This document shows positions 1-64,000 of a stretch of 64,000 bases of DNA, piece after piece. Location of the stretch: assembly GCA_000967895.1 (NCBI GenBank), contig FO203512.1, positions 1,003,582 through 1,067,581 of the forward strand, read 5' to 3'. Origin of the DNA: Oleispira antarctica RB-8 (GTDB lineage Bacteria; Pseudomonadota; Gammaproteobacteria; Pseudomonadales; Oceanobacteraceae). The notes under the pieces are model-generated. The model did no database searches. It was not told the origin of the DNA and worked only from the letters and a program-made list of their open reading frames with translations. Numbering within the stretch: the first letter of the stretch is position 1; each line of letters opens with the position of its first letter. The position numbers were made by a program, and so were the translations under genes.

Positions 1-339
1 ATTCAATCCAAAGAGCAGCCGCCTGGTGGCAACCAATTTTTCGCTGAAGCCAGTGAAATACTCGCCAGTATGATGGGCTTTGGCGTATTGCTCAGTAACT
101 CAGCGTATACCTTTCGGGGGGGGTGCGGCTCTTGTTATAACGCAATGGCGAATCGTCAGCCTGCATTAACCGAGTTGGACAGTGTGTTTACATTGGCGTT
201 ATTTTGTCGCTTGAAAGGAATACGTTATCAAGAGGCAACTCGGCATTTAAAGAAACACTTATGTGTCAGCTATAAACAAGCGATTAAGCAGATAGATCAA
301 CGACTCGATCAGGTGAACGACCTTAAGCGTATTGCATAA
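1..339 (+). CDS. Unidentified protein, C-terminal part (5' end outside window)
   Basis: The reading frame is open from base 1 to the TAA at 337-339, with no start codon needed before base 70, so this is the last 112 codons of a gene that begins upstream. I do not recognise the family. The visible part has a small-residue stretch (EILASMMGFGVLLSNSAY) followed by a cysteine cluster GGCGSC, then a helical, basic tail. The conserved-looking Gly/Cys segment suggests a real folded domain, not a spurious frame. Nothing in the tail gives a function. Confidence 0.6.
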   Translation: MQSKEQPPGGNQFFAEASEILASMMGFGVLLSNSAYTFRGGCGSCYNAMANRQPALTELDSVFTLALFCRLKGIRYQEATRHLKKHLCVSYKQAIKQIDQRLDQVNDLKRIA

Positions 340-403
340 CGGGATTTTGATATTAATAATTTACAGGTAGGCAAACATATAAAGCCGTCGGTACGGTAAA
401 AAC

Positions 404-477
404 AAGCTCACTAAGTTTATAAATAAGCGCTAACTAAGCTATAACTATAGGACATGCTATAAATTTCGAGTGAGCTT
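404..477 (+). other. Inverted repeat in the leader of the histidine kinase gene
   Basis: Nine-base arms AAGCTCACT (404-412) and AGTGAGCTT (469-477) are exact reverse complements. The right arm ends only 6 bases before the ATG at 484, so pairing would cover the region where a ribosome binding site must lie; no strong Shine-Dalgarno is visible otherwise. The 56-base loop is long, so folding is uncertain. Confidence 0.3.
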
Positions 478-483
478 CTCTAC

Positions 484-3282
484 ATGGTTCGGATGCCCCA
501 TTCCTCTTATTCTTTCGGGTTATATATTGGATTTTTTTGTGCCTATCTTATCGTTGGCCACTTATTATCTAACTTTGCCTTTCAATCTCAAATTGTTCCT
601 ATTTGGCTGCCTGCGGGTATTGCTTTAGTGGGTTGTTACCTTTGGTGGTGGCGTTTCATTCCGGCAGTATTTATAGCATCGTTTGCATTCAATTATTCAG
701 TACAGACATCAATCGACGACATTACGCTATCAACTGAGCAAGGCATTGGGTTAAGTCTTATTTCCATGGGTGCAAGTTTGCAGGCCTTTGTGGGGAGTGC
801 CTTGTTGCGATACTGGCTGGGTCACCCCTTAAGACAAGCTTCTAATATTAAAATTCTCTATTTTATATTTGTTGTTGGCATTTTCGTAAATTTAATCTCA
901 TCGTCCATCGGGACTTTTTCGCTCACCGTGTTTAGCCCAGCATACAGTATGAAAAATTATTGGAATAATTTTCTCTATTGGTGGCTAGGAGATTCTTTAG
1001 GTGTTTTGTTAGTAGCGCCTTTTTTGCTTAGCTTTTTCAGTACTAAAGAATCTGAAATAAACTTAAAGCGATCACGGGTATTGATTGTTTCGACCTCTTC
1101 CTTTCTATTCTTATCCATATTGGTATTAACCGGTTTCTTTATCGACTTTTCTAATGAGAATACGAAGAAATCGACTGTTAGAGAAGTTAGAAGTATTGAG
1201 AATGGACTTTATCGAGAACTAAACAATAGTACGGTTCAATTACAGAATTTAGCCAGTTATATTCAAAATACAGACAGTATTTCACGAATCGATTTTGCAC
1301 AAGTGGTGAGTAAACTCACTGATAATCAACCCACCATTGCTGCTATGTCTTGGAATCCGGTTATCCTGCAAGAAGAAAAAATAAAGCATCAAGTAGAACT
1401 GAAAAATATTTATGACAAAGACGTTATTATAAGAGGTGAATCTTTGTTATCCAGTGATCCTGTTGTTTATGTCAGACTGATTTTCCCTGAAGAAAGTAAT
1501 GACAAGGCCATTGGCTTTAATGTGTTTTCAAATCAAGATAGAAAAAAAACCCTCATTGATGCAGAGATGAACTTTCAAGCTAAAGCGACGCCCATTATTC
1601 AACTTGTGCAATCCAAATATAATAAACCAGCGTATTTAATGTTTTTCCCTATTTTTAAAGGTAATAAAAACTTAAGGGGGTATGTCGCAGGGGTTTTTTT
1701 AGCGGAAGATATGATTTTAAAGGCTTTGGATTTTAGTGAGACTAAGCGCTTTAATTATGAACTGTATGAAGCCGGCAAAGATCATTGGTTTTCGGCAAAT
1801 AATGATGGGGGTGTATTAAAAGGCAGTGGCGATGCTGAAAAGTTAGAATTTAAACTGTCGGGTCAAATATGGCATTTATACCTGCAAGCTAATACAGAAT
1901 ATTTATCACAACAGAAAAGCCAGTCTTATTTATTACTCTTTTTTTTAGAGTTCGTTATCGTTGCCTTTATTATGCTATTTATTCTGATGGTTAATAGTCG
2001 TCAGATTTATTTGAATGAACAGGTCGCAGAAAAAACACAGTCCTTAAATCGTGCGGTAGAGGATGCGAATTTAGCGAATTCAGCTAAAAGTCGTTTTTTA
2101 GCAAATATGAGTCATGAAATACGTACGCCGATGAATGCGGTCATTGGATTTTCTAGACTGGCTAAAGAGTCCGGTGATTTGAGCGTTGTGCAGGATTATT
2201 TAGAAAAGATAGAAATCTCATCGGATTTTTTGCTGAATATCGTAGACGATATTTTGGATATATCAAAAATTGAAGCGGATAAATTGGTATTGTCTCATGA
2301 GAATTTTGATATTCATCAGAGTCTACACAGACTGAATAGTTTGTTTTATTCTCAGGCTGAGAGTAAGGGCTTAACGTGGAGTTTAATTAACAATATCCCC
2401 AAAACGCTTATGTTCAAAGGTGATCAGGTTCGACTTGATCAGGTATTAGTAAACTTGTGCAGTAACGCCTTAAAGTTTACTCAGTCTGGGTCTATTAATA
2501 TTGTTGCCGATGTTAACATTATTAATAAAAACAAAAATCAGATAATAGTGAGGGTTCAAGACAGTGGTATAGGAATCAGTGACGGTAATAAAGATAAGGT
2601 GTTTTCTGCTTTCACTCAGGCCGACGAATCCACTTCAAGGCAGTTTGGTGGGACTGGGTTAGGCTTGGCATTATCAAAAGAACTGAGTCGATTAATGGTA
2701 GGGGATATTTCAATTGTTGATAATAAAGGCGGGGGAACGGAGTTTATTTTTCAATGCCTTATGGATACCGCAGATGCCTATTTTGATTTTCAGAAAATAG
2801 TGAAAGATCAGTTAGATATTATCGAAGAAAAAGAAAATTCCAATACGACAATACTCTCTGATTCTAAGGGCAGTCTTCAGCAAGGCGCTGTTCAGAGCAG
2901 TGAGCACGAAGTGATGCCAATCGCAGCGAAACATTTATTAGTAGCCGAAGATAATGAAATTAACCGACTGGTGATAGAGGCTATTTTAGAAAATGAGGGC
3001 ATTACGGCGGATATCGTCAATAATGGTCAATTGGCTGTGGATAAAATACAAGAGCGGGCTTACGATGCCGTATTGATGGATTGCCAAATGCCAGTAATGG
3101 ATGGTTATACTGCAACGGCCGCTATTAGGAGCATTCCTGGCTATGAAAATATTCCTATTTTTGCCTTAACGGCCGATGCGACAACTGAGAGTAAAGTAAG
3201 GGCTAAAAAAGTCGGTTTTACCGGACATTTATCCAAGCCTATTAGGGTAGAAGATTTAATGAACGCTTTAAATCATATGTGA
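484..3282 (+). CDS. MASE1-containing hybrid sensor histidine kinase with receiver domain
   Basis: Inner-membrane sensor kinase of 932 residues. Residues 1 to about 225 hold the many hydrophobic segments of a MASE1 sensor. An extracytoplasmic stretch of about 240 residues (CHASE-like) follows, closed by a membrane segment near 480-503. The HisKA box [13 protein letters not shown] has its phospho-acceptor at His544. N, G1 (QDSGIGIS) and G2 ([10 protein letters not shown]) boxes form the HATPase. A C-terminal receiver (about 815-930) has its phospho-Asp at 866 ([11 protein letters not shown]) and Lys in LSKP. There is no Hpt domain or partner regulator next to it, so phosphate flow must continue elsewhere. 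ATG 493 is a possible alternative start. The ligand is unknown. Confidence 0.93.
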
Positions 3283-3300
3283 TTATCTAAAGCGTTCATT
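3258..3300 (+). terminator. Perfect 13-bp hairpin spanning the histidine-kinase stop codon
   Basis: AATGAACGCTTTA (3258-3270) and TAAAGCGTTCATT (3288-3300) are perfect reverse complements with a 17-base loop that contains the TGA stop. The left arm encodes the last residues of the kinase. Only a weak T-rich stretch follows, so it may act as a bidirectional transcription or mRNA-end structure between this gene and the convergent leuA. Confidence 0.55.
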
Positions 3301-3324
3301 ATCAGTGGCTTTTATTAATCAGTC

Positions 3325-5034
3325 TTATTGAACGGCATCAATGTAAGCATTGATGGCGGCTAAGACGCTGTTAATGGTTGCTGTCATAATATCTTGATGT
3401 TCACTGACCCCCATGTACTTGCGGTTATTGATTTTAATTTGTACAAACGCCATCGCTTGAGAGTTCGTGCCCTTACTTAAGGCAATCTGGTCAAAGTGTT
3501 GTACTTGAAAATCAATGCCTAAGGTTTTGTGCAAGCCATCACTCAAGGCCGATATAACACCCTTGCCTTGGCCATGAATGGTTTGTGTTTCGCCATGAAC
3601 ACTGCCATCACAAATACTCGCTTGAATAGACTCTTGCTCTCCTTGCTTATGTACCTCATAACCTAGCACTTGATATTGCTGCTCAAAATTTTGGTTAGCT
3701 TGTACAAATTGCTGCTGGAAAATTTTATAAATCGTTTCATTATCCACCTCGCAGCTGTGTCTAACACTGTATTCTTGTACGGCACGGCTCAATTCAATTT
3801 GCATCCAACGAGGTAAGTTAATGCCAAATCCAGTTTCCATAATATACGCGACACCGCCTTTACCCGACTGGCTGTTCACGCGAATGACGGATTGGTAATC
3901 GCGGCCTAAATCTCTAGGATCAATAGGCAAATAGGCGACATCCCATTGTTGGTCATCGCGTTGCACTGATAAGCATTTTTTAATCGCATCTTGGTGACTA
4001 CCGGAGAACGCGGTATACACCAATTCACCAAACCACGGATGGCGTGGATGGGTTTTAATCTGGGTACATTCTTCTACGGTCGCCACGACTTCATCAGCAA
4101 TCGACAAGTCGATTTCAGGATCAATACCTTGGCTGTATAAGTTCATCGCCATGGTGATTAAATCCATGTTGCCCGTGCGCTCACCGTTACCCATCAATGT
4201 GCCTTCAATACGATCAGCTCCGGCCAATATCGCCATTTCAGCGGCGGCGACGGCACAGCCTCGATCATTATGAGTATGAATCGAGATAATGATGTTCTCA
4301 CGTTGGTTTACGCCTTTACAGAAGGTTTCAACTTGATCAGCAAACACATTTGGCCCAGCGCATTCCACGGTGGCCGGTAAATTGATAATGGTTTTATTGT
4401 CAGCGCTTGGCTGCCATACATTGATGACAGCATTGCAGACTTCAATGGCAAAATCGGTTTCTGTGCTAGAAAAGCTTTCAGGGGAATACTCAAATGTCCA
4501 AGTGGTCATCGGGTATTTCTTGGCTTCATCCTGTACTTTTTTTGCACCTCGAACTGCGATGTCGATAATGCCTTGTTTATCCAAGCCAAATACTTTCTCG
4601 CGCTGCACTGGCGAGGTTGAGTTATACACATGGACAATGGCTCGTTCAGCTCCAGCTAATGATTGATAAGTACGCTCGATCAACTCGTCACGAGCCTGAG
4701 TTAGTACTTGAATGGTGACATCTTCTGGAATCTGATTTTCTTCAATCAACCAGCGCACAAAATCGAAATCAGGCTGAGAAGCCGATGGAAAACCGACTTC
4801 AATATGCTTAAAGCCCATTTTGACCATTAAATTCCACATCTTCTGCTTTTGCGCCACTGACATTGGCTCAATCAAAGCTTGGTTGCCATCACGAAGATCA
4901 ACCGCACACCATTGTGGCGCTTGAGTAATACTATTACTCGGCCATTGGCGGTTTTCCATTTTCAACGCAGGCATGCTTTGTTGAAAAGATTGATACTTTT
5001 TGTGATTGAAACGGCTGGTCTGAACTTGGCTCAT
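3325..5034 (-). CDS. leuA: 2-isopropylmalate synthase, LeuA2 type
   Basis: Condenses acetyl-CoA with 2-oxoisovalerate, the first committed step of leucine synthesis, in the cytoplasm. The 569-residue length and sequence match the LeuA2 (fungal/pseudomonad) type. DLRDGNQ (46-52) and HTHNDRG (253-259) supply the metal and catalytic residues of the HMGL-like TIM barrel; the last ~140 residues are the LeuA allosteric domain for leucine feedback. A GTG at 5043 gives three more residues, but the ATG at 5034 is preferred because AGGTG lies at a good distance before it. No leucine-rich leader peptide or attenuator was seen upstream. Single gene, convergent with the kinase. Confidence 0.95.
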   Translation of the reverse strand: MSQVQTSRFNHKKYQSFQQSMPALKMENRQWPSNSITQAPQWCAVDLRDGNQALIEPMSVAQKQKMWNLMVKMGFKHIEVGFPSASQPDFDFVRWLIEENQIPEDVTIQVLTQARDELIERTYQSLAGAERAIVHVYNSTSPVQREKVFGLDKQGIIDIAVRGAKKVQDEAKKYPMTTWTFEYSPESFSSTETDFAIEVCNAVINVWQPSADNKTIINLPATVECAGPNVFADQVETFCKGVNQRENIIISIHTHNDRGCAVAAAEMAILAGADRIEGTLMGNGERTGNMDLITMAMNLYSQGIDPEIDLSIADEVVATVEECTQIKTHPRHPWFGELVYTAFSGSHQDAIKKCLSVQRDDQQWDVAYLPIDPRDLGRDYQSVIRVNSQSGKGGVAYIMETGFGINLPRWMQIELSRAVQEYSVRHSCEVDNETIYKIFQQQFVQANQNFEQQYQVLGYEVHKQGEQESIQASICDGSVHGETQTIHGQGKGVISALSDGLHKTLGIDFQVQHFDQIALSKGTNSQAMAFVQIKINNRKYMGVSEHQDIMTATINSVLAAINAYIDAVQ

Positions 5035-5243
5035 CTTGGGCACCTAAACTTCATGGAAGAAGTAATAAAAAGGATTAACTAACTAATGAGATAACTATAA
5101 AGCTAATGTTTGGGTGAATGGTGGCAAATAACGATAATAAAATGATTTTTTTTGCAATTATATATCGCCATTACCGTTAATTTGAGGTTTTTATTGTTTA
5201 GTATTATTTTAAGGTATCTATTGATGCCTTATAAATAATATTT

Positions 5244-6857
5244 TTAGCAATTATCAGCCAAGATCATGTCGGCCGCTTTAGCAGCGATCATAATCGTAGG
5301 GGAGTTTGTATTGCCCCCGACTAAGGTGGGCATTATAGATGCATCGACTATACGCAGGCATTTTATGCCATGAACCTGTAACCGGTCGTTCACCACAGCA
5401 TCATGATCATTACCCATCTTACATGTGCCTACAGGGTGATAAACATGATTGGCTTTTTCGCGTACGAACGTTTCAATGTCTTTATCAGTTGGATTTTCTT
5501 GTTTAGGGCATATTGATTTGCCACGGCCGTGATCAAAAGCAGGCTGAGAAAAAATATTGAGATTGATTTTTACGGCATTAACCATTGCGGCTAAATCATC
5601 TGGATGACTGAGCATATTCAGTTCTATTTTGGGATCTTGTAAGAAATCACTACTATGAAGGCTAATTCGGCCACGACTTTTAGGGCGTAATAAACAATTG
5701 TGCAAAGAATAGCCGTAGGTGAGTAGCGTCGACTTTTTACGACCGTGATCCTCCATAACCAATGGAATAAACTGTAGCTGCATATCCGGATCACTAAGTT
5801 CTGACTTTGATTTAATAAAACCGCCAGTTTCGACAATGGAAGTGGTTAAAAATCCTTTACGCTGATTAATGTAGAGCCATATATCTTTTAATATTTTCGC
5901 TATACCAACAGGACGTAATGCCACGGTATTTGCCTTTTTACTTTTATTGGTAGTAATAATATCGATATGTTCTTGCAAGTTTTTACCGACACCTGGTAAG
6001 TGATGTTTTACCTCAATGTTATGTTGGTTTAATTCTTCTTCAGGGCCAATGCCCGATAGCATTAACAATTGAGGAGAGCAAAAAGTGCCTGCAGAAAGAA
6101 TGACTTCTTTGTTTGCTTTTAATGTTCGTAATGTATTTTTGTGAAGATATTCGATGCCTTGGGCTCGTTTATTTTCAATCAGTATTCGTGCGACCTTAGC
6201 CTCGGTAATCACCGTTAAATTTTGACGTTTGATTATTGGGTGTAAAAAGGCACGTGCCGCGCTGCAGCGTTCGCCATTAATTTGTGTGACTTGATAATAT
6301 CCAATACCTTCTTGCTGAGCACCGTTAAAATCGTCGTTATCTTGATAGCCAGCTTGGCGACAGGCTTCTAATAACGTTTCCCCTAATGGATGCTTAGAAC
6401 GGCCTTCTGCGACGTTCAGCTCACCTTTCACACCATGAAATTCATTGGCTCCGCGCTCTTGATGCTGAGTCGATTTGAAATAAGGCAAAATATCACTATA
6501 ACCCCAGCCTTCATTACCTAAGCTGGCCCAGTGATCGTAATCACTGGGGGTGCCGCGAGTATAAAGCATGGCATTTACTGAGCTACTGCCACCGAGAACT
6601 TTACCGCGAGGGCAGTAAATGACACGATTACCTTGGCTGGATTCGGGCTGAGAGTTGAACATCCAATTGTATTTTTTGCTGTCCATCAGGCCAATAACAC
6701 CTATGGGGGTGGAAACGAGAGGTGTTTTGTCACTGACTCCGGTTTCTAATAAGCAAACATGGTTTTTAGGATTGGCAGAGAGGCGGTTAGCAAGCACGCA
6801 TCCCGCTGAGCCACCACCTATTATGATGTAATCAAATGCTGTATTGACTGTCGACAT
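5244..6857 (-). CDS. GMC-family FAD oxidoreductase (choline/alcohol dehydrogenase-like)
   Basis: 537-residue glucose-methanol-choline oxidoreductase. The N-terminal dinucleotide fold has IIGGGSAGCVLANRL (about 11-26), the GMC signature GGSSSVNAMLYTRG lies near residue 90, and the C-terminal catalytic region contains HPVGTCKMG and GGNTNSPT. Members include choline dehydrogenase and the alkane-pathway alcohol dehydrogenase AlkJ; in this apparent hydrocarbon or lipid user a long-chain alcohol substrate is plausible, but the sequence does not decide. It lies 105 bp downstream of the fatty-acid desaturase on the same strand, so the two may be co-transcribed. No betaine genes (betB, betI) are near, which argues mildly against a BetA role. 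Confidence 0.88.
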   Translation of the reverse strand: MSTVNTAFDYIIIGGGSAGCVLANRLSANPKNHVCLLETGVSDKTPLVSTPIGVIGLMDSKKYNWMFNSQPESSQGNRVIYCPRGKVLGGSSSVNAMLYTRGTPSDYDHWASLGNEGWGYSDILPYFKSTQHQERGANEFHGVKGELNVAEGRSKHPLGETLLEACRQAGYQDNDDFNGAQQEGIGYYQVTQINGERCSAARAFLHPIIKRQNLTVITEAKVARILIENKRAQGIEYLHKNTLRTLKANKEVILSAGTFCSPQLLMLSGIGPEEELNQHNIEVKHHLPGVGKNLQEHIDIITTNKSKKANTVALRPVGIAKILKDIWLYINQRKGFLTTSIVETGGFIKSKSELSDPDMQLQFIPLVMEDHGRKKSTLLTYGYSLHNCLLRPKSRGRISLHSSDFLQDPKIELNMLSHPDDLAAMVNAVKINLNIFSQPAFDHGRGKSICPKQENPTDKDIETFVREKANHVYHPVGTCKMGNDHDAVVNDRLQVHGIKCLRIVDASIMPTLVGGNTNSPTIMIAAKAADMILADNC

Positions 6858-6962
6858 GCTCAGTTCTCTTTTTATAATTATTTAAACTGGCAACAGTATA
6901 AACAATTATAAAAAGAAAAATGTGTCTAATTAGGACGAAGCACATGTCTTATTCGGCAAGAA

Positions 6963-8126
6963 TTATGTCGAAGGTTTATGTTCCATTTTGACTTCTTCTT
7001 GCATTGCCGTTTTGCTATTTTCCGATATTTTATAACGTTCGTTATATTGTGCAATACTGATGATGCTATGGGTGTGGTTATCCCAAAGAATGTATTGAAA
7101 AGCATTGGGGATTTCACTCAATTTAATACGTTTTACACTATCAAATAGGTGTTTATATTGTTCATGACATTTTACTAAATTGTAATTCGGTATGCGGGCT
7201 GAAAGGTGGTGAATATGATGATAGGCAATGTCGGCTGTGAACCAGTTTAAGAACTTAGGCAGTTGTAAAAAACTAGTGCCATCGAGAGTCGCCGTAAAAT
7301 AATCCCAGTTGTCGCTGCTGGCTGCGTAAGACTCTTCGAAATTATGCTGCACCGTAAATAATACGATGCCTATTGCGCCGGCCAAAGAAAGAGCAACAAT
7401 GTAGATGCTGAAAAATTCGATGACCCCAAAATAACTGGCGGCTAAGATCCAACCAGATAATAAAACGACATTGTTTGCTGTCATGTGGCGATATTCTTGC
7501 CAGGTATTCCAGTAGCCCGTTTCGAATTCGGCATTAATTTCGCTTATGGGTTTTGAGAAGTTACTCAGTTTTTGCTTAATGAAGAAAATTGAAAATTGAA
7601 TGCTGCCTTTCATCCAGGTGAATCTTGGATTGAAAATAAAGTACAAAAATCCTGCCATTGGAGCCAATCTAAGCTTGCGTTGATTGGCATATGATTTTTT
7701 ACCTTTCTCAGTGAGTTCAGCATATTGATCAACGGATAATACGGCGAGAGGACCACGATATTTTTCCCAATTACCGTTGGTTGAATGGTGGTAATCATGA
7801 TGTTTTGACCATACATACTGAGGCACGCCGCATAATACGCCAAAAATAAAGCCTGCAATTTTGTTTTCTCGCGGATTGATGTACAAGCAGTTATGACCAC
7901 AATCGTGCAGCATCACAAAAACTCGAATGATGAACAGTGTGAGTATTAGGGTGATCCCTGCTGCTAACCAATATGAGGTTTTTAGGCTTTCAATCGCAAG
8001 ATAAAATAAGACGAAATACGGAACAATGGTAGTGAGGCTTTGAATAAATGCTTTGGTATTGTTGCGTTTGGCATAGTCTTCAATCAGCAATTTTTTTTGC
8101 TTTTTTAGTAGGATTGTTGCATTCAT
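6963..8126 (-). CDS. Membrane fatty-acid desaturase family protein
   Basis: 387-residue integral membrane di-iron enzyme. The three histidine boxes are in the right order: HDCGH (74-78), HHDYHH (109-114) and HHIHH (303-307), with hydrophobic segments around 30-72 and 220-260. These boxes bind the di-iron centre that inserts a double bond into an acyl chain. The regiospecificity cannot be read from sequence. ATG 8126 is the only reasonable start. About 210 bases upstream hold no gene and probably the promoter. The neighbouring GMC oxidoreductase may act on the same lipid-derived substrates. A hydroxylase role is less likely given the box spacing. Confidence 0.88.
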   Translation of the reverse strand: MNATILLKKQKKLLIEDYAKRNNTKAFIQSLTTIVPYFVLFYLAIESLKTSYWLAAGITLILTLFIIRVFVMLHDCGHNCLYINPRENKIAGFIFGVLCGVPQYVWSKHHDYHHSTNGNWEKYRGPLAVLSVDQYAELTEKGKKSYANQRKLRLAPMAGFLYFIFNPRFTWMKGSIQFSIFFIKQKLSNFSKPISEINAEFETGYWNTWQEYRHMTANNVVLLSGWILAASYFGVIEFFSIYIVALSLAGAIGIVLFTVQHNFEESYAASSDNWDYFTATLDGTSFLQLPKFLNWFTADIAYHHIHHLSARIPNYNLVKCHEQYKHLFDSVKRIKLSEIPNAFQYILWDNHTHSIISIAQYNERYKISENSKTAMQEEVKMEHKPST

Positions 8127-8335
8127 TATTTTATTATTATTCTCGTGTGCTTTATTGGACTAATGTCCTTATTTAATACAAGTATGACAGAATTTATCAT
8201 GAGTGAAAAATAATTTTTAGCGATTATTACTGTATTAGAGAGCATTAATAGACCGTATATTATCCAAAATTACTTAAATGCATTAATCATGTAATAAAAA
8301 GTATTGTTACATTCAATAAATTTTATAAAAAAATA

Positions 8336-8908
8336 TTATATTTCAATTATTTTATCTCTTGATGCTGCTAGTTCTTTCAGTATTTTGTTCTGAGATTGAT
8401 AACTAATATCAGCACCTTCCATCGCGCTGATTAAGAGCTCTACGATACGATTGAAGTCTTTTTTACTGATATTCATACCGGTATGAATATCAGACATCGT
8501 ATCGCCTTCATATTTGCAGGGACCACCAACAGCATCACATAAGTGACTGATAAAACCTTTTTTAAAGTGCGTGACATTAGACTTTGCAAAATAAGGGAGC
8601 ATATATTTGTCCTGAGCAATTTTTTGGACAAAAATGTTTACTATACGTTCAATCCCCTCATGTCCTCCAATATCATGATATAGACTGTTATCTTGTATCA
8701 CGTTTTTGCTACTGCATCCGACAAATAACTGAGAGAGGATGATCATCAAGAAGCAGGTTATCACTTTGAGCTTAAATAATTTAGGTATGAGCAACTTAGA
8801 GATGAGGAGCTTAGATATGAAGAGCTTAGATATAAATAGCTTAGATATAAATAGCTTAGATATAAATAGCTTAGATATAAATAGCTTAGATGTAAGTGAA
8901 TGGAACAT
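8336..8908 (-). CDS. Lipoprotein group-1 truncated haemoglobin with repeat-expanded N-terminus
   Basis: 190 residues. Residues 9-45 are a run of pentapeptides, FISKL five times, then LISKL and LIPKL, encoded by a 15-bp minisatellite. A hydrophobic segment and lipobox LFVGC follow (Cys65), so the mature part should be a lipid-anchored protein. Residues 70-190 match group-1 truncated globins: YHDIGGHEGIERIV at the start, VGGPCKYEG, and proximal His142 in SDIHTGM. The start ATG overlaps the stop of the DUF3034 gene by one base (TAATG), implying translational coupling and supporting this far-upstream start. An internal GTG just before the hydrophobic segment could give a normal-length signal peptide. 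It is the last gene of a four-gene operon; haem binding of O2 or NO is inferred. Confidence 0.85.
   Translation of the reverse strand: MFHSLTSKLFISKLFISKLFISKLFISKLFISKLLISKLLIPKLFKLKVITCFLMIILSQLFVGCSSKNVIQDNSLYHDIGGHEGIERIVNIFVQKIAQDKYMLPYFAKSNVTHFKKGFISHLCDAVGGPCKYEGDTMSDIHTGMNISKKDFNRIVELLISAMEGADISYQSQNKILKELAASRDKIIEI
8787..8891. repeat. 15-bp tandem repeat (7 units, last 4 identical)
   Basis: Seven consecutive 15-base units; on the plus strand the four perfect copies read ATAAATAGCTTAGAT and three diverged copies (beginning ATGAGCAAC, ATGAGGAGC, ATGAAGAGC) precede them. Because 15 is a multiple of three, gain or loss of a unit changes the globin N-terminus by five residues without a frameshift. 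The gradient from diverged to identical copies suggests recent expansion at one end. Confidence 0.95.
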
Positions 8909-9738
8909 TAATACGACCCCGAAAGCGATAAATACCAGCCTGTTTGATTGGGAAGTGCTGCGATGGCACCCAAGTCAAGATACGCTAAGGTAAGATTTAT
9001 ATGCTTGTTTGGAAACCAGGCAATAAAGACGTCTTGCCAATCATCTTCTTTTAGCCCTAAATTATCAGGTTTTTGCCTGTATTCTGTACCAATGGCCAAG
9101 TGCTTATTAATCAATATGGCTGCTGATACTTCTGCATTTAATGCCGCTTTACCTTCAGGACCACCAAAGCCGAGTAAACCAAGTTCATTTGATTGTGTAT
9201 GTCGAACAGTGGCATTCCATAAAACGTTATAACCCGCGAGTAATCCTAAATGTAATTTACTGGCGGCTAAATAGACATCGTTACCATTGTCATCACGGGC
9301 ACCTAACGAAAAACCAACATCGGGGGTTGTTAACGTTTTATGTTGAATTCCCAGCGATAATTGTGGCCAATTGCTGTAAACCAAATCACCGTATAATCTT
9401 AACTTTATACCGATGATTTCTTGAGATAACGTTAGTGAAAGGGGTTCTACATCGAAGTTCTGTTTAGCAAAGGAGAGTTCTAAGCGATCATAGAAATTGA
9501 CTTGACCACCGCAGCTATTTAACTGAAAGTCTTTTATATTTGCTTGTGTGCAAAATGCAGAAAAGGCGAGTTCATCTTCTGTTGCATAGCCCGCTAGTTG
9601 CGCCCAAGGCACAAGCCCGCCACCACCGGCTCCTTCTACTTGGGATACGCCAGGGGTTGCTAATAGTTTGCCATTTGCAAAGCTCATGAGCGGTAATAGG
9701 AGTAATATAACTTTAATTAACGTGTTCATCACTTTCAT
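8908..9738 (-). CDS. DUF3034 family envelope protein
   Basis: About 276 residues from ATG 9738 (ATG 9729 is equally possible). The N-terminus MNTLIKVILLLLPLMSFANG is a Sec signal peptide; an ATG at 9816 would add 26 polar residues in front of it and is rejected. The family signature GAGGGGLVPWAQLAGY follows cleavage, and the rest alternates as beta strands ending in LSGSY, typical of DUF3034 proteins. No function is established for the family; an outer-membrane barrel is the likely fold. The start overlaps the end of the GGDEF/EAL gene and its stop overlaps the globin start, so expression is coupled on both sides. Confidence 0.85.
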   Translation of the reverse strand: MKVMNTLIKVILLLLPLMSFANGKLLATPGVSQVEGAGGGGLVPWAQLAGYATEDELAFSAFCTQANIKDFQLNSCGGQVNFYDRLELSFAKQNFDVEPLSLTLSQEIIGIKLRLYGDLVYSNWPQLSLGIQHKTLTTPDVGFSLGARDDNGNDVYLAASKLHLGLLAGYNVLWNATVRHTQSNELGLLGFGGPEGKAALNAEVSAAILINKHLAIGTEYRQKPDNLGLKEDDWQDVFIAWFPNKHINLTLAYLDLGAIAALPNQTGWYLSLSGSY

Positions 9739-12055
9739 ACCATTCAATAAATTTTTCTGCGCTAATCGGTCTGGACAAGTAATAACCTTGAGCATAATCA
9801 CATTGAAATTGTTCAAGTAGTTCTAAACTTGCTTTATTTTCTACACCTTCGGCCACCACGCGAAGCCCTAATTTATGGCCAAGAGATATGGTGGATGCCA
9901 CAATATCTTGATCTTGCTGGCATTGATCCAGTTTTAATATAAACGTTTTATCAATTTTAAGTTCATCAACGGGTAAGTTCTTCAACTTGGCGAGTGATGA
10001 TTGGCCAATGCCATAGTCATCAACAGAGACCTCAAACCCCAGTGACTTTAAGTAGAATAAGCGTTCGGCAACAAGTTGCTCGTTGTCTGCTAAATCTCGT
10101 TCTGTTAGTTCAAGCGTTATCTGTACGGGTTCTACATTGAAATTGCTTAAGGTTGTTAATAAATACTCGATGAATTGTTCATGCTGAATATCTTGAGCGG
10201 ATAAGTTGATTGATACTTTAAATTTATGACCTAGCTGGTTCCAATGATCAACTTGTTTGATCACTTCTAATATTACCCAGCGAGTGAGTGTAGTGATTAA
10301 TCCAGACTTTTCTGCCAAGTTAATAAACAGCTCTGGGTTTACAAAATCGCCTTTGTTATTAATCCAACGAATTAAGGCTTCAAGTTTATCCACTTTGCCC
10401 GTTTTTATATTGAGCTTAGGCTGATAATTCATAAAGAGAGGACTGTTAGGGTTTTCTAGGGCCGCTTTTAACTCTTCAATTAAATGCAATTTGTAGAGAT
10501 AGATTTCATCATCACCCTGCTGATAAAGTCTAACTGATACTTGGTCTTTATAAGCATTTGAAACAGCCATGCTAGAGCGTCGTATTAATCGTTCTGCATC
10601 CGTCCCATGCTCAATAGAGTTTGCAATGCCGTAGTAGATCGAGAGCCTTATCTTAATGTCTGCTATCCAGAATGTTTTCTCAATTTCAATTTGTAATTGT
10701 TTAACAATGTCGTTAAGTATGTCGATGCTATTAATGGGAATGCAGATTAAAAATTCATCGATATTTATTCGAGCAGCAATGCTTTTGTGGTCATTGAGTG
10801 TGTTCAACTTTTCAATGTAAGCATTAATGCGAGAAGCTATCTCTATTAAAATCGCATCTGCATTTTTGGAGCCTATCGTATCGTTTAGCGCCTTAAATTT
10901 TTTAATATTGAAGGTAATTAATGCGAGATGAGTATTGTTTTTAAGATAAACGTCAATATTACTTAATATTTTATAGCGATTGAATAAACCTGTGAGCATA
11001 TCTCGTTCTGCTTGATACGTTATCTCCTTTTCTCTATTTTCGATTGCCGACCCCATCAAAACAAACCCTTCGTACAAGTCTGTAAATTCTGGGGGTAAAT
11101 TACTGCTTAATTTGGGAACTTCTAACTCTCCTTTGCCAATGTTTTTTGTCACGTTCATTAGAATGTTAAGAGGAGTTGATAAACCTTGAGACAATATTTT
11201 TGAAAGAGAAAACGCAATAATAATCACAACCAATGCAATTATTAATATAGACATAATAAGCTGATTAAAGTCACTTTTAATTTGTATTAAAGAGGCTGAT
11301 AAAATGGCATGAATATCATTCGAGCTGCTGAAGGCAATATTTTTATGATAATAATCCGATCGAGTTAATAACAAGTTCGGAGATTGTTGATTAATGCCGA
11401 ATTGAGTTGCAGTTAACAGCGCTTGCTGCTTTATGTCTTTGTCTTCAATACTTGATTCAATTATATGCTCTTTCTTTACCAGAGAGACTTCTAATGAAAT
11501 TAAGTTTTTTAGTTGTAATAACGCTGAATGGTCGAACTCAAAACCAATGACGGTATAGGCGATAACTCTAGGTGCTTTAACCGGAACGACAATAACTTGA
11601 TACACTTTATTGTCAATGCTAAGAATTTGTGCGTGAATGTTTTTGAAGGGAAGTTTTTTAATGTTATTTTCAATTACATCAGCGGAAAAAGAATATAACG
11701 AACTGCTCGTCAGCAAGTTTCCTTCTAAATCTAATATTAACATTAAATCAGCGTTAATCCGTTTACCGTGATTGAGTAATACGCTCTTAATTGTTTGCTT
11801 ATCTTCGGTTGCAACGGCTTGCTTAAAACCAAAGTCTGCAGCTAATACACTGGCCGTCGTGATCAATACTTGCTCTTGTAATCTGAGTGTTTGATTCAAT
11901 ACATTTTGTGCAACGTCTATTTTTTGTTCTATTTGAGCTTCTGCATAGTCGGCAAATCGGAACCAATTACTAATCGTTAAAAAGATAACGGTTAATAATA
12001 TTAAGCTTGTTGATAACCAAGTTATTTGTGTTTTGAAACTGAACTTAGTGTTCAT
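9713..12055 (-). CDS. Membrane GGDEF/EAL protein, probable c-di-GMP phosphodiesterase
   Basis: 780 residues: membrane segment about 12-32, periplasmic sensor of about 230 residues, second membrane segment near 268-288, HAMP, a GGDEF-like domain and a C-terminal EAL domain. The cyclase site is degraded (NIDEF in place of GGDEF), so that domain is probably regulatory. The EAL domain keeps its metal and catalytic residues: EALIRW, the Asn of INLSAQ, ELTERD, the DD of VDDYG, LKIDK, VAEGVE and AQGY, so it should hydrolyse c-di-GMP. It overlaps the cupredoxin gene by 11 bases upstream and the DUF3034 gene downstream, tying its sensing to periplasmic redox or gas-binding partners. Confidence 0.92.
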   Translation of the reverse strand: MNTKFSFKTQITWLSTSLILLTVIFLTISNWFRFADYAEAQIEQKIDVAQNVLNQTLRLQEQVLITTASVLAADFGFKQAVATEDKQTIKSVLLNHGKRINADLMLILDLEGNLLTSSSLYSFSADVIENNIKKLPFKNIHAQILSIDNKVYQVIVVPVKAPRVIAYTVIGFEFDHSALLQLKNLISLEVSLVKKEHIIESSIEDKDIKQQALLTATQFGINQQSPNLLLTRSDYYHKNIAFSSSNDIHAILSASLIQIKSDFNQLIMSILIIALVVIIIAFSLSKILSQGLSTPLNILMNVTKNIGKGELEVPKLSSNLPPEFTDLYEGFVLMGSAIENREKEITYQAERDMLTGLFNRYKILSNIDVYLKNNTHLALITFNIKKFKALNDTIGSKNADAILIEIASRINAYIEKLNTLNDHKSIAARINIDEFLICIPINSIDILNDIVKQLQIEIEKTFWIADIKIRLSIYYGIANSIEHGTDAERLIRRSSMAVSNAYKDQVSVRLYQQGDDEIYLYKLHLIEELKAALENPNSPLFMNYQPKLNIKTGKVDKLEALIRWINNKGDFVNPELFINLAEKSGLITTLTRWVILEVIKQVDHWNQLGHKFKVSINLSAQDIQHEQFIEYLLTTLSNFNVEPVQITLELTERDLADNEQLVAERLFYLKSLGFEVSVDDYGIGQSSLAKLKNLPVDELKIDKTFILKLDQCQQDQDIVASTISLGHKLGLRVVAEGVENKASLELLEQFQCDYAQGYYLSRPISAEKFIEWYESDEHVN

Positions 12056-12710
12056 GTAAATTCAGTTCTTCGAAGCTGTTTCTAGGTTCGGGGTTATCAA
12101 TGTTAATCATCAACGTTATTTCAGGTTTATTCAGCATTGCTTGGTCAATTGTGAATTCCCTATGTTTTGATAACCCAACACTGCTATTAGGGTGCCATAT
12201 TTTTAGTTGTGTCTGTAACGGCAAATCTTGTGTTAATGAAACCTCTCCTTTCTCATCGGACATGATTGTATGTTCGTTAGCAGCAACATAAATGTACCCA
12301 ACCATGGAGTCATGAATATTACAGCCCATAACGACCACGCCTTCTTTATCAAAGCGAAGCGGACTTTTTGGTTTTCCAGCATATAGCTTTAACTCAAATG
12401 TTTTTGCAGCTGAGAATGAATAAACATGATGGCGAATATCATCACTATTAGGAAAGCTGACAAGGCTGCCTTCTGGAACAATGAGTACATGAGGAGCAAA
12501 TTGTTTATCTATCTGATCCATAATATATATTGGATCTTCAGCTGATGACTTAACTGATGAGGATTTTGCAGTATATTCAATGACCGCATTCGGTAGAGGG
12601 TCGTTATGCTGATCAACGATTTTTAATCGAGTTTGACTAAAAGCGGGCTCTATCAAGCCAGCAGAACACAAGCTGAGAATTAAAAAAGATCGAAGTTTAA
12701 GAGTGAGCAT
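12045..12710 (-). CDS. Secreted cupredoxin-like (methylamine-utilization-type) protein
   Basis: 221 residues with a Sec signal peptide (about 1-25, AFSQ). The mature protein is a beta-sandwich of the plastocyanin-like kind often annotated methylamine utilization protein. Candidate type-1 copper ligands are His94 or His95 (IRHHVYSFS), Cys130, His133 and Met136 (GCNIHDSM). It would sit in the periplasm and may carry electrons or bind copper. It is the first gene of the operon and overlaps the GGDEF/EAL gene. No methylamine dehydrogenase genes are nearby, so the common annotation should not be read as a substrate. Confidence 0.82.
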   Translation of the reverse strand: MLTLKLRSFLILSLCSAGLIEPAFSQTRLKIVDQHNDPLPNAVIEYTAKSSSVKSSAEDPIYIMDQIDKQFAPHVLIVPEGSLVSFPNSDDIRHHVYSFSAAKTFELKLYAGKPKSPLRFDKEGVVVMGCNIHDSMVGYIYVAANEHTIMSDEKGEVSLTQDLPLQTQLKIWHPNSSVGLSKHREFTIDQAMLNKPEITLMINIDNPEPRNSFEELNLHEH

Positions 12711-12928
12711 GATGGCCTATGGTATTAGTGTTTGCTACTTAAAATCATAGTTATACATTAGCTAACTGTCTAATTTATAAGTCAAATTTTGAGCGTAATG
12801 ACGTTTGTTGAAAGGTTTTCTAGGCTGTTTTTAACTGAATATTAAAATTGTCCTATTTCTGCTATATCATAGGGTTAATTTTCGCTGTTCACGCATAATG
12901 TAATGGTTATTGTTATAAGGTATCAGTA

Positions 12929-13426
12929 ATGAGCAATTTTTCACCTAAGTCATTGCCAAAAATAACGTTGGATCGTACGGACCGACGTATTCTTGATGAG
13001 TTGCAAAAAGACGGAGCAATTTCAAACTTAGATCTGGCTGAAAAAGTGGGATTATCGCCTTCACCTTGCTCACGCCGTGTTAAGGCTCTACAAGAATCGG
13101 GTATCATTCAAAAAACGGTAGCGGTGTTAGACCCAAAATCGTTCGGTTTGGATTTAATGGCCATGATTTCTATTAGTATGGACCGTCATACGCCTGAACG
13201 TTTTGAAAACTTTGAAGCGATAGTTTCTGGATTTCCCGAAGTATTAGAGTGCTACATTATTACAGGCTCTAGTGCCGATTATTTATTAAAAGTCGTGGTG
13301 AAAGATATGGAAGGCTATCATCAGTTTTTATTGGGTAAATTAACCCGTATAGAAGGTGTGAGCGGCGTACATTCAAGTTTTGTGATGCGAAAAGTGGTCG
13401 ACTCGACACGCTTGCCTCTCAATTGA
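12929..13426 (+). CDS. Lrp/AsnC-family transcriptional regulator
   Basis: 165 residues. The N-terminal winged helix spans about 14-65 (DELQKDGAISNLDLAEKVGLSPSPCSRRVKAL) and the C-terminal RAM domain about 75-155 carries the effector and oligomer interface. ATG 12929 follows a TAAGG Shine-Dalgarno. The BASS transporter starts 43 bp downstream on the same strand, so this regulator probably controls that transporter in response to an amino acid or keto acid. The 218-base upstream gap holds no gene. Confidence 0.92.
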   Translation: MSNFSPKSLPKITLDRTDRRILDELQKDGAISNLDLAEKVGLSPSPCSRRVKALQESGIIQKTVAVLDPKSFGLDLMAMISISMDRHTPERFENFEAIVSGFPEVLECYIITGSSADYLLKVVVKDMEGYHQFLLGKLTRIEGVSGVHSSFVMRKVVDSTRLPLN

Positions 13427-13469
13427 TCGGGTGTATAGCGCGATGGAAATATAACGTTAGAAGGCATAT

Positions 13470-14351
13470 ATGGAATTTCTCCAAATTTTAACGCAATTAG
13501 TGCTCCCTATTAGTTTGGCTTTAATGATGTTCTCGTTAGGTCTCTCATTGAGTGCTAATGATTTTCGCCGCATTGCTGTATCTCCTCGTCCCGCGATCGT
13601 TGGGATTGTTATGCAACTATTGTTATTGCCACTTATCGCATGGATTTTGCTCATTGCTGTGCAATGGTTCATGCCAATATCCAATGAGCTAATTTTAGGT
13701 CTAATTATATTGGCAGCGTGCCCTGGTGGCGCAACTTCGAATATCATTTCACATTTGTCGGGTGGTGATGGCGCGCTATCGGTATCCATGACGGCTGTGG
13801 TGAGTTTGTTGATGCCGTTTATTCTACCGTTGAGCTTGGCGCTGCAGCTTGCGTGGTGGGATGAAACACTTAGTGTAGATTTTCCTGTTATGAAAACGGT
13901 TATGCAGCTATTGCTGATTACGGTTATTCCCGTATTACTTGGAATGTTAACGCGTGGGCGCTGGCTTGTTGTCGTTCTTCGTTTAGAACCAACGGTTAGA
14001 AAATTAACGGCGCTAATGTTTGTGCTTTTAGTGTTGTTCTTGATGCTTGAGCAATGGCCACAATTAAACGTATTGGGCTTTGAAGTTGCGGCATTATGTT
14101 TAAGCCTGTGTTTATGTTCAATGTTTGCCGCTTATCTGTTTGCGCGTTGTCTTAGTTTTGATAATAAAGTTATTAAAACCTTGTCGATTGAGGTGGGTGT
14201 TCAAAATGCAGGGATGGGTATTTTTATTGCAATAGGGGTATTAAACCAACCGATATTGGCTCTAGTGCCTTTGATGTATGGCTTAGTCATGAACATTCCA
14301 GCATTTAGTCTTATTGCAATTAATCTATATCGAAAAAGGAGCCAAAGTTAA
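13470..14351 (+). CDS. Bile acid:sodium symporter (BASS) family transporter
   Basis: 293 residues, about nine to ten hydrophobic segments, no signal peptide. The BASS core motif is present: CPGGATSNIISHLSGGD, then LSVSMTAVVSLL, which form the crossover helices and sodium sites. Family members move bile acids, pyruvate, pantoate or other organic anions, so the name says little about substrate. GAAGG precedes the ATG. Co-orientation with the Lrp-type regulator suggests an amino-acid-related or keto-acid substrate (inference). Confidence 0.88.
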   Translation: MEFLQILTQLVLPISLALMMFSLGLSLSANDFRRIAVSPRPAIVGIVMQLLLLPLIAWILLIAVQWFMPISNELILGLIILAACPGGATSNIISHLSGGDGALSVSMTAVVSLLMPFILPLSLALQLAWWDETLSVDFPVMKTVMQLLLITVIPVLLGMLTRGRWLVVVLRLEPTVRKLTALMFVLLVLFLMLEQWPQLNVLGFEVAALCLSLCLCSMFAAYLFARCLSFDNKVIKTLSIEVGVQNAGMGIFIAIGVLNQPILALVPLMYGLVMNIPAFSLIAINLYRKRSQS

Positions 14352-14483
14352 TCATGTTGGCTCACTTTGTCCTATTCTAAACGATGCAATTTCGGCACAG
14401 TCCGTTGTGTAGTTTCAGTGCTTAATTATGTTGTCTAAGCACTGGCCCTAATTCGATCATGCATAGATCTATTGATACATTTT

Positions 14484-14516
14484 AACCGCTGTGGCTTTTG
14501 TTATAGCGGTTTTTTT
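14484..14516 (+). terminator. Rho-independent terminator after the BASS gene
   Basis: AACCGCT (14484-14490) pairs with AGCGGTT (14505-14511) across a 14-base loop, followed by a run of seven T. It lies about 130 bases after the transporter stop and just before the end of the convergent LysR gene; only the plus direction has a T tract. Confidence 0.75.
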
Positions 14517-14523
14517 ATGTCTT

Positions 14524-15486
14524 TTATTCAGGTAAAAACTGAATCAGTTTAGTCATGCGTTCTCTGACCCATTGATGAGCCGTGTCGTGTTCTCGGCTTT
14601 TATGCCACAGCAATTGAATGCAGACTTTTGGATAACTAAAAGGCAGTGCTATGCATTGTAATGTAGCTTCTTTGTTCGCTTGTTGGCGGCGATTAAAATT
14701 TTGTGCAATACGCTTGGGCACGATAGCAATTAAGTCTGATTGAGTGATGATGCTAGGAATACTGACAAAGCTTGATACGAGCATGGTGAGATTGCGCGAA
14801 GGTAGATCTTTCCCCATTAGTTGCTCTATTGGTGTGCCGCGAAGGTGGCTTTGTTTATGAGCCAGACTTGAACGGGGCGTAAGGCTCACTTGTGGTAATG
14901 TTTCAAATTGTTTTAAGGTGATTTTACCGTTCAGCTGTGGGTGGTCTGCACGACAGATAATAACCAAATCTTCTTCGCTCATGACCAGTGATTGAAATTG
15001 TTGATCTCCAAAACCCACATAATCTAACGCAAAATCTAATCGACCCTCTTTGAGCTGAGCCGGAATATCATCAAGGTAGTCTGGCTGTAATTGCAATTTT
15101 ATGTTGGGTGCTTCTGCTTGCAGCCATTTATGAATCAAGGGGGCTATTAGGTATTCAGTGGCGCTATTTAATGAAATTTGCAACGTTTGCTCGCTGCTGC
15201 CTGGGTCAAAATTGCTCTCGATGCATCCTGCTTGTATTAAACGCAGTGCTGGCTGAATCGCTTGTTGCAGCTCTTGGGCTCTCGTCGTGGGTTTAAGTCC
15301 TTTAGCGGTGCGTACAAATAAGTCGTCATTAAACGTTTGGCGCAATCGCTTTAAAGCATTACTGACGGCTGGCTGACTCATAGCAAGTTGCTCCGCTGCT
15401 CGCGATAGATGTTGTTCCCGCATTAGGGCATCAAATACTGGGAGTAAATTAAGGTCTAGAGCGCGTAGATTGAGTTGCATAGTCAT
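14524..15486 (-). CDS. LysR-family transcriptional regulator
   Basis: About 320 residues. N-terminal helix-turn-helix: FDALMREQHLSRAAEQLAMS followed by QPAVSNALKRLRQTF, then the substrate-binding fold to the end. The sequence start resembles the NodD/LeuO-like subgroup (LRALDLNLLPVFDALM). A TTG at 15492 opens the frame; ATG 15486 or ATG 15480 is more likely. It is divergent from the sterol-desaturase-family gene 197 bases away, which is the natural candidate target, though no T-N11-A operator was singled out. Confidence 0.88.
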   Translation of the reverse strand: MTMQLNLRALDLNLLPVFDALMREQHLSRAAEQLAMSQPAVSNALKRLRQTFNDDLFVRTAKGLKPTTRAQELQQAIQPALRLIQAGCIESNFDPGSSEQTLQISLNSATEYLIAPLIHKWLQAEAPNIKLQLQPDYLDDIPAQLKEGRLDFALDYVGFGDQQFQSLVMSEEDLVIICRADHPQLNGKITLKQFETLPQVSLTPRSSLAHKQSHLRGTPIEQLMGKDLPSRNLTMLVSSFVSIPSIITQSDLIAIVPKRIAQNFNRRQQANKEATLQCIALPFSYPKVCIQLLWHKSREHDTAHQWVRERMTKLIQFLPE

Positions 15487-15683
15487 GCTCAAGTTAGGTT
15501 AATTGAAAACTAGCAATATTAGTTTGAGTGATAATGCTGTTTTGTATTATTGATTAGCCTTAAAAGCAAGGGCTGATATGCTAATGATTAGAAAAGAGTT
15601 TAGAAGTACAGAATAAATAGATGTGAATAAACTTGAAATAATAATGATGTGTATTCAGCTCCCGCATAGATGAGATCTTAACT

Positions 15684-16412
15684 ATGGCAAAAATGACATT
15701 AGAAGCAATGACGAGATTTCGTTATCTATACCGCACAGGTATCTCCAACGGTTACAGTGGTTGGATTCATATGCTGAGTGTATTAGCAGTAGGGTTGGGC
15801 ACAATCTTTTATAGTATGTCTCAAGTGCAATCAGCTTCATGGATGGAATGGATGGTTTTCCCATTAACCATGCTAGTTGTGAATTTTTCTGAGTATTATG
15901 CGCATCGTTGGTTGGGTCATAGAAAAACAAAATATGGAAAACTTTTTTATAGCCGACATACCGGGGATCATCACAGTTTCTTTTTAGAGCACTCAATGGA
16001 TTATGAAGCGGTTAGTGATTGGCGTGTCGTATTATTTCCGGTGTATTTAATTTTTGCCTTTTTATGTGGCTTGATTTTACCTGGCGGCTATCTGTTAAGT
16101 GAAGTCTTCAATATGAACGTGGCTTATATTTATGCGGCAGCAGGTATTAGTGGTTATCTGCTCTATGAGATTATGCATTTTAGTTATCATATACCTCGTA
16201 GACACTGGGCTGAGAAAATATTTTTAGTTATTCCAGGTTGGAAACAGTTACGTCATTTACATGTACTGCATCATAAACGTGACAAAATGGGCGAAGCCAA
16301 TTTTAATATTACGCTTCCTATTTTTGATGTGTTACTAGGCACGTTATTCTGGCAGCCGATTGCGGAGTTCGAAAAAGAGTATGCTTTTGAAGCAAAAGGC
16401 CGAACTAAATGA
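15684..16412 (+). CDS. Sterol desaturase / fatty-acid hydroxylase family protein
   Basis: 242-residue membrane di-iron protein. Histidine clusters HRWLGH (HX4H), HTGDHH (HX3HH) and HLHVLHH (HX3HH) fit the fatty-acid hydroxylase superfamily, with four or so membrane segments (25-45, 60-80, 120-150, 155-175). Relatives hydroxylate or desaturate sterols, carotenoids or acyl chains; the substrate here is unknown. Its stop TGA overlaps the ATG of the broken lysoplasmalogenase gene (ATGA), suggesting that the two were once a coupled lipid-modifying pair. Confidence 0.88.
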   Translation: MAKMTLEAMTRFRYLYRTGISNGYSGWIHMLSVLAVGLGTIFYSMSQVQSASWMEWMVFPLTMLVVNFSEYYAHRWLGHRKTKYGKLFYSRHTGDHHSFFLEHSMDYEAVSDWRVVLFPVYLIFAFLCGLILPGGYLLSEVFNMNVAYIYAAAGISGYLLYEIMHFSYHIPRRHWAEKIFLVIPGWKQLRHLHVLHHKRDKMGEANFNITLPIFDVLLGTLFWQPIAEFEKEYAFEAKGRTK

Positions 16413-16678
16413 AAAATACGATAATTGTTGGTCTTTTTCTTCTGGCGGTCGCGTGTGGTTATGCTTAGGTGGCAACGATTGCTTTCAGTACATCGCTAGT
16501 AAAAGATACCCTTTGGGTAAATGTGGGTGGTATCACATTCTTAATCGCTGATGCTTTAATCGGGGTAAATCGCTTTATTATGACATTTGATTATTCAACC
16601 ACTATTATTGTAACTGCTTATATTTCCGCTCAACTGATGATTGTGTGGGGTTTGTTATTTCATCGACACGGCGAATGA
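16409..16678 (+). pseudogene. Lysoplasmalogenase (YhhN/TMEM86 family) remnant
   Basis: ATG 16409 overlaps the previous stop (ATGA) and reads 19 codons of a hydrophobic start (MKNTIIVGLFLLAVACGYA) to an in-frame TAG at 16466-16468. The same frame then continues through 69 codons that resemble the C-terminal end of YhhN proteins (FLIADALIGVNRF, then AYISAQLMIVWGL). Intact YhhN is over 200 residues, so most of the middle is missing as well as a stop being present. Both halves sharing one frame and the ATGA coupling indicate decay of a real gene by internal deletion. A GTG at 16469 could in principle express the C-terminal piece alone. Confidence 0.7.
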
Positions 16679-16729
16679 ATTAAAATAAGCGTCAATAATC
16701 TCCTCTAACTTTGAAAAGTACTTTTAGCT

Positions 16730-17344
16730 ATGAATTTAAATGACGCTTTGGCTTTAATCGCCAGTTTTAGCAAAAAGAGCAGCGAGGTATTGACTGCGGA
16801 TGAGAATATGCTGGTTGATGGTAAGTCATTATCAACTTCCCTTTCCGAAGGTAGTCGTAAGGGATTACCGGTAGAGCTGATCCAATATATTGATGGGGTT
16901 TCTCCTGTCGAGGGATTGTCGTTAGAAGGCGTTGGGCATCCAGTAGAGCTTATTAAATCGGCTGATCTTGCTTGGCAGCCAAAGATGTTTGCTGAACTGT
17001 CGGCTGAGCTTCCTAAGTGGCAGGACGATTGGTTCTTAATTGCTCATGAAGGCGGCGATCCAATTATAGTGAAAACGTCTGAGCAGGGCGAAAATAGTCC
17101 AGTGTACAGTGCGATGCAAGGCATGGGCGATTGGGAGTTTGCACTGATAGCAGATTCTATTGGCCAGTTCTTAGTGTGTATCTGTGCGATACAGCATGCG
17201 TTGAATTTTCCAGGGCTAGGACAGCCTTTGGATGAAGATTTTAATTTAGCCCCAGCAGCGGCGAACTGGCTATTTCCATTTTTACGCCAACATGCGAATG
17301 CTCATTACGATGAGTGGGCATCGGTGTTCGAGAACTATTTATAA
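16730..17344 (+). CDS. SMI1/KNR4 (SUKH)-like protein
   Basis: 204 residues, no signal peptide or membrane segment. Residues 95-150 contain a SUKH-type core: WFLIAHEGGDPIIVKT, then VYSAMQGMGDWEFALIADS and FLVCICAIQHAL. SUKH proteins are frequent immunity proteins against contact-dependent toxins but also occur as solitary housekeeping or structural proteins. No toxin gene lies nearby, so an immunity role is not supported by context. Confidence 0.6.
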   Translation: MNLNDALALIASFSKKSSEVLTADENMLVDGKSLSTSLSEGSRKGLPVELIQYIDGVSPVEGLSLEGVGHPVELIKSADLAWQPKMFAELSAELPKWQDDWFLIAHEGGDPIIVKTSEQGENSPVYSAMQGMGDWEFALIADSIGQFLVCICAIQHALNFPGLGQPLDEDFNLAPAAANWLFPFLRQHANAHYDEWASVFENYL

Positions 17345-17384
17345 GAGCTCTAGATATCAAGTTATAAGAGCTCTTGATATCAAG
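17339..17384. repeat. 23-bp tandem duplication at the end of the SUKH-like gene
   Basis: Two adjacent 23-base units (17339-17361 and 17362-17384) differ at one base; the first unit begins in the last codons of the gene. The second unit with the following bases forms a near-perfect dyad centred on GATATC (about 17367-17390), giving a hairpin between this gene and the convergent SEC-C gene. Confidence 0.85.
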
Positions 17385-17401
17385 AACTCTCTATAATAAC
17401 G

Positions 17402-17737
17402 CTATTTAGAACAGCACTTCTTATATTTTTTGCCACTGCCGCATGAACAAGGATCGTTGCGGTTAGGGGTTTTCTCTAATACTACCGTGGTTGGCTTATT
17501 GAGCAGAACATCTAACTCAGAGATATTCTCTTCACCATCAGCATCTAATGTAATATTGGCAAAAAGCTCTAGTGCTTTTAATTGCTCTTCAACTTCCGCT
17601 TTTCTCGCTTCGTTGGTTACAGTAATTGCGATCGGGTACTTTTTAGAACCATGCTTAGTCGCTTGGTCGGTATTGTAGTTATAAGTACTGTAATCTGAAG
17701 GAAGCTCTATGCGCCCTTTGAAGAAAAATTTAGACAT
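17402..17737 (-). CDS. SEC-C motif protein, PBPRA1643 (SWIM/SEC-C) family
   Basis: 111 residues. The C-terminal zinc-binding SEC-C motif is complete ([16 protein letters not shown]), as in the tail of SecA. The N-terminal part ([13 protein letters not shown]) and overall length match the small PBPRA1643 family of gammaproteobacteria. The function is not established. Cytoplasmic, single gene, convergent with the SUKH-like gene. Confidence 0.82.
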
Positions 17738-17963
17738 TGTGCTGGCCTGATATCATAACGGCTGTATAAAATTACAGCCTGAACGTGAGCAGTCTGTATT
17801 TGAGAGGGCGCATAATACAGGGTTTATTGTGTGATAGCTGTAAGAGATAGAGTAATGACACGGTTAAATTAAAAGATTAGGCGATGATGACCTTAAGGCC
17901 TTCGAGTTCTGTAGTAAAGCGCCCAAGCGTATAAAATGAATTAAATAAATCGAACAAAAAACG

Positions 17964-18695
17964 ATGCAAACAAAATCCTTTCGAGTAGACCGATACATTA
18001 GTAAGAAACTTAATATTAATCGACGTGATATTAAGTTGATGTTGGCGCAAGGCCGCTTGGTCATTAATGGCAATGTTATTCGAGACGTTACGACCATTGT
18101 TGAAGAATTTGATTGCGTTGTATTGGATGAAGAGGTCCTACAAGACAAGAAAGCGGTTTACATTATGATGAATAAACCAATAGGTGTCGTGAGTGCGACT
18201 AAAGACGAACGACATAAAACGGTGCTTGATTTATTGCCAAATGAATTAAAAGCCATGAATGGCGATCAGTATGATTTACACATAGTAGGTCGGTTGGACT
18301 TAAATACCTCGGGTTTATTGTTGCTGACCAATGATAGTCGCTGGTCACGAAAACTTATGTCGCCAGAAGCAAAAGTGAATAAGGTTTATCAAGTAACGTT
18401 GGAAAATGAGGTAACCGAAGAAACGGTGTCTGCTTTTTCTAATGGTATGTATTTTTCGTTTGAAGACATTACGACACAACCTGCCAAGTTAACGATATTA
18501 ACGAAGACATTGGTTGAGGTTGTTTTAACAGAAGGTAAGTATCATCAGATAAAGCGTATGTTCGGTCGCTTTAGAAACCCTGTTTTAGCCTTGCATCGAA
18601 GCTCAGTGGGTAACTTATCATTAGATCCATCTTTAGATACTGGGAAAAGCAGAGCACTCACATCAGATGAAGTGAGCGCAATTTTTAATAATTAG
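17964..18695 (+). CDS. RsuA-family rRNA pseudouridine synthase
   Basis: 243 residues: an S4 RNA-binding domain (about 7-60), then the pseudouridine synthase fold with catalytic Asp in GRLDLNTSGLLLLTND and the KMF motif in YHQIKRMFG. Length and layout fit RsuA (16S rRNA U516) better than RluB, E or F, but the exact target base is not certain from sequence. Its stop overlaps the end of the convergent outer-membrane protein gene by four bases. Confidence 0.85.
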   Translation: MQTKSFRVDRYISKKLNINRRDIKLMLAQGRLVINGNVIRDVTTIVEEFDCVVLDEEVLQDKKAVYIMMNKPIGVVSATKDERHKTVLDLLPNELKAMNGDQYDLHIVGRLDLNTSGLLLLTNDSRWSRKLMSPEAKVNKVYQVTLENEVTEETVSAFSNGMYFSFEDITTQPAKLTILTKTLVEVVLTEGKYHQIKRMFGRFRNPVLALHRSSVGNLSLDPSLDTGKSRALTSDEVSAIFNN

Positions 18696-19531
18696 AAGCG
18701 ATAGCCAACTGCGCCGATATATTCTTCAAAATAGAAGGACTGTGCGGCTGTATCACCTTGGCCAGTTGTTAAAACATCGCCTAAATTGGTGTAGCCAAAT
18801 TTAACGAGGCCACGGAAAAACCAATTATGAAAGAAGGTAAATTCAAACCCGCCTTTAATCGATGTAGCATAACCTGCCAAGTGAAATTCATCATTTCGTT
18901 TATAATCCAACATTTTGACATTGGTTTTAGGAATCATCGCACCTAAACCAGCCCCTGCGAATAATGCGAAATCAAAATCTCTTCCATGGTTCCATAAAGA
19001 ATGAAAATACTCAGTTTCAATCGAAATCATGTTTAAACCGTCGGTATGTTCAAAGCTTAAGAATTCACGGTTGATTTCTTTGTTTTCTAAAGCAGGGTTT
19101 GATTTTTCAAATCCTGGAGTGCTGATGGTTCCACTGATACCTACAACCTGATCTTCTTCGACTACATATTTCATATGATCGAAGCCCAAAGAAACGGCCC
19201 AATCATCGGCTACGAAATAACCGAAGCGATAGTTGTATTGCGGAATTGTAAGATTAACTGGGCTTAAATAGCGATCAAAAAGGGATGACGGTGTCACTTC
19301 ATTTTGACGATCTTTAGCGGAGGTATTGTGCAATGTGAAGTCGTGATCATCCCCTTTGAAATGAATGTCACTATCTGAGTATTGAGAACGGTTCCAGCCC
19401 CAGTAGCCATACAACTGTCCCTGTTGGCGGATTTTCTCTTTGATTTCTTCTGCATTAGCTTGGCTTACTAAAGAAAATAAGCAGGCTATTATTAAAAGTG
19501 CTTTCAATGTTTTATCTAACTTGTATCGCAT
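18692..19531 (-). CDS. Outer-membrane beta-barrel protein, unknown function
   Basis: 279 residues with a Sec signal peptide (about 1-27, SQANAEE), alternating strands and a C-terminal YRF, the classic terminal-strand signature for BAM-assembled barrels. Strands such as YNYRFGYFVADDWAVSLGFDHMKYVV support this. No close named family recognised. No clear Shine-Dalgarno lies before ATG 19531, but no other Met precedes the signal peptide. Confidence 0.75.
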   Translation of the reverse strand: MRYKLDKTLKALLIIACLFSLVSQANAEEIKEKIRQQGQLYGYWGWNRSQYSDSDIHFKGDDHDFTLHNTSAKDRQNEVTPSSLFDRYLSPVNLTIPQYNYRFGYFVADDWAVSLGFDHMKYVVEEDQVVGISGTISTPGFEKSNPALENKEINREFLSFEHTDGLNMISIETEYFHSLWNHGRDFDFALFAGAGLGAMIPKTNVKMLDYKRNDEFHLAGYATSIKGGFEFTFFHNWFFRGLVKFGYTNLGDVLTTGQGDTAAQSFYFEEYIGAVGYRF

Positions 19532-19637
19532 TTTAGGAGGCGCGAATGCTAACAGGTTACCGCGGTCTGATAAATAAATAGTGGTCCTATTTTACAGTTT
19601 AAGGATAAGACACACTGTTCCACGGAATGCTTACGGG

Positions 19638-20366
19638 TTAAAAATCTCCCCATAAATATTGAAACAAACTCAGCGCCGCGAGTGCAGCTGTTTCTGTTCG
19701 CAAGATTCGTGGTCCAAGAGTTAAACCTGTAAATCCCTGTTGAATGCAGAAATCTACTTCGTCATCAGTGATGCCACCTTCAGGACCGACCAGTAGAGCT
19801 ACAGAGGCTGGGGCTTTGATATCTGATAAAGGTTTTTGATCGCGGGTATGAAGCACTAGTTTGGTATCAGATTCAACAGCGCGAGCCCAGTCTTGATAAT
19901 TCATTGCAGGATGAATGGTAGGAATATGGTTACGGCCACTTTGCTCACAGGCCGAAATAGCGACTTTTTTCCAATGTTCCATTTTCTTTTCTAAGCGTTC
20001 ACCTTTCAGGCGCACATCACAACGCTCGCTCCATAAAGGGGTTATGTCGGTAATGCCCAGTTCGGTGGCCTTTTGTATAGTGAAGTCCATACGGTCGCCT
20101 TTTGATACGACTTGGCCCAAGTGTAAAGGAAAGCTTACTTTTGAATCTGTGGATAATACATCGTTGATTTCAACTTGTGCGTTCTTTTTATTTGCGATGG
20201 TAATGTGCGCCAGATACTCGCAGCCATCACCGTTAAATAAACGCAGTTCAGCGCCTTCATTCAGCCTTAACACTTTAACAAGATGGGTACTGGCTTGGGA
20301 ATCAAGATCTAGCTTGCCATGTAAGGCTAAATCTTCTGGAGTATAAATGCGCGGTCGAATAGCCAT
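19638..20366 (-). CDS. rsmE: 16S rRNA m3U1498 methyltransferase RsmE
   Basis: About 242 residues from ATG 20366, the usual RsmE length (an upstream Met at 20402 adds a repetitive, non-family tail). SPOUT methyltransferase with N-terminal PUA-like domain; motifs LLVGPEGGITDDEVDF and LGPRILRTETAALAAL form the trefoil-knot SAM site. Modifies U1498 of 16S rRNA in the assembled small subunit. Confidence 0.93.
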   Translation of the reverse strand: MAIRPRIYTPEDLALHGKLDLDSQASTHLVKVLRLNEGAELRLFNGDGCEYLAHITIANKKNAQVEINDVLSTDSKVSFPLHLGQVVSKGDRMDFTIQKATELGITDITPLWSERCDVRLKGERLEKKMEHWKKVAISACEQSGRNHIPTIHPAMNYQDWARAVESDTKLVLHTRDQKPLSDIKAPASVALLVGPEGGITDDEVDFCIQQGFTGLTLGPRILRTETAALAALSLFQYLWGDF

Positions 20367-20373
20367 AAAAGGT

Positions 20374-20420
20374 TCTTTATTAGTCAGTGTCTTTATTATC
20401 AATGTCTTTATTAATCAGAG
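20374..20420. repeat. Three imperfect 15-16 bp tandem units upstream of rsmE
   Basis: Three consecutive units each beginning TCTTTATTA and ending TCAGTG, TCAATG or TCAGAG lie immediately before the rsmE start. They create the false upstream extension of the rsmE frame. Confidence 0.75.
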
Positions 20421-20474
20421 TAGCATCAGCGAGTATTCAGTGAATATAAACAAACACCGATTATAACGCCCTGA

Positions 20475-21383
20475 TTATAAAGAGATAAGGCGATCGAGCA
20501 TAATTAAAATAAAGATTAATAGTAAATACACAATGGAATATCGAAAGGTTTGTTGTGCGCGTTTAGTGGTCTGTTCAATTAACAAACGAATGGATAAGTA
20601 AATAAACATACCGTTGCACAGCATGCTGCCAACTAGGTAGATTTCATTACTGAAGTGTAAAAGGTATGGCAGCAAGGTGACTAGGCTGAGTAATAAGGTG
20701 TAGAGCAGCATTTGTAAGCTCGTAAACTCTTTGCCGTGGGTCACGCTAAGCATCGGTACTTTAGCTTTGGCGTATTCTTGCTGGCGGTAATATGCCAGTG
20801 CCCAAAAATGGGGGGGAGTCCACGTGAAAATAATAAGCACCAGAACCCATGCCAATGGATGAGTTTCTCCCGTCATTGCGACCCAGCCTAGTAACGGTGG
20901 CATGGCACCGGCAAGACCGCCAATAGTGATATTTTGCGGTGTAAGAGGTTTTAACCAGTGGCTATAAATCAATGCGTACCCGACCATGGAAGCCAGCGAT
21001 AAAATAGCGGTTAAGGGGTTAACCCAGAAGTATAATAGACTGAAGCCGAGTATGAGAATCAGCGTAGCAAACCCATAGACTTGGCGTAAAGACAGTTTGT
21101 TATTTACTAGTGGGCGATGGCGGGTCCGAGCCATCAGCTTATCTCTTTGCTGATCAATACCATGATTAAAGGCTGCACCTGATGCTGCGACTAACGCGAT
21201 TCCGATTAAACCGAGAGTAAGTTGTAGTAGATCAGGTCTCATATTGGTTGCTAAACATGCACCGACAAAAGCGGTAACGAGCATGAGTAAAATGACATTA
21301 ATTTTGCAAAGTGCAAGGTAGTCTTTAATGTTGCGTTTTTTCGCGGCTATTTTTGTTTCTGATATGGGGAAGGTATTAATCAT
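20475..21383 (-). CDS. ctaB: Protohaem IX farnesyltransferase (haem O synthase)
   Basis: 302 residues, nine hydrophobic segments, UbiA prenyltransferase fold with the two Asp-rich sites (FNHGIDQQRDKLMARTRHRP and a second loop near YRQQEYAKAKVPMLSVTHG). Converts haem B to haem O for the cytochrome oxidase encoded upstream. Overlaps ctaA by 8 bases and is the last gene of the oxidase cluster. Confidence 0.94.
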   Translation of the reverse strand: MINTFPISETKIAAKKRNIKDYLALCKINVILLMLVTAFVGACLATNMRPDLLQLTLGLIGIALVAASGAAFNHGIDQQRDKLMARTRHRPLVNNKLSLRQVYGFATLILILGFSLLYFWVNPLTAILSLASMVGYALIYSHWLKPLTPQNITIGGLAGAMPPLLGWVAMTGETHPLAWVLVLIIFTWTPPHFWALAYYRQQEYAKAKVPMLSVTHGKEFTSLQMLLYTLLLSLVTLLPYLLHFSNEIYLVGSMLCNGMFIYLSIRLLIEQTTKRAQQTFRYSIVYLLLIFILIMLDRLISL

Positions 21384-22380
21384 TACGCACCTCTGCTTTT
21401 AGAATAGAAAAATAGACGGTCCACAGGCACAGCCAAAAAAGTGCTGCCCCTGTATTGTGTAATAACGCTAATGACAGCGGTAAGAGAAGGAATACATTAC
21501 CAATGCCGATCATTACTTGAAGCATTAGAGGGACTAAGATGAAGCCAATGAGTTTTCTATGTGGGCTGTTATACATTCGATAACACAGTAACAATGCCGA
21601 TAAGATTAATAAGCAGGCCGTCAACCGATGTAGAATTTGAATCGCCATGCGGTCAGCCATTGGCAATAGACCGCCGAGGTATTGCTGAGCATCTACCATG
21701 GGCGCATGGAAAGGGCCGTGAACGGTATCTGGCCACCACTGACTCTGACATTGAGGAAAATCAGGACACGCAAGGCCAGCATAGTGCGAGCTAGTCCAAC
21801 CGCCTAATCCCATTTGTAATATCGTAATTAATATCACTGCGAGCAAAGGGGAGCGAATGTGAGTTGTGATGTTTTTTAGTTGATAAGATTTTAACGTTTT
21901 ATTAGGCTGCTTAATAAGTTGGTATTGCCAGAAGATAATGGCCAGCATGATCATGCCGGCCAATAAATGCAAAGTAACGACGGGAGGCCATATTCTTAAC
22001 GTAACCGTTAGCATGCCAAAAATGCCTTGTAATATGACCCAGCCAAGGGCGATATAGGAAATGCTACGCAAGTATTGAAACTTGGCTTTGAAACTAATCC
22101 AAAGCGCAAACAGTAATAAACTTAAGCCCAAGGCCGATGCAGCAAAGCGGTGAATCATTTCTGACCATGCTTTAACGTGCTCAACGGGAAATAATGGGTG
22201 GGCCGCATTGGCCTGTTGAATTTGCTCGCTGCTTTGGGGTGGAGTTATTTGTCCATAGCAGCCTGGCCAATCTGGGCAGCCTAGGCCTGCATCTAACAAG
22301 CGGGTTAGCGCCCCTAGAGTGATCACGATTAACGTAATCAACAGATTTAATCGCGCCCAGTTTAAGAGTCTGTTATCCAT
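21376..22380 (-). CDS. ctaA: Haem A synthase (COX15/CtaA)
   Basis: 334 residues, eight membrane segments. Haem-ligand histidines lie in EMIHRFAAS, VTLHLLAGM, ILHRLTAC and LLHNTGAAL. Conserved GLGCPDWPGCYGQ and ACPDFPQCQ loops mark proteobacterial CtaA. Oxidises haem O to haem A. GGAG lies 5 bases before the ATG; overlaps ctaB. Confidence 0.94.
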   Translation of the reverse strand: MDNRLLNWARLNLLITLIVITLGALTRLLDAGLGCPDWPGCYGQITPPQSSEQIQQANAAHPLFPVEHVKAWSEMIHRFAASALGLSLLLFALWISFKAKFQYLRSISYIALGWVILQGIFGMLTVTLRIWPPVVTLHLLAGMIMLAIIFWQYQLIKQPNKTLKSYQLKNITTHIRSPLLAVILITILQMGLGGWTSSHYAGLACPDFPQCQSQWWPDTVHGPFHAPMVDAQQYLGGLLPMADRMAIQILHRLTACLLILSALLLCYRMYNSPHRKLIGFILVPLMLQVMIGIGNVFLLLPLSLALLHNTGAALFWLCLWTVYFSILKAEVRND

Positions 22381-22408
22381 ATCAACTCCAGTTCGTTAAA
22401 TAAAGGGA

Positions 22409-22852
22409 TTAGTTATTACTGCGCAGTAAATGGCTAAGGTCTTTAAAGAGTGGTTTTCCGACTTGTTCGTTTCGATACGCTAATAATAATTGTCCGTTAG
22501 GCGTAGCGATATATACGGTATTTTCACTGGCTAATAGCTTAGAATCGATGCTTGGTGTTGATAGAATATTAACTAATTCAGAGCGTTTTCCTAATGCTGT
22601 CTTAATTTTATTGAGCTTATTAGAAAGGATGTCATAGTTTTTATGACTCGGTGATATAACCAATTGCCATTGTGTTGAGCTATCTAGCAGAGAGCTGTCT
22701 GAACGGGGTAGGTAAAATTCCGTCGTTAGAAATTCACCATACTGTTTTTGATCGATTTGTTGAGAAAAATAATCAGTGGTTAAAATAGCGGCAATTAAAA
22801 ACGGTGAAAATGTAATGGTGAGTATGAGTAATAATACTTTATTATTTTTCAT
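22409..22852 (-). CDS. Small membrane-anchored protein of the oxidase cluster (cysteine-less thioredoxin-like?)
   Basis: 147 residues with one N-terminal membrane segment (about 5-25). It lies between SURF1 and ctaA where pseudomonads carry a PA0111-type Sco/thioredoxin-like protein. A related segment (STQWQLVISPSHKNYDILS) precedes helices like ALGKRSELVNIL, but there is no cysteine anywhere, so a redox or copper CxxxC site is absent. Probable assembly or structural role for the oxidase (inference from position). Confidence 0.65.
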   Translation of the reverse strand: MKNNKVLLLILTITFSPFLIAAILTTDYFSQQIDQKQYGEFLTTEFYLPRSDSSLLDSSTQWQLVISPSHKNYDILSNKLNKIKTALGKRSELVNILSTPSIDSKLLASENTVYIATPNGQLLLAYRNEQVGKPLFKDLSHLLRSNN

Positions 22853-22899
22853 GTTTATTCCTTTAACAACAGTAGTTTAAATCTTACTTTTGCAGTAAT

Positions 22900-23631
22900 T
22901 TATTTATTCTGTTTTTTGTCGAGAGCTTTATCTTTTTCCTCAAGCCTTATCGCACTGAATATTCCAACCATGAGGGCAGCGATGGCGATTAATAACCATT
23001 GCATCGCATAACCAAGGTGCTTGTGTTTATTTAGATAAGGAGATGAGTGATAGATGTTGATCAGCTTGCCTTTACCAGAAACCAACTGCCAGTAACTGGG
23101 GTCTACAGTATATTTTGTTGCCAGCTCAAAGCGTTCAATATCGATACTTTGAATGCGTTTTGGCCATGATGATTGTGTGGGGCTAGGCCAATGATCATTA
23201 GTCCAAACGACGGGTTTAATGATCGGTAAGTTCAAAAGGGTAATATTTTGGCGACCAGCTGGTATCTTCGGGCTAGGAATGTCAGAGCGTAAAATAGGCG
23301 CTTGTAACCAACCAAGGTTGACTAGAAAGTGATTAGAAGTACCTTCGGCTTTGAAGAGCGCTAGATGGTAATAGCCAACCTTGCCTTTATGTGTGCGGTT
23401 ATCGAGTAAAAAGTTTTCGTGTCGCCATTGCCCGGTTAACGTGATCTGATTATTGGTCTTTATCTGAGTATTTTCCTGTAGTTCACGTTCATGACTTGTT
23501 TCCGCTCTTTGCCACTGCCATATTGCGAGTAACATACACAATAGAAAGATGCTGAAAAAGGTAATGCTTTGAACTAATTCCAATTTTAAGTAATAGCGTC
23601 TACCGTTAAGGGAGAAGTGTTTAATTTTCAT
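22900..23631 (-). CDS. SURF1 family cytochrome oxidase assembly protein
   Basis: 243 residues with an N-terminal membrane segment (about 23-45), a periplasmic domain and a C-terminal membrane segment (about 205-228, LGYAMQWLLIAIAALM). SURF1 hallmarks: LAIWQWQRAE, TGQW, LLDNRTHKGKVGYYH, LVNLGW and the terminal GYAMQW. It helps insert haem A into subunit I. Its start codon abuts the Shine-Dalgarno of the divergent DUF2909 gene. Confidence 0.92.
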   Translation of the reverse strand: MKIKHFSLNGRRYYLKLELVQSITFFSIFLLCMLLAIWQWQRAETSHERELQENTQIKTNNQITLTGQWRHENFLLDNRTHKGKVGYYHLALFKAEGTSNHFLVNLGWLQAPILRSDIPSPKIPAGRQNITLLNLPIIKPVVWTNDHWPSPTQSSWPKRIQSIDIERFELATKYTVDPSYWQLVSGKGKLINIYHSSPYLNKHKHLGYAMQWLLIAIAALMVGIFSAIRLEEKDKALDKKQNK

Positions 23632-23642
23632 GGAGGAATCCG

Positions 23643-23867
23643 ATGAATACCTGGATAGCTTGGTTCGTGGTGATGTTAATATTGCTCATCTGTATTAGTT
23701 TAGGATTAGCATTGAAATATTTAATATTTAAGAAGCTGATTGACGCTAAGAGCGTTGGAGTACTGACTGGCGAAAAGAAAGTGATCAATTTTCTAACCTT
23801 ACGAATTATTTTTTCAGCCATACTATTAATCCTCAGTTATTTCTATTTGTCGTCGCTGCCTGTTTAA
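23643..23867 (+). CDS. DUF2909 (twin transmembrane) protein, antisense within the oxidase cluster
   Basis: 74 residues with two membrane helices (about 5-27 and 52-70) joined by a basic loop. The location between coxIII and SURF1 on the opposite strand is the same as DUF2909 in Pseudomonas, which makes it a real gene despite its size. A strong GGAGGA precedes the ATG and overlaps the first codon of SURF1 on the other strand. Role unknown; probably linked to oxidase assembly. Confidence 0.8.
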   Translation: MNTWIAWFVVMLILLICISLGLALKYLIFKKLIDAKSVGVLTGEKKVINFLTLRIIFSAILLILSYFYLSSLPV

Positions 23868-23868
23868 A

Positions 23869-23888
23869 GAACGGTTTTAAAACCGTTC
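23869..23888. terminator. 20-bp perfect palindrome between DUF2909 and ctaE
   Basis: GAACGGTTTT followed directly by AAAACCGTTC, between two convergent stop codons. It can fold as a hairpin in both transcripts; there is no long T tract, so intrinsic termination is only moderately supported. Confidence 0.55.
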
Positions 23889-23909
23889 AAAGGACTATTT
23901 AGAAATTAT

Positions 23910-24812
23910 TTAAAGAACATAGACAAAAAGAAATAAGAATAACCAAATAACATCAACAAAATGCCAATACCAAGCGGCGGCTTCAAAAGCAAATAAATGA
24001 TCTGAATCGGGGTTGTTGATATGGCTAGTGGCATCCGTTTTATCAAAATGACCTTTTAGCATACGAATCAGTATGACTAAAATCATGATACTGCCTATGG
24101 TGACGTGCGCACCGTGAAATCCTGTGAGCATAAAAAAGGTAGAGCCATAAATTCCGGCATTTAAAGTTAACCCCAGTTCGTTGTAAGCATGAATATATTC
24201 GTAAACTTGAACACACAAAAAACTAATACCAAATACTAAAGTTAATGCTAGCCAAAATTTAGCCGCGGTCATTTGATTGGCTTTTAATTTATGATGACTA
24301 ACAGTGATAAAGATACTGGAAATTATCAGTATTACAGTATTCATAAAGGGCAGTTTCCAAGCGTCGATGACTCCGCTAGGCGCAGGATATTTTTCAGGAT
24401 CTGGGGTATTCAATAATGGCCAGGTCGCGCTGAATTCTGGCCATAATAAGGCCGAGCTGCCTTTGGCACCGTCACCATCTAACCAAGGGATGGCCAATGT
24501 TCGAACATAAAATAGTGCGCCAAAGAAGGCAGCAAAAAACATAAATTCAGAGAAGATAAACCACAGCATACCAATACGAAAACTGCGGTTCAGTTGGTCG
24601 CTGTATAAGCCTTGTTGGCTTTCTTGTACCACGGTTTGAAACCAGCCAAATAGCATATAAGCCATAAGACAAGACGAAAAAATAAAGAGAACTGCTGAGG
24701 CATCGTTACCGGTAATCATTAACGCTGTTGAGAGCACCATTAAAAAAACGGCGACTGCGCCAATGATGGGCCATTTGCTTTGCGCTGGGACATAATAATT
24801 ATCAACGGACAT
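23910..24812 (-). CDS. ctaE: Cytochrome c oxidase subunit III
   Basis: 300 residues, seven hydrophobic segments, with YYVPAQSKWPIIG at the start, the WFIFSEFMFFAAFFGA segment, and HFVDVIWLFLFLFVYVL at the end, all typical of proton-pumping aa3 oxidases. Overlaps ctaG by 11 bases. Confidence 0.95.
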   Translation of the reverse strand: MSVDNYYVPAQSKWPIIGAVAVFLMVLSTALMITGNDASAVLFIFSSCLMAYMLFGWFQTVVQESQQGLYSDQLNRSFRIGMLWFIFSEFMFFAAFFGALFYVRTLAIPWLDGDGAKGSSALLWPEFSATWPLLNTPDPEKYPAPSGVIDAWKLPFMNTVILIISSIFITVSHHKLKANQMTAAKFWLALTLVFGISFLCVQVYEYIHAYNELGLTLNAGIYGSTFFMLTGFHGAHVTIGSIMILVILIRMLKGHFDKTDATSHINNPDSDHLFAFEAAAWYWHFVDVIWLFLFLFVYVL

Positions 24813-25401
24813 GGGCCGTACTCCTGTAAGGGGCAGCGTAAATTCGATAGGCTAAGGTGAGTTTTTTATAGTCTTTTGGCGTGTCATTCCTGAGTTGAAA
24901 TACCAGGGGCATTTCAACTCTTTCACCGGCTTGAAGTACTTGTTTTTGAAAACAAAAGCATTCCGTTTTAATTAAAAACTCCGCCGCAAGTCCTGGGCTA
25001 ATGCTTGGGATAGCGGTGAATTCCATTACCGCATTGGTGGGATTGTGTAGAGTGAAGTAGGTTTTATATTGCTGCCCTGTATTAATTTCTAATTGTGACT
25101 GAGCGGGCTGAAACTTCCAAATTTCTTGTTGATCGCTGGCGGCGGTGAATTGCAAGATAACTTGATGCGACTCGATTTGTTGTTGAGTCGACAGTGCAGT
25201 ATCAGATTGTATTAAACTTTGAGCATCTATAACGGAAGGCGAAAGATCAAACTTGCCATTAAGCCCCGTGATATCACAAAAGACATCGTAGAGTGGAATC
25301 AATAAAAAACCAAAACCAAACATCAAGCAAGGGAAGAGGACGAGTTTAATTATTAAACGAGTTTCAGGACTCTTTCTTTGAACGTGCGATTTGGTATTCA
25401 T
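24802..25401 (-). CDS. ctaG: Cytochrome c oxidase assembly protein CtaG/Cox11
   Basis: 199 residues, one N-terminal membrane anchor (about 15-38) and a periplasmic Ig-like domain with the copper-binding ECFCFQKQ motif. Delivers copper to the CuB site of subunit I. Lies 17 bp after ctaD and overlaps ctaE. Confidence 0.95.
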   Translation of the reverse strand: MNTKSHVQRKSPETRLIIKLVLFPCLMFGFGFLLIPLYDVFCDITGLNGKFDLSPSVIDAQSLIQSDTALSTQQQIESHQVILQFTAASDQQEIWKFQPAQSQLEINTGQQYKTYFTLHNPTNAVMEFTAIPSISPGLAAEFLIKTECFCFQKQVLQAGERVEMPLVFQLRNDTPKDYKKLTLAYRIYAAPYRSTAHVR

Positions 25402-25418
25402 ATTTCTTCAACCTAATT

Positions 25419-27017
25419 TTAATGATGGCCAGTCGGCGAAGGAAGGTTGTCTAAATTGGGTGGTGTCTGGAAAGTATGATAAGGCGCTGGAGAATCCACC
25501 GTCCACTCTAAACCTTCGGCACCTTCCCAAACCTGTGGTGATGCTGGGCAGCCACGCTGGCGCATACATTGGATGATGTTATAGACAAATATCAGCTGGC
25601 TTAAACCAAATAGGAACGCACCGATTGAAGCCACCATATTAAAATCGGCAAACTGCAAAGCGTAATCAGGTATGCGGCGTGGCATACCCGCTAAACCAAT
25701 AAAGTGCATAGGGAAGAAGGTTAAGTTAACGCCGACAAAGGATAACCAGAAGTGAAACTTCCCCATGGATTCGTTGTACATAACCCCTGTCCATTTTGGA
25801 ATCCAAAAATAAACCCCTGCGATAATTGAAAACAATGCGCCCGGCACTAAAACATAATGGAAGTGGGCAACAACAAAGTAGGTATCGTGATATTGAAAAT
25901 CTGCTGGCGCGATGGCAAGCATTAATCCAGACAGCCCTCCAATGGTGAAAAGTACGACGAAGGCTATGGAAAAAAGCATCGGGGTTTCAAAGGTCATGCT
26001 GCCACGGAACATAGTGGCCACCCAGTTGAAGACTTTCACTCCGGTGGGCACAGCAATGAGCATGGTTGAATACATAAAGAATAATTCACCCACTAACGGC
26101 ATTCCGACTGTGAACATGTGGTGTGCCCAAACAATAAAAGATAAAACGGCAATGGAGCTGGTGGCGATTACCATGGAGTGATAACCAAATAAGGGTTTGC
26201 GCGCAAACGTCGGGATGATGTGAGAGACAATACCAAAAGCCGGTAAAATCATTATGTACACTTCAGGGTGGCCAAAGAACCAAAAGATATGTTGGAACAT
26301 GACGGGGTCACCACCGCCAGCGGCATCAAAAAACGAAGTACCAAAATGAATGTCCATCAACATCATAGTCACCACGCCTGCAAGTACGGGCATGACAGCG
26401 AGTAATAAAAATGCGGTGATTAACCAGGTCCAAACGAACATAGGCATTTTCATATAATTCATACCTGGAGCGCGCATGTTCATAATGGTTGCGATCACAT
26501 TAACCGCGCCCATGACAGACGAAATTCCCATGATGTGTACGGAGAATATAAAAAAGGTAACGGAAGGCGGGGCATAAGTTGTGGACAGTGGCGCATAAAA
26601 TGTCCAGCCAAAGTTGGGCGCGCCACCTTCCATAAAGAGTGTGGATAACACCATGCCGAAAGCAAAAGGTAATAGCCAAAAACTCCAATTATTAATTCTG
26701 GGTAGTGCCATGTCGGGCGCACCAATCATCATCGGAATTAGCCAGTTAGCCATACCGACAAACGCTGGCATGATGGCACCAAAAACCATGATGACACCAT
26801 GCAGTGTCGTCATCTGATTGAAAAATTCAGGTTGCATTAATTGCAGCCCAGGCTGAAATAACTCACTGCGAATTAACAGTGCCATGGAGCCGCCGATTAA
26901 TAACATCACCAAGCTAAAGATAAGATACATACTGCCAATATCTTTATGATTGGTGGTATATAACCAACGCGTGATACCCGTTGCAGGTGCTGAAGAATGC
27001 TCGCTCGTGGTTGTCAT
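25419..27017 (-). CDS. ctaD: Cytochrome c oxidase subunit I
   Basis: 532 residues, twelve membrane helices. Low-spin haem His in TLHGVIMVFG; CuB/tyrosine cross-link region WFFGHPEVYIMILPAFG; HHMFTVG for the second and third CuB histidines; haem a3 and a ligands in VVAHFHYVL. The HPEVYI motif with Tyr marks an A-type, proton-pumping oxidase. Two bases separate it from ctaC. Confidence 0.97.
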   Translation of the reverse strand: MTTTSEHSSAPATGITRWLYTTNHKDIGSMYLIFSLVMLLIGGSMALLIRSELFQPGLQLMQPEFFNQMTTLHGVIMVFGAIMPAFVGMANWLIPMMIGAPDMALPRINNWSFWLLPFAFGMVLSTLFMEGGAPNFGWTFYAPLSTTYAPPSVTFFIFSVHIMGISSVMGAVNVIATIMNMRAPGMNYMKMPMFVWTWLITAFLLLAVMPVLAGVVTMMLMDIHFGTSFFDAAGGGDPVMFQHIFWFFGHPEVYIMILPAFGIVSHIIPTFARKPLFGYHSMVIATSSIAVLSFIVWAHHMFTVGMPLVGELFFMYSTMLIAVPTGVKVFNWVATMFRGSMTFETPMLFSIAFVVLFTIGGLSGLMLAIAPADFQYHDTYFVVAHFHYVLVPGALFSIIAGVYFWIPKWTGVMYNESMGKFHFWLSFVGVNLTFFPMHFIGLAGMPRRIPDYALQFADFNMVASIGAFLFGLSQLIFVYNIIQCMRQRGCPASPQVWEGAEGLEWTVDSPAPYHTFQTPPNLDNLPSPTGHH

Positions 27018-27019
27018 GG

Positions 27020-28162
27020 CTATTGTCCTTCTGCTTGTTTGAAGCTGACAATTTCAGCGGGTTGAATGCTATCGCCTTTATCATTGCCCCAAGCGTTACG
27101 CTCGTAAGTGATGATGGCTGCAAGTTCTGTGGGGGTCAGTTGTTCACCAAAGGCGGCCATGGCGGAGCCTCCTTTACCATTAACCACAACGTTGACGTGT
27201 TGTTGTATATCTCCTAACGCAATGGCGCTGCCTTTGAGTGCGGGAAATACGGGTGGGACACCCATGCCCGTTACTTGATGGCAGGCGGCGCAGTTTTTGT
27301 CATAGCCGATTTTACCTTGTGCCATTAACTCATCGAAGCTGAGTTCAGATACTTGGTTAGCATTTTGTTGAGCTTGCTGCTGTGTGATGAGCCAAGCTTG
27401 ATAATCTTCTTCACTGACCGCTTCCACCACAATCGGCATGTAACCATGTCCTTGACCGCAGAGTTCGGCACACTGTCCGCGATAAATACCGGGTTTTTCT
27501 ACCTTCGCCCAAGATTCATTAATAAAGCCGGGAATGGCATCTTTTTTAACCGCAAGTTCGGGCACCCACCATGAATGAATAACGTCTTGGGCGGTAAATA
27601 AAAATCGGACTTTTTTGTTGATAGGAATAACAAGGTGCTTATCAACTTCTAATAAGTAGTTTTCAGATTTAGCTTCTAAACCGTGCATTTGATCTTGAGT
27701 AGTGGTGAGAGTGGAAAAAAAATCAATGTCAGTATTCAAATATTCATAACGCCATTTCCATTGATAACCCGTGATCTTAATATCAATATCTGAGGTTTCC
27801 GTATCGTACATGTCGATTAGAGTTTTGGTAGCAGGAATTGCCATGGCGACGAGTATCAATAGAGGAATGGTGGTCCAGATAATTTCGACCATCGTACTTT
27901 CATGAAAAGGTTTAGCTTCAACGCCTAGGGACTTACGGTGGCGAATAATGGAATAGAGCATGATGCCGAAAACGACGATGGCAATGGCGACACAAATATA
28001 AAAAATGGTCATGTGCAAGCCATGAATATCTCGACCTATCGCAGTAACGCTTTCAGTCATGTTGAGCCCCCACTCACTGTGACTTGAAGATGTTATTATC
28101 ATTAATATTAATAGCCGAAGGGCAAAGATGTTTATGCTGAGATGACGAAATACAGTTTCCAT
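27020..28162 (-). CDS. ctaC: Cytochrome c oxidase subunit II with C-terminal cytochrome c domain
   Basis: 380 residues: signal/anchor, two membrane helices (about 50-72, 95-115), the CuA cupredoxin domain with His196, Cys231, Glu233, Cys235, His239 and Met242, and then a fused class-I cytochrome c with CAACH at 291-295 and a distal Met region. The fusion makes this a caa3-type arrangement in which the subunit carries its own c haem. A GTG at 28171 opens the frame, but ATG 28162 with AAGG eight bases upstream is preferred. First gene of the cluster; 276 bases before it hold the promoter. Confidence 0.95.
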   Translation of the reverse strand: METVFRHLSINIFALRLLILMIITSSSHSEWGLNMTESVTAIGRDIHGLHMTIFYICVAIAIVVFGIMLYSIIRHRKSLGVEAKPFHESTMVEIIWTTIPLLILVAMAIPATKTLIDMYDTETSDIDIKITGYQWKWRYEYLNTDIDFFSTLTTTQDQMHGLEAKSENYLLEVDKHLVIPINKKVRFLFTAQDVIHSWWVPELAVKKDAIPGFINESWAKVEKPGIYRGQCAELCGQGHGYMPIVVEAVSEEDYQAWLITQQQAQQNANQVSELSFDELMAQGKIGYDKNCAACHQVTGMGVPPVFPALKGSAIALGDIQQHVNVVVNGKGGSAMAAFGEQLTPTELAAIITYERNAWGNDKGDSIQPAEIVSFKQAEGQ

Positions 28163-28438
28163 GTCCTTCACCTTATTGATATAGATAGTATTAGTCTATT
28201 GGCTAGTAGCGGACTAGTCGCTTAAAATGGATCTATGACTTAATACTAGATACGAAATGAAAAAGGGGGAGTAAATAGTCGATTTATATTCGAATTATTT
28301 ATGCTTAGCAGTATAAGTAATAATAAATGCTTATATAAATAGGGTAGGTGTATTTCTTTATTATGACTCCGGTGGTAAAATTTATGCCGATTGACAGTGA
28401 CGTTGATTTTATACCCATATCATACTCAGAGATTGATA

Positions 28439-28810
28439 ATGAAAAACAAGGAAGTTGTTGGAGAATTATATCGTTGTTTTCGCAAGCAAGATGTTGAGTG
28501 CTTTAATCAATTGTGTTCCCCTTCTATTATTTGGCAGCAAAATAGTGGCTTTCCTGGTGAAGGCACCCATCAAGGTCCTACCGCCGTTCTAAGCAAAGTT
28601 TATAAAGCCTTTAATATCGAATGGAAACGCTGGTCGTTTGTGATTGAACGCATCTTAGATGCCGGTGATGATATTGTTGTGCTCGGTTATTTTAGTGGTC
28701 TTACGCGTGACAATAATGAACATTTTAAATTAGCGGCTTCTCATATTTACAGTTTTCGTGATGGTAAAGTCATTAAGTTTCAACAGTTTACCGATGAGCA
28801 AGTGGCATAA
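28439..28810 (+). CDS. SnoaL/NTF2-like fold protein
   Basis: 123 residues from ATG 28439 (the frame opens at a TTG 48 bases earlier without a ribosome site). The cone-shaped alpha+beta fold of SnoaL/ketosteroid-isomerase-related proteins is suggested by VGELYRCFRKQDVECFNQLC, IIWQQNSG and AASHIYSFRDGKVIKFQQFTD. The pocket function is unknown; many act as small-molecule binders or isomerases. It is divergent from ctaC and convergent with sufE. Confidence 0.72.
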   Translation: MKNKEVVGELYRCFRKQDVECFNQLCSPSIIWQQNSGFPGEGTHQGPTAVLSKVYKAFNIEWKRWSFVIERILDAGDDIVVLGYFSGLTRDNNEHFKLAASHIYSFRDGKVIKFQQFTDEQVA

Positions 28811-28860
28811 TTGAATACTGCGCAGAGCTACACAATAAATTGATTTAAAATTATGGAATA

Positions 28861-28890
28861 AAAAAAGAGACTTTTGGTCTCCTTTTTTAT
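28861..28890. terminator. Bidirectional intrinsic terminator
   Basis: A-run, GAGAC, short TTTT-G loop, GTCTC, then CTTTTTTT. The A-run on the left and T-run on the right allow termination of both the SnoaL-like gene (plus) and sufE (minus), which converge here. Confidence 0.85.
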
Positions 28891-28897
28891 TAATAAA

Positions 28898-29338
28898 TTA
28901 CTGATTAAGTAAGTTCGCAGTATGTTGGATTTTTTTAACCATCGCCGTTAAACCGTTACCACGAGTAGGACTTAGGTGTTTCACAAGATCTACTTGAGCA
29001 AAGAAATCATCAATGTCGAAGGCTAGTATTTCTGCTGGTGTTTTATTGTTATAGGCACTTAGTACCACCGCCAATAAACCCCGTACTATATGGGCATCAG
29101 AATCCACTTCAAAAAATAATTTTCCATCACTTACGGCAGAATCAATCCAGACCTGACTTTGGCATCCACGCAGTAAAAACTCTTCAGTCTTTTTACTGTC
29201 ATCAATGGCAGGTAATTGTTTTCCTAAGTCGATTATGTATTTATAGCGTTCTTCCCAGTCGTCAAAAAATCCTAAGGTATCTAAAATTTCTTCAGGAGTA
29301 ATCTCGGTGCCAAATGGGCTTTGTGTTATATCAGTCAT
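28898..29338 (-). CDS. sufE: SufE-family cysteine desulfuration protein
   Basis: 146 residues. The sulfur-acceptor cysteine is Cys59 in LLRGCQSQVW. The SufE fold continues with DSDAHIVRGLLAVVLSAYN and ends in LSPTRGNGL. It accepts persulfide from a group II cysteine desulfurase (SufS/CsdA) for Fe-S cluster assembly; neither partner is in this window. SufE and CsdE cannot be separated by sequence here. Lies 27 bp downstream of dapC, probably co-transcribed. Confidence 0.88.
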   Translation of the reverse strand: MTDITQSPFGTEITPEEILDTLGFFDDWEERYKYIIDLGKQLPAIDDSKKTEEFLLRGCQSQVWIDSAVSDGKLFFEVDSDAHIVRGLLAVVLSAYNNKTPAEILAFDIDDFFAQVDLVKHLSPTRGNGLTAMVKKIQHTANLLNQ

Positions 29339-29365
29339 TATATTTCCAAATTTCCTGTGATTAGC

Positions 29366-30571
29366 TTACAGGCCTTGTACAAATTGTTTGATTCTTTCGG
29401 CGGCTTCTATGCACTCTTCAACACTTGCGACTAGCGCTAATCGCACACGATTCTTACCGGGGTTGATGCCATCAACCGTGCGAGATAAATAAGAGCCTGG
29501 CAATACGGTAACGTGCTGTTGAGCAAATAATTGTTGAGCAAATTGCTCTTCATCCATTTCAGTTTTGGCCCAAAGGTAGAAGCTGGCATCCGTTTGCTTA
29601 ACTTCAATTTTACCGGCCAAACTTGGGTCATTTAAGATCTCAAGTACGGCTTTGAATTTAAGGCTATATTGGCGACGGTTGTCTTTTACATGCCCTTCAT
29701 CCCCCCATGCTGCCACACTGGCCAGTTGAGTATGAATAGACATTGCGCAGCCATGATAGGTTCGATACAGCAAGAACGGCTGCAAGATTTTAGCATCACC
29801 GGCAACAAAGCCTGAGCGTAAGCCGGGTAGGTTAGAGCGCTTAGATAATGAGTGGAATACGACACAGCGAGCATAGTCATGGCGCCCCATGCTTTCACAT
29901 GCTTGCAGTAGGCCAATCGGTGCTTGTTTATCTTCTACAAAAATTTCGGAATAACATTCGTCAGAGGCGATGATGAAATCATGCTTATCAGCCAAGGCGA
30001 TTAATTTCGTAAGTGTTTCTAATTCTAGAACGGCGCCGGTTGGATTGCCGGGGGTACATAGAAATAATAGCTGACATTTTTGCCAAACTTCATCGCTTAC
30101 TGCATCAAAATCGGGATTAAAGCCTTGTTCTTCTAAACAAGGTAAAAAGTGAGGTTCAGCACCTGCAAGGTAGGCTGCTCCCTCATAGATTTGATAGAAT
30201 GGATTTGGACAAACCACAAGGCCGTTTTTACTTCGATCAATAACCGCTTGGGTAAAAGCAAAGAGAGCTTCACGAGTGCCATTGACGGGCACGATTTGCT
30301 GTTCGCTACAGATTTTGGTTAATCCAAAACGCTGCTGTAACCATTGTGCGATTGTTTCACGTAATACTGGTAAGCCCTTAGTAGTCGGGTAGTTCTCGAC
30401 TTTATCGATATTATCCTTTAGACACTGAGTAACAAATTTTGGTGCTGGGTGTTTAGGTTCGCCAATAGATAGGGCAATATGCGATAAATTTTCATTAGGG
30501 CTAACTTGTGCTTTTAATGCCGTCAGCTTTTCAAAAGGGTAAGGCTGTAGCTTTTGTAGATCTGGATTCAT
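29366..30571 (-). CDS. dapC: Succinyldiaminopimelate aminotransferase DapC
   Basis: 401-residue class-I PLP aminotransferase. The Schiff-base lysine is in HSLSKRSNLPGLRSGF, and the N-terminus MNPDLQKLQPYPFEKL with ALSIGEPKHPAP is characteristic of the DapC subfamily. Transfers an amino group in the lysine/meso-diaminopimelate pathway for cell wall synthesis. ATG 30571; followed by sufE. Confidence 0.92.
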   Translation of the reverse strand: MNPDLQKLQPYPFEKLTALKAQVSPNENLSHIALSIGEPKHPAPKFVTQCLKDNIDKVENYPTTKGLPVLRETIAQWLQQRFGLTKICSEQQIVPVNGTREALFAFTQAVIDRSKNGLVVCPNPFYQIYEGAAYLAGAEPHFLPCLEEQGFNPDFDAVSDEVWQKCQLLFLCTPGNPTGAVLELETLTKLIALADKHDFIIASDECYSEIFVEDKQAPIGLLQACESMGRHDYARCVVFHSLSKRSNLPGLRSGFVAGDAKILQPFLLYRTYHGCAMSIHTQLASVAAWGDEGHVKDNRRQYSLKFKAVLEILNDPSLAGKIEVKQTDASFYLWAKTEMDEEQFAQQLFAQQHVTVLPGSYLSRTVDGINPGKNRVRLALVASVEECIEAAERIKQFVQGL

Positions 30572-30710
30572 GGGACGACCCTAATTCATTGCAATATATA
30601 GTAAAAAACGCGCCATTATACCTAATATTGATCAGCTTTCAGCTATCGGCTTCTTCTCTCAGTCGGGTTAACTGTTATTATGATGAAAAATTAATACTCA
30701 AGGAGTTATC

Positions 30711-32558
30711 TTGCAGTTCAATATCGCAAGGATAGGGTTATTAATCGTCTGTTTTTGTGTGTTTAGTCAAATGAGCTTAGCTCGCACTAGCCATTCTAAC
30801 TTGGTGCAGCAACAAGTTGATGGTGTTTTTGATTTTACACACTGGCACTCAGGCGATGGTGCAGTTCCATTGGACGGAAGATGGGCGTTCTATTGGCAGA
30901 AACAATTGTCTCCTCATGAGTGGCAGACGTTGCAAGCGCCGTGGTTTGACCTGCCCGCTACCTGGGATAAAGAAGGGGCGAGCCAGTCAGTCTATAATGG
31001 TAAAGGGTTTGCTACGTTTACCGCCAAGCTTATCAATCTTCCTAGTGATACTACTTGGGGCTTAATTATTCCAGAGCAATCAACGGCTTTTCGACTATTC
31101 ATCAATGATGATTTAGTGGCTGAGGGTGGTATTGCAGGTGTTAGCTTTTCGAGTTCAGAAGCCTACTCAGGAAATCAATTTATTAAACTGGGTGAATTAC
31201 CCGCTAACAGCAAAATAACTTGGCATGTCTCGAATTTTCATCATGCAAGTGGCGGGCCTTGGCAAACGTTAATAATGGGGTCTTATTATGAGCTAGGGTT
31301 GTATCATGTTGTTAAGACGTTCGATCAAGCGTTAGTTGTTGCTTTAGCATTATTGACCAGCCTATTCTTGATTATTCAGCACTTTATTGATCGCCGCGAG
31401 AAAGCATCGGCTTTATTGTCCGCTTTTGCCTTGGTCATTGCTGTGCGTGTTGGCATTATGGATAATCAGGTATTGTATCAACTGTTAGGTGTTTTACCTT
31501 GGCAACTGCACATCCGCGTATTGTATTTCACGATGTTAATCGCTGCGCCTCTTATCCTTTATTGGCAGCACAATACCTTTCCCGCAGAACTTTCTGAAAA
31601 TACTGCGCGCCGAGTCGGGTATGCATTTTTACCTGCCTTGATCAGTATTATTATTTTTCCAAGCGCATGGTTCACTGAATTACTTATGCCTTTTCAGTTC
31701 ATGTTGGTGGTGGTGATCGCTATCTATTTCTGGAGTCTGGTTAAGGTTATTTTACATAAGCGTCGAGGTGGCTATTACATTGTGTGTGGCGCTTTATTAC
31801 TCTCACTGGCTATTCTTCACGACATCGCATTGTATGCTCAATGGCTAGAAGATGGGCGCTTGTGGCTTACTTATGGGCTGTTGGCTTTTCTTCTCTCTTT
31901 AGCGGTTAATATGCTGTATTTAAGAGCAGAGCAGAAGCAGCAGGTCGAAAGCTTAAGCGAGCAACTGATGACGGCCAACAAGCAACTTAAGGCCCGAGTT
32001 GCGCAACGTACAATAGAGCTGGCTGAAAAAGCAGATGCCTTAGAAGAGGCCAATGAGAAATTGCAATTATTAGCTAATATCGATGATTTAACAGGGGTCT
32101 TAAATCGAAGGGCTTTTGTTGAACAGTTAGAAATGTTTGCTCGAATTAAGCCTGATGTCGCACTGATTATGATCGATATTGATTACTTTAAACGGGTGAA
32201 TGATGCCCATGGTCGAGAGGTGGGTGATCAAGTGCTAAAGCGTCTATCATCCGTTTTATTGGATGCCATACGAGGAAATGATCGAGTCGGTCGTTTTGGT
32301 GGAGAGGAGTTTATTATCCTTCTGCAAGATATTTCGACTGCAGGATTGAATTCTTACTGTCAGCGTTTATTGAAAGAAATTAACGATATTGATTTTTCTG
32401 ATATAGCCCCCCTTGCTGGAATCACCGTCAGTATGGGGACGACGATGGGGACGTTAGTCGACAGAAATATCGACCAGCTCATTCAGCAGGCCGATGAAGC
32501 GATGTATTATGTGAAAAATCATGGTCGTAATAGTTTTCGCCATTATACTAAGCAATAA
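30711..32558 (+). CDS. 7TM (7TMR-DISM-like) diguanylate cyclase
   Basis: 615 residues: signal peptide (1-24), an extracytoplasmic carbohydrate-binding-like domain (LDGRWAFYW onward), seven membrane helices (about 205-395), a coiled coil (about 400-440) and a GGDEF domain. The active site is GGEEF at 530-534, and an inhibitory I-site RGND lies at 521-524, so it should make c-di-GMP with product feedback. The start is TTG: a strong AAGGAG sits 5 bases upstream and no ATG is available, and the signal peptide begins exactly here. Confidence 0.92.
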   Translation: MQFNIARIGLLIVCFCVFSQMSLARTSHSNLVQQQVDGVFDFTHWHSGDGAVPLDGRWAFYWQKQLSPHEWQTLQAPWFDLPATWDKEGASQSVYNGKGFATFTAKLINLPSDTTWGLIIPEQSTAFRLFINDDLVAEGGIAGVSFSSSEAYSGNQFIKLGELPANSKITWHVSNFHHASGGPWQTLIMGSYYELGLYHVVKTFDQALVVALALLTSLFLIIQHFIDRREKASALLSAFALVIAVRVGIMDNQVLYQLLGVLPWQLHIRVLYFTMLIAAPLILYWQHNTFPAELSENTARRVGYAFLPALISIIIFPSAWFTELLMPFQFMLVVVIAIYFWSLVKVILHKRRGGYYIVCGALLLSLAILHDIALYAQWLEDGRLWLTYGLLAFLLSLAVNMLYLRAEQKQQVESLSEQLMTANKQLKARVAQRTIELAEKADALEEANEKLQLLANIDDLTGVLNRRAFVEQLEMFARIKPDVALIMIDIDYFKRVNDAHGREVGDQVLKRLSSVLLDAIRGNDRVGRFGGEEFIILLQDISTAGLNSYCQRLLKEINDIDFSDIAPLAGITVSMGTTMGTLVDRNIDQLIQQADEAMYYVKNHGRNSFRHYTKQ

Positions 32559-32574
32559 AGGTGTTTGGGTTTAA

Positions 32575-33000
32575 TTAATCTTTATTGCGACTGCGCTCTG
32601 CGGGAACATAAAGCTGTGCCATTAAGTAATCACGAAAATCTTGCTGATAAGGTTGAGCATCCACGGCAATTTTCATACAGGCAAGCCATGCGTCTCTTTC
32701 TGCTGGGCCAATGTCTAGGTGGCGGTGGGCGACGGGAATTCTAATAGGGCCATATTTTTCACTGAATAATTTTGGGCCCCCTAGCCAACCGGTTAAAAAA
32801 CGCGTGAGTTTATCGCGTGATTCATCTAAGTCAGGGTTGTGCATTGCTCGAATTTTTTGTGCTTGAGCTAATGTTTCCATCGCATTATAAAATGCATCAA
32901 CCAGCTGTTTTATACCGTCAAAACCCCCAGCCGCATGAAAAGAATTATCTTCTTTACCATAGACTGACGCGGTATTAGAGATCGTATTGTGAGTATTCAT
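32575..33000 (-). CDS. Group-2 truncated haemoglobin
   Basis: 141 residues, no signal peptide, so cytoplasmic, unlike the lipoprotein globin at 8.3 kb. The start AAGGFDGIKQLVDAFYNAM, the LTGWLGGPKLFSEKYG segment and proximal His in PVAHRHLDIG define the group-2 (YjbI-like) family. Probable O2 or NO handling. Convergent with the diguanylate cyclase, 16 bases apart. Confidence 0.9.
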   Translation of the reverse strand: MNTHNTISNTASVYGKEDNSFHAAGGFDGIKQLVDAFYNAMETLAQAQKIRAMHNPDLDESRDKLTRFLTGWLGGPKLFSEKYGPIRIPVAHRHLDIGPAERDAWLACMKIAVDAQPYQQDFRDYLMAQLYVPAERSRNKD

Positions 33001-33071
33001 AAATCACCCGTTCGAGTTCTTTTGGTCGGCTATCATTGAGCAGAACTTTATCATACTCTATCGAATTAGAC

Positions 33072-33452
33072 TTAATTACTCAGGGGTTCAGCGTCTTCTG
33101 CGGACTCGCTTAATGCATCGACAGCGTCGATGGCTTGGTCGTTTGCGTTCTGATCTGAGAGCGCTAGTTTAGGTTTCTCTCCGACGGGTTTCAGTAAATG
33201 AAATCCAAGCGTCGTTTCAATGGGGCCGATAAACTTTTTCTCATCATCGTGAGTCGCTAAGGCTGTGATTAACTCAATGGGTAGATCGTCTTGCGGGTGA
33301 TAACCTGCAAAACCGCCTTGATGGGACGAAGGGCAAGCAGAATACTCTCGTGCTAGCTCGGTAAAGTCTGCACCTAACTCAAGCTCTTGGGCTATGTCTT
33401 GGGCGAGTAATGAGCTTTTCAGTAAAATATGGTGTAACGCGATGGTTTGCAT
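33072..33452 (-). CDS. Parvulin-type peptidyl-prolyl isomerase with acidic tail
   Basis: 126 residues. Residues 1-92 are a PpiC rotamase core (ALHHILLKS, FTELAREYSACPSSHQGG, FIGPIETTLGFHLLKP). A 30-residue acidic, probably disordered extension follows (about 97-126), unusual for this small family. No signal peptide, so cytoplasmic. Confidence 0.88.
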   Translation of the reverse strand: MQTIALHHILLKSSLLAQDIAQELELGADFTELAREYSACPSSHQGGFAGYHPQDDLPIELITALATHDDEKKFIGPIETTLGFHLLKPVGEKPKLALSDQNANDQAIDAVDALSESAEDAEPLSN

Positions 33453-33540
33453 GGGCTAGCTATCCAAATTATTCCTTAATGTTGCTTTAAGGATAGCTGA
33501 AAAAACAGCTAAAAAGTGTGTTAGCCCATGAAAAGAAGAT

Positions 33541-34086
33541 TTACTTTTTCAGTTGTTGATCTGCGTAACCCGCTAAGCATTGTCCTGATATTATGGACAG
33601 AAAGCAGTAAGCTAAAAACCAGTAGAAACCATCATGTAAAGCGGATTGTAAATCAGCCGTTGCTTTAGCCGTAAAGAAAGCAACCAAAATTGCGACGACA
33701 AAGACATCGGCCATTGACCATTTACTAATCACTGAAATTAGCTGCCAGCGCCAGCGAGCTGGGCTTAACCAAGTCCAAATGATCAGTAATCCTTTTGTTA
33801 CTGGAATAATGATACTGAACGTGACGACCATAAAGCCGACTTCCGCATAACCCGCTTCTTTCAAGCTCAGTACGGTTTGCCAGATGCTGCGGGTTTCTTC
33901 AAATATAGTGCTTTTAAGCCCAAACATGTTGATCGATGCCTTGATCGTCATAATAGGCTCTGTCACACCAGGGTACAGGAAAAAGAAACTCAATACGGTT
34001 AGCATCAACCCTATGCGCTGCAATCCGTTTGCCTGCTGCCAAGACGCCGTCGCGAGTTGCCACGGTTTTAATAGGACGTTGGGCAT
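33541..34086 (-). CDS. Paraquat-inducible protein A (PqiA) domain protein
   Basis: 181 residues with about four membrane helices (25-45, 88-112, 125-150, 155-178). TLSFFFLYPG and the SIWQTVLSLKEAGY, KGLLIIWTW and KWSMADVFVVAILVAF segments are those of PqiA-domain proteins (LetA/PqiA-like, a single domain here). It has no pqiB or letB partner nearby. Its ATG follows the minE stop directly (TAA-ATG), implying coupled translation with the Min genes. Confidence 0.85.
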   Translation of the reverse strand: MPNVLLKPWQLATASWQQANGLQRIGLMLTVLSFFFLYPGVTEPIMTIKASINMFGLKSTIFEETRSIWQTVLSLKEAGYAEVGFMVVTFSIIIPVTKGLLIIWTWLSPARWRWQLISVISKWSMADVFVVAILVAFFTAKATADLQSALHDGFYWFLAYCFLSIISGQCLAGYADQQLKK

Positions 34087-34338
34087 TTACTTCTCTGGTA
34101 GCATAACGTTGAGTTCAAGCACTGATGCCGTCCCTTGTTGTTCAAGATTGACCTGTACTTGATCATCAGAGATGGCAATATACTTACGAATAACCGCGAG
34201 TAATTCTTGCTGCATCTTCGGTAAGTAATCAGGGCCACGGCTATTAACGCGGTCGTGGGCAACCAGTATCTGTAAGCGCTCTTTCGCAATGCTAGCAGTA
34301 CTGGTTCGTTCTTTTTTGAAATAATCCATTAAGCTCAT
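34087..34338 (-). CDS. minE: Cell division topological specificity factor MinE
   Basis: 83 residues. N-terminal membrane-targeting and MinD-activating segment (TASIAKERLQILVAHDR), then the dimeric topological domain (LPKMQQELLAVIRKY). Drives pole-to-pole oscillation of MinCD. Two bases after minD, and its stop abuts the PqiA-like start. Confidence 0.97.
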   Translation of the reverse strand: MSLMDYFKKERTSTASIAKERLQILVAHDRVNSRGPDYLPKMQQELLAVIRKYIAISDDQVQVNLEQQGTASVLELNVMLPEK

Positions 34339-34340
34339 GA

Positions 34341-35147
34341 TTAACCTCCAAATACACGTTTAAGAAAGCCTTTTCTCTCGGCTTCTAAGAAACGATGCGG
34401 GCGTTCTTCGCCAAGATAACGAGCAACGGCGTCCTCATAAGCTTGGCCTGCATCACTGTCATTATCGTGAATAACAGGAACCCCTTGATTGGAGGCTTTT
34501 AATACAGCTTGTGACTCTGGAATAACACCCAGTAACGGTACTGCAAGAATTTCTACCACATCTTCAACCGACAGCATTTCACCATTGGCAACACGGGTAG
34601 GATTGTAACGAGTGAGCAGTAAATGCTCTTTAACGCGTTTACCTTGTTCCGCTAAACGAGATTTACTTTGAAGAATGCCTAAAATTCGATCGCTATCACG
34701 CACAGACGATACTTCTGGGTTGGTAACGATAATCGCTTCTTCAGCGAAATAGAGCGCCATTTGAGCGCCTGTTTCAATGCCTGCTGGAGAATCACAAATA
34801 ATATAGTCAAAATCTTCAGCCAGTTCATTCAAAACTGCTTCAACCGCTTCTTTATCAAGGGCATCTTTATCGCGTGTTTGAGACGCTGGCAGAATGTAGA
34901 GGTTGTCTAAACGCTTATCTTTGATCAAAGCCTGTCTTAAACTGGCTTCTTTATGAATAACGTTGACGAAATCGTAAACAACACGACGTTCACAGCCCAT
35001 GACTAAATCTAGATTACGAAGGCCCACATCAAAGTCGATAACGACTGTTTTATGCCCTTTCAGTGCTAAACCCGTTGAAATTGCAGCACTGGTGGTGGTT
35101 TTACCCACGCCTCCTTTACCAGAGGTTATGACAATTATCTTAGCCAA
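34341..35147 (-). CDS. minD: Septum-site determining ATPase MinD
   Basis: 268 residues. Deviant Walker A GKGGVGKTT at 10-18, the switch region DSPAGIETGA, and a C-terminal amphipathic membrane-targeting helix (RKGFLKRVFGG). It recruits MinC to the membrane and forms the oscillator with MinE. Confidence 0.97.
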   Translation of the reverse strand: MAKIIVITSGKGGVGKTTTSAAISTGLALKGHKTVVIDFDVGLRNLDLVMGCERRVVYDFVNVIHKEASLRQALIKDKRLDNLYILPASQTRDKDALDKEAVEAVLNELAEDFDYIICDSPAGIETGAQMALYFAEEAIIVTNPEVSSVRDSDRILGILQSKSRLAEQGKRVKEHLLLTRYNPTRVANGEMLSVEDVVEILAVPLLGVIPESQAVLKASNQGVPVIHDNDSDAGQAYEDAVARYLGEERPHRFLEAERKGFLKRVFGG

Positions 35148-35189
35148 AGTGAAAATTCCCTTACAAAAAGTTGCAAAACGCAGTATTCA

Positions 35190-35891
35190 TTAAAGTGAGT
35201 GTATGTTCAAGCGCCCATCATCAAGTTGAATGAGGCTGGGCTGAGTACAATGCTGATCGTTACTTTCAAATAGCTTATATTCGCCAGCAATAGCGACTAG
35301 TTCAGCTTCAAGGGATGAACAGCTAATCGTTGCTTCAGTATCCCCCTTAATGCCCGCTAAAGCTCGTCCTCTTAGTGGTCCATAAATATGTATGCTTCCA
35401 CCTGCCAATACTTCGGCACCCGTACTGACAAGACCAAAAATGACCAAGTCGCCTTCAGCCGTGAGTTGCTGGCCTGAGCGAACGGGAAATTTATGCACGG
35501 TGGTTTTTGCTCGGGGTGCTGGCACGGCAGGTAACTCTTCTGCCTCTGCCACTGCTGGGATACTTTCCATTGTTTTAATGCGAGAGGGCTTGCTATTACC
35601 CTTGCCAAAATCAGCCAGTTCAAGCTGCTCTAATAGCTCATGATGTTCTTCTTGAGCGTTTCTAACACCAATGGGCAGCATGCCGAATTCATGACAGGTT
35701 AGATACAAGGAAGGAAGGTCGATTTTCTCAGCCAGTTCAATAAAGTCAAAGATACAAGGAAGGCGGACAAACATTTTAGGTGCTTGCTCAACTTTCGCTT
35801 TCAGTTCTTGCTGAATCTGGGCGAGGTTATTACTTTGGATTAATAGGGTTGTTATGGGGTTTAACCCTGCTTTTAAGTTAAACGCGGCCAT
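35190..35891 (-). CDS. minC: Septum-site determining protein MinC
   Basis: 233 residues: N-terminal FtsZ-inhibiting domain (about 1-105), a proline/alanine linker (115-130), and the C-terminal beta-helical domain (VRSGQQLTAEGDLVIFG to the end) that dimerises and binds MinD. Start overlaps the HopJ-family gene stop by one base; minD follows after 42 bases. Confidence 0.95.
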   Translation of the reverse strand: MAAFNLKAGLNPITTLLIQSNNLAQIQQELKAKVEQAPKMFVRLPCIFDFIELAEKIDLPSLYLTCHEFGMLPIGVRNAQEEHHELLEQLELADFGKGNSKPSRIKTMESIPAVAEAEELPAVPAPRAKTTVHKFPVRSGQQLTAEGDLVIFGLVSTGAEVLAGGSIHIYGPLRGRALAGIKGDTEATISCSSLEAELVAIAGEYKLFESNDQHCTQPSLIQLDDGRLNIHSL

Positions 35892-36250
35892 TATTTTTGT
35901 GTCTTCAGCTCTAGTGGAAAGTGATCAAAGCGAATATCAGAGAGATCTTCTTTTAGTACTCGGCGTAGATTGTGGTGGTTATTAATTTCAGGCGTTGCGA
36001 GTACATCGCGGTAATGCTGGCCAAAACAGGCGAGTGCTTGTTCTTTAGAAAGCTCTAATAACTGAGCTAAGGCGAACACCTTGCAAGAACCCTGGTTTTG
36101 CTCTGCGCTGTTTTCAACGCCGCCGTTATTAAAGGCGCTAGGGGTAAAGTTGTAATTCAGCTCTATAAACGCGAGTGTTGTCTCAAATTGAAAATCGTTG
36201 TGCGTTAGCTGTTGTAAAAAATCGATTTTGGCTTGTTCAAACGGTGACAT
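35891..36250 (-). CDS. HopJ type III effector family protein
   Basis: About 119 residues from ATG 36250; AAGGA lies upstream, inside the alternative extension that opens at 36268. Family signatures: IELNYNFTPSAFNNGGVENSAEQNQGSCK-like core split around residues 28-58 and CFGQHYRDVLATPE. The name comes from Pseudomonas syringae; most relatives are in non-pathogens, so it is likely an ordinary cytoplasmic protein of unknown role. Its stop overlaps the minC start by one base, so it heads the min operon here. Confidence 0.82.
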   Translation of the reverse strand: MSPFEQAKIDFLQQLTHNDFQFETTLAFIELNYNFTPSAFNNGGVENSAEQNQGSCKVFALAQLLELSKEQALACFGQHYRDVLATPEINNHHNLRRVLKEDLSDIRFDHFPLELKTQK

Positions 36251-36471
36251 GATTAAAAATCCTTTCAAATGACGTTAAGGCTACCACCTGCTCTTGCAGA
36301 GTGTCACTCTCAATATTAGAAAATCGATATCTTCCTATGTTTTAATTTTCTAATTATTACTATTTAGTAAAGGACTTTTCCAAGTTCTGGCAATTGTTTC
36401 GTAATGCGTGTGAATGTAATCTGTATGTAAGATGTAACTTTGGTGATACATACGTTGTTTTAGGAGGTCTT

Positions 36472-36738
36472 ATGGCTGGGGGTTGGTCGAAAGATGGCGC
36501 GGTTCAAGAGCAGATAGATGCGAGTCTTGCACAGGCCGTTGAGTTAGCACGGAGTCGATTGCATCACGGAGAAAGTGCGACTCATTGTGAGGAATGTGAA
36601 GCAAGCATTCCAGAAGCGCGACGAAAAGCCATTATTGGGGTGCGTTACTGCATCGCTTGTCAGGCCGAAATTGATCAACAGCAATCCCTTGTGAGCGGCT
36701 ATAACCGACGAGGGAGTAAGGATAGCCAGCTAAGGTGA
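36472..36738 (+). CDS. DksA/TraR C4-type zinc-finger protein (YbiI-like)
   Basis: 88 residues from ATG 36472, chosen because TAGGAGG lies 6 bases upstream. The C4 zinc finger is CEEC and, 17 residues on, CIAC, in the arrangement of short DksA/TraR proteins that lack the long DksA coiled coil. Such proteins may bind the RNA polymerase secondary channel. Single gene between two divergent blocks. Confidence 0.9.
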   Translation: MAGGWSKDGAVQEQIDASLAQAVELARSRLHHGESATHCEECEASIPEARRKAIIGVRYCIACQAEIDQQQSLVSGYNRRGSKDSQLR

Positions 36739-36832
36739 TTTACTATTATTACCGTAGAGTAAAAGTAATTTACAGAATGGATGGATTATCTCCATTTTAT
36801 ATTAGGATATAATTAAAACCATACAACGATAG

Positions 36833-38014
<1,182 letters not shown>

Positions 38015-38097
38015 TCTTCGATAAGTAACCTTTTGCGCCGCGCTTAAGCATAACAATGTTTAACTGCGGCTAATGCATCGATTTAGAGAGCCTGATA

Positions 38098-38937
38098 ATG
38101 AGCATTGAAAACCTGAGTAGCAATAAAAGTTTTGGTGGCTGGCATAAGCAATATAGCCATGTATCAAACACATTAAACTGTGCGATGCGCTTTGCTATTT
38201 ACTTACCGCCTCAGGCATCAACAGGGGCGAAAGTGCCCGTATTGTATTGGCTGTCTGGCTTAACTTGCAGTGATGAAAACTTCATGCAAAAAGCCGGTGC
38301 TCAGCGCCTAGCCGCTGAGTTGGGTATTGCGATTGTTGCGCCAGATACCAGCCCTCGTGGTGAAGGTGTGGCGGATGATGAAGGTTATGACCTTGGTCAA
38401 GGTGCAGGTTTTTATGTGAATGCGACTCAGGCTCCGTGGAACCGTCATTATCAAATGTATGATTATGTGGTGAACGAGCTTCCTGAGCTCATTGAATCGA
38501 TGTTTCCAGTGTCGGATAAACGCGCCATTGCCGGTCATTCTATGGGTGGGCATGGGGCGCTAACGATTGCCTTGCGCAATCCTGAACGTTATCAGTCGGT
38601 TTCTGCTTTTAGTCCGATTAACAACCCGGTTAATTGTCCTTGGGGACAGAAAGCGTTCACGGCCTATTTGGGTAAAGATACTGATACATGGCGTGAATAC
38701 GATGCGAGCTTGCTCATGCGAGCAGCCAAGCAATACGTCCCTGCGCTGGTGGATCAAGGGGAAGCAGATAATTTTCTGGCAGAACAGCTAAAACCAGAAG
38801 TGTTAGAAGCGGCGGCCAGTAGCAATAACTACCCTTTAGAATTGCGCAGTCACGAAGGTTATGACCACAGCTATTATTTTATCGCGAGTTTTATTGAAGA
38901 CCATTTGCGTTTCCACTCGAACTATTTGAATGCATAA
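38098..38937 (+). CDS. fghA: S-formylglutathione hydrolase
   Basis: 279-residue esterase-D family alpha/beta hydrolase; nucleophile Ser148 in GHSMGGHG, oxyanion region [12 protein letters not shown], catalytic His in GYDHSYYF. Releases formate and glutathione from the FrmA product. Same strand and probable operon with frmA. Confidence 0.96.
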
Positions 38938-38953
38938 GACGATTCAGCTTAGC

Positions 38954-38986
38954 TATTAATACCAAAATAAAAATGCGGTATTAATA
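38954..38986 (+). terminator. Hairpin after fghA
   Basis: TATTAATACC (38954-38963) and GGTATTAATA (38977-38986) pair perfectly with a 13-base loop, 14 bases after the stop. No T run follows, so it may stabilise the mRNA end as much as terminate. Confidence 0.5.
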
Positions 38987-38993
38987 CTTGATG

Positions 38994-39009
38994 CTGGGTT
39001 TATAACCAG
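38994..39009 (+). promoter_or_regulatory. Candidate LexA (SOS) box before dinB
   Basis: CTG, ten AT-rich bases (GGTTTATAAC), then CAG, matching the CTG-N10-CAG core of the gammaproteobacterial LexA operator. It ends 11 bases before the dinB ATG. Pol IV genes are classic LexA targets, which raises the odds. Confidence 0.55.
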
Positions 39010-39020
39010 TATTATGAGGC

Positions 39021-40064
39021 ATGCGAAAAGTCTTACATATTGACTGCGACTGTTTTTTTGCCGCCGTTGAAATGAGGGAAAACCCTCAGCTTTGCCATAT
39101 TCCTATTGCCATCGGTGGTCACTCTGATCGTCGAGGTGTTATTTCGACTTGTAATTATCCCGCCCGAACGTTTGGCGTTCACTCTGCGATGGCATCCGCT
39201 CAAGCCTTTAAAAAATGTCCCCACCTTATTCTATTGCCTGGAAATATGGCGCTCTACCGCGAAGTATCTCAGCAAGTGATGGCGATTATTCGTCAATACG
39301 GTATTGGCTTTGAACAGGTTTCGGTGGATGAAGCGTATGTCGAACTAGAGCCTAATGAATCTGCCATAGAGATCGGAGAAAAAATTCGTGCCGAGGTTGA
39401 AGCTAAGGTAGGTATTACCGTGTCTGTTGGCGCAGCACCCAATAAATTTTTAGCCAAGGTTGCCAGTGACTGGAATAAGCCGAATGGCTTGTTTGCGGTT
39501 AAACCGCATAAAGTTGATATGTTTGTGCAGCAGCTTGAAGTGCGAAAAATTCCAGGTATTGGGCCAAAAACCGCAGAGCGTCTAGCGGCCAAAGGGATTG
39601 TTCTTTGCTCTGATGCACAGCCCTACAGCTTGATTGAATTAGTCAATTTATTTGGCCGTACTGGGCTTACCTTATTTAAGCGGTGTCGTGGACAAGATGA
39701 TCGTGCTTTGAGTACCGATCGCATACGCAAATCGATCAGTGTTGAGCATACATTTGCCAAAGATCTGTATTCAGCCCAAGAGCTTGATGACGAAGTGAAC
39801 CTGTTATGGGAAAAATTTTTACAACGCACGGATAAGGCGAACATTGATAGTCGAAGTTTAGCGCCGTTTGTTAAGGTGAAATTTAACGATTTTAGCCAAA
39901 CCACATTAGCCGATCATTTACAGACTGTCAGTTTAGAATCTTTTCGTCAGCTGTTGCAGCAGGCTAGATTGCGTAATGATGCCGATGAAGTTCAAGGAGT
40001 ACGATTGATCGGTATTGGTGGTCGCTGCCCCGATATTAATGAGCAGCAACTGGCACTGTTTTAG
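39021..40064 (+). CDS. dinB: DNA polymerase IV
   Basis: 347-residue Y-family polymerase. Catalytic carboxylates in HIDCDCFFAAVE and SVDEAYVEL, HhH fingers-thumb element KIPGIGPKTAERLAAKGI, little-finger domain in the last third, and a C-terminal clamp-binding motif QLALF. Performs translesion and stress-induced mutagenic synthesis. A LexA-like box lies directly upstream. Confidence 0.96.
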   Translation: MRKVLHIDCDCFFAAVEMRENPQLCHIPIAIGGHSDRRGVISTCNYPARTFGVHSAMASAQAFKKCPHLILLPGNMALYREVSQQVMAIIRQYGIGFEQVSVDEAYVELEPNESAIEIGEKIRAEVEAKVGITVSVGAAPNKFLAKVASDWNKPNGLFAVKPHKVDMFVQQLEVRKIPGIGPKTAERLAAKGIVLCSDAQPYSLIELVNLFGRTGLTLFKRCRGQDDRALSTDRIRKSISVEHTFAKDLYSAQELDDEVNLLWEKFLQRTDKANIDSRSLAPFVKVKFNDFSQTTLADHLQTVSLESFRQLLQQARLRNDADEVQGVRLIGIGGRCPDINEQQLALF

Positions 40065-40094
40065 TATTTTACTGCCACAAGTGCCTAAGTAGTT

Positions 40095-41132
40095 TTACTT
40101 CACCGATTTTCTTACTGCGCGGTAATAGCTTGGAGGATTACCGGTCCAGCGCTTGAAGGCTTTGCGAAAATTAGATGGGTCGTTATAGCCAATCAACGCC
40201 GCGATTTCTTCTATCGGTAAACTTGAAGTATTTAAGTATTCAATCGCCATTTCTTTGCGCACTTCATCTAAGATTTTTTGATAAGAGGTGCTCACTTCTT
40301 GCAGGCTTCGGCTTAACGTTCGAGTACTGGTTGCCAAGTGACTAGCAACGGTTTCTATCGGAGGAAAATGGCCAGGATGACTCAGCAAAATGCGGCGGAC
40401 TTTAACCACAATGCCTTCTCTTGGCCCCATGCGCGATAAAATGTCAGCGCATTGTGACTCGGCCATTTTAGCGGTGGCTTCGTCAGCGAGAGTGGTTGGT
40501 GCATCCATGATACTGCTATCGAATACAATCTCTGTACGAGGTTGGTCCCAGTTAATGAGGCAGCCTTCAAAGAATTGTTCGTATCGATCAGAGAAATCAG
40601 GCTTGGGGCGGTTAATATTGATCGCTCTAGGTAAGATATTCAAGCCTGTCAGAAAGCGCGCAAGGCTGATGAAGTTGGCTATGAATACATCACATAAAAA
40701 ATTATAAATGGTTTCGATAGGAATATGCGAGGTAAGGCGAACGGATGTCATTTCACCCTGTTCAACGACTTCAAAATTGAATGCAGGATCAATGAGTACA
40801 TGATATTTCAAGCCGAGGTTCAACGCTTGGCGCACATTCGCACAACTTAAAATGGCGTAACCCAGCATACCAAATTGATTGATATTAATGGCTTTACCCA
40901 ATTCAATACCTAAGGTGGGTTCATTGCTGAGCCTAAGAGTGTTATTCGTTAAAATAATAACTTGTTGATAAGTCAGCAGAGCCTTTGGGTCAGAGAAGGC
41001 AGCAGGATCGATCTCTGTATTTTCAAGTAGGGCGTCTTGTGATATGCCTTTTTCTTGCCCCATTCTAACCAAAATGGCAGAAATGTTGGCAGGTACTAAG
41101 GGCTCATTTAGACTCCAGGTTCCTCTAATCAC
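40095..41132 (-). CDS. AraC-family transcriptional regulator (OruR-like)
   Basis: 345 residues. The N-terminal arabinose-binding-type domain (about 20-200, with LGIELGKAININQFGMLGYA) is that of OruR/FtrA-like regulators often linked to lipid or amino-acid catabolism. The C-terminal double HTH (about 245-340) includes VASHLATSTRTLSRSL and IAALIGYNDPSNFRKAFKRW. Start is GTG 41132 with AGGA 8 bases upstream. The target is unknown. Confidence 0.9.
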   Translation of the reverse strand: MIRGTWSLNEPLVPANISAILVRMGQEKGISQDALLENTEIDPAAFSDPKALLTYQQVIILTNNTLRLSNEPTLGIELGKAININQFGMLGYAILSCANVRQALNLGLKYHVLIDPAFNFEVVEQGEMTSVRLTSHIPIETIYNFLCDVFIANFISLARFLTGLNILPRAININRPKPDFSDRYEQFFEGCLINWDQPRTEIVFDSSIMDAPTTLADEATAKMAESQCADILSRMGPREGIVVKVRRILLSHPGHFPPIETVASHLATSTRTLSRSLQEVSTSYQKILDEVRKEMAIEYLNTSSLPIEEIAALIGYNDPSNFRKAFKRWTGNPPSYYRAVRKSVK

Positions 41133-41257
41133 CTAGGCAATCCTTTTTCTTATTGTCACTTTATTTGGAATAGCTTTGATATAAATATCGCTAGAATGAC
41201 CGATTTTGTGACTTTACACAAGGCAGTCGTACGCAAGCTTTGATAACTAGAGGTCTT

Positions 41258-42130
41258 TTATTTGTTTTGGAAAGGGAAGTGAGAGCGGCTTAAAAGCCGT
41301 CCCCAATCAACGACTTGTGTTGAATTGTGGTTACTTAGTAGATTAAAAATAATGTCATTTAGGGCTTGGTCATTCTTACGAGCAATAAAAAAAACTAAAT
41401 CAGAACGGCGCCACTCAAATTCGGCGATTTCACATTCAAACTTAGCCTGTTTGAGCAATTGGTATAATTGATACGCATATTCACGTTTCATTAATAACAT
41501 CCAAAACCCAGATCTGAGGCGGTCTAGCATGTGACCTTGAATAGACTCCACATGAATCATGCAGGTAAGATTATAATCTCTTTGCTGTTTCTTACACTGC
41601 ATGAGTAAAGCAGCAAAATGACGAGGCTCATCTTCGTTTAGATAATAATAGCGGCCATCAAATTCTCGGTAGCAAATATGAAACGGTTGTTTGGCTTCAG
41701 GAAAGGCAAGTGTAATGTTACGGTTGAATTCATTATCGGTTTCTTGCGGAATTTGATTCGCTTGTGTTGCGCCGTAACTTAGTAAATCAGGAAAGTCTTC
41801 TTCGCATTGGCTGACTTTAATACCGTGGATAGCACTGATCGATAGTGAGCGTGGGTATTCATTTTCACTGCTCATTTTTTTTAATAGCTCGGCCAGAGAA
41901 TGCCACTGTTGGTCGCTAGACGTTAAGCTATCGGCGGCGGCTTGATGTACGTTAATTAGACTTAACCAGCGATGGCAAAGATAACTTTTGGGATTAATGT
42001 CTTCGATTGCCGATATTTCTATTTCTTTCACCGCATGGCGAGCATACCAGCGAGGAAAAAGCCGCTGGGCGATTAAATTAATGAATTGCTCTAAATCAAA
42101 TCCAGAGTCTGTCGCCTTTTCGTTACTCAC
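41258..42130 (-). CDS. Unrecognised cytoplasmic protein
   Basis: 290 residues, no signal peptide or membrane segment. I cannot place it in a family. Visible features: DGRYYYLNEDEPRHFAAL around 165-182, a hydrophobic stretch near MLDRLRSGFWMLLMKREYAY, and many aromatic and charged residues. The start is GTG 42130 with AAGGA at good spacing. Divergent from the next gene, with 62 bases between. Confidence 0.65.
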   Translation of the reverse strand: MSNEKATDSGFDLEQFINLIAQRLFPRWYARHAVKEIEISAIEDINPKSYLCHRWLSLINVHQAAADSLTSSDQQWHSLAELLKKMSSENEYPRSLSISAIHGIKVSQCEEDFPDLLSYGATQANQIPQETDNEFNRNITLAFPEAKQPFHICYREFDGRYYYLNEDEPRHFAALLMQCKKQQRDYNLTCMIHVESIQGHMLDRLRSGFWMLLMKREYAYQLYQLLKQAKFECEIAEFEWRRSDLVFFIARKNDQALNDIIFNLLSNHNSTQVVDWGRLLSRSHFPFQNK

Positions 42131-42192
42131 GTAGTCTTCCTTGGTTTCTTGACTATTCTTGTATTAATTAAAGCAGTTAAAGGAACTTGCTA

Positions 42193-42603
42193 ATGAATAA
42201 TCCTCAAACCTTACCTTCGTCTCTTAAGATAGCGGCCGAAGTTGATGCAGCTTTAGCGGCTGCAGGGCTAACGGGTCCACAAGTTGAGCGAGAAGCGGTG
42301 CCTCTATACCTTTCATTTATCGAAGAAATGATTGATGCAGAAGGAAAGTTAGCGCTAAATTTCCAGCATTCTTCTCCACGAGACATCGCAAAGCAGCTTG
42401 TTAGCTGGGCTCGCGAAGAGGGGGTTAGTGAGCAAGGTCTTTTATCAGCGATTGCTGAACACCTTGAGGAAGCCTTATTGTTAACGCGTGCTCATGGTAC
42501 TTTGAGTGATATAAAACGACGTAAATTATTGAATTTAAACCAGCAGATTGTTGATTTCATGCCTGTGCTGCTTTCTTTGGAGATGGTACACGGGCAGAAA
42601 TAA
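42193..42603 (+). CDS. Unrecognised helical protein
   Basis: 136 residues from ATG 42193 (AGGA 8 bases upstream; TTG 42187 opens the frame). Predicted all-helical, acidic, no signal peptide. Segments LKIAAEVDAALAAAGLTG and LSAIAEHLEEALLLTRAHG could pack as a helical bundle. No family recognised. Confidence 0.6.
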   Translation: MNNPQTLPSSLKIAAEVDAALAAAGLTGPQVEREAVPLYLSFIEEMIDAEGKLALNFQHSSPRDIAKQLVSWAREEGVSEQGLLSAIAEHLEEALLLTRAHGTLSDIKRRKLLNLNQQIVDFMPVLLSLEMVHGQK

Positions 42604-42654
42604 TTATAATGGGGGGATTGTCACGATCTGCATTAGGATTGTTTAAAATATTCA

Positions 42655-42684
42655 GTTATACCGCTAGGCTGCTAGCGATATAAC
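42655..42684. terminator. Hairpin between convergent genes
   Basis: GTTATA-C-CGCTAG and CTAGCG-A-TATAAC form a 13-bp stem with one mismatch and a 4-base loop (GCTG). It lies between the convergent ends at 42603 and 42707 and can act in both directions, without a strong T run. Confidence 0.6.
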
Positions 42685-42706
42685 CAAAGCATTTAGAAGA
42701 GAGATG

Positions 42707-43501
42707 TTAAAAACTGTACTTTAACTGCATGGTTGTTTCATGCACTTCTTTTGATACGCCAGAAGGAGGTTGGCTATCCCAGTTACTTTGCAATTTCCAC
42801 TGTAAATGCAGTTGTTCGACAATAGGTATCGATACTTGTGCTTGCAATAATGCTTTGACATCGTCGATATCGGACAAATCTGGCTGAACATATAATGTGA
42901 CACTGGTGCTGACGGCGCGTTCGCCAGAGTGCTGATAGAGCCAATGGCTATATAAATTACCTCGAAAGCGTTGCTCTACTTGAGTACGACCAAGATCAAC
43001 TTCTCTAACCTGTTCGTTAAAAATCCCTATTCCTTGATAGCTTTCACCGGAGGATTCTTTTTGTTCGGTCTGAGGCTTGAACCAGCTGCGAAAGCGAACG
43101 CCAATACCTTCTAATGCACGTCGTTTTATTCCCGCAAAAGGTGCTTGTTCGTATTGTAAAAAATATTCGGTTGCAATGACTTGCTGGTGGTTATGGATTA
43201 AGCGAGTATGAAAAAAGGTTTCATCATTACTCAGAACACCGTTATTACGTTGATAGTCTCGGCTATACCAGTTAAGCCATTTTAATTGCTCATTATTCCA
43301 ACGAATATGGCTACCTATGCCTAATTCAGCCTCATCATTATTGCCCGTTTTACCATTGAGATTAACGCGAATATGACCGTTCCAGCCGTCTTCCGATTTT
43401 GCGGTACGTTCTTTTTCAATGTTCGTAATAGCGAAACTTTGGCAGGACAAAAAGCCCACGCTGGTGATTAATAAAATGTTAACGAGAGAGGGGATTCTCA
43501 T
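42707..43501 (-). CDS. Outer-membrane beta-barrel protein (DUF481-like)
   Basis: 264 residues: signal peptide (about 1-24, CQSFA), alternating beta strands and C-terminal aromatic YSF. ETFFHTRLIHNHQQVIATEYFLQYE and RRALEGIGVRFR resemble the DUF481 (YdiY-like, salt-induced) barrel family, though the fit is partial. No function beyond envelope localisation can be supported. Confidence 0.65.
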   Translation of the reverse strand: MRIPSLVNILLITSVGFLSCQSFAITNIEKERTAKSEDGWNGHIRVNLNGKTGNNDEAELGIGSHIRWNNEQLKWLNWYSRDYQRNNGVLSNDETFFHTRLIHNHQQVIATEYFLQYEQAPFAGIKRRALEGIGVRFRSWFKPQTEQKESSGESYQGIGIFNEQVREVDLGRTQVEQRFRGNLYSHWLYQHSGERAVSTSVTLYVQPDLSDIDDVKALLQAQVSIPIVEQLHLQWKLQSNWDSQPPSGVSKEVHETTMQLKYSF

Positions 43502-43588
43502 TGTCTAGGCCTATCCATTAAAAATAAATGGCGGCTATTGTAATCACTCTGCTCTGAAAGGCTAATATAAACGCAGTTATTTACCGAT

Positions 43589-44065
43589 TTATGGCAGTTG
43601 GCGTGCGGAGGCCATGTTTTGAATAACAACACTCATTTTATCCACTTGTTGACGCATGCTGTAAGGAATCTCTAGCTCATCAAACTTCGCTTTAAAATTG
43701 TTCAGTAGGTCAACCGCATTGATGGTGTCTTTTGGTTCTGTTAATTGACGTGCAAGCGAGAGTGATCGCATGCCATTAAGATCGCCAGCCGCAATAAAAC
43801 CATAGTCGTTTAGTTTTGTTTGTAGTTGATTCAGTTGTTCGTTATTTAATGACGTAACGTCAAATTCTTGTGATAGGTATTCTAGATAGCTAGCGCGGTT
43901 TGAAAGGTGTAATTCTTCTGGTTGAGGCTCTTTAGTTTGCTTTGGTAAAACGGACTTAATGCTTACTGTATCAGCCTTTGAAGCATCTTGAGCCTTGTTT
44001 TGCGTACTGTTTTGAGCGCTAAAAGGCTGGTTTTGCATGTAACTGCTGAGACGGTCAAGAATCAT
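43589..44065 (-). CDS. Unrecognised small protein with disordered N-terminus
   Basis: 158 residues. The first ~55 are rich in Gln, Asn, Ser and Lys and probably disordered; residues 58-158 look helical (LEYLSQEFDVTSLNNEQLNQL). No signal peptide. AGGAG lies 6 bases before ATG 44065, which supports translation. No family recognised. Confidence 0.6.
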   Translation of the reverse strand: MILDRLSSYMQNQPFSAQNSTQNKAQDASKADTVSIKSVLPKQTKEPQPEELHLSNRASYLEYLSQEFDVTSLNNEQLNQLQTKLNDYGFIAAGDLNGMRSLSLARQLTEPKDTINAVDLLNNFKAKFDELEIPYSMRQQVDKMSVVIQNMASARQLP

Positions 44066-44172
44066 GCGCAGCTCCTAATAAGTCAGTTATACCGAAGTAA
44101 TTTTCGGGTAAACGAATAACTGCAGGAGCCGTGCCAGATAGGTTTAAATTATCAATATTGGCTAATTACGCG

Positions 44173-44859
44173 TTAGAACTTCCAATTGATCATTAAGTTA
44201 GGGCCAGCAGCGGCAACAAATAAACGTTGCTGATTCGTTTTTGCCGTTTTAGTTGAATAGTTACCATTTTGATAAGCTTGCTGAGCTGCCATCATTGTTT
44301 GTGGTGCGGTGTAGATTTTAAACTCACTGACCGCGACACCCGTCGCGAACGTTAACCAGCCATCGATAGGGCGCTTATCATCATACGCAACAGCCAAACC
44401 TGCTAAGCCATTCACTAATCCAGCCAAAAGGTGATTGGTCCAGCTTTGCTCGTAGGCTTCACGCGCCGCGGCTTTAACTAGCCAAGCTTCGGCTTGTTGC
44501 AGCTTGTCTGTTTTTTCAAGGACGCTATTGCTGTTCATTTGTTGCAGTTGATCACTGTAGTTATGGCTTTGCATTGGGTTTAATAACATATCTGCGGCGC
44601 CTAAAAAGCTGGTGACTGCTCCCACGCTCATATCGTATTGAAGCTTATCGTCATCAGCAGTATTAGCGACAATGGTTTGTACGACTGAAGCGCTGCCCAA
44701 AAAACCAAACCAGCCCCATTGCCACGTTTGACTATGATTACGAGTTTGCTCGAATTGCTGTTGAATAAAATCAATTCGTTGCTGATGTTGTGGTGGCTGT
44801 TCCTCGGCTTGGCTATTGAAAGCCAATAAAAATGTGAAGGCTAGGGAGAGTGTGCGCAT
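44173..44859 (-). CDS. Unrecognised exported protein
   Basis: 228 residues with a signal peptide (about 1-18, AFNSQAEE). Two glycine-rich hydrophobic stretches (WGWFGFLGSASVVQTIVA and LLAGLVNGLAGLAVAY) may be membrane-embedded. AAGGA precedes ATG 44859. Lies 80 bases downstream of fadL on the same strand. No family recognised. Confidence 0.6.
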   Translation of the reverse strand: MRTLSLAFTFLLAFNSQAEEQPPQHQQRIDFIQQQFEQTRNHSQTWQWGWFGFLGSASVVQTIVANTADDDKLQYDMSVGAVTSFLGAADMLLNPMQSHNYSDQLQQMNSNSVLEKTDKLQQAEAWLVKAAAREAYEQSWTNHLLAGLVNGLAGLAVAYDDKRPIDGWLTFATGVAVSEFKIYTAPQTMMAAQQAYQNGNYSTKTAKTNQQRLFVAAAGPNLMINWKF

Positions 44860-44938
44860 TGCTGCTTCCTTAATTTTTATTATTATTTTTTAGCTATTTG
44901 TAAATAGTACGAAGGGCGATTAGGCCGCCCTCGTAAAT

Positions 44939-46306
44939 CTAGAACTTCATATTGATGCCCGCAGCAAGTGATAATACGTCGGTAGAAACATCCCCTTTAA
45001 GTTTGCTTAAGTTTTGACTAGGGTCGGTTATATCGCCCTGTGCAATGGCACGCTTTTGTTTAAGCGTTTTTTGGATACCAAAATCAAATGCGAGTTCTTT
45101 ATTCAAATCATACGTTAAGCCAAATGAGATGGCTTTATAGTCATCAAATGCGAAATCAATCTTGGTTTGTTTGTCTTTGATTGGAGTATTATCCAATGCC
45201 AAACCCGTGCGTAATGTTAAGGCAGGAGTCATTTTATAAGAACCCCCAATCGCATAACGATAAGAATCTACCCAGTTGTAAGTCTGTGGGCCAGCAACGC
45301 CTTTAATCACATCGTTATCGGATTTGACGGATAAAGTATCGAAGCTTGACCACTGGGTCCATTGTACGTCGGCTTGCAGGGAGAACTTTCCCAAGCCTTG
45401 ATAGAAACTAAGGTTTGCTTGGCTAGGGGTCTCTAACGTTGCGGTGCCTTTGGCTTTGGTATCGACAAGACCTGCCAGATTACCAAACGTTTCCGCAGCG
45501 GTAGGCACTTCTAAGGTCGCGTTACCTTGCAAGTCGTGACTGATGCGGTTTCTGTAATGCATGCCGAGGCGGCTTTCAGGGCTGAATTCGTACAGCATAC
45601 CGGCGGTAAAGCCGATATTAAGGTCATCGCCTTGCATTTCGAACTGGCCATCGTAAGTGCTTGTGCCTAGTCCAGAATCAGCAATTCCCAAGCCTGGGCA
45701 GGTGAAAGGACTGAGATCACCTTGTAATTCAGCACCTTTACAGGCTGCGCTGGTATTCACCGCTTGTGCAACGGTCGCACTAAGATATTGCATGACCATG
45801 CTAAAACCGAATGAGAGGTTATCACTGACTTTAAAGCCGAAAGCGGTACCAAAATCAATGCCGGTAATGCTACTTTCTGTCGAAAAGTAACGTCCTATAG
45901 AATTGTCACCAAAATCGGTTCCTGTCGCATAAGGTGCATTCAAATAAGCACCAAAAACCAAACCTTCACTCATCGGGGCTGAGAAGTAGATCGAGGGTAG
46001 AATATCAAAAGCTTCTGCACTGACATCTTTACCTGTAACGGTAGTGCTGGCGAGTGTAGTAGAGGAGCCGTTAAATTCGGATGTTACTGAAATTGCAGAC
46101 AAATTAAAGGTAAGTTGCTTTTGTTTTAATCGAGTTAGGCCTGCTGGATTATAAAAGGCAGTTGAGGCATCATCAGCTTGGGCTGCAGCCCCAGAGAAGG
46201 CATCCCCTAAGCGTAAGGCTGATTGCTCGTCAACATAGAATCCTTGAGCCATGGTGAGTTGGGCACTGATGAGACCTATCGCCAGAGAGAGTGTTTTTTT
46301 AATCAT
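44939..46306 (-). CDS. fadL: FadL/OmpP1/TodX-family outer-membrane transporter
   Basis: 455 residues: signal peptide (about 1-20, TMAQGF), then the N-terminal hatch with QSALRLGDAFSGAAAQADDASTAFYNPAG-type residues spread over 26-58 (NPAG is the family hallmark), and a 14-strand barrel ending in aromatic MKF. Takes up long-chain fatty acids or hydrophobic compounds such as alkanes. Divergent from a TetR regulator 249 bases away, which probably controls it. Confidence 0.93.
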   Translation of the reverse strand: MIKKTLSLAIGLISAQLTMAQGFYVDEQSALRLGDAFSGAAAQADDASTAFYNPAGLTRLKQKQLTFNLSAISVTSEFNGSSTTLASTTVTGKDVSAEAFDILPSIYFSAPMSEGLVFGAYLNAPYATGTDFGDNSIGRYFSTESSITGIDFGTAFGFKVSDNLSFGFSMVMQYLSATVAQAVNTSAACKGAELQGDLSPFTCPGLGIADSGLGTSTYDGQFEMQGDDLNIGFTAGMLYEFSPESRLGMHYRNRISHDLQGNATLEVPTAAETFGNLAGLVDTKAKGTATLETPSQANLSFYQGLGKFSLQADVQWTQWSSFDTLSVKSDNDVIKGVAGPQTYNWVDSYRYAIGGSYKMTPALTLRTGLALDNTPIKDKQTKIDFAFDDYKAISFGLTYDLNKELAFDFGIQKTLKQKRAIAQGDITDPSQNLSKLKGDVSTDVLSLAAGINMKF

Positions 46307-46555
46307 AGTCGTATTCCGTTGTACAAATATTGAGCGTATTTGTAGCGATCCTTTTTTATTATTAATGTGTACTATGGTTCTATTTTTATCAGAAGTAACA
46401 TAATTTTACTAGTAATTACTGGACTAACTGATCACACTAAAGTATGAAAATACCTTAGTGGTACGATTGTTCGGCCGATAATGGTTCAATTAATGTGCCG
46501 TTGTGAATAATAATGTAAGGATTAATTAAAGTTTTTTGTGTATTTGAGGAGCAAA

Positions 46556-47272
46556 ATGTCGCAGTTATCAGACTCATTATCGAATTCAAAATCGGGTAGC
46601 GCCGTTAAATACCAAGGCCGTAAGACCAGTCGAGCAGGTAGTGAGCTGCGTCGACGTTTGATTTTAGAAGCGTCGCTAAGAATTGTTATTCGAGAGGGGG
46701 TACGTGGAATACGTCACCGGGCTGTTGCTAAAGAAGCTGATGTGCCTTTAGCCGCTACTACCTATTACTTCAAAGATATTCAAGAACTGATCAACGATAC
46801 CTTCACTCTTTATGCTGAACAATCATTAGAAATCGTTACTCAGTTTTCAAGACGCTTATATGAGCCACTAGAAAATAGTGATGGTAAAACATTTGTTGAA
46901 GCGATGAATAGCGCTGAAGATATGTCGGGGATTATTGCTGACAGTATGACGCAATATGTCGTAGAACAAATTACCCAGCACAGAGATGCATTAATTGCTG
47001 AACAGGCATTTCGTTATGAGGCTATTTTAAGCCCTCATCTACGTAAGTTAGGAGAAGTGCATAAGCTTGCATTGATACAAAAATTAACTGAATTGTTAAG
47101 CTTAATGCAATCACCACAGCCAGTTGAAGATGCAACCATTGTAATTTCTATATTGCATCGAATCGAATACGAAGGCTTGCTGGTAGAGCCCGAAAATTTA
47201 GATATAAAGGCGATTCGTGCGACACTTCTACGACAGCTAAGTTTAATGTTTAACGATCAAAGTCGTGCTTAG
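46556..47272 (+). CDS. TetR-family transcriptional regulator
   Basis: 238 residues from ATG 46556 (GAGGAG 5 bases upstream; an earlier frame opening at 46538 lacks a site). HTH in the first 60 residues after a basic leader: RRLILEASLRIVIREGVRGI then HRAVAKEADVPLAATTYYF. The ligand domain follows. Divergence from fadL suggests it senses an acyl-CoA or fatty acid and represses uptake, but no operator was singled out in the intergenic region, which holds several short dyads (for example TTACTAGTAA near 46406). Confidence 0.9.
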   Translation: MSQLSDSLSNSKSGSAVKYQGRKTSRAGSELRRRLILEASLRIVIREGVRGIRHRAVAKEADVPLAATTYYFKDIQELINDTFTLYAEQSLEIVTQFSRRLYEPLENSDGKTFVEAMNSAEDMSGIIADSMTQYVVEQITQHRDALIAEQAFRYEAILSPHLRKLGEVHKLALIQKLTELLSLMQSPQPVEDATIVISILHRIEYEGLLVEPENLDIKAIRATLLRQLSLMFNDQSRA

Positions 47273-47289
47273 TGCGACTTTGATCGTTA
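47251..47289 (+). repeat. Perfect 15-bp inverted repeat across the TetR stop codon
   Basis: TAACGATCAAAGTCG (47251-47265) and CGACTTTGATCGTTA (47275-47289) are exact reverse complements with a 9-base loop containing the TAG stop. The left arm encodes the C-terminal residues. A separate intrinsic terminator follows 18 bases later. Confidence 0.85.
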
Positions 47290-47306
47290 GCTTAGTCATG
47301 TTCTAT

Positions 47307-47333
47307 AAGGCCCTCGTTAATGAGGGCTTTTTT
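47307..47333 (+). terminator. Intrinsic terminator after the TetR gene
   Basis: AAGGCCCTC and GAGGGCTTT pair across a 6-base loop, followed by a T run. It overlaps the end of the convergent FAD-oxidoreductase gene. Confidence 0.88.
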
Positions 47334-48480
47334 ATGCCTGAAAAATGCTATTGCTAACATTGTCAGCGATGGCCAAGCTTGCGGTAAGGCCTGGGCTTTC
47401 GATGCCAAATAAATTAATTAAACCCAAAACATTATGATCTTTATGAGTTTGAATTATAAAGTCTGCAGCAGGTTCATTAGGGCCCGTTAATTTAGGGCGA
47501 ATGCCACAATAGCTGGGTACTAGCTTGCTAGAATCAAGGTTAGGAAAGTAGGGCTGTATCGCACGAATAAAATATTTTTTACGCGACTCGTCACATGAAT
47601 AATCCAATGTTTCAACGAATTCAACATCAGGCCCAAAGCGCACTTGCCCCGATAAATCGAGAGTCGCATGTATCCCTAGACCTGCGATATTTTGGCTGGG
47701 TATGGGATAAATGAGATGAGAAAAGGGAGCGTTGTCTTGATAACTAAAATACTGGCCGCGGCAAAAGTGATATTGAGGAATTGACGAGAAGGCACTAAGG
47801 CGAGGTTCCGTCGCGGCTTTACTGGCAGTAAAAATAGCTTTTGCAATATAAGGTGCATGAAGCCCAGCACTATTGATTAAGTATTGGCAGCAGAAGTTAA
47901 AAGGCCCATCAGGGGTATTAACGCGAACATTGAAGCCTTGTGTGTTTTCTTCAGCGTTTATAAAGCGAGTATTAGGGCTATATAAGACACCTTGCTGCTC
48001 TGCTAGCGTTAATAAGGTTTGCATATACTGATGGCTATCAATAATGCCTGTATTGGGGGATATTAACGCGGCTTTTGCCGTAACGTTTGGTTCAATTTTA
48101 TAGCAGTCTCTTTGATTTAAATAATCAAGAAATACGTTGTTCTTTAAAGCATTTTTTTGTATCACTGCCAACTTATCAACGTCGCTCTCAGCGCTAGCAA
48201 CGATTAATTTTCCAATGCGTTTGTAAGGTACACCATAATCTTCACAAAACTGATAAAGCTGGTTGCTACCTTGATGGCAAAGCTCAGCTTTTAAACTATT
48301 TTCTGGGTAATAAATTCCAGCATGAATGACTTCACTATTACGGCTGCTCGTTTCACTGCCAAATTGATTGTGGGATTCAATTAATAAAATTTTTGCTTGA
48401 GGCTGTTGCTGGCTTAGTTTAAAAGCGATAGCAAGGCCGACAACTCCGGCCCCAATAATGCAGTGATCAAAATGTTCCAT
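47332..48480 (-). CDS. FAD-dependent oxidoreductase, L-2-hydroxyglutarate oxidase (LhgO)-like
   Basis: 382-residue DAO-family flavoprotein. FAD fold DHCIIGAGVVGLAIAFKLS at 5-23, the ETSSRNSEVIHAGIYYP segment near 43-59 and LKAELCHQGSNQLYQF are typical of LhgO/L2HGDH relatives. Probably oxidises a 2-hydroxy acid and passes electrons to quinone; the substrate is inferred from homology. Lies 10 bases downstream of the solute-binding protein gene, so the two are probably co-expressed. Confidence 0.85.
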   Translation of the reverse strand: MEHFDHCIIGAGVVGLAIAFKLSQQQPQAKILLIESHNQFGSETSSRNSEVIHAGIYYPENSLKAELCHQGSNQLYQFCEDYGVPYKRIGKLIVASAESDVDKLAVIQKNALKNNVFLDYLNQRDCYKIEPNVTAKAALISPNTGIIDSHQYMQTLLTLAEQQGVLYSPNTRFINAEENTQGFNVRVNTPDGPFNFCCQYLINSAGLHAPYIAKAIFTASKAATEPRLSAFSSIPQYHFCRGQYFSYQDNAPFSHLIYPIPSQNIAGLGIHATLDLSGQVRFGPDVEFVETLDYSCDESRKKYFIRAIQPYFPNLDSSKLVPSYCGIRPKLTGPNEPAADFIIQTHKDHNVLGLINLFGIESPGLTASLAIADNVSNSIFQA

Positions 48481-48490
48481 AACGCGCGAA

Positions 48491-49513
48491 TTAGCCCTCT
48501 AAGTTTTCAACACATTCATAATGACTTGGATTTGCTCTGCAACGAAGTTTGAAAAGAATTTTTAACATGCGAGGATCATAAATTCCTTCATCTTTTAATT
48601 CGATGCGAACTTGGCGTAACATTTCTTTGTATTTTGTATGCTTTTCTTTCGATAGATCAACCCAATATTTCTCGGGGATATTCTTTTCGGCTTCTAGAAT
48701 GTGCTCTAGAGCTTTAGGAAAATTTTTGTAGGCATACTCACGACTTTTTTGACCGAATTGGGCAGGGAAGCGATCTTTTCTTAAAATTAACTGGCCATTC
48801 ATTTGAGCAAGATTAAACCGTAATATGCCGCCTTTATCACCCATACCCTTGTACATTTCAAAAGGTTTATAAGCAATGGCGGGGGCGTAGGCAAGATCGA
48901 CATAGCCATTATTAAAGCGTGGAGCAAAGGTAGCGATGCTAACAGGAACCATCGTTGCACCAATATGCTTAACAACTTTAATCGAGGCAACATCATAATC
49001 TATTGTGGCAAGGCGCTTACCCGCAGCGGCTTCTACTGAATTTATGGCCTTATCACGCACAAATACAAACACCGCACCGGCAGGCATAATGCCAGCTACC
49101 TCATAATCACCTTCAATCATGTACTTGCTGGCTTTTGGGTTAGCTAGCATGCCCACAAGCTTGCGCATCTGGTCGTAGTCATCAATAGCGCCAACCGCCT
49201 CTATCGTGGCGGTGAATTTGTTGAACGGACGAATGCGTGTACCGGTTAGGCCTACTGCATCACAGTGTCCCGCTTTAAAATCGGCTAAGGCGACGGCTTC
49301 GTTTGTATAAACGTTTAAATCGAGTAACGCACCCCATTCTAAGGCGGCTGCTTTATAGTCCAGCATACCTTGATAGGCGGGACCTTTTTCACCGATAGGG
49401 TCAAAAATACAAAAGCTACGAGTAGGAAGCTCCTGTGCGTGTATCGAGAAACTGGCAAAGCATAAGCTCAGCAGGAGAAGAAATAAGGTAGAAAATTGTT
49501 TGATGAGATGCAT
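48491..49513 (-). CDS. Periplasmic putative solute-binding protein
   Basis: About 340 residues from ATG 49513, where a proper signal peptide starts (MHLIKQFSTLFLLLLSLCFA); the ATG at 49564 would add 17 polar residues. The mature part has a two-lobed binding-protein layout with a cysteine in RSFCIFDPIGEKGP, AGHCDAVGLTGTRIRPFN and a cysteine-rich end (LRCRANPSHYEC). The same family is common in Marinobacter and Alcanivorax-type bacteria. No transporter membrane subunit lies next to it. Its ligand may be the substrate of the downstream FAD oxidase (inference). Confidence 0.78.
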   Translation of the reverse strand: MHLIKQFSTLFLLLLSLCFASFSIHAQELPTRSFCIFDPIGEKGPAYQGMLDYKAAALEWGALLDLNVYTNEAVALADFKAGHCDAVGLTGTRIRPFNKFTATIEAVGAIDDYDQMRKLVGMLANPKASKYMIEGDYEVAGIMPAGAVFVFVRDKAINSVEAAAGKRLATIDYDVASIKVVKHIGATMVPVSIATFAPRFNNGYVDLAYAPAIAYKPFEMYKGMGDKGGILRFNLAQMNGQLILRKDRFPAQFGQKSREYAYKNFPKALEHILEAEKNIPEKYWVDLSKEKHTKYKEMLRQVRIELKDEGIYDPRMLKILFKLRCRANPSHYECVENLEG

Positions 49514-49690
49514 AGTTTTTATCAGCCACTGGGGGTCATTATTATTAACCCCATCATAGTACAAAAAGTATCAATATTATTCTGATTTTTGAGATTTAAG
49601 GGTATTCATTGTAAAGACCTCGCTAGTATTCGCAGTTTTGAATGGTTACTATTACGCCGATTTTCTACGGTATCGCTAAAGGGTGCAGTT

Positions 49691-49888
49691 ATGACAACAG
49701 AACAATTCGAAACGTGGTCGCTTTATATTGGTATCGCGGTACTAATTTCTTTCATGTTCTTTATTATTTATGACTTAGGCAAAAAGTCGAATGCAGGAAA
49801 ATTCGGTAATTTTATTCTCTTTATCGCCTTGGGTTTAGGCATGGTCGGATTTTTGATTAAGCTATTTTTGCAGTACTTTATGGAATAG
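49691..49888 (+). CDS. DUF2788 family small membrane protein
   Basis: 65 residues from ATG 49691 (the open frame starts 102 bases earlier but the family-like sequence begins here, MTTEQFETWSLYIG). Two membrane helices (about 10-28 and 38-60). Function unknown. The last codons (QYFME and stop) lie in a 17-base sequence that is repeated at 55247-55263. Confidence 0.82.
   Translation: MTTEQFETWSLYIGIAVLISFMFFIIYDLGKKSNAGKFGNFILFIALGLGMVGFLIKLFLQYFME
49871..49887 (+). repeat. Direct repeat, left copy (3' end of DUF2788 gene)
   Basis: CAGTACTTTATGGAATA, identical to 55247-55263, 5.4 kb away in the same orientation. Both copies are preceded by a T run and read Q-Y-F-M-E-stop in one frame. Confidence 0.8.
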
Positions 49889-50076
49889 CGCGAATTTTGA
49901 CTGTAAAAGGTAGCTTTGGCCTACAGCGATTCATGACGTTATATGAGGTTCAACGCCATAATTGCTGTAGTTCTCACTTCAAAGTCACCAAACGATAAAA
50001 CCAACTCACAGTTGGTGACGGCTATCAATCAAATAAACTACTATGAATTTACTAAGCTATGAAGTTACTAAAAAGA

Positions 50077-50382
50077 TTATTTTGATCCAGTCTTATCGAA
50101 TAATTTTTCTTTGGCTGAGCTAAACGCATGGCTGATGGCATCCCATGCATCTTCGGCTCCACTTTTAACATCTTGCCACGCGCTATCTGTTGTATTCTGT
50201 ATTTCTTCAAGCTTAACAAAGGCCTCATCCCGCTGTTTTTTAAGCGCACCGATTTGGCTTTGATATTCTTCATTTAGGTCCGAACTGGCATTTTTGGCTT
50301 TTTTCTCTATTTCATTGATATCATTATTCCATTCATCAATTTTTGCTTTCATTGTGTCTACGTGCTTTTGACGTTCGCTCAT
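50077..50382 (-). CDS. Coiled-coil stress-response protein (sll1863-like)
   Basis: 101 residues, highly charged and almost wholly helical. The start SERQKHVDTMKAKIDEWNND and the tail DSAWQDVKSGAEDAWDAI match the sll1863-type coiled-coil family found in stress-related gene clusters. AAGGA lies 8 bases before ATG 50382. It lies just inside the left direct repeat, divergent from acnA. Confidence 0.78.
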   Translation of the reverse strand: MSERQKHVDTMKAKIDEWNNDINEIEKKAKNASSDLNEEYQSQIGALKKQRDEAFVKLEEIQNTTDSAWQDVKSGAEDAWDAISHAFSSAKEKLFDKTGSK

Positions 50383-50821
50383 TTTAATTATCCTTATTGA
50401 ATTGTGTGGGATCTGCTCACGCTTATTGGAAGGGCGCAGCTAATGTGCTGATAGCTACATATATGGCAGATATCTTAGCGTGAGAATAGACTATTCATTG
50501 CGCTAGCTAACCTTCTCCAATGCAGCAATTTCTCCATTTTAATCTTATTGGCGTTATTGTCGGTTCGATATCGCACAGACAGCTTGGGTTTTTCTCACTA
50601 AATTGAATTAAGACATGGTGGTCAATAAATATTTAACACACCCAAAGCAGAGCTTATTGCTCAACAACTTTGTGTAACAGTTAATTTGTATTTTATTTGA
50701 GATACCGCTCAGCCCCGTGATTACCAGTGTTACTTAATTGAGACGAATAAGCAGCTTACGAGAACGCTTTCTTCAATCTTAGCGACTCACTTAGAGGCTG
50801 AATTATTTGCCAAGGAAAAAG
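50383..50821. other. 439-base intergenic region between the coiled-coil gene and acnA
   Basis: No gene is supported on either strand. It must hold the promoters of two divergent genes. A separated inverted repeat, CTCACGCT (50416-50423) and AGCGTGAG (50477-50484), is visible; nothing else stands out. Confidence 0.6.
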
Positions 50822-53515
50822 ATGAAAAACTCCGATAATACTTTTAATACTCTCAGTACATTAACCGTTAACGATAAGCCGTTTCGTTACTTTGCAATTA
50901 ATGGCGGGGAGCTGGCCTCGCATAAAACAATTGCCCGGCTGCCGCTGACAATAAAAATTTTGCTGGAAAATATGCTGCGCAATGAAGATGGTCTAAGTTG
51001 CCGTCGCGATGACATTGAAGCGCTGGCTGCCAGTGGCGGCAAGGCGAGTGAGCAGGAGATTGCTTATCATCCTGCACGGGTATTGATGCAAGATTTTACC
51101 GGTGTACCTGCGGTAGTCGATCTAGCCGCAATGCGCGATGCCTTGGTAAAACGAGGCATTGATCCACAGACAATAAATCCTTTAACAAAAGTAGATCTGG
51201 TCATCGACCACTCGATTAGTATCGATAAATTTGCCAGTGAAAGCGCCTTCGAAGAAAACGTGGCGATTGAAATGCAGCGCAATCATGAGCGTTATCAGTT
51301 TTTAAAATGGGGCCAAAGCGCGTTTGCTAACTTTAGTGTGGTGCCACCAGGAACCGGTATTTGCCATCAGGTGAATCTAGAATATCTGGCGAAAGTGGTA
51401 TGGACCGAAGATAAAGACGGAGAACGTTTCGCTTATCCCGATACGCTGGTAGGCACGGATAGTCACACCACGATGATTAATGGCCTTGGGGTATTAGGTT
51501 GGGGTGTGGGAGGGATCGAAGCTGAGGCTGCCATATTGGGTCAGCCGATTTCGATGTTAATTCCTGACGTTGTCGGTGTTGAGCTGACGGGGAAATTACT
51601 TGAGGGTATTACGGCGACTGATCTGGTATTAACGGTGGTAGAGATGCTGCGTGAATATGGTGTGGTGGGTAAATTTGTCGAGTTTTATGGTGCGGGTCTG
51701 GATCATTTACCCCTTGCTGACCGCGCGACGATCGCCAATATGGCACCGGAATATGGGGCGACCTGTGGTTTCTTCCCAGTGGATAAACAGACGATTAATT
51801 ATTTACGTTTAAGCGGTCGTGATGAAGAACAAATTGAATTGGTTGAGGCTTACTGCAAAGCTCAGGGACTGTGGCGTGATGAGCATTTTTTAGTACCTGA
51901 TTTTTCGGCGACTTTGCGCTTGGATCTAACCACTATCGTGCCCAGTTTAGCGGGACCCAAGCGACCACAAGATCGTGTTCCCGTCACTGGCTTGAAAACA
52001 GCCGTTGCAGGCTCTATTGAATTAGCCGGTAAGGCTAAGCAGCTGAATACGGAATACCCATTGGCGGGTAGTGAGGTAGCGATGCACCATGGCGATGTGG
52101 TGATTGCCGCGATTACTTCCTGCACGAATACGTCAAATCCTGCGGTGATGATTGCAGCGGGCCTAGTCGCCCGCAACGCTTTGGCTAAAGGTCTGCAGCG
52201 TAAATCATGGGTTAAATCCTCGTTGGCGCCGGGTTCCAAGGTCGTCACGGAATATTTGCAACAGGCTAAATTACAGGAACCACTGGATAAACTTGGCTTT
52301 AACCTTGTCGGTTATGGCTGTACTACCTGCATCGGTAATTCCGGGCCATTGCCAGAAGTGGTCGAGGCGACGATCGCGGCGAATGATTTGATCGTCAGCT
52401 CAGTATTGTCCGGTAATCGTAACTTTGAAGGCCGTATTCATCCACTGGTACAAGATAATTGGCTTGCTTCACCGCCTTTGGTCGTCGCTTATGCGTTAGC
52501 GGGAACAACACGGATAGATTTGAGTCGCGATTCATTGGGCAACGATGACAACGGCCAACCTGTGTATTTAAAGGATATATGGCCCACGAATGTTGAAATT
52601 GCTGAGCTGGTACAGGCCATCACTAGCACGATGTTTAACAAGGAATACAGTGCTGTATTCGATGGAGATGATCGTTGGCGTGCCATTGATAGTGGTAATG
52701 GTAAAACCTACAAATTTACGGAGGATTCGACTTACATTCAGCTGCCCCCATTTTTTGAGGAACGTTATCGTGGCAAATCCTCTAGCATTATCAAGGCGCC
52801 TATGTTGGCTATGTTGGGGGATTCAGTGACTACAGACCATATATCCCCTGCCGGTGCTATTCCACAAGACAGCCCCGCGTCACAGTATTTACGTGCACAA
52901 GGAATTGCTGAGAAAGACTTTAATTCTTATGGTTCCAGACGCGGAAATCATAAGGTTATGGTGCGAGGTACCTTTGGTAATATCCGTATTCGCAATGAAA
53001 TGACACCTGAACTTGAAGGGGGATATACCCGCATGCAAGGTGAACATCAGCCTCGCTTTATCTACGATGCGGCCATGCTCTATCAGTCAAAAAATATCGA
53101 TACCGTAGTGGTTGCTGGCAAAGAATACGGCACGGGGTCGAGTCGTGATTGGGCTGCAAAAGGTACCTTGTTGCTGGGTGTGAAAGCGGTGATTGTGGAA
53201 AGTTTTGAACGTATTCATCGCTCTAACTTGGTCGGTATGGGTGTATTGCCTTTGCAGTTTATGCCCGGTGAAACCCGAAAAACACTGTCACTTACCGGTG
53301 AAGAAACATTTGATATCGTCGGGCTGGATGAACCACTACTGCCAAAGCAAGAAGTGGTTGCTACGATTTATTATCCTTCGGGTGAAGTGCGACCTATAAA
53401 ATTGCAGTCACGATTGGATACCGCCGTCGAGGTAAAATACTATCTGGCCGGTGGTGTGCTGAGTTATGTGCTCGATCAAATTTATGCCAAGGCAGAATTA
53501 GATTCGCATAATTAA
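50822..53515 (+). CDS. acnA: Aconitate hydratase A
   Basis: 897 residues from ATG 50822, with AAGGA 5 bases upstream (the frame opens at TTG 50807). Isomerises citrate and isocitrate through a 4Fe-4S cluster held by Cys434 (TSCTNTSNP), Cys500 and Cys503 (GCTTCIGNSGP). The swivel domain with GKEYGTGSSRDWAAKG is intact. AcnA is usually the stress-stable isozyme. Neighbouring genes are regulators and stress proteins, not TCA genes. The base composition looks richer in G and C than the flanking genes by eye. Confidence 0.96.
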   Translation: MKNSDNTFNTLSTLTVNDKPFRYFAINGGELASHKTIARLPLTIKILLENMLRNEDGLSCRRDDIEALAASGGKASEQEIAYHPARVLMQDFTGVPAVVDLAAMRDALVKRGIDPQTINPLTKVDLVIDHSISIDKFASESAFEENVAIEMQRNHERYQFLKWGQSAFANFSVVPPGTGICHQVNLEYLAKVVWTEDKDGERFAYPDTLVGTDSHTTMINGLGVLGWGVGGIEAEAAILGQPISMLIPDVVGVELTGKLLEGITATDLVLTVVEMLREYGVVGKFVEFYGAGLDHLPLADRATIANMAPEYGATCGFFPVDKQTINYLRLSGRDEEQIELVEAYCKAQGLWRDEHFLVPDFSATLRLDLTTIVPSLAGPKRPQDRVPVTGLKTAVAGSIELAGKAKQLNTEYPLAGSEVAMHHGDVVIAAITSCTNTSNPAVMIAAGLVARNALAKGLQRKSWVKSSLAPGSKVVTEYLQQAKLQEPLDKLGFNLVGYGCTTCIGNSGPLPEVVEATIAANDLIVSSVLSGNRNFEGRIHPLVQDNWLASPPLVVAYALAGTTRIDLSRDSLGNDDNGQPVYLKDIWPTNVEIAELVQAITSTMFNKEYSAVFDGDDRWRAIDSGNGKTYKFTEDSTYIQLPPFFEERYRGKSSSIIKAPMLAMLGDSVTTDHISPAGAIPQDSPASQYLRAQGIAEKDFNSYGSRRGNHKVMVRGTFGNIRIRNEMTPELEGGYTRMQGEHQPRFIYDAAMLYQSKNIDTVVVAGKEYGTGSSRDWAAKGTLLLGVKAVIVESFERIHRSNLVGMGVLPLQFMPGETRKTLSLTGEETFDIVGLDEPLLPKQEVVATIYYPSGEVRPIKLQSRLDTAVEVKYYLAGGVLSYVLDQIYAKAELDSHN

Positions 53516-54259
53516 TTAATCGACGCTTGCGACCTGATAGGGAAGCAGGCGATCCGTTTCACGTTTTACAACGGCATAACACTCACAGCTTAACTGTTCG
53601 AGTTTAGGCCTATCGAGTACCGTAATATGACCGCGATGATAATCAATAATCCCCTGTTTCTGTAATTTTCCCGCCGCTGCGGTGACGCCTTCGCGGCGCA
53701 CACCCAGCATATTCGCGATGAGTTCTTGAGTCATGACCACGTGGTTGTCTGGTAAGCGATCCAACGACAATAACAGTAAGCGGCATAACTGCTGATCAAT
53801 GGAATGGTGGCGGTTACACACAGCAGTCTGAGCCATTTGAGTGATCAAAGACTGGGTATAACGAAGCAATAGCACCAATAAATGACCATGGCGATTAAAC
53901 TCTTCCGTGAGCACCGTACTTTTAAGCCTATAAGCATGACCAGCGCTTTGCACCACGGCGCGGCTTGACGTGCTATCACCGCCCATGAACAACGCAATGC
54001 CGATAAGTCCTTCATTGCCTACTACCGATATTTCCGCCGACGCACCGCTTTTCATGACATATAGAAGTGACACAATGGAGTCGGTAGGAAAATACACATA
54101 ATCAAGGGTAGTACCTGCCTCGTAGATGACCTGGCCTAGTTCTAATTTCACCAGTTCAATATGAGGAAATAAACGATCTTGCACTTCTACTAGCAGTGCT
54201 GCTAGTAGATGATTTTTCAAATGTGGCCTAGTCGGTGTCACACCTTTAATGCTAGTCAT
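53516..54259 (-). CDS. Crp/Fnr-family transcriptional regulator
   Basis: 247 residues: cyclic-nucleotide-binding-like barrel (about 25-145) and winged HTH (about 165-230, MTQELIANMLGVRREGVTAAAGKL). There is no N-terminal cysteine cluster, so it is not an Fe-S oxygen sensor like FNR, and the barrel lacks the PRTA phosphate-binding signature of Crp (GNEGLIGIALFMGGDST instead), so the ligand is open. Its stop directly abuts the acnA stop, convergent. Confidence 0.88.
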   Translation of the reverse strand: MTSIKGVTPTRPHLKNHLLAALLVEVQDRLFPHIELVKLELGQVIYEAGTTLDYVYFPTDSIVSLLYVMKSGASAEISVVGNEGLIGIALFMGGDSTSSRAVVQSAGHAYRLKSTVLTEEFNRHGHLLVLLLRYTQSLITQMAQTAVCNRHHSIDQQLCRLLLLSLDRLPDNHVVMTQELIANMLGVRREGVTAAAGKLQKQGIIDYHRGHITVLDRPKLEQLSCECYAVVKRETDRLLPYQVASVD

Positions 54260-54543
54260 ATAGTGCTCTTTAGAAGATCGTGCATTGATTTTAGATGTTA
54301 TTTAATTGGGTGAGCGACTGTCGATCTTTGTATTTTTATTGCACTGTTTTTTACTTTGCACTCTGCACTCTGTGCGACAGCGCACACAGTAGTACCACGT
54401 CTATGACAATAAGTAAGTATAACAATCGATACTCTTGTAGTTCGCTGATTTCTTTGCCAAGGTGCTCTAGCGTACAGAGCAAAATTTCAAAAACTGCCAG
54501 AGTGTCAGTAGCAAAATTAATTTTTCAGGTTAAGTGAGAAACT

Positions 54544-55176
54544 ATGGTTAATGACGCCTATATAGAACACAACAAAACCAAGCGACAGGCTTGGCTACTG
54601 GTACCCATTTTATTCGTAATAATTCTACTTATTGCGCTGTTTGGTGATCGTGATAATGACAAGCTCTTGCAACCTAAATTGCTTGAAAGCTCGCCTGCAG
54701 GTCTGTTGCTGGAATTGCCGAATGTTTCAACGACTAAGGCAGGAGATTGGAAAACTCAATGGAAGCCGTCTTCGGATATAGCGCGACAGCAAGTACTTCA
54801 GTCTCTCAGCGAATATGCCGCTGATTATAAACAGTTGCGAACGCAGTTGGAGGTATGGGCAGAGCCAGGATCGACTTCGCGGGATCAATTAGTGCAGCGT
54901 ATTGGTAGTGCACTGGAACGATATGATCTAGGGGAAGTAAAACAAGAGGCTAATCCGGCTGTCATTCTACCCGCTAAAGGGATTCTGTTGATTTGTGCCG
55001 CCGCTGATAAAGAGCTTGCTCTGCGAATGTTGGCAGCACTGACGCCTTATATAAGCGGCGAAGTGAGTATCCGTTTTGAGACGAATCTCGCTGCCCAAAC
55101 CATGCGCCTGTATTTATTTGGAACACCGTATTTCAACGATCAGGGTCAGGCCAAGTTTGACCGTGTCGATATTTAG
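54544..55176 (+). CDS. Unrecognised membrane-anchored protein
   Basis: 210 residues: short cytoplasmic N-terminus, one membrane helix (about 17-37, LLVPILFVIILLIALFG), then an extracytoplasmic alpha/beta domain with ILPAKGILLICAAADKELALRMLAAL. No family recognised. Divergent from the Crp-type gene with about 284 bases between, in which I see no gene, only a small dyad TGTGCG/CGCACA at 54371-54386. Confidence 0.6.
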   Translation: MVNDAYIEHNKTKRQAWLLVPILFVIILLIALFGDRDNDKLLQPKLLESSPAGLLLELPNVSTTKAGDWKTQWKPSSDIARQQVLQSLSEYAADYKQLRTQLEVWAEPGSTSRDQLVQRIGSALERYDLGEVKQEANPAVILPAKGILLICAAADKELALRMLAALTPYISGEVSIRFETNLAAQTMRLYLFGTPYFNDQGQAKFDRVDI

Positions 55177-55246
55177 CAAGACTATGCACTCTGAGGACTG
55201 TGCATACTCGACTGCTGGTGATCACCTTGTTAATTGCATTTTTTTT

Positions 55247-55263
55247 CAGTACTTTATGGAATA
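55247..55263 (+). repeat. Direct repeat, right copy
   Basis: Identical to 49871-49887 at 17 of 17 bases, with partly similar sequence for about 30 bases upstream (a TTG-TTAA-GC-T-run pattern). It lies in non-coding DNA downstream of the membrane-anchored protein and looks like a copy of the DUF2788 gene end. Confidence 0.75.
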
Positions 55264-55376
55264 ACACACGTGTTGATTTTAAAGACTTACTTAATGCACA
55301 TTTTTAATGATCAAATTTGATTTGAGTTAAGGCTTTTTATTTTCAGCGCTCTATACTGTAAAAAAAGGAGATCTTT

Positions 55377-55643
55377 ATGTCTGATAAAAAACTACACGAA
55401 CTATTAACTCAAGTGCATGAGCAATTGCAGCAGCAGAAAAGTATTGATGGAGAAAGCCAAGCGCTATTGCAACGAGTACTGGCTGATGTGAAAGTGGCTT
55501 CAGGCTCAGAAAATAGTGATGAAATATCACAGGATTTATCTGATCGCATTGAGCAACAAGCTGTTGAATTTGAGCAAGAACATCCAACTCTAGCAGGAGT
55601 GCTTCGCCAGATTATGGATACTCTCGGTCGAATCGGAGTCTAA
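55377..55643 (+). CDS. DUF4404 family protein
   Basis: 88 residues, helical and acidic. Starts SDKKLHELLTQVHEQL and ends PTLAGVLRQIMDTLGRIGV, as DUF4404 proteins do. AAGGAG lies 7 bases before the ATG. Function unknown. The CBS-domain gene follows after 13 bases with its own AAGGAG, so the two form a small operon. Confidence 0.85.
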   Translation: MSDKKLHELLTQVHEQLQQQKSIDGESQALLQRVLADVKVASGSENSDEISQDLSDRIEQQAVEFEQEHPTLAGVLRQIMDTLGRIGV

Positions 55644-55656
55644 GGAGTACGGTGCT

Positions 55657-56091
55657 ATGCGCCACATGCCGACATTAACCGAGGTAATGACACCATTCCC
55701 TCATTTGGTTGAAGAATCCACAGCAATTAATTATGCGATACAATTAATGGCTGAAAAACAGGTTAATCATTTGCCTGTGGTGGTTGACCATAAAGTTGTT
55801 GGGCTGCTATCTACTGCGGATATTAAGTTGGCACAAATGCCGGGCCACCCAACAACAGAATTCACGGCACTGACGGTTGGTGATATCTGCCGGCGTCGTA
55901 TTTATGTGGTTGATCTGCATGTGCGTTTAGATGAAGTACTTGATCAAATGGCAGCAGAGACATGGGATGCTGCTGTTGTTTTACGTGAGAAGCGTTTAGC
56001 TGGAATTTTTACCAGCCATGATGCTTGTCGTATTCTATCCCGTTGGCTGCAGAAAGAATTTTTACCCGATAATGACCCAGGGGTTGCTTAG
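55657..56091 (+). CDS. Two-CBS-domain protein
   Basis: 144 residues made of a CBS pair: TEVMTPFPHLVEESTAINYA to LLSTADIKLAQM, and VGDICRRRIYVVDLHVRLD to IFTSHDACRILSRWL. CBS pairs bind adenine nucleotides or similar ligands and act as energy sensors. No effector domain is attached, so it must act through a partner. Confidence 0.9.
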   Translation: MRHMPTLTEVMTPFPHLVEESTAINYAIQLMAEKQVNHLPVVVDHKVVGLLSTADIKLAQMPGHPTTEFTALTVGDICRRRIYVVDLHVRLDEVLDQMAAETWDAAVVLREKRLAGIFTSHDACRILSRWLQKEFLPDNDPGVA

Positions 56092-56303
56092 CGATTTTTA
56101 TAAGGGTCAGTTGGAAGGTCGTTTTGTGTGATATTTGATATAGCTGCACTTAATTAGAGCTTAGTGATTATCAGGTGGCTTAAAAAGAGGCAGATTTCTG
56201 ATAGTTTTCTTCATAGATACCTTTATTTTGGCTATTTCATCGGTCTTTACTTATTGGTATGAAAGTTGCGATATAAGTTTCATCACTAACGGGAGGTGAG
56301 CTT

Positions 56304-56999
56304 ATGTATGATGTAGCCAAAATTCAAAACTACCGACATGCTGTTAATAAAATTGATGTTCCTACAGACTGGATGGTGCAATTAAGCAACGTGCTGGAGT
56401 CGCGTCAGAATGATGATCACACGATTCAGAAATTATTAAAATTAATGGTCAGTATGACGACCATTGATAATATCAGTATTGCTATTCCAGATGCGTCAAA
56501 CCGCTTTCAAGCGAAGCATTGCTCTCGCCAAGTAGAGAATGGTATTTACAGCTTTGCTGTTCAGCATTCTCTATGTCGTGTATTTGAGTCAGGCTCTGTA
56601 TTGGTTATTCGTGAAGGGTCAGAACGACCAGAGGCGTTTAATCGTGACGCATTATCGCCAATGGATTTCAGTCATCGTGATCATTGTTTGTTAGTCCCTT
56701 TACGCCTACGTCAAACGACTCTTGCGGTTTTAGTATTAGACTTGCGCAATGTAATCGCGGGCGGTCTGCCTTTGCAGGAGTTGTGGTTTGTCTGTGCTCA
56801 GCTAGCGCATACGATGGCGACTCAAGTTGTTCCTAACTTTCAAACCTTATATTCACGGCCTTATCAGCGTGTTAATGAAAATGAGTTGGGTGAAATACAG
56901 AAAACGGTTGAGAAATGCGGCGGCAATAAAACAATGGCGGCTAAAATTCTCGGTTTAACACCTCGTCAATTACGTTATCGCTTATCAAAGCTGTCTTAA
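56304..56999 (+). CDS. Regulator with GAF-like domain and Fis-type HTH
   Basis: 231 residues. Residues about 35-185 look like a GAF sensor (ISIAIPDASNRF, FAVQHSLCRVFESGSVLVI, CLLVPLRLRQTTLAVLVL). The end is a Fis/HTH_8 motif (GEIQKTVEKCGGNKTMAAKILGL-type, then TPRQLRYRLSKL), the DNA-binding part of NtrC-family activators. The AAA+ sigma-54 domain is absent, so it cannot remodel sigma-54 polymerase itself. A GGGAGGTGAG site precedes the ATG. Confidence 0.82.
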   Translation: MYDVAKIQNYRHAVNKIDVPTDWMVQLSNVLESRQNDDHTIQKLLKLMVSMTTIDNISIAIPDASNRFQAKHCSRQVENGIYSFAVQHSLCRVFESGSVLVIREGSERPEAFNRDALSPMDFSHRDHCLLVPLRLRQTTLAVLVLDLRNVIAGGLPLQELWFVCAQLAHTMATQVVPNFQTLYSRPYQRVNENELGEIQKTVEKCGGNKTMAAKILGLTPRQLRYRLSKLS

Positions 57000-57033
57000 A
57001 TAAATATTGATAATTAGATATTGTACCTCCTTT

Positions 57034-57065
57034 AAAAGCCTAGGTTTTCATCTAGGCTTTTGCAT
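57034..57065 (+). terminator. Intrinsic terminator after the GAF/HTH gene
   Basis: AAAAGCCTAG (57034-57043) and CTAGGCTTTT (57052-57061) pair perfectly across an 8-base loop, the 3' arm ending in the T run. Confidence 0.82.
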
Positions 57066-57189
57066 TATTCTACCTATAATCTCCGTGGCTCACGCTGATA
57101 GACTGCTACTCTTAATTTAGTTCATGTAATCTACGCTATTCAATCTATGTTCTCAATTTAGCTCAGAAGTATTCAGATGGAGCATTACC

Positions 57190-59427
57190 ATGGAATGGTT
57201 TCGAATTCCGCAACAAAGAGTATCGGCCTACATTGGTATTGTACTATCGGCTTATTTGATTTTTTTGGGTTTAAGTATAAATACTAATGAAAATCATTGG
57301 TTAAATCGGCTTGATTTTCTTTTTTATGATACACGCTTTAATGCCTCGCTTTCGTTAGCAGAGAAGATAGAAAAAACAGAAAAAAAAGAAACAGCAGAAC
57401 ATAAAATTATTATCTTAGATATTGACGAGAAATCGTTGGCAGATGAAGGTCGCTGGCCATGGAGTCGTCATAAATTGGCTGAGTTGATAACCAGACTTAA
57501 AGAATACGGGGCTATTGTAGTCGCTTTTGATGTGGTCTTTTCTGAGCCAGAGCGAAACCCCGTCGCTGACGTAAAACAGCACCTTAGTAATAATAAAATT
57601 GATTGGAAGGCTCCCAAAGATTGGCTGGAAATAGCCGATGGAGATAAGAATTTTTCCCGCCATATTAGTGATATGGATGTTGTTTTGGGTTATTTCTTTC
57701 AAGATCAGATTGATATTCAGGTTGGACAATTACCAGCTCCGAGTTATCAGTTAACCGCAGAACAAAAGAGTCGACTAGTCTCTATTACTAAGTCAGGTTA
57801 TGCAGCTAATTTGGCATTACTGCAGCAAGCGGCATCGGGTGCTGGATTTGTTTCAAATTTTACCGATGCCGATGGCATTATACGCCGCTCCCCTTTAGTT
57901 ATCCGACATGGCGATGCGCTATACCCATCATTGTCCTTAGCGACAGTGATGAGTTATTTATTTGTGGAAAAAATAGACATTGAAACCTTACCGTTGGGCA
58001 ATGTTGAAGTTATGACGTCTATCATCGCGGGTGGTCAAAAGGCTCGCACAGATGTTAATGGGCAGGTAATTATACCGTTTAGGGGCAAACAGCATAGTTT
58101 TCCATATATTTCTGTTACGGATGTTTTACAAAAAAAAATTGATTCAAATACTCTAGAGGGCGCGATTGTTTTGGTCGGCACTTCTGCTATTGGCCTAGCA
58201 GATTTACGGGCTACTCCCGTCGGAACTCAGTATCCAGGTGTCGAAGTTCATGCCAATATTATTCAGTCTTTATTATCCGGTGAGTTTCCTTATCGACCAG
58301 AGTGGGAGGCGGGTTTAACACTGTCTGTTTTGGTGTTCTTGGGGGCATTATTATCACTTTTGTTACCAAAGCTAGGCCCCATTTCTTCTGTTGCATTGAG
58401 CTCATTAACACTGACTATTATTGTAAGTGGTAACTTTTACTTATGGCACGTTTATCGGCTAGATTTACCCATTGCGAGCACGATACTGCTGATTTTAATG
58501 CTTACCTTATTAAACTTAGCGTATGGATATTTTCGTGAAAATGCGAGTCGTCGATTATTAAAAGGCATGTTCAATCAGTATGTTCCTCAGGCGCATATTG
58601 AACGCATGTTAGCGGATCCTGAGGCTTATCAATTTACCGGAGACAGCAAAGAATTAACGGTTTTATTTGCGGATATTAGAAATTTTACGACCATTTCTGA
58701 GCATTTATCCGCTGCGGATTTAAAGTCTATGTTGAATCAATATTTTACCCCGATTACTAAAATTATTTTTGATCATGAGGGGACCATCGATAAATATGTT
58801 GGGGATATGGTAATGGCATTTTGGGGAGCACCGATTGAAGATGGTCAGCACGCTCATCATGCTATTTTAGCCGCGTTAGAGATGCAGCGAATAACTGAAG
58901 TAATTAGTACTGAATTTATGGCTAGGGGGTTGCCAGAGATCAAAATTGGCGTGGGTTTAAACAGCGGAACTATGAACGTTGGAGATATGGGATCGTCTTA
59001 TCGCCGAGCTTATACTGTATTGGGCGATGCCGTTAATTTAGGTTCGAGGTTGGAAAGTATTACTAAGTTTTATGGCGCAGGTATTTTAGTCGGTGAACGC
59101 ACCGCAGAGCTATGCCCTGATATTGTTTTTGCATTTGTTGATCGTATTCAGGTAAAAGGAAAGGATGAGCCGATAGCCGTTTATCAACCTTTGGGTATTG
59201 AGTCCGACGTTACTGCTGAGCAGAAAGATGAGATTGCCCGCTTCTCGTTAGCGTATGCTGATTATCTTCAGCAAGACTGGGAGCAGGCGGTGAGCAAGCT
59301 GATTGAATTAAAGAAGGATTTTCCGGAAATAAAACTTTATCAAGTTTACCTCGATCGAATTCAAGACTTGCGTGAGCAGACGCTCACGCAAGATTGGGAT
59401 GGGGTGTTTAGGCATACCAGTAAATAA
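57190..59427 (+). CDS. CHASE2-domain adenylate cyclase (class III)
   Basis: 745 residues: N-terminal membrane helix, extracytoplasmic CHASE2 sensor (about 40-345), three closely spaced membrane helices (about 375-450) and a cytoplasmic class III cyclase domain. Metal Asp residues are Asp495 (LFADIRNF) and Asp539 (GDMVMAF); Lys535 and the GDAVNLGSRLE segment predict ATP as substrate. It should make cAMP. A cyclic-nucleotide-binding protein lies 3.3 kb downstream and a FecR protein is convergent, a grouping also seen with CHASE2 cyclases elsewhere. Confidence 0.93.
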   Translation: MEWFRIPQQRVSAYIGIVLSAYLIFLGLSINTNENHWLNRLDFLFYDTRFNASLSLAEKIEKTEKKETAEHKIIILDIDEKSLADEGRWPWSRHKLAELITRLKEYGAIVVAFDVVFSEPERNPVADVKQHLSNNKIDWKAPKDWLEIADGDKNFSRHISDMDVVLGYFFQDQIDIQVGQLPAPSYQLTAEQKSRLVSITKSGYAANLALLQQAASGAGFVSNFTDADGIIRRSPLVIRHGDALYPSLSLATVMSYLFVEKIDIETLPLGNVEVMTSIIAGGQKARTDVNGQVIIPFRGKQHSFPYISVTDVLQKKIDSNTLEGAIVLVGTSAIGLADLRATPVGTQYPGVEVHANIIQSLLSGEFPYRPEWEAGLTLSVLVFLGALLSLLLPKLGPISSVALSSLTLTIIVSGNFYLWHVYRLDLPIASTILLILMLTLLNLAYGYFRENASRRLLKGMFNQYVPQAHIERMLADPEAYQFTGDSKELTVLFADIRNFTTISEHLSAADLKSMLNQYFTPITKIIFDHEGTIDKYVGDMVMAFWGAPIEDGQHAHHAILAALEMQRITEVISTEFMARGLPEIKIGVGLNSGTMNVGDMGSSYRRAYTVLGDAVNLGSRLESITKFYGAGILVGERTAELCPDIVFAFVDRIQVKGKDEPIAVYQPLGIESDVTAEQKDEIARFSLAYADYLQQDWEQAVSKLIELKKDFPEIKLYQVYLDRIQDLREQTLTQDWDGVFRHTSK
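59367..59392. repeat. Perfect 10-bp hairpin in the last codons of the cyclase gene
   Basis: CTTGCGTGAG (59367-59376) and CTCACGCAAG (59383-59392) with a 6-base loop, inside coding sequence for DLREQTLTQDW, 35 bases before the stop. It is GC-rich and stable. No T run follows in either direction. Confidence 0.75.
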
Positions 59428-59454
59428 TCAAGTACAGGTATGTGGCCGTTCATG

Positions 59455-61188
59455 TTACTGCCCTGTTTGCAGTATGATGACCCCTGCGGCATTATTTACG
59501 CCATCAGTCGTTGAAAGTTCAAAGCCTCCTGCAAAGGTAGTGATGTCAGAACTACCTGTACTAGGCGCTAATAATAGACCGTTTAACGTTCCGCTTGCCG
59601 TGGCTGAAGTATCGGTTGGCAGGGTTATAAAACTCCCTGTTAGATTTTCAATTGAAATGCCTGCGCCATTAATTTCCCCAGTAGTAGAGTGCATGTTCCA
59701 ACGATGTTCAGACCCTATATCGACATTGAGAGAAACGTTACTAATCGAATAATTTCCTGAGCTCGAAGTGAGATTAAACTGGGCGTCTATATGGGTTACA
59801 TTGCCGACATTACTGCTGGCGATGTAATCCGTGTGACCTGTGCTTAAGTCCATAACACTGGTAGAAAAATTCATCGTGCCCTCTATGATGCCAGCGCTTA
59901 GCTCAGTTGAGGATGCAGGCTGAGCCGCCATATAAAATAAGTCTTGCTCTAATGGTGTGAAGTATTGGTTATTATTAAACTCGGTATAACGCTGAATAGG
60001 ATTCTCACTGTCGCCTTGCCAAATGCCCCAACTCACTTGATCGCTCCAGGGTTGTTTATCACTAAAGTCAGCTTCAGTGGCATTACCTCGACGTATCGTT
60101 TCGTATGATTTCTCTCCGTCTTCTGCAATATTAGGCGTGAGAAAGAAAGTTTCTCCTGTGCCATCGGTATTTAATGCAATGGTGAGATTTTGGTTGTTGC
60201 TACCCAGCAGAATGGCTAATGTATTTTCGGTGAGGAGTTGGTCCATTTCTGCACTCGTTAGACGTAAGTCTGGACTGGTGCTAGGTGTTTCATTATCTGG
60301 ATCGTTGGGATCTGGAGTTGTTGAGTCCGTATTTGTGTCTGTTCTAGTGAAATTATTACTTTCTGCAATGCTCTTATCGGGTCGACCTTCTTTTTCGAAC
60401 GGACTTGGAATACTGCCATTCGTGGTAAAGAATGACTCTAGTTGTGATGGCTCATTCGTTGCTACAGCGTCATTATCACCGCTACTAAATCCTTGTGTTA
60501 CTCCACCATTTCCATCTTCAGTTGTTGAATCTGTTTGGGTCTGAGGCGTTGGCGGCGTAAAGGCTTGCGGTGGGGTTAATAGCCCTGTAAATGCACCACT
60601 AGACGAGATTTCTCCAAAATCAAAATCTGAGTTTAAACCTAAATCAAACTGACCTTGCGCAGTATCTAAAGCAATACCTCCCTTCCAAACCCTCGCTAAG
60701 ATTTTATCAACAGCGAGTTGTACATCATAAAGCGTCCCTCGAATACCGATACTCGCGACAGGGGTCTCAACCTTGTAGGCGGCTTTATTACCTTTGCCTA
60801 TTTGCCCGGTTAATGTTCTGAAGCCACCCGTGACTAACTCCATTAAAACTTGGTTATCTTCTTCGTTTTCTGTGGAGTAAACATAGGCTTTAATATTCAA
60901 TTCTGAGTCGGCTTTTAAAGCCAATAGGGCATTATCAATAAAGCGAATTTGAACCTTACTGTCTTTGCCTGTTTTAATGATTTCATGGTTATAAATAGAA
61001 TCACGGCGTTTAAGTTGGCGCATAACGCCTTCTTCATTGATCGCTTGTACATCACCACGGGCCATAATAATACGTCCGGCAAGGTCTGCGGCAAGCGTTG
61101 AGTGGGAGAACAGAAAACTGCTGCAGATTAAGCTGAATAAGCACAGCGGCAGAAAGCGTTTGAATGAGTATGCTTGAAATTTTTGCAT
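59455..61188 (-). CDS. FecR-domain secreted protein with C-terminal beta-rich domain
   Basis: 577 residues. Signal peptide about 1-33 (HSTLAADL). FecR domain about 35-165 (GDVQAINEEGVMRQLKRRDSIY region, then VKVETPVASIGIRGTLYDV-like end: YKVETPVASIGIRGT). A Pro/Thr/Asn-rich linker covers about 200-300. The last ~250 residues are beta-rich, with GTMNFSTSVMDL, SGTLNGLLLAP and FAGGFELSTTDG, patterns like those of TbpB-type lipoprotein barrels. AAGGAG precedes ATG 61188. It lies 13 bases downstream of the Slam-like gene, a probable operon. Unlike classical FecR it has no sigma factor or TonB receptor nearby. Confidence 0.82.
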   Translation of the reverse strand: MQKFQAYSFKRFLPLCLFSLICSSFLFSHSTLAADLAGRIIMARGDVQAINEEGVMRQLKRRDSIYNHEIIKTGKDSKVQIRFIDNALLALKADSELNIKAYVYSTENEEDNQVLMELVTGGFRTLTGQIGKGNKAAYKVETPVASIGIRGTLYDVQLAVDKILARVWKGGIALDTAQGQFDLGLNSDFDFGEISSSGAFTGLLTPPQAFTPPTPQTQTDSTTEDGNGGVTQGFSSGDNDAVATNEPSQLESFFTTNGSIPSPFEKEGRPDKSIAESNNFTRTDTNTDSTTPDPNDPDNETPSTSPDLRLTSAEMDQLLTENTLAILLGSNNQNLTIALNTDGTGETFFLTPNIAEDGEKSYETIRRGNATEADFSDKQPWSDQVSWGIWQGDSENPIQRYTEFNNNQYFTPLEQDLFYMAAQPASSTELSAGIIEGTMNFSTSVMDLSTGHTDYIASSNVGNVTHIDAQFNLTSSSGNYSISNVSLNVDIGSEHRWNMHSTTGEINGAGISIENLTGSFITLPTDTSATASGTLNGLLLAPSTGSSDITTFAGGFELSTTDGVNNAAGVIILQTGQ

Positions 61189-61201
61189 TGTAAGAGCTCC
61201 T

Positions 61202-62614
61202 TTATTTAAACGCTAAGGTTATGCCAGCTTCGATTAATGTACGCTGGTAGTCATACAGTTCGAGATTACTTTTATTTTTACTGTGATTAATGTGCAGTTT
61301 AATTGCAGTCGTTGGCTGGATGTTATAAACCCAGCCTGCCGTGAGTTGCATGATATCGTCTGTTCGTTTTTCTCCAGCAAAAAATAGATCATCATCGGCA
61401 AATGCAGATGAATAGGTATTGTTGCGGAAACTGGCTAGTGCATATATTTGTTGATTGTCAGTGAACCTTTTCTGAGCCTGATAACCAAGGCTATAGTAGG
61501 CACTTCCTTGAAAATCATTCTTGCTATCTTTTGCAATATTACTGCCTAAACTAAGCTGTAAATCTTGTATGAAGCCAGCCTCATGCTGTCGCTGAACACC
61601 GAGCTTACCTTGCCATTGATTGAAATCTAGCGCGTCATTTTGACTGTTATTTTGTTGTCCTGCCTGCAACTCTGAATGAGCTTTCCAAGATGGAGCGAAA
61701 TACCACTGCCAGCGAATGTTTGCGAGCAGTTGGTTCTGTAAGGTTTCACCTGCTAACCAATACTGACGAGCCAGTCCGCCAAAACGAACACTGTGATTGC
61801 TGCGTAACAGGGTATAGCCGCCGTTGAATGAAAGGTTGGTCAGATCGTAGTTATTATTAATAAAATTATTTTTTTTCGAAGTGGATGCACTTGCGTCTAG
61901 ACTTGAGCGTTTTGATAGCGGCTTTCTGTAATATCCAAATGCTTGCAGCTGATAATAGTTACTGGCTTGTGATTTTTGTTCATCATCTAATCGCAGCGTA
62001 CCGGTTAAAGTGGGTACGTTATTAGTATCGTAAAAAGTAGCATTAATTGCGTCAATATCAGCAGCTGCATTAATATTGGAATCGTGCCCTAAAACAATAC
62101 CGACGACGGCTCTTAATGATTGACTGACTTGCTGTTTCTGTTCGGCGATACGATTTAAAAAACGATCGATTTGATTCTGAACTTCTTCTGGAGGATAGTT
62201 CTTGGCAACGGTATTAAATTCACGCTCTGCTGCGGGTAGGTTGTTTAAGAAAAAATAACAGCGGGCCAGCTCTAAGCGAAAACGGAGATTGTTGGGGTAG
62301 GCTTCTAGTAGGCGCTCAAAAGGAAATATCGCTTGATTGTAATGCTCTGTTTGCGCTGCCGCCAATGCGAAGTTGAAATCAAATTGTTCATCACCTTCCC
62401 AGTTAGAATACATACTGAGACCTAATTGATAAGCGAGCGCAAACTGAGCGTTTTCGATAAGCTCAGTGAGTTGAGCAGGTTGCGGATCATTTTCTACATC
62501 ACTCAAGCTTGTTTCAATAGCGCCTGCATGATTCGAGTCGTTTGCATCAGCGGCATAAATTGGGGCGCTTAGTAAGCTGAAAGTTAGTAATGAGGCGAAA
62601 AAGGGTCCATTCAC
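61202..62614 (-). CDS. TPR plus outer-membrane beta-barrel protein, Slam (DUF560)-like
   Basis: 470 residues: signal peptide (about 1-21, APIYAAD), TPR-like helices (about 50-165, with LRFRLELARCYFFLNNLPAAEREF), then a barrel starting at VVGIVLGHDSNINAAAD and ending ITLAFK. The order matches surface lipoprotein assembly modulator (Slam) proteins, although the match is by pattern only. Slams move surface lipoproteins across the outer membrane. The start codon appears to be GTG. First gene of a pair with the FecR protein. Confidence 0.75.
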   Translation of the reverse strand: MNGPFFASLLTFSLLSAPIYAADANDSNHAGAIETSLSDVENDPQPAQLTELIENAQFALAYQLGLSMYSNWEGDEQFDFNFALAAAQTEHYNQAIFPFERLLEAYPNNLRFRLELARCYFFLNNLPAAEREFNTVAKNYPPEEVQNQIDRFLNRIAEQKQQVSQSLRAVVGIVLGHDSNINAAADIDAINATFYDTNNVPTLTGTLRLDDEQKSQASNYYQLQAFGYYRKPLSKRSSLDASASTSKKNNFINNNYDLTNLSFNGGYTLLRSNHSVRFGGLARQYWLAGETLQNQLLANIRWQWYFAPSWKAHSELQAGQQNNSQNDALDFNQWQGKLGVQRQHEAGFIQDLQLSLGSNIAKDSKNDFQGSAYYSLGYQAQKRFTDNQQIYALASFRNNTYSSAFADDDLFFAGEKRTDDIMQLTAGWVYNIQPTTAIKLHINHSKNKSNLELYDYQRTLIEAGITLAFK

Positions 62615-62740
62615 AATATGATCCTATCAGGCTAGGCAAAATTATTTGAAAATACTGCTCTAAGTATGGCTTAAAAAACTATCCTTATTAATACAAGGTG
62701 CACAGACTAGGTCAATCTTGCACGTAAGTCAGGATAAAGT

Positions 62741-63178
62741 ATGAAAAAAACAACGGGGTTAAGCCATGCTCATATTCAAATGGTCCTACAGAAAATACCT
62801 TTCTTTAGAGGGTTTATGCCGGATGAGCGAGAACGACTAGCCACAGAGCAGGACAGTTTTGTGGTTGCTCAGCCGAAAGAGTTGATTGTTTTAAAAGGTT
62901 CTATGGAACGATCTTTTTATATCTTATTGTCTGGTGTCGTCGAGGTGATCGATAGAGAAGGCCGCAAACCTATTTTTGAATTAATACCAGGTGATTTTTT
63001 TGGCGAAATTAGCTTTCTTTCTGAAACTCCTAGAACAGCAAGTGTTCGGGCGCAAGATGTCTGTATCTTAATGAGAATTGATCAGCAGTTAATGAGCCGA
63101 TTACGATCAGAAATGCGTGAAAAAATAAAAGATCAGCTGATTGATAAGTTGGTAAAAAGAATTTTATCACAAGGTTAA
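62741..63178 (+). CDS. Single-domain cyclic-nucleotide-binding protein
   Basis: 145 residues, one cNMP-binding barrel (about 18-130) with an intact phosphate-binding cassette: FGEISFLSETPRTASV, holding Glu89, Arg98 and Thr99. There is no DNA-binding domain, so it must signal by protein contact. The intact cassette and the adenylate cyclase 3.3 kb upstream suggest that it reads cAMP. AGGA lies 7 bases before the ATG. Confidence 0.9.
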   Translation: MKKTTGLSHAHIQMVLQKIPFFRGFMPDERERLATEQDSFVVAQPKELIVLKGSMERSFYILLSGVVEVIDREGRKPIFELIPGDFFGEISFLSETPRTASVRAQDVCILMRIDQQLMSRLRSEMREKIKDQLIDKLVKRILSQG

Positions 63179-63222
63179 TTCCGATTCTAAGTACGGCAAA
63201 GTGAATTGAAATAGGTTGATTT

Positions 63223-63236
63223 TTGATCTAGATCAA
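63223..63236 (+). promoter_or_regulatory. FNR/ANR box 1
   Basis: TTGATCTAGATCAA is a perfect match to TTGAT-N4-ATCAA and a perfect 14-base palindrome. It lies 45 bases after the cNMP-binding gene and 180 before the next ATG. Confidence 0.85.
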
Positions 63237-63272
63237 CTTTCATATTTGATTTGTCAATATGGCATTAGAACG

Positions 63273-63286
63273 TTGATCCAGATCAA
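63273..63286 (+). promoter_or_regulatory. FNR/ANR box 2
   Basis: TTGATCCAGATCAA also has both perfect half-sites. Its centre is 50 bases downstream of box 1. A TAATGT that could serve as a -10 element lies near 63313, which would put this box close to -41.5 and box 1 near -91.5. Confidence 0.85.
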
Positions 63287-63416
63287 AAAAAATCCCCACC
63301 TACTTGTTAATCTAATGTTATCAAATCATTTAGCAATAGCCTTATAAGTAATCGCGAATAGGTTGTTGTGATATGTGAAAGCTGAATATTAGAATTGGAT
63401 AAGAGAGGTACACGTT

Positions 63417-63557
63417 ATGTATATGGATGAAGTTGTTTTTGCTGGTTTATTAATTGTATTCCTAACATGCGCATTTTTTGGTGGCTTTTACGCAATGATT
63501 AGACGAGACATTGCGAAGAAAGGAACTGGTGCTCCAGACTCTAAGCCTACTCTTTAA
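63417..63557 (+). CDS. 46-residue single-pass membrane protein under likely FNR control
   Basis: ATG 63417 preceded by GAGAGG, 46 codons, TAA 63555-63557. One membrane helix (VVFAGLLIVFLTCAFFGGFY) is followed by a basic stretch (MIRRDIAKK) and a polar tail. It is the first open frame after the two FNR/ANR boxes. Size and topology are like small subunits or maturation factors of respiratory complexes, but I do not recognise the family. Confidence 0.7.
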   Translation: MYMDEVVFAGLLIVFLTCAFFGGFYAMIRRDIAKKGTGAPDSKPTL

Positions 63558-63682
63558 TTTACCTATTTCTGTGCTGAGTACCTTGCTCGGGCCTCAAAAT
63601 ATTTTGATGGCCTTTTTTTTCGTTTTAAATTCTTATAAAGTCTTCATAATAGCGGCATACTTCTTTGAGTCTTTCTTTTCTC

Positions 63683-64000
63683 ATGCGGCCTATTATCTCC
63701 TTCCTGTTTCTACTTTTAAATCTGTCTTGCACTGCCATTGCTGATTCTTTGCTTAAAAAACACTGGTATCAGCAAGGTGATCGCTGGTTAAACGATAAAG
63801 TTCAATTCCTTGAAGCATCGATTAAAACTCAATCCGATACTCCCGACAACGCGGCTGCAAAAAATATTATTCTCTTTATTGGTGATGGTATGAGCATTAC
63901 TACATTAACCGCTGCTAGAATTTGGCAAGGTCAGCAGCAAGGGTTGTTGGGGGAAGAGCACTTTCTACACTTTGAGACATTTCCTTATACAGCATTGATA
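63683..64000 (+). CDS. Alkaline phosphatase family protein (3' end outside window)
   Basis: First 106 codons of a gene that runs off the window. Signal peptide about 1-20 (SFLFLLLNLSCTAIAD), then NIILFIGDGMSITTLTAAR, the metal-binding entry motif of PhoA-type alkaline phosphatases, and HFETFPYTALI. The catalytic Ser is beyond the edge. Periplasmic phosphate release from organic phosphate is the expected role. No PhoB box was identified. Confidence 0.88.
   Translation, partial: MRPIISFLFLLLNLSCTAIADSLLKKHWYQQGDRWLNDKVQFLEASIKTQSDTPDNAAAKNIILFIGDGMSITTLTAARIWQGQQQGLLGEEHFLHFETFPYTALI

Follow-up and report, generated by a model that had tools for sequence, protein, structure and literature searches.

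The opa genes of Neisseria carry CTCTT pentamers in the region coding for the signal peptide, and the number of pentamers changes by slipped-strand events, as described in PMC3960869 and PMC3899988. More generally, coding minisatellites are reported to be prevalent in genes for extracellular or cell-surface proteins (PMC3899988). Exceptionally long signal sequences, with an extended signal peptide region, have been described for autotransporters (PMC2805444). PARCEL elements are sporadic tandem coding repeats that are associated with membrane-targeted proteins (PMC2996958). Here, we describe a 15-base tandem repeat in the leader of a globin gene of Oleispira antarctica RB-8, the evidence that it is translated, and possible explanations for its presence. 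In the main text of a paper on Oleispira antarctica (PMC7318663), neither globin nor hemoglobin occurs. The window is the whole stretch of DNA that was analysed, 64,000 nucleotides in length (contig FO203512.1, positions 1,003,582 to 1,067,581); positions are those of the window unless stated otherwise.

The globin array shares features with several of these systems. Like the opa leader repeats, it would be a tandem repeat translated inside a signal peptide. The opa pentamers shift the reading frame and switch the gene on or off, whereas the globin unit has 15 bases, keeps the frame, and is known from one sequence; the frame shift that marks a phase-variable contingency locus of the opa kind is thus excluded by the unit length. 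As in coding minisatellites, the unit exceeds ten bases and lies within the coding region of a putative exported protein. Arrays in the yeast FLO genes, the published examples, vary the protein itself, whereas the globin array lies in a part that is expected to be cleaved off. The globin signal sequence is exceptionally long, like those of the autotransporters. Extended signal peptide regions of autotransporters are conserved and non-repetitive, whereas the extension of the globin is a tandem repeat and is absent from the 16 homologues that were read. PARCEL is a 25-residue amphipathic motif with dyad symmetry, unlike the 5-residue globin repeat, which has a helical moment of 0.08. In the open-licence literature searched, we found no precedent for an in-frame minisatellite confined to the n-region of a lipoprotein.

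The globin gene and its neighbors

The features of the locus are as follows.

8336-8908, minus strand: gene for a 190-aa group 1 truncated globin whose leader resembles that of a lipoprotein (ORF with ATG at 8908; PF01152; PDB relatives)
8714-8776, minus strand: remainder of the signal peptide, with FKLK, the hydrophobic stretch VITCFLMIILSQLFVG, and Cys65 of the lipobox (sequence; alignment)
8777-8896, minus strand: repeat array of eight in-frame 15-base units (TRF, exact-copy search, codon register)
8908-9816, minus strand: DUF3034 gene (PF11231), listed from its first possible start (profile match; stop overlaps the globin ATG)
8917-8920, minus strand: Shine-Dalgarno-like GGGG where DUF3034 has its final glycine codon (junctions; duplex energy)
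9713-12055, minus strand: gene for a GGDEF/EAL protein with a dCache_3 sensor, first in the order EAL-DUF3034-globin (profile match)

The globin protein consists of MFHS, eight pentapeptides, FKLKVITCFLMIILSQLFVGC, and then the globin domain. The domain matches PF01152 as a whole (E 1e-14; profile positions 1-118 of 121). This was the sole Pfam match at E <=0.001 for the full 190-aa protein; the pentapeptide repeat family PF00805 gave none. At E <=0.01, 22 distinct PDB sequences match the globin, the best of them being HbN/GlbN group 1 truncated hemoglobins (E 1.4e-12). In the proximal-His stretch, MSDIHTGMNI of the globin is aligned to MKQVHQGRGI of HbN, and we take its His to be the proximal His F8. 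By the whole domain and the conserved His within the motif M-x-x-[IV]-H-x-G, both of which it shares with HbN/GlbN, the product of 8336-8908 is a group 1 truncated hemoglobin. It differs from HbN/GlbN in its N-terminal signal peptide and in a Val that is aligned with a Tyr of HbN, presumably position B10; L001 and L004 have Ile there. Given the residue opposite TyrB10, the ligand pocket may differ from that of HbN. Searches of PHROGs (globin) and PADLOC (globin and DUF3034) gave no match.

The repeat array

The array lies on the minus strand and, by the codon register of the globin, comprises eight in-frame units that encode, in order, LTSKL, five copies of FISKL, LISKL, and LIPKL. The sequence-only reading had proposed seven FISKL units at 8787-8908; TRF and translation bear out the repeat and its place, with the array on the minus strand, but the count is eight and the array reaches 8777. 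TRF reports a main row of period 15 (5.9 copies, score 155, 8808-8895) and a second row at 8787-8820, which is a diverged, 2.3-copy continuation of the array. The unit CTATTTATATCTAAG occurs as four exact copies at genome positions 1012406-1012465 (8825-8884 of the window), in line with the proposal of four identical units among diverged ones. The first, or edge, unit departs from the consensus at 2 of 15 bases. The last two (3') units carry five changes each, and the 5' units are identical or near-identical.

The array is real, and far above chance. Among 60 Markov-1 sequences of 64 kb each, generated with the dinucleotide frequencies of the window, the best TRF score was 69, compared with 155 for the array. 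We also ran TRF on a 464-kb sample of the genome, consisting of the window and twenty 20-kb stretches, with a minimum score of 50. This gave 28 rows, six of them of period 15; the globin-leader array is the strongest of these six and the only one with more than three copies, while five rows of other periods (18, 157, 234, 236, and 471 bases) outscore it. The array could belong to a dispersed repeat of its own genome, but this was rejected, since the four exact copies of CTATTTATATCTAAG are the only ones in the 4.4 Mb genome (a single contig of 4,406,383 bases). With up to two mismatches to the unit, there are 25 sites in the genome, five of them inside the array, against 17 for the reversed control. 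Rfam has no family at 7500-10500, and megablast in near mode gave no match to plasmids. An amphipathic repeat was likewise considered and rejected; the helical moment is 0.08 and the strand moment 0.13, i.e., the period of five comes without amphipathicity.

Translation start and coupling to DUF3034

The stop codon of DUF3034 (TAA) and the globin ATG at 8908 share one base (TAATG). Overlapping start and stop codons are also found in the three nearest homologues, as TAATG in L030, TGATG in L001, and ATGA in L004. In all three, a run of GGG or GGGG marks the final glycine codon of DUF3034, some 8 to 12 bases ahead of the start. For pairing with the 3′ end of 16S rRNA, we calculated an energy of −6.2 kcal/mol at ATG 8908, and −6.4, −4.0, and −3.8 kcal/mol in the three nearest homologues. 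Because the overlap and the GGG/GGGG run recur in these homologues, and because the internal codons TTG39 and GTG49 have no Shine-Dalgarno-like site, a globin start at ATG 8908 is well supported by sequence comparison. The TAATG overlap had been taken to fix the start, and this holds at 8908, with the overlap kept in L030, L001, and L004.

Other starts fare worse. An internal GTG had been put forward as the alternative; at both GTG49 and TTG39 the duplex energy is +0.4 kcal/mol, versus −6.2 kcal/mol at ATG 8908, and both were rejected as lacking Shine-Dalgarno-like pairing. TTG54 and ATG55 pair at −4.9 kcal/mol, but they lie inside the hydrophobic core, leaving a signal that is too short and a Cys that is too near.

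The overlap is limited to the three nearest of the 12 homologues for which the junction was read. In the other nine, a gap of about 8 to 80 bases separates the DUF3034 stop from the globin start that follows it. The junction script was given 16 loci; L033, L034, and L037 were missed by its search motif, and their gene order was read by eye. The order EAL-DUF3034-globin was seen by eye in 14 of 15 homologous loci, and in the remaining one (L039) the contig piece begins inside DUF3034. Gene names at loci outside the profile scan were likewise assigned by eye.

The differences between units also bear on translation. Relative to the consensus there are nine distinct changes, of which three are nonsynonymous in the globin frame, where a mean of 6.26 is expected (P 0.006). 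Leaving out the edge unit, two of eight changes are nonsynonymous, with a mean of 5.6 expected (P 0.003). These figures describe 8-9 events in one allele, reconstructed by our own simple parsimony. The globin frame has the fewest nonsynonymous changes of the six frames, the other five having 6-8. Since the changes are mostly silent in the globin frame, translation of the repeat is favored, as is constraint on the peptide. The repeat had been called probably translated, and both the coupling kept in the three nearest homologues and this silent bias agree.

Homologues and the origin of the repeat

A search of the family matched 23 genomes, including that of Oleispira antarctica itself. Leaders were read for the 14 with strong hits (L004, L030-L042), and three matches were to the repeat only (G019, G020, and G031). 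The remaining five genomes have weak globin matches only (L043-L047), and four second matches are weak as well (L051-L054); all nine, at 22-46 bits with 26-32% identity, fall outside the homologue counts. The repeat is absent from all 16 homologues with leaders read (L001, L002, L004, L030-L042), so the array is a lineage-specific expansion. Within the genus, the gene was matched in two of six genomes, including its own; the four genomes without a match include two with a completeness of 71% and 81%. The second same-genus homologue of the globin gene lacks the repeat.

In a MAFFT alignment, the leaders of three homologues lack the 46-49 columns that hold the repeat, and Cys65 is aligned. The alignment places only the first Met of L030 under that of the globin, with L001 and L004 set as shorter N-termini; it is thus the position relative to DUF3034 that supports a shared start. 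With the start shared by that position and the Cys aligned, the repeat would sit between two kept landmarks. The sequence-only reading held that homologues lacking both repeat and coupling would point to a neutral upstream expansion; this does not apply to the three nearest, which lack the repeat and keep the coupling, and the nine more distant ones lack both the repeat and the overlap. It had also proposed a recent expansion, and the pattern of identical 5′ units and diverged 3′ units supports this. Arrays that grow from one end usually look like this, near-identical at one side and diverged at the other.

The signal peptide

The leader LKVITCFLMIILSQLFVGC has a basic region, a hydrophobic core, and a lipobox Cys that, by eye, fit the lipoprotein pattern, with Phe at −3 (FVGC). 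The usual residue at −3 of a lipobox is L, V, or I, and Phe departs from it. C65 is invariant among four sequences aligned with MAFFT, one of which is a fragment. A lipobox-like Cys ends the leader, by eye, in 5 of 16 homologues (L001, L004, L030, L034, and L039), and the others have ordinary-looking signal peptides. Judged by the motif alone, the globin is probably a lipoprotein. The earlier description of a globin with a lipoprotein-like leader is consistent with the PF01152 match and with the basic region, hydrophobic segment, and Cys65 in the sequence.

All 10 lysines fall within the first 48 residues of the leader, and no acidic residue is found in its 65 residues. Ahead of the hydrophobic core, the 17-residue Kyte-Doolittle mean reaches 1.68, i.e., the leader is rather hydrophobic between its lysines. 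Full tolerance of such an n-region is therefore an assumption.

Similar 15-base arrays in other genera

The repeat-only protein matches in G019, G020, and G031 led to arrays that have a unit in common, AGCYTRGANAYNNNN, in either orientation. A pattern of three AGCYTRGANAYNNNN units matched 4 of 42 family genomes and 4 of the 390 searched in the order, both counts including the genome of Oleispira antarctica, against 0/42 and 0/390 for the reversed pattern. A two-unit pattern returned the same four family genomes and no others. The three other matches in the order, G064, G258, and G306, were not used in building the pattern. In the genera of two of these three, 1 of 18 and 1 of 50 genomes had it. 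Across a phylum sample of 299 genomes, the core AGCYTRGA at 15-base spacing was found only in the Oleispira window. A widespread core at free spacing is not supported, with matches in 6 of 299 genomes, including our own, versus 6 with control matches.

The settings of these arrays vary. G019 and G020 (L055/L056), which belong to one genus of the same family, share a locus with a 5.3-copy, 15-base array beyond a gene end; most units differ between the two at one base (GTTG versus GTCG), and the array is non-coding by eye. G031, from another genus of the family, has a 256-aa lipoprotein-like frame without a Pfam match (L058:1396-2166), with a SLETK/SLEIK array of 15-base units shortly after a lipobox-like Cys and a second array (SIDTK) near the C-terminus. 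This frame parallels the globin leader, with its arrays in what would be the mature protein. In G064 (L066:1489-1577), a histidine kinase frame that matches PAS, HisKA, HATPase_c, and response-regulator models begins with MDDQ, followed by SLDTL-type 15-base repeats, at a possible gene start. G258 (L067:1498-1553) has an in-frame SLETS/SLETG array inside a gene that resembles, by eye, an error-prone DnaE polymerase, and the array of G306 lies between two frames that resemble tsaB and uppP by eye. The recurring AGCYTRGANAYNNNN arrays are a lead; the numbers are small and a class is not established.

Explanations for the array

We consider it probable that the array is a slippage-born, translated, and tolerated extension of the n-region that is removed with the signal peptide. 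From the sequence, we infer the following course. A 15-base stretch at the 5′ end of the coupled globin gene would have expanded by replication slippage, or else by unequal recombination, with the most recent growth at the 5′ end of the array. Translation of the repeat in the cell would begin at the old start, which is conserved. Ahead of the hydrophobic core, the signal peptide has roughly 2-7 residues in the nearest homologues; here it would have grown to about 48 residues, 10 of them lysines and none acidic. As a positive n-region of excessive length, this extension would remain in the cytoplasm while the protein is exported. Cleavage before Cys65 would remove it together with the signal peptide and leave the mature globin as it was. 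The array may persist as a near-neutral extension because its unit keeps the frame, as had been pointed out from its length and as the eight 15-base units in the globin frame bear out, and because n-regions tolerate basic sequence of variable length. Weak purifying selection could keep the extension basic and free of stop codons.

In the sequence-only reading, a change in copy number would tune the length and charge of the n-region. A selected rheostat of this kind, in which copy number would adjust export or translation of the globin through n-region length and positive charge, could draw on a unit that keeps the frame, on 5′ copies that are nearly pure and hence presumably prone to slippage, on the lysine-rich leader devoid of acidic residues, and on the amino-acid bias of the changes between units. 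We regard it as quite unlikely; the repeat is found in 0/16 of the homologues read, and the locus is known from a single sequence. Nor is a rheostat acting through slow codons suggested, since ATA makes up 16.5% of Ile codons and CTA 11.4% of Leu codons in the genome, i.e., they are uncommon rather than very rare. It is very unlikely that translation instead begins inside, at TTG39 or GTG49, leaving the repeat as an untranslated upstream expansion. A start at TTG39 would give a signal peptide of normal size, MLIPKLFKLKVITCFLMIILSQLFVGC, but the lack of Shine-Dalgarno-like pairing at both codons, the coupled start of the three nearest homologues, and the mostly silent changes in the globin frame argue against it.

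A further explanation places the cause in the DNA, with the array belonging to a class of 15-base arrays of preferred unit AGCYTRGANAYNNNN at unrelated sites and the globin leader being an incidental host. The arrays in G019/G020, G031, G064, G258, and G306, and the empty reversed controls in both family and order, speak for it. However, the window, G019/G020, and G031 had served to derive the pattern, leaving as independent matches only 3 of the 389 other genomes of the order; the matches are singletons in the two genera followed up, the two-unit pattern added no genome among the 42, and the relaxed core at free spacing occurs in 5 other genomes of the phylum sample versus 6 control genomes. 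We consider this explanation unlikely. In its broader form, the globin leader would exemplify a hitherto undescribed class of minisatellites with a preferred 15-base unit that recurs at unrelated sites in the order, on either strand, encodes SLExx or FISKL, and sometimes lands in gene starts, where lipoproteins and a histidine kinase gain variable segments at their N-termini; we give this form a similarly small chance.

What the array would mean differs between these explanations. If its copy number varies, it would be a frame-safe counterpart of the Opa leader repeats, as well as a natural length series of the n-region with which to ask how long or how charged this region can become before export suffers. 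If it is neutral, it would show clearly how a coding expansion close to the start is tolerated by selection because the segment is cut off.

Other repeats in the genome

Several other repeats were seen. A 23-base unit with short palindromes (GAGCTC and GATATC) occurs twice at 17339-17384 of the window. Genome positions 510825-513069 (L086:10825-13069) gave TRF rows of 37, 157, and 236 bases, and the 157-base unit seems, by eye, to include the beginning of a REP-associated transposase. At genome positions 2911058-2920000 (L098:11058-20000) there are long tandem arrays with periods of 471 and 234 bases, the second extending at least to the end of the sampled stretch; these arrays perhaps encode a very large repeat protein.
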